Shown: one piece after another, positions 1 to 7,527 of the stretch | Layout of the letters: each line of letters starts with the position of its first letter | Position numbering within the stretch: position 1 is the stretch's first letter | Source of the DNA: Armatimonadaceae bacterium | Lineage (GTDB): Bacteria > Armatimonadota > Armatimonadia > Armatimonadales > Armatimonadaceae | Direction of reading: 5' to 3' | Assembly: GCA_030446525.1 (NCBI GenBank) | Contig: JAUJNC010000209.1 | Span: 1 to 7,527, forward strand | Length of the DNA: 7,527 nt | Program-made: the position numbers and the translations under genes | Notes under the pieces: generated by a model | Told to the model about the DNA's origin: nothing | Databases searched by the model: none | The model's input: the letters and a program-made list of their open reading frames with translations, nothing else

Positions 1-26
1 CGCGGCCATCTACAACATGGAATGCA

Positions 27-107
27 ATGACTGAACTTATGCAAGAGGTCTATTGCCTGGGCTGCACCGCCGGGGCCGGCTCCTCCTGCGGCGGCGCGGT
101 GGCGTAA
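27..107 (+). CDS. Tiny Cys-containing ORF (26 aa), doubtful
   Basis: This short frame encodes a 26-residue peptide whose second half is rich in Cys, Gly and Ala (YCLGC, then SSCGG, ending GAVA). Its ATG lies inside the last codons of another frame that enters from the left edge and ends at TGA 32-34 (…IYNMECND), so the two overlap as ATGACTGA, a pattern seen in translationally coupled genes. The frame is also open leftwards to the window edge, so it may instead be the C-terminus of a longer protein. No Shine-Dalgarno sequence or recognisable family is visible. The hairpin at 117-146 follows directly and could terminate its transcript. It may be a real small gene, a gene tail, or chance. Confidence 0.2.
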   Translation: MTELMQEVYCLGCTAGAGSSCGGAVA

Positions 108-116
108 AGGCGTCCT

Positions 117-146
117 CCCCCTTCTCCCAGGATTGGGAGAAGGGGG
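117..146. terminator. Perfect 13-bp hairpin, possible bidirectional terminator or dispersed repeat
   Basis: Bases 117-129 pair perfectly with 134-146 around a 4-base loop (GGAT). The arms are a C5-TT-C-T-CCC-A tract and its complement. The hairpin lies between the plus-strand end of whatever enters from the left (last stop at 105-107) and the minus-strand stop of the SHOCT gene at 169, where a shared terminator is expected. No T-run follows. The G-rich tail after the hairpin (GGCCGGGGGGATGAGGGC) resembles, from memory, a dispersed intergenic repeat type in GC-rich bacterial genomes, so it may be one copy of such a family. Confidence 0.5.
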
Positions 147-168
147 CCGGGGGGATGAGGGCGGGCCT

Positions 169-822
169 CTACACCTGCTTCAGCAACTCAGCCTTTTTTG
201 CGTCAAACTCCTCCTGAGTGATCGCCCCGGCGCGAAGCAATTCGTGCAGGCCGGCGATCTTTTCCACGGCGTCGCTCACCCTGCCGGGTTCCTTCTCGGA
301 AGACGCGGCCGCGCCGTTTTTCCCGGCGGCGGGCGTTTCGTCCGCGGCCGGCGGCGCGGTCTTCTGCCCCTTCAGCTTGATGTGCAGCGTTTTGGCGAAC
401 GAATCGCGCAGCGAGGCGATGCTGGGCTCGGTCCCGCGGCGCACCTGCTTGAAATAGTCCTTGAGCGTGTCCCCCGCCGCCCAGGCCACCGCGCCGACGA
501 CGGGCGCCTGCAGCAGAAACGACGCCAGCAGACCCCCGCCGGGGATGAAACGCACCAGGCGCGACCCGGCATAGGCCGCCCCCAGGACGGAGGCCGTGCC
601 CGTGGCGATGGCCCAGCCTATCTGCCGTGACCGCGCCGGCGACACGATCACCTGATACACCCCGGCCAGCTCCGTCGCCATCTTCGCGAACGTGGCCGTC
701 ACCCCCATCACATCCAGCGGCGGCGGCAGGATATTCCAGGCCCCCGACACCACCGCGTAGCGCGCCACCACGAAGTTCGCCTTGCGGTCCAGCTCGTCCC
801 AGTCCGGTTCCATCCAGTCCAT
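169..822 (-). CDS. DUF697-like membrane-associated protein with C-terminal SHOCT domain
   Basis: This encodes a 217-aa protein. Residues about 18-148 look like the DUF697 (YcjF-type) fold: an N-terminal amphipathic helix leading to ILPPPLDVMGVTATFAKMATELA, then Gly/Ala-rich hydrophobic stretches at about 68-88 and 96-117 that could be membrane helices. A low-complexity Ala/Pro/Glu linker (about 151-183) leads to a SHOCT domain at 185-217, with the typical pattern of a short helix (EKIAGLHELLRAGAIT) followed by QEEFDAKKAELL. SHOCT domains are short C-terminal helical modules, often proposed to mediate oligomerisation. DUF697 proteins are often linked to GTPases, but none is seen here. The ATG at 820-822 has no clear Shine-Dalgarno; another ATG lies three codons in. 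The gene diverges from the DprE-like operon. The biochemical role is unknown. Confidence 0.8.
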   Translation of the reverse strand: MDWMEPDWDELDRKANFVVARYAVVSGAWNILPPPLDVMGVTATFAKMATELAGVYQVIVSPARSRQIGWAIATGTASVLGAAYAGSRLVRFIPGGGLLASFLLQAPVVGAVAWAAGDTLKDYFKQVRRGTEPSIASLRDSFAKTLHIKLKGQKTAPPAADETPAAGKNGAAASSEKEPGRVSDAVEKIAGLHELLRAGAITQEEFDAKKAELLKQV

Positions 823-896
823 AGTTTATAAATGCCCCCAACTCCCGTTTATCTTAACTAGACACGCGCCGCCCCGCGCAGGTTGCGCCCCGCTGT

Positions 897-904
897 TATC
901 ATAC
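897..904 (+). promoter_or_regulatory. Candidate -10-like TATCATAC upstream of the operon
   Basis: TATCATAC lies about 90 bases before the first operon gene in the divergent intergenic region 823-992. The same octamer occurs at 3700-3707 before the small RHH gene. It resembles a sigma-70 -10 box, but no convincing -35 sits at the right distance in either copy. Nothing else in the intergenic region stands out apart from the ribosome binding site. Confidence 0.25.
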
Positions 905-977
905 CCGCAGGAGCGTGCAAACCGCAAAGCAAGGGCTGGCGAAGAGGCGGCAACGTGTGTTAAAACATTTGAGGAAC

Positions 978-984
978 GAGAGGG
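978..984 (+). promoter_or_regulatory. Ribosome binding site of the SDR gene
   Basis: GAGAGGG ends 8 bases before the ATG at 993, which is good Shine-Dalgarno spacing and supports that start. Confidence 0.6.
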
Positions 985-992
985 ATAAATAG

Positions 993-1757
993 ATGGCGGT
1001 ACCCTGGGAACGGGCGATCATTGTGGGGGCGTCTTCGGGCATGGGGGCCTCGCTCGCGCGGCAGCTGGCCGAGCAGGGGTGCCAGGTGGCCCTGGTGGCG
1101 CGGCGCGAGGCCGAGCTGCGCCGCCTGGCCGACGAGATCAACGGCCGGGCCGCGCCCGGACGGCCTGAGGGGTTGGCGCGTACGTACGTCCACGACGTGA
1201 CCTGTTACGATCAGGTGCCCGGCCTGTTCCAGCAGATCTGCCGCGACCTGGGCGGCCTGGATCTGATCATCTACGCCGCCGGCGTGATGCCGCGCCTGCT
1301 CCCCGACGAGTACACGTGGGAGAAGGACCGCGTGACCATCGAGGTGAACGTGCTGGGCGCGATCGCCTGGCTCAACCAGGCCGCGCAGCGGTTCCAGGCG
1401 GCGCGGGGCGGGACGCTGGTGGGCCTCTCGTCGGTCGCCGGCGACCGGGGGCGGCGCGGGTTCCCCGCCTACAGCGCCTCCAAGGCCGCGCTCGCCACCT
1501 ACCTGGAGGGCCTGCGCAACCGGATCGGGCGCTTCGGCGTCGCCGTGGTGACGGTCAAGCCGGGCCCCGTGGACACGCCCTTGACCCGGGGGCTGGACAG
1601 GCTGCCCCTCCTGATCGGGCCGGACGAGGCCGCGCGGCAGATCCTGGCGGCCGCCCGCCGGCGCGCCCACACCGCCTATGTCCCGGCCACGTGGCGCCCC
1701 ATCCTGTTTGTCATCCGCCACATCCCGTCCTTTCTTTTCCAGAAGATGAACGTATGA
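993..1757 (+). CDS. DprE2-like short-chain dehydrogenase/reductase
   Basis: This is a 254-aa NAD(P)-dependent short-chain dehydrogenase. The nucleotide-binding GxxxGxG is G12-A-S-S-G-M-G18; N119 lies in VNVLG; the catalytic Ser is probably S147 (LSSVAG); and YxxxK is Y160-S-A-S-K164, 13 residues after that serine. KPGPVDTP at 189-196 is the usual post-catalytic loop. Beyond the family motifs, it shares with mycobacterial DprE2 (recalled, not aligned by program) the same 254-aa length, the SSVAG-[ED]R-x-RR stretch, and a C-terminal tail RHIP-x-x-[IL]F-x-K. DprE2 reduces the 2-keto intermediate made by DprE1, completing epimerisation of decaprenylphosphoryl-ribose to -arabinose. The next gene is DprE1-like and begins in an ATGA overlap, which strengthens the call. 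The true lipid-sugar substrate here is unknown. It is the first gene of a three-gene operon. Confidence 0.9.
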   Translation: MAVPWERAIIVGASSGMGASLARQLAEQGCQVALVARREAELRRLADEINGRAAPGRPEGLARTYVHDVTCYDQVPGLFQQICRDLGGLDLIIYAAGVMPRLLPDEYTWEKDRVTIEVNVLGAIAWLNQAAQRFQAARGGTLVGLSSVAGDRGRRGFPAYSASKAALATYLEGLRNRIGRFGVAVVTVKPGPVDTPLTRGLDRLPLLIGPDEAARQILAAARRRAHTAYVPATWRPILFVIRHIPSFLFQKMNV

Positions 1758-3277
1758 GCGTCGAACCCCTGAGCGCCCCGGATCTGGCTTCCCTTCCTGA
1801 CCCCGGCGGACCTCGCTGCCCGTCGGCCTTACCGCCCGCCCTGCCGGCGGAGCGCCTGGAGCCGGTGCGCGCGTGGGGCATGGCCTCGCAGGTGCTCAGC
1901 TATATGTATCGGCCGAGCACGGCCGAGGGCATCCACGACGCGTTCCGGCTGGCGCGCGCGCGGGGACTGAAGATCGGCCTGCGCGGCGCGGGCCGCTCCT
2001 ACGGCGACGCGTCGCTGAGCGCGGAGAACGTGTGCCTGGATCTGAGCCGGATGAACCGCATCCTCGGATGGGACCCGCAGGCGGGTGTCATCCGGGTGGA
2101 GCCGGGCGTCACCATCGGGCAGGTCTGGCAGTACGCCGTCGAGGACGGGTGGTGGCCGTACGTCGTCCCGGGCACCATGTTCCCCACCCTGGGCGGCTGC
2201 GCGGCCATGAACATCCACGGCAAGAACAACTGGAAGGTCGGCCCGATCGGCGACCACATCCTGGACTTCGAGCTGCTGCTCCCGGACGGCACGGTCGTCC
2301 GTTGCAGCCGCGAGCAGAACGCCGACCTTTTCCACGCGGCTATCGGCGGCTTCGGGATGCTCGGCTGCTTCCTGAGCCTGACCCTCAGGCTGAAAAAGGT
2401 GCACTCCGGCCTGCTCCGCGTGGAGCCGATCTCGGCCGGGAGCTTGGCGGAGATGATCCGGATCTTTGAAGAGCGGCTGGACCACGCGGATTACCTGGTG
2501 GGCTGGGTGGACTGCTTCCCCGGGGGATCACAGACGGGGCGCGGGCTGGTGCATCAGGCCGACCACCTCGCGCCCGGCGAGGACCCGCGGCCCGCGCAGA
2601 CGCTGCGCGTCGCGAACCAGGAGCTGCCGGACACCCTGTTCGGTCTGGTCCCCAAGTCGCTCATGTGGCGGTTCATGAAGCCGTTCGTGAACGACCCCGG
2701 CATGCGCCTGGTCAACGCCGCGAAGTACCACCTGAGCCGCCGCCAGGACGGCCAAAGGCACTACCAATCGCACGCCGGCTTCGCGTTCCTGCTGGACTAC
2801 GTGCCGGACTGGAAGCGTGCTTACGAGCCGGGCGGCCTGATACAGTACCAGAGCTTCGTCCCCGCCGCGCAGGCCGAGGCGGTTTTCCGCGAGCAGCTCG
2901 CCCTGTGCCAGCGGCGCGGCGTTGTCCCCTACCTGGGCGTCTTCAAACGCCACCGCCCCGACCCCTTCCTGATGACCCACGCCGTCGACGGCTACTCCCT
3001 GGCGCTCGACTTCAAGGTCACCCGCCAGAACCGGGCGCAGGTCTGGGCGGTGGCCGCCGAGATGGACACGCTCGTCCTGGAGGCCGGGGGGCGCTTCTAC
3101 TTCGCCAAAGACAGCACCCTCCACCCGGCCCGGCTAGCCCGTTACATGGCCGAAGAGCGCGTGCGCCGGTTCCTCGCCCTCAAGCGCGAATGCGACCCCG
3201 AAGGGATCCTCCAGACCGAGCTCTACCGGCGCATCTTCCAGGGCGGGTCCGAGCTGCCGCAAAGCCCGGTACAATGA
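1754..3277 (+). CDS. DprE1-like FAD-dependent oxidoreductase
   Basis: This encodes 507 aa. The frame is open upstream, but the start is set by ATG 1754, which overlaps the SDR stop (ATGA). The N-terminal half is a PCMH-type FAD-binding domain: RGAGRSYGD at 77-85, PGVTIGQVW at 117-125, and GGCAAMNIHGKN at 147-158. The C-terminal half resembles the D-arabinono-lactone oxidase-type cap, with IQYQSFVP at 363-370, GVFKRH at 395-400, RFYFAKDS at 447-454, and a DPEGILQTELYRR tail. These blocks match mycobacterial DprE1 (461 aa), which oxidises C2 of decaprenylphosphoryl-ribose. Equivalents of its active-site Gln334, Lys367 and Lys418 appear to be Q364, K398 and K452. The position of Cys387, the covalent benzothiazinone target, appears to be A417. 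An N-terminal extension of about 40 residues is Pro-rich and of unknown role. Other FAD-linked lipid or sugar oxidases remain possible. Confidence 0.9.
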   Translation: MSVEPLSAPDLASLPDPGGPRCPSALPPALPAERLEPVRAWGMASQVLSYMYRPSTAEGIHDAFRLARARGLKIGLRGAGRSYGDASLSAENVCLDLSRMNRILGWDPQAGVIRVEPGVTIGQVWQYAVEDGWWPYVVPGTMFPTLGGCAAMNIHGKNNWKVGPIGDHILDFELLLPDGTVVRCSREQNADLFHAAIGGFGMLGCFLSLTLRLKKVHSGLLRVEPISAGSLAEMIRIFEERLDHADYLVGWVDCFPGGSQTGRGLVHQADHLAPGEDPRPAQTLRVANQELPDTLFGLVPKSLMWRFMKPFVNDPGMRLVNAAKYHLSRRQDGQRHYQSHAGFAFLLDYVPDWKRAYEPGGLIQYQSFVPAAQAEAVFREQLALCQRRGVVPYLGVFKRHRPDPFLMTHAVDGYSLALDFKVTRQNRAQVWAVAAEMDTLVLEAGGRFYFAKDSTLHPARLARYMAEERVRRFLALKRECDPEGILQTELYRRIFQGGSELPQSPVQ

Positions 3278-3645
3278 CCTCAATGCATGGCAGGCACTGG
3301 GTGCTCTGGGACGGTGGGTGAGGCCTGTGACGGCGCGTCGCCGCCTGGGTCAGGCGGCAAGATAAACGTGACCGTTTTCAAACGCTCGCCTACCAGGAAG
3401 CGCCGTCGCCGCCGATGACGCCCGAGTTGTACGCCGCCTGCGCGCGCGCCGTCCACGTGGTCACGGCCGACGGGGGCGTGCTGCGGGGGGGGCGCGCGTG
3501 CCTGTTCGTCCTGGAGCAGCTCGGGTGGGGGTGGAAGGCGCGCCTGCTGACGCTGCCCCCCTTCTTCTGGGCCGTCGAGCTCGGTTACCGCCTCGTCGCC
3601 GCCAACCGGACCTTCTTCTCGCACTTCCTGTTTCGCAACGGGTGA
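3274..3645 (+). CDS. DUF393/DCC-family thiol-disulfide oxidoreductase, predicted double-selenocysteine (UxxU) selenoprotein
   Basis: Reading from ATG 3274, which overlaps the oxidase stop as ATGA, gives 123 aa with two in-frame TGA codons at 3319-3321 and 3328-3330 (codons 16 and 19). The product reads HWVLWDGG-U-GL-U-RRVAAWVRRQDKRDRF. DUF393 proteins begin with a strand such as VLYDGxCxxC, and the family name DCC comes from DxxCxxC; here both Cys positions are exactly TGA. After the motif the family pattern continues: ADGGVLRGGRACLFVLEQLG (about 70-89), a hydrophobic helix, and LGYRLVAANRTFFS near the C-terminus. Length is normal for the family. Neighbouring genes stop at TGA, so TGA is not simply Trp here. 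A SECIS-like hairpin lies at 3340-3358. The predicted role is redox chemistry on a thiol or selenylsulfide partner, coupled to the flavoenzyme operon; the substrate is unknown. The alternative is a pseudogene with two coincident mutations. A 76-aa version from ATG 3415 would lack the active site. Confidence 0.85.
3340..3358 (+). promoter_or_regulatory. Candidate bacterial SECIS hairpin
   Basis: GCCGCCTG (3340-3347) pairs perfectly with CAGGCGGC (3351-3358) around GGT. If the closing G-C pair opens, the apex is GGGTC. The stem starts 9 bases after the second TGA, and the GGTC of the apex is 17 bases after it. In E. coli fdhF the SelB-bound loop GGUC is, from memory, 18 bases after the UGA, so spacing and loop sequence nearly coincide. 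The first TGA is 9 bases further upstream and may share the element. Caution: the hairpin overlaps codons for AAWVRR, a segment often conserved in this family, so part of the pairing could come from coding constraint. Use of the otherwise rare AGG for Arg is needed for the pairing. Confidence 0.65.
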
Positions 3646-3699
3646 GGGGGCTGCCCCTGCGGACGGACCGGATGGCGGCCGGCCGCCGCCCGGACAGGG

Positions 3700-3707
3700 T
3701 ATCATAC
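3700..3707 (+). promoter_or_regulatory. Candidate -10-like TATCATAC upstream of RHH gene
   Basis: This is the second exact copy of the octamer found at 897-904. It sits just before the Shine-Dalgarno of the small RHH gene. A transcript starting about 7 bases downstream would have a very short leader, and no -35 is evident. Confidence 0.25.
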
Positions 3708-3710
3708 AAA

Positions 3711-3716
3711 GGGAGG
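3711..3716 (+). promoter_or_regulatory. Ribosome binding site deciding the RHH gene start
   Basis: GGGAGG is only 3 bases before the ATG at 3720 but 9 bases before the in-frame ATG at 3726. It therefore favours the second ATG as start. Confidence 0.55.
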
Positions 3717-3725
3717 AAGATGAGC

Positions 3726-3935
3726 ATGACGATCACCATCGATGACGACCTGTCGGCGCGGCTCAGCGAGGAGGCCCGGCGGCGGGGGCAGCCCCCCGAT
3801 GCGGCTGCCGCCGCCCTTCTGCACGCCGGACTGGAAGGGCCCGCCACGGATGAGGGATGGGAAAGGCTTATCGATGAGATGGCAGACCTTGAAAGCAAGG
3901 CTGGGTACGATGCCGACCCCGATACGGGAGCGTAG
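3726..3935 (+). CDS. Ribbon-helix-helix antitoxin-like small protein
   Basis: This encodes 69 aa from the ATG at 3726; two residues more if translation starts at 3720. The N-terminus MTITIDDDLSARLSEEARRRG followed by PPDAAAAALLHAGLEG has the strand-helix-helix pattern of CopG/VapB-type ribbon-helix-helix DNA-binding proteins, which dimerise through the first strand. The acidic C-terminus (GWERLIDEMADLESKAG, then DADPDTGA) is of the kind that, in type II antitoxins, wraps the toxin. No toxin gene lies beside it: upstream is the DCC-family gene and downstream a zinc-ribbon protein. It would be an orphan antitoxin or a stand-alone regulator. The open frame extends far upstream, but that part is a shadow of the DCC gene. 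Confidence 0.7.
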   Translation: MTITIDDDLSARLSEEARRRGQPPDAAAAALLHAGLEGPATDEGWERLIDEMADLESKAGYDADPDTGA

Positions 3936-3974
3936 GGCGAGCCGTCGATGCAGGCGCCTGCGTTCTGAGTGCGA

Positions 3975-4322
3975 ATGAGCTACTGTGCTAACTGCGGTCA
4001 GCCGCTGGACACCGACCAGCGCGTTTGTCCCTACTGTGGCAGGGAGCAGCCGCCCCTGCCGGTGCTGGAGGGCAGGTCCGCGCCGAGCGGCCTGCTGACG
4101 GGGGCGGTTTGGCTCGACACGGCGGTCGGCGTGATCGTGGCGATCGGGTCCGTGTTTTTCTACTGCGTCGGCCTGGTCGCGCCCGCGGTGCTGTACTTCG
4201 TGCTGCGACAAAGCTACCCCGCCTTGTCGCGCGGACTCGGCTATGGCCTGCTGGCGGTCGGCGCGATTCTTCTGATTGTGTGCGCGGTTTTGGTCGTAAG
4301 TCTCCGTCAGGGGGGATTGTGA
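3975..4322 (+). CDS. Zinc-ribbon membrane protein
   Basis: This encodes 115 aa. The N-terminus MSYCANCGQPLDTDQRVCPYCGREQ holds a treble-clef zinc ribbon with C4-x2-C7 and C18-x2-C21, as in the zinc_ribbon_2 and related short domains. A Pro-rich linker (about 26-38) leads to a long hydrophobic region at about 45-77, probably two closely spaced helices, and a further helix at about 88-110. The short tail is RQGGL. This layout, with an N-terminal cytosolic zinc ribbon fixed to a small membrane anchor, is common in uncharacterised bacterial proteins. No function can be assigned. The ATG at 3975 begins the CxxC domain cleanly; a GTG two codons upstream is possible. No strong ribosome binding site is seen. 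Confidence 0.75.
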   Translation: MSYCANCGQPLDTDQRVCPYCGREQPPLPVLEGRSAPSGLLTGAVWLDTAVGVIVAIGSVFFYCVGLVAPAVLYFVLRQSYPALSRGLGYGLLAVGAILLIVCAVLVVSLRQGGL

Positions 4323-4349
4323 GGCGGGGCCGCCGGTGAGCAGGGGTTC

Positions 4350-4369
4350 GCCCCCATTCCAGGGGGGGC
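4350..4369. terminator. Possible shared terminator hairpin between convergent genes
   Basis: GCCCCC (4350-4355) can pair with GGGGGC (4364-4369) around an 8-base loop. It lies between the plus-strand zinc-ribbon stop (4322) and the minus-strand stop of the PEP-CTERM pseudogene (4390). No T-run follows, so the assignment rests on position and base pairing only. Confidence 0.3.
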
Positions 4370-4389
4370 AAGGGGCGGACCGGAGGGGG

Positions 4390-5082
4390 TCAACCTTTCC
4401 GGCGCCGCCGGGCGTGACTGAGGAAACCGAACATGCCGATGCTCGCCAGCGCGAGGGTGCCCGGCTCGGGGACGGCGAACTCGGTCCCGGTCAGCCGGAT
4501 GGTGTACGTGCCGGTCTCGACGGCGACAAATCCGGTGTAGGCGGTGATCGGCGACGCGCCGCCAAGGCCGGTCGGCCCGACAACAGCCCGTTCCGGAGAA
4601 ACCAGGGGAAAATAAGGTTTAGCATCGTCGGGGGGCCACTAGAAGGAAAGTAATTGAAGGGGTGACCAGGAGATAGTACAGCCCGGCCGTCGTCGGGGTG
4701 AGCGGGTGAAAGGCGGGGGAGGGTCGATCGGAAACTGGCGCCGCCGACCTCGTCGTCGTTGGCGTACACGCCGCGCCCGGTCGCGTCGAAGAGGAACAAT
4801 GGGTGTCGGGAAAAGGGTGCCCGGCTGGCCCACGGTCGTCGCCGAGAACGTCCCGCCGCCAGTGAGATAGATCTGGTACATGTCCGGATCTATCCCGCCG
4901 GGGATGTTCGGCGGGTGATCGTCCCCGTGATCGTGGTCGGTGCTCTCCCCGATCCCGGCGGTGATCTGCGCGATGGCCGGGAGGCTGCCCGCATCGCCTT
5001 CTTCCGTCCACGTCTGTGCGCTCCCCGTGGGCGAGCGCCAGCACCGTGACCATCGCCAACCCTGCAGCAAAGAACTTTTCAC
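4390..5082 (-). pseudogene. PEP-CTERM protein of DVUA0089-like type, broken by about six frameshifts
   Basis: Joining frames gives a coherent exported protein of about 230 aa. It starts with GTG 5080-5082 and a good AAAGGAG site, then a signal peptide split across frames (MKSSLLQ, then LAMVTVLALAHG, then SAQTW). Next come TWTEEGDAGSLP, DMYQIYLTGGGTFSATTVG, FLFDATGRGVYANDDEVGG, PLTPTTAGLYYLLVTP, FNYFPSSGP and GPTGLGGASPITAYTGF, then TGTYTIRLTG. This order matches DVUA0089-family secreted proteins. The C-terminus is VPEPGTLALASIGMFGF plus SHARRRRKG: a PEP motif, hydrophobic helix and basic end, i.e. a PEP-CTERM sorting signal for exosortase. Frame changes fall near 5060, 5023, 4800, 4717, 4660 and 4633, mostly in G/C runs, and an in-frame TAG lies at 4639-4641. 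A decayed gene is the likely reading; homopolymer sequencing error is the alternative. Confidence 0.85.
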
Positions 5083-5088
5083 TTGTCT

Positions 5089-5095
5089 CTCCTTT
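5089..5095 (-). promoter_or_regulatory. Ribosome binding site of the PEP-CTERM pseudogene
   Basis: On the minus strand AAAGGAG lies 6 bases before the GTG at 5080-5082. It identifies that GTG as the original start. Confidence 0.55.
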
Positions 5096-5106
5096 GGCTT
5101 CGAAGG

Positions 5107-5141
5107 GTGGCTCCCTGCCCGCTCAAGGGGACAGGAGCCAC
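5107..5141. terminator. Long imperfect hairpin after the hydrolase gene
   Basis: GTGGCTCC (5107-5114) pairs perfectly with GGAGCCAC (5134-5141). After a 3x3 internal loop, CCC (5118-5120) can pair with GGG within 5127-5130. It sits 22 bases beyond the stop of the minus-strand hydrolase and before the start of the PEP-CTERM pseudogene. It could be a terminator or attenuating structure, or a palindromic repeat element. No T-run follows. Confidence 0.4.
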
Positions 5142-5163
5142 AGGCTGCTCCTACCGACGGGTA

Positions 5164-7050
5164 TTAGGGGCTTCCCAGGGAAGCCAGCAGATCGAAATCA
5201 CCGGCGGCGTTGAACAGCCACGCGTCACGACTGAGTCGGAAGTCACCGCCGGGGATGCGCGCCTGGCCCGTTACAGCCGGGGCGGGGTCCGAGAACGTGA
5301 GATCGGAGATCAGCAAAGCCCCGCGCGGCCGCCGGTTGAACGCGAACCGGATCGAGCGGACGTCCGTCAGGTCGACCCCGGCGAAGGCCGTGAGCGGGAT
5401 GCGGACCATGTGCAACAACAGCTTGGGCAGGGGGCCGATCTTGCCGGGCGGGTAGGACAGCGCCCCGGACCAGCGGCTCACCGGGGTGGTGGCGGCCCTG
5501 CCCGCGCCGTCGGTAAGGATCACGGAAAGGTCCTGATCCTGCGCCACCGGATTGCGGGGGACGTCCACGAAATTGACGCCGGCCCGGAACTGGAGCGCGT
5601 AGTAACCGCTGACGTCGCGGGCGTCCGACGGCAGAACGTTCTGGTAACTCGCGCCGGCATCGTCCCAGACGAGCTGAAGCTGGCTCAGGCCGCGCCGCGC
5701 CGTGGCGCGCGCGCTGACGCTGGTATGGGGCTCTCTGGCATCGGGCTGGTTGGGCAGACAGAAGCGCGGCTGTGGGGGCTCGCCGCCGCACAGGTCGTAC
5801 GGGGCGAGCCCGCTCTGCAGCACGGGGCCGCCCAGCGTGTTGACGGACAGGTTCGTCTCGTCCAGCAGCCGGTTCACGTCGCGCCGGGAAGGCGAGTCAT
5901 CGGGCGCGTGGTAGGCGAAGAGGATGTTGTCCGTGGCGGCCGAGGGCGGCGGGGCCACATCGCCCTTCAGGAGGGGCAGGAACTGGGTTTCGCCGCCCAG
6001 GTACGCCCGGAAGAACGCCGCGATGTACACCGTGGCGGCGCCGCGCTGCTGCGCGTCGGTCAGCCGCCCGTTGCCCGGGACGGTCGGGCCGGCGAAGGGG
6101 TCGAGCGCCCCGTACGGTACGAACTGGACCCAGTCATCGAACGTCCCCGCCGGGAAGAGCCCGGGCGTCCAGACGGTGTTGAAGAAGGCATGGTTGCCGC
6201 CCATCAGCGTGACGATGTGCTTGGGGGCGGGATCGCCCGGCACGTTGTAGCGCGCGTCGTCGAAGTAATGCACCCCCTGCAGGTCGCTGACGTCGCCGTC
6301 ACAATAGGACAGCAGCACCGCCAGCGCCGCGTTGTTGGTGACGAACCGCTGGAAGTTCACCGGGGCCACCGGCAAAAGCGCCTTGGTGGTGTAGGGCGCG
6401 CCCAGGCTCTGGTTCAAAACGAAGTGCCGGACGATGCCCTCGCCGCCGCGCGAGTGGCCCATGGTCCCGATGTTGCCCAGGTCCAGCTTGCCCACGAACC
6501 GGTCGCCGAAGGGCTCGCCGCCTTCGGTGTTGAAGGTGTTCCACAGGTCCAGGTGGCGCTGGATCAGTTCTGCGCGCGCGCGCATGCCAAAATCGAACAG
6601 TTCATTGTCGCCGGCGTTGATCCCATTGGCGCTAATGGAGATCACGATGTAGCCGTGGCTGGCCAGAACCTCGGCGACGTAATCATACCCCCGATAGCTG
6701 GGGATGGGAAGTCTTCCCGGATCGGGCGGCCACTGGAGGAAGACCCGGTTGGTGGCGGGGTCATAGGCGGTCGCGTGGCGGCCGTGCAGAAAAACGATCA
6801 CCGGGAAGGGCCCCTCCGAAAGATCGGTCGGGGCATGTACGGAGCCGGTCAGCTCGACCGGCGCGGGGGGCGTCAGGGGAACGAAGTCGGTGGGCGTGAA
6901 CGCCGTGTCGCCCAGAGTGTAGTCCTGGCGCGTGACCGCGTACGGTCCGGGCGCGGTGGGATCGGCCTGCGCCCAGAGGCGGGGGGCGCCCCCGAAAAGC
7001 AGGCACAGGATCAGGCAAACGGCGTAACAGACGCGCAAGTTCCTTTTCAT
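5164..7050 (-). CDS. Secreted alpha/beta hydrolase with C-terminal beta-sandwich-like domain
   Basis: This encodes 628 aa with a clear signal peptide: MKRN, a hydrophobic core to about residue 21, and a probable cleavage after AQA at 27-29. Residues about 66-350 form an alpha/beta hydrolase of the dienelactone-hydrolase or chlorophyllase/PAF-acetylhydrolase-like kind. PVIVFLHGRH (83-92) is the oxyanion strand; GHSRGG (198-203) is the nucleophile elbow with S200; D251 or D253 in SYCDGDVSD is the likely acid; and H287 in MGGNHAFFN is the likely base. Residues about 440-590 are strand-rich and end with VRIPLTAFAGVDLTDVRSIRF and GALLISDLTF, resembling the carbohydrate-binding-like sandwich appended to many secreted enzymes. 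The substrate is probably an ester but is unknown. Start ATG 7048-7050 has AAAGGA 5 bases upstream. It follows the partial gene at 7087 by 36 bases, so the two are probably co-transcribed. Confidence 0.9.
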   Translation of the reverse strand: MKRNLRVCYAVCLILCLLFGGAPRLWAQADPTAPGPYAVTRQDYTLGDTAFTPTDFVPLTPPAPVELTGSVHAPTDLSEGPFPVIVFLHGRHATAYDPATNRVFLQWPPDPGRLPIPSYRGYDYVAEVLASHGYIVISISANGINAGDNELFDFGMRARAELIQRHLDLWNTFNTEGGEPFGDRFVGKLDLGNIGTMGHSRGGEGIVRHFVLNQSLGAPYTTKALLPVAPVNFQRFVTNNAALAVLLSYCDGDVSDLQGVHYFDDARYNVPGDPAPKHIVTLMGGNHAFFNTVWTPGLFPAGTFDDWVQFVPYGALDPFAGPTVPGNGRLTDAQQRGAATVYIAAFFRAYLGGETQFLPLLKGDVAPPPSAATDNILFAYHAPDDSPSRRDVNRLLDETNLSVNTLGGPVLQSGLAPYDLCGGEPPQPRFCLPNQPDAREPHTSVSARATARRGLSQLQLVWDDAGASYQNVLPSDARDVSGYYALQFRAGVNFVDVPRNPVAQDQDLSVILTDGAGRAATTPVSRWSGALSYPPGKIGPLPKLLLHMVRIPLTAFAGVDLTDVRSIRFAFNRRPRGALLISDLTFSDPAPAVTGQARIPGGDFRLSRDAWLFNAAGDFDLLASLGSP

Positions 7051-7055
7051 AGACG

Positions 7056-7061
7056 TCCTTT
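7056..7061 (-). promoter_or_regulatory. Ribosome binding site of the hydrolase gene
   Basis: On the minus strand AAAGGA lies 5 bases before the ATG at 7048-7050. It supports the start that begins with the signal peptide. Confidence 0.55.
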
Positions 7062-7086
7062 CTGTGATGTCTGGCCGCGCGGGCTT

Positions 7087-7527
7087 CTACCGGTCCAGCA
7101 GGCTCTTGTCCAGCTTGCCGAAATCCCACCGGTCCTTCTGGTCGTCCGGTACGTTCGGGTCGTCCCGGCCGTAATACACCGCGACCGCGTCACCCGTGGC
7201 CGTCTGGGCGAACTCGCCGGCCGTCAGGGTGAAGATCAGGGTGTTCAGGCTGCCGTCCTCGGGCGAGCGGCTTCTCAGGAACTCTTCGTCGCCGATGCGC
7301 AGCACCACGATCTGGTTCCGGACGGGGAACTCCCGGGTGCTGTTCAGTTCGACCTCGATCTCGGGCTGGGTCCGGGCGTTGGCCCCGGCCCGGGGCGCGA
7401 CCGTTTTTTTTCTTTTGTTAGCGTTAACGTTGTCTGCCGCCAGGGCCAGCGAGCACCCGCGACATAAGAGCGACAGGCAAACCCCTCGCGAGCTCCGGCC
7501 ACACCGGGCTGCTTCCCGTTTTTTTGC
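7087..7527 (-). CDS. Probable exported hypothetical protein, 5' end outside the window
   Basis: The minus-strand frame ends at TAG (7087-7089) and stays open to the window edge, giving at least 146 residues. No ATG start lies in the window; the GTG at 7306-7308 would cut a continuous conserved-looking stretch (NQIVVLRIGDEEFL) and is unlikely. Near the edge, a basic segment (KKREAARCGRGSSR) followed by GVCLSLLCRGCSLALA and then ADNVNANKRKK looks like a signal peptide, so the true start is probably only a few codons beyond the window. A Lys/Arg-rich, low-complexity segment precedes a mixed region (VELNSTREFPVRNQ, then GSLNTLIFTLTAGEFAQTA and DAVAVYYGRDDPN). It ends DRWDFGKLDKSLLDR. I do not recognise the family. 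It lies just upstream of the secreted hydrolase and may be its co-expressed partner. Confidence 0.65.
   Translation of the reverse strand, partial: AKKREAARCGRSSRGVCLSLLCRGCSLALAADNVNANKRKKTVAPRAGANARTQPEIEVELNSTREFPVRNQIVVLRIGDEEFLRSRSPEDGSLNTLIFTLTAGEFAQTATGDAVAVYYGRDDPNVPDDQKDRWDFGKLDKSLLDR

Follow-up and report, generated by a model that had tools for sequence, protein, structure and literature searches.

The gene and its two in-frame UGA codons

Does a gene in which both cysteine codons of its DxxCxxC motif read TGA encode a protein with two selenocysteines (Sec), or has it been damaged? The question is raised by a small gene in a stretch of 7,527 nt from an Armatimonadaceae bacterium (contig JAUJNC010000209.1; this whole stretch is called the window), which the initial annotation had read as encoding a double-Sec (UxxU) oxidoreductase. 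That reading was supported by the recurrence of the TGA pair in 25 of 98 other genes, by a hairpin and by sel genes in the genomes of relatives, and we put at about 0.83 the probability that the gene encodes a thioredoxin-like DCC/DUF393 selenoprotein of the UxxU form, with two Sec residues sharing one SECIS. The features of the window used below are as follows.

169..822, minus strand: gene for a DUF697/SHOCT protein (Pfam; locus comparison)
993..1757, plus strand: short-chain dehydrogenase (SDR) gene, DprE2-like among others (PF00106)
1754..3277, plus strand: FAD-linked DprE1-like oxidase gene (PF01565), directly upstream of the DCC gene, stop TGA at 3275-3277
3274..3645, plus strand: DCC/DUF393 thiol-disulfide oxidoreductase gene, UxxU form (translation, PF04134, alignment of relatives); start ATG 3274 or ATG 3283, stop TGA at 3643-3645
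3319..3321, plus strand: UGA-1, first motif Cys position, residue 16 counted from ATG 3274 (translation, alignment, codon survey)
3328..3330, plus strand: UGA-2, second motif Cys position, residue 19 counted from ATG 3274 (translation, alignment, codon survey)
3340..3358, plus strand: SECIS-like hairpin, 3340-3347 pairing with 3351-3358, loop GGU at 3348-3350

Translation of 3274-3642 with TGA read as Sec (U) gave 123 residues (120 from ATG 3283), MTSMHGRHWVLWDGG-U-GL-U-RRVAAWVRR..., bearing out an intact DCC/DUF393 frame with two internal TGAs: the only in-frame TGAs in 3274-3645 are UGA-1, UGA-2 and the terminal codon, and 104 codons are open after UGA-2. With C put for Sec, the protein matched PF04134 at E 3.4e-16 (60.9 bits, cut-off 27.8) over residues 10-113 and positions 1-108 of the 113 in the profile; at a threshold of E 0.001 no other Pfam family matched, the PF00578 (AhpC-TSA/redoxin) domain being among those absent. 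The NCBIfam models gave no match at E 0.001, a PDB sequence-profile search gave no match at E up to 1, and structure comparison of a predicted model, in which UxxU sits between strand 1 and helix 1, gave weak matches only.

Of 319 candidates, 303 were homologues at E 0.001 or better, the best 120 being listed. In an alignment of 28 rows, 26 relatives were in register with the window protein and 60-73% identical to it, a range that excludes the window gene itself and its own protein-database copy, a 76-aa piece from Met48 (P0030). Both UGAs fall exactly on the two Cys columns of the family, as had been claimed; DxxCxxC thus aligns with U in place of each C, and is present only if Sec is counted as Cys. 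Two random in-frame stops would land there about once in 7,140 by chance, in agreement with the earlier view that such a coincidence is unlikely. The start proposed before, at the ATG overlapping the oxidase stop, lies in the correct frame, but ATG 3283 (120 aa) appears from the alignment to be at least as likely as ATG 3274 (123 aa), because most relatives begin a few residues ahead of HW.

TGA also terminates the adjacent SDR and oxidase genes as well as the DCC gene, and is therefore not a codon reassigned throughout. A tRNA search of the window found none, and an Rfam search of it at E up to 1 returned just a mir-150 match under the gathering score.

Motif codons in relatives

We read the motif codons in 98 further genes and found TGA/TGA in 25, TGC/TGA in five, TGA/TGC in one and Cys/Cys in 67, so that the set of 99 genes with the window comprises 26 UxxU, five CxxU (L055, L072, L094, L098 and L101), one UxxC (L071) and 67 CxxC genes. 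This set was obtained from 120 matches (119 loci and the window) by removing 20 second copies from the same genome and L074, in which the motif end is missing; L120, which is the gene of L009 again, is outside it. The C/U and U/C homologues that the initial annotation had suggested looking for therefore exist, and UGA-1 is present in 26 of the 31 genes having UGA-2. Decay downstream of the TGAs, also looked for, was seen solely in L071 (genome G102), which keeps the hairpin and in which the C-terminal part continues in another frame.

The scan of a genome collection had yielded 40 loci, with TGA at both positions in 12 and Cys at both in 28. The 12 TGA/TGA loci carry the labels Armatimonadaceae, Deltaproteobacteria, Chloroflexi/Chloroflexota, Myxococcota/Myxococcales/Polyangium, Actinomycetota and Brocadia, although these are MAGs, any one of whose labels may be mistaken. 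Searching whole genomes with the alignment gave matches in 59 of 291 genomes of the phylum of G001 (source of L001, Armatimonadaceae), with TGA within the match in six; in 12 of 251 for that of G009 (Chloroflexota), with TGA in one; in three of 198 for that of G002, with TGA in one; and in 31 of 377 for that of G010 (Myxococcales), with TGA in 18. For the phylum of G001, codon-level reading covered 30 loci and four fetched stretches out of the 59 matching genomes, and a partial match in G1062 was left out of the count. Among viral contigs, 158 pattern matches included no relative.

In a tree of 99 rows and 108 columns, from which the motif and hairpin columns had been removed, the UGA and Cys forms were interleaved, the Cys group requiring 21 changes, at least five of them forced by starred branches; none of 500 shuffles was as low as 21. 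Three CxxU genes (L094, L098 and L101) grouped with one UxxU gene, L102 (100/97). Bootstrap values had not settled and 42 of the 96 inner branches were open, a resolution too poor to demonstrate that the Sec form arose once. The hairpin occupies one fixed place in scattered lineages, which suggests either one origin of the Sec form followed by repeated Cys replacement, or transfer.

A SECIS-like hairpin downstream of the UGA pair

The hairpin in the window has an 8-bp stem and a 3-nt loop, with a predicted energy of -16.3 kcal/mol, and its loop lies 17 nt after UGA-2 and 26 nt after UGA-1. It agrees for both UGAs with the bSECIS model given in PMC13188914, which asks for 3-9 nt in the apical loop, 4-16 bp in the upper stem, a G within the first two positions of the loop, a distance of 16-37 nt between UGA and loop, and an MFE of -7.5 or lower. 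Shuffle z-scores for short windows round the hairpin were modest (-0.65 to -2.87).

Across the family, 4-8 closing pairs were counted at the fixed place for 31 of the 32 UGA genes (the window included; L055 has one), versus 0-3 for all 67 Cys genes, none of which forms the hairpin. Loops in the UGA genes were GGU (26), GGC (two), GAU (two) and GAC (one), with GCU in L055. In a set of 13 genes, the paired share of cells is 91.3%, and four of the eight pairs show changes on both sides; this share was reached by none of 500 shuffles and the covariation score by one of 500, and slid versions of the hairpin paired at 15-44%. The share is 91.1% in 31 genes (all but L055), a value reached by none of 2000 shuffles. 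A covariance model built from the 13 genes recovered 18 of the 19 UGA genes that it had not seen, at 23-53 bits, and gave L055 12.8 bits, with no other match above 14.5 bits in 100 sources; the model contains the UGA-2 column, so these scores are partly not independent of the codon.

Of the genes with Arg at the corresponding codon of the hairpin, all 31 UGA genes use AGG or AGA, versus one of 27 Cys genes, and Trp together with the AGG/AGA Arg codon is kept in 31 of 32 UGA genes and free in Cys genes. The exception to the pairing pattern, L055 (1528-1845, plus strand, in G245), is a CxxU DCC gene without a hairpin at the usual place, in a genome with selA, selB and selC; it may have a different SECIS, or represent a recent loss or an error.

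Selenocysteine genes in the genomes of relatives

Besides that of the window, 31 genomes have a UGA gene, and at least one of selA, selB and selC was found in 30 of them. The tRNA-Sec gene selC (RF01852) was found in 29 (not in G007 and G105), selA was over the cut-off in 29 (not in G003 and G105) and selB in 26 (not in G002, G003, G004, G103 and G105). In G105, a 1.7-Mb assembly with a CxxU gene that has the hairpin, none of the three was found, with stricter filters for selC.

In the first scan, selC was also found in 25 of 28 genomes with the Cys form. It was present in 148 of the 291 genomes of the G001 phylum, Armatimonadota, and there its link with UGA genes (five of six versus 143 of 285 others) was not significant (p 0.21), so the presence of sel genes was rejected as a discriminator within that phylum. 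Since Cys-form genomes mostly have selC and the Armatimonadota link is at p 0.21, the sel genes allow the Sec reading but do not discriminate.

Neighboring genes

The SDR and oxidase genes overlap (993-3277, plus strand) and resemble a DprE2/DprE1-like pair outside the actinobacteria. The oxidase scored 260 bits against NF053785, below the cut-off of 500, and NCBIfam matches of the SDR were all below cut-off among the 25 listed. Among the 120 oxidase matches listed, five carry organism names: Armatimonadaceae, Chthonomonadales, Chthonomonadaceae and Armatimonadetes, all Armatimonadota, and one Candidatus Eisenbacteria. We considered an SDR, DprE1-like oxidase and DCC redox operon and rejected it, as neither neighbor adjoins DCC in the 40 genome loci; at an E cut-off of 1e-8, the SDR gave weak matches 3-4 kb from DCC in three loci (L006, L023 and L024), and the oxidase a weak one at about 3 kb in L028. 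Apart from DCC and overlapping frames, no neighbor family was common to more than two UGA loci by a crude longest-ORF call, which may miss genes. In L001, an Armatimonadaceae MAG, a protein 72% identical to the DUF697/SHOCT protein of the window is encoded about 1 kb upstream of the UxxU gene. Together with the named oxidase relatives, it makes Armatimonadota the likely source of the window.

Elsewhere in the window, a PEP-CTERM-type gene (4396-5088, minus strand) extends over three frames and ends in AVPEPGTLALASIGMFGFLSHARRRRKG, which we take to be a PEP-CTERM-type motif; it is possibly a decayed gene, or split by base errors in the contig. A 628-aa hydrolase-like protein is encoded at 5164-7050 (minus strand), whose match to PETase is sub-threshold (20.5 bits against a cut-off of 28), and a short Cys/Gly-rich C-terminus, ...YCLGCTAGAGSSCGGAVA, with stop TAA, occupies 1-108 (plus strand) at the contig edge.

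How the two UGAs may be read

The gene would encode a small thioredoxin-like oxidoreductase with selenocysteine in place of its two catalytic cysteines (DxxUxxU). In the course of translation, SelB bound to the single in-frame hairpin would bring Sec-tRNA to UGA-1 first, at 26 nt before the loop, and to UGA-2 next, at 17 nt before it. The product would probably alternate between diselenol and diselenide, reducing or exchanging disulfides or reducing oxidized substrates; we infer this chemistry, as we would any substrate or cellular place. For the family as a whole, we lean towards a model in which one SECIS hairpin recodes two same-frame UGAs nine bases apart, with Sec/Sec being the commonest selenium form, maybe ancestral, and repeatedly converted to Cys/Cys. 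If this model is true, the rare hairpin-bearing genes with a single UGA (CxxU or UxxC) would stand as natural intermediates, showing that either UGA can be served alone, from 17 or 26 nt.

The bacterial SECIS element of Escherichia coli fdhF has a spacing of about 18 nt from its UGA. The 17 nt of UGA-2 is close to this value, five of the six one-sided forms are CxxU and the sole UxxC gene is frame-broken downstream, all of which would fit a selenoprotein whose hairpin serves mainly UGA-2, with UGA-1 termination-prone, poorly decoded or needing another signal and the full-length double-Sec protein scarce. We regard this as unlikely, since a UGA-1 that merely terminated would hardly have been kept alongside UGA-2 in most genes that have the latter, and both spacings lie inside the 16-37 nt range given in PMC13188914.

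Less probable still is that a suppressor tRNA reads UGA as Cys, or as some other residue than Sec. A tRNA-Cys with anticodon UCA is known in a few bacteria, and the homologues carry Cys at these positions, but tRNA-Sec and selA are each found in 29, and selB in 26, of the 31 UGA-gene genomes, and the hairpin matches a SelB-type SECIS by the model in PMC13188914. We give the least credence to a pseudogene or sequencing error, in which two Cys codons would have been mutated or misread to TGA, leaving a dead protein or the 76-aa piece from Met48. Such damage would agree with the 76-aa database copy and with the nearby PEP-CTERM-like gene split over three frames, base errors in the contig being possible; against it, the same TGA pair recurs in 25 other genes, the frame is open for 104 codons after UGA-2, and the covarying hairpin is found only together with the UGAs.

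Relation to known families and implications

The selenoprotein thus favored resembles the DCC1-like thiol-disulfide oxidoreductases (DUF393; PF04134; YuxK) in its full-length profile match, its DxxCxxC frame and its predicted arrangement of strand, motif and helix, and differs in having UGA at both motif Cys codons and a SECIS-like hairpin. SelL is a UxxU selenoprotein. With it, and with the PF00578 Prx-like, NF041115 and TIGR02605 proteins, the window protein shares two Sec residues within a UxxU redox motif, whereas its domain is PF04134 and its gene set spans CC, CU, UC and UU. Table 1 of PMC13188914, a 2026 review, gives the PF00578 Prx-like thiol:disulfide oxidoreductase ('UxxC, UxxU'), metal-binding NF041115 and the FmdB family TIGR02605 as UxxU selenoproteins, and among its 119 families or subfamilies contains no DCC, DUF393 or PF04134. 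Compared with bacterial SECIS elements (the bSECIS model; E. coli fdhF), the hairpin is alike in being in-frame soon after a UGA at 16-37 nt with a G-rich apical loop; here, one hairpin is within range of two UGAs with starts nine bases apart.

The initial annotation knew of no DCC member with Sec at both sites, and none came to light in that table or in the literature searched. No DCC selenoprotein appears in the accessible portions of PMC9312934, PMC2398784 and PMC12013277, and a search joining selenoprotein or selenocysteine with DUF393, COG3011 or DCC names, to which most subscription papers were outside, found nothing. This looks like a real selenoprotein family, apparently unlisted in the reviews as far as their accessible parts go. 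Three of the 120 homologues listed (P0044, P0065 and P0119), of 102-104 aa, begin with M[AS][AV]WVRR directly after the motif and, judging by their sequences, are probably further UGA-containing genes shortened by gene callers. Because gene callers shorten such genes, as also with P0030, more of them are probably misannotated.

If the proposed reading is true, the catalogue of selenoproteins would gain a family that is unusual in having Sec at both active-site cysteines. Its Cys/Cys, Cys/Sec, Sec/Cys and Sec/Sec members would form a natural series bearing on why selenium is kept, on whether one SECIS decodes two UGAs, and on how a SECIS within the coding region constrains the protein, as in the held Trp and the AGG/AGA Arg codon.
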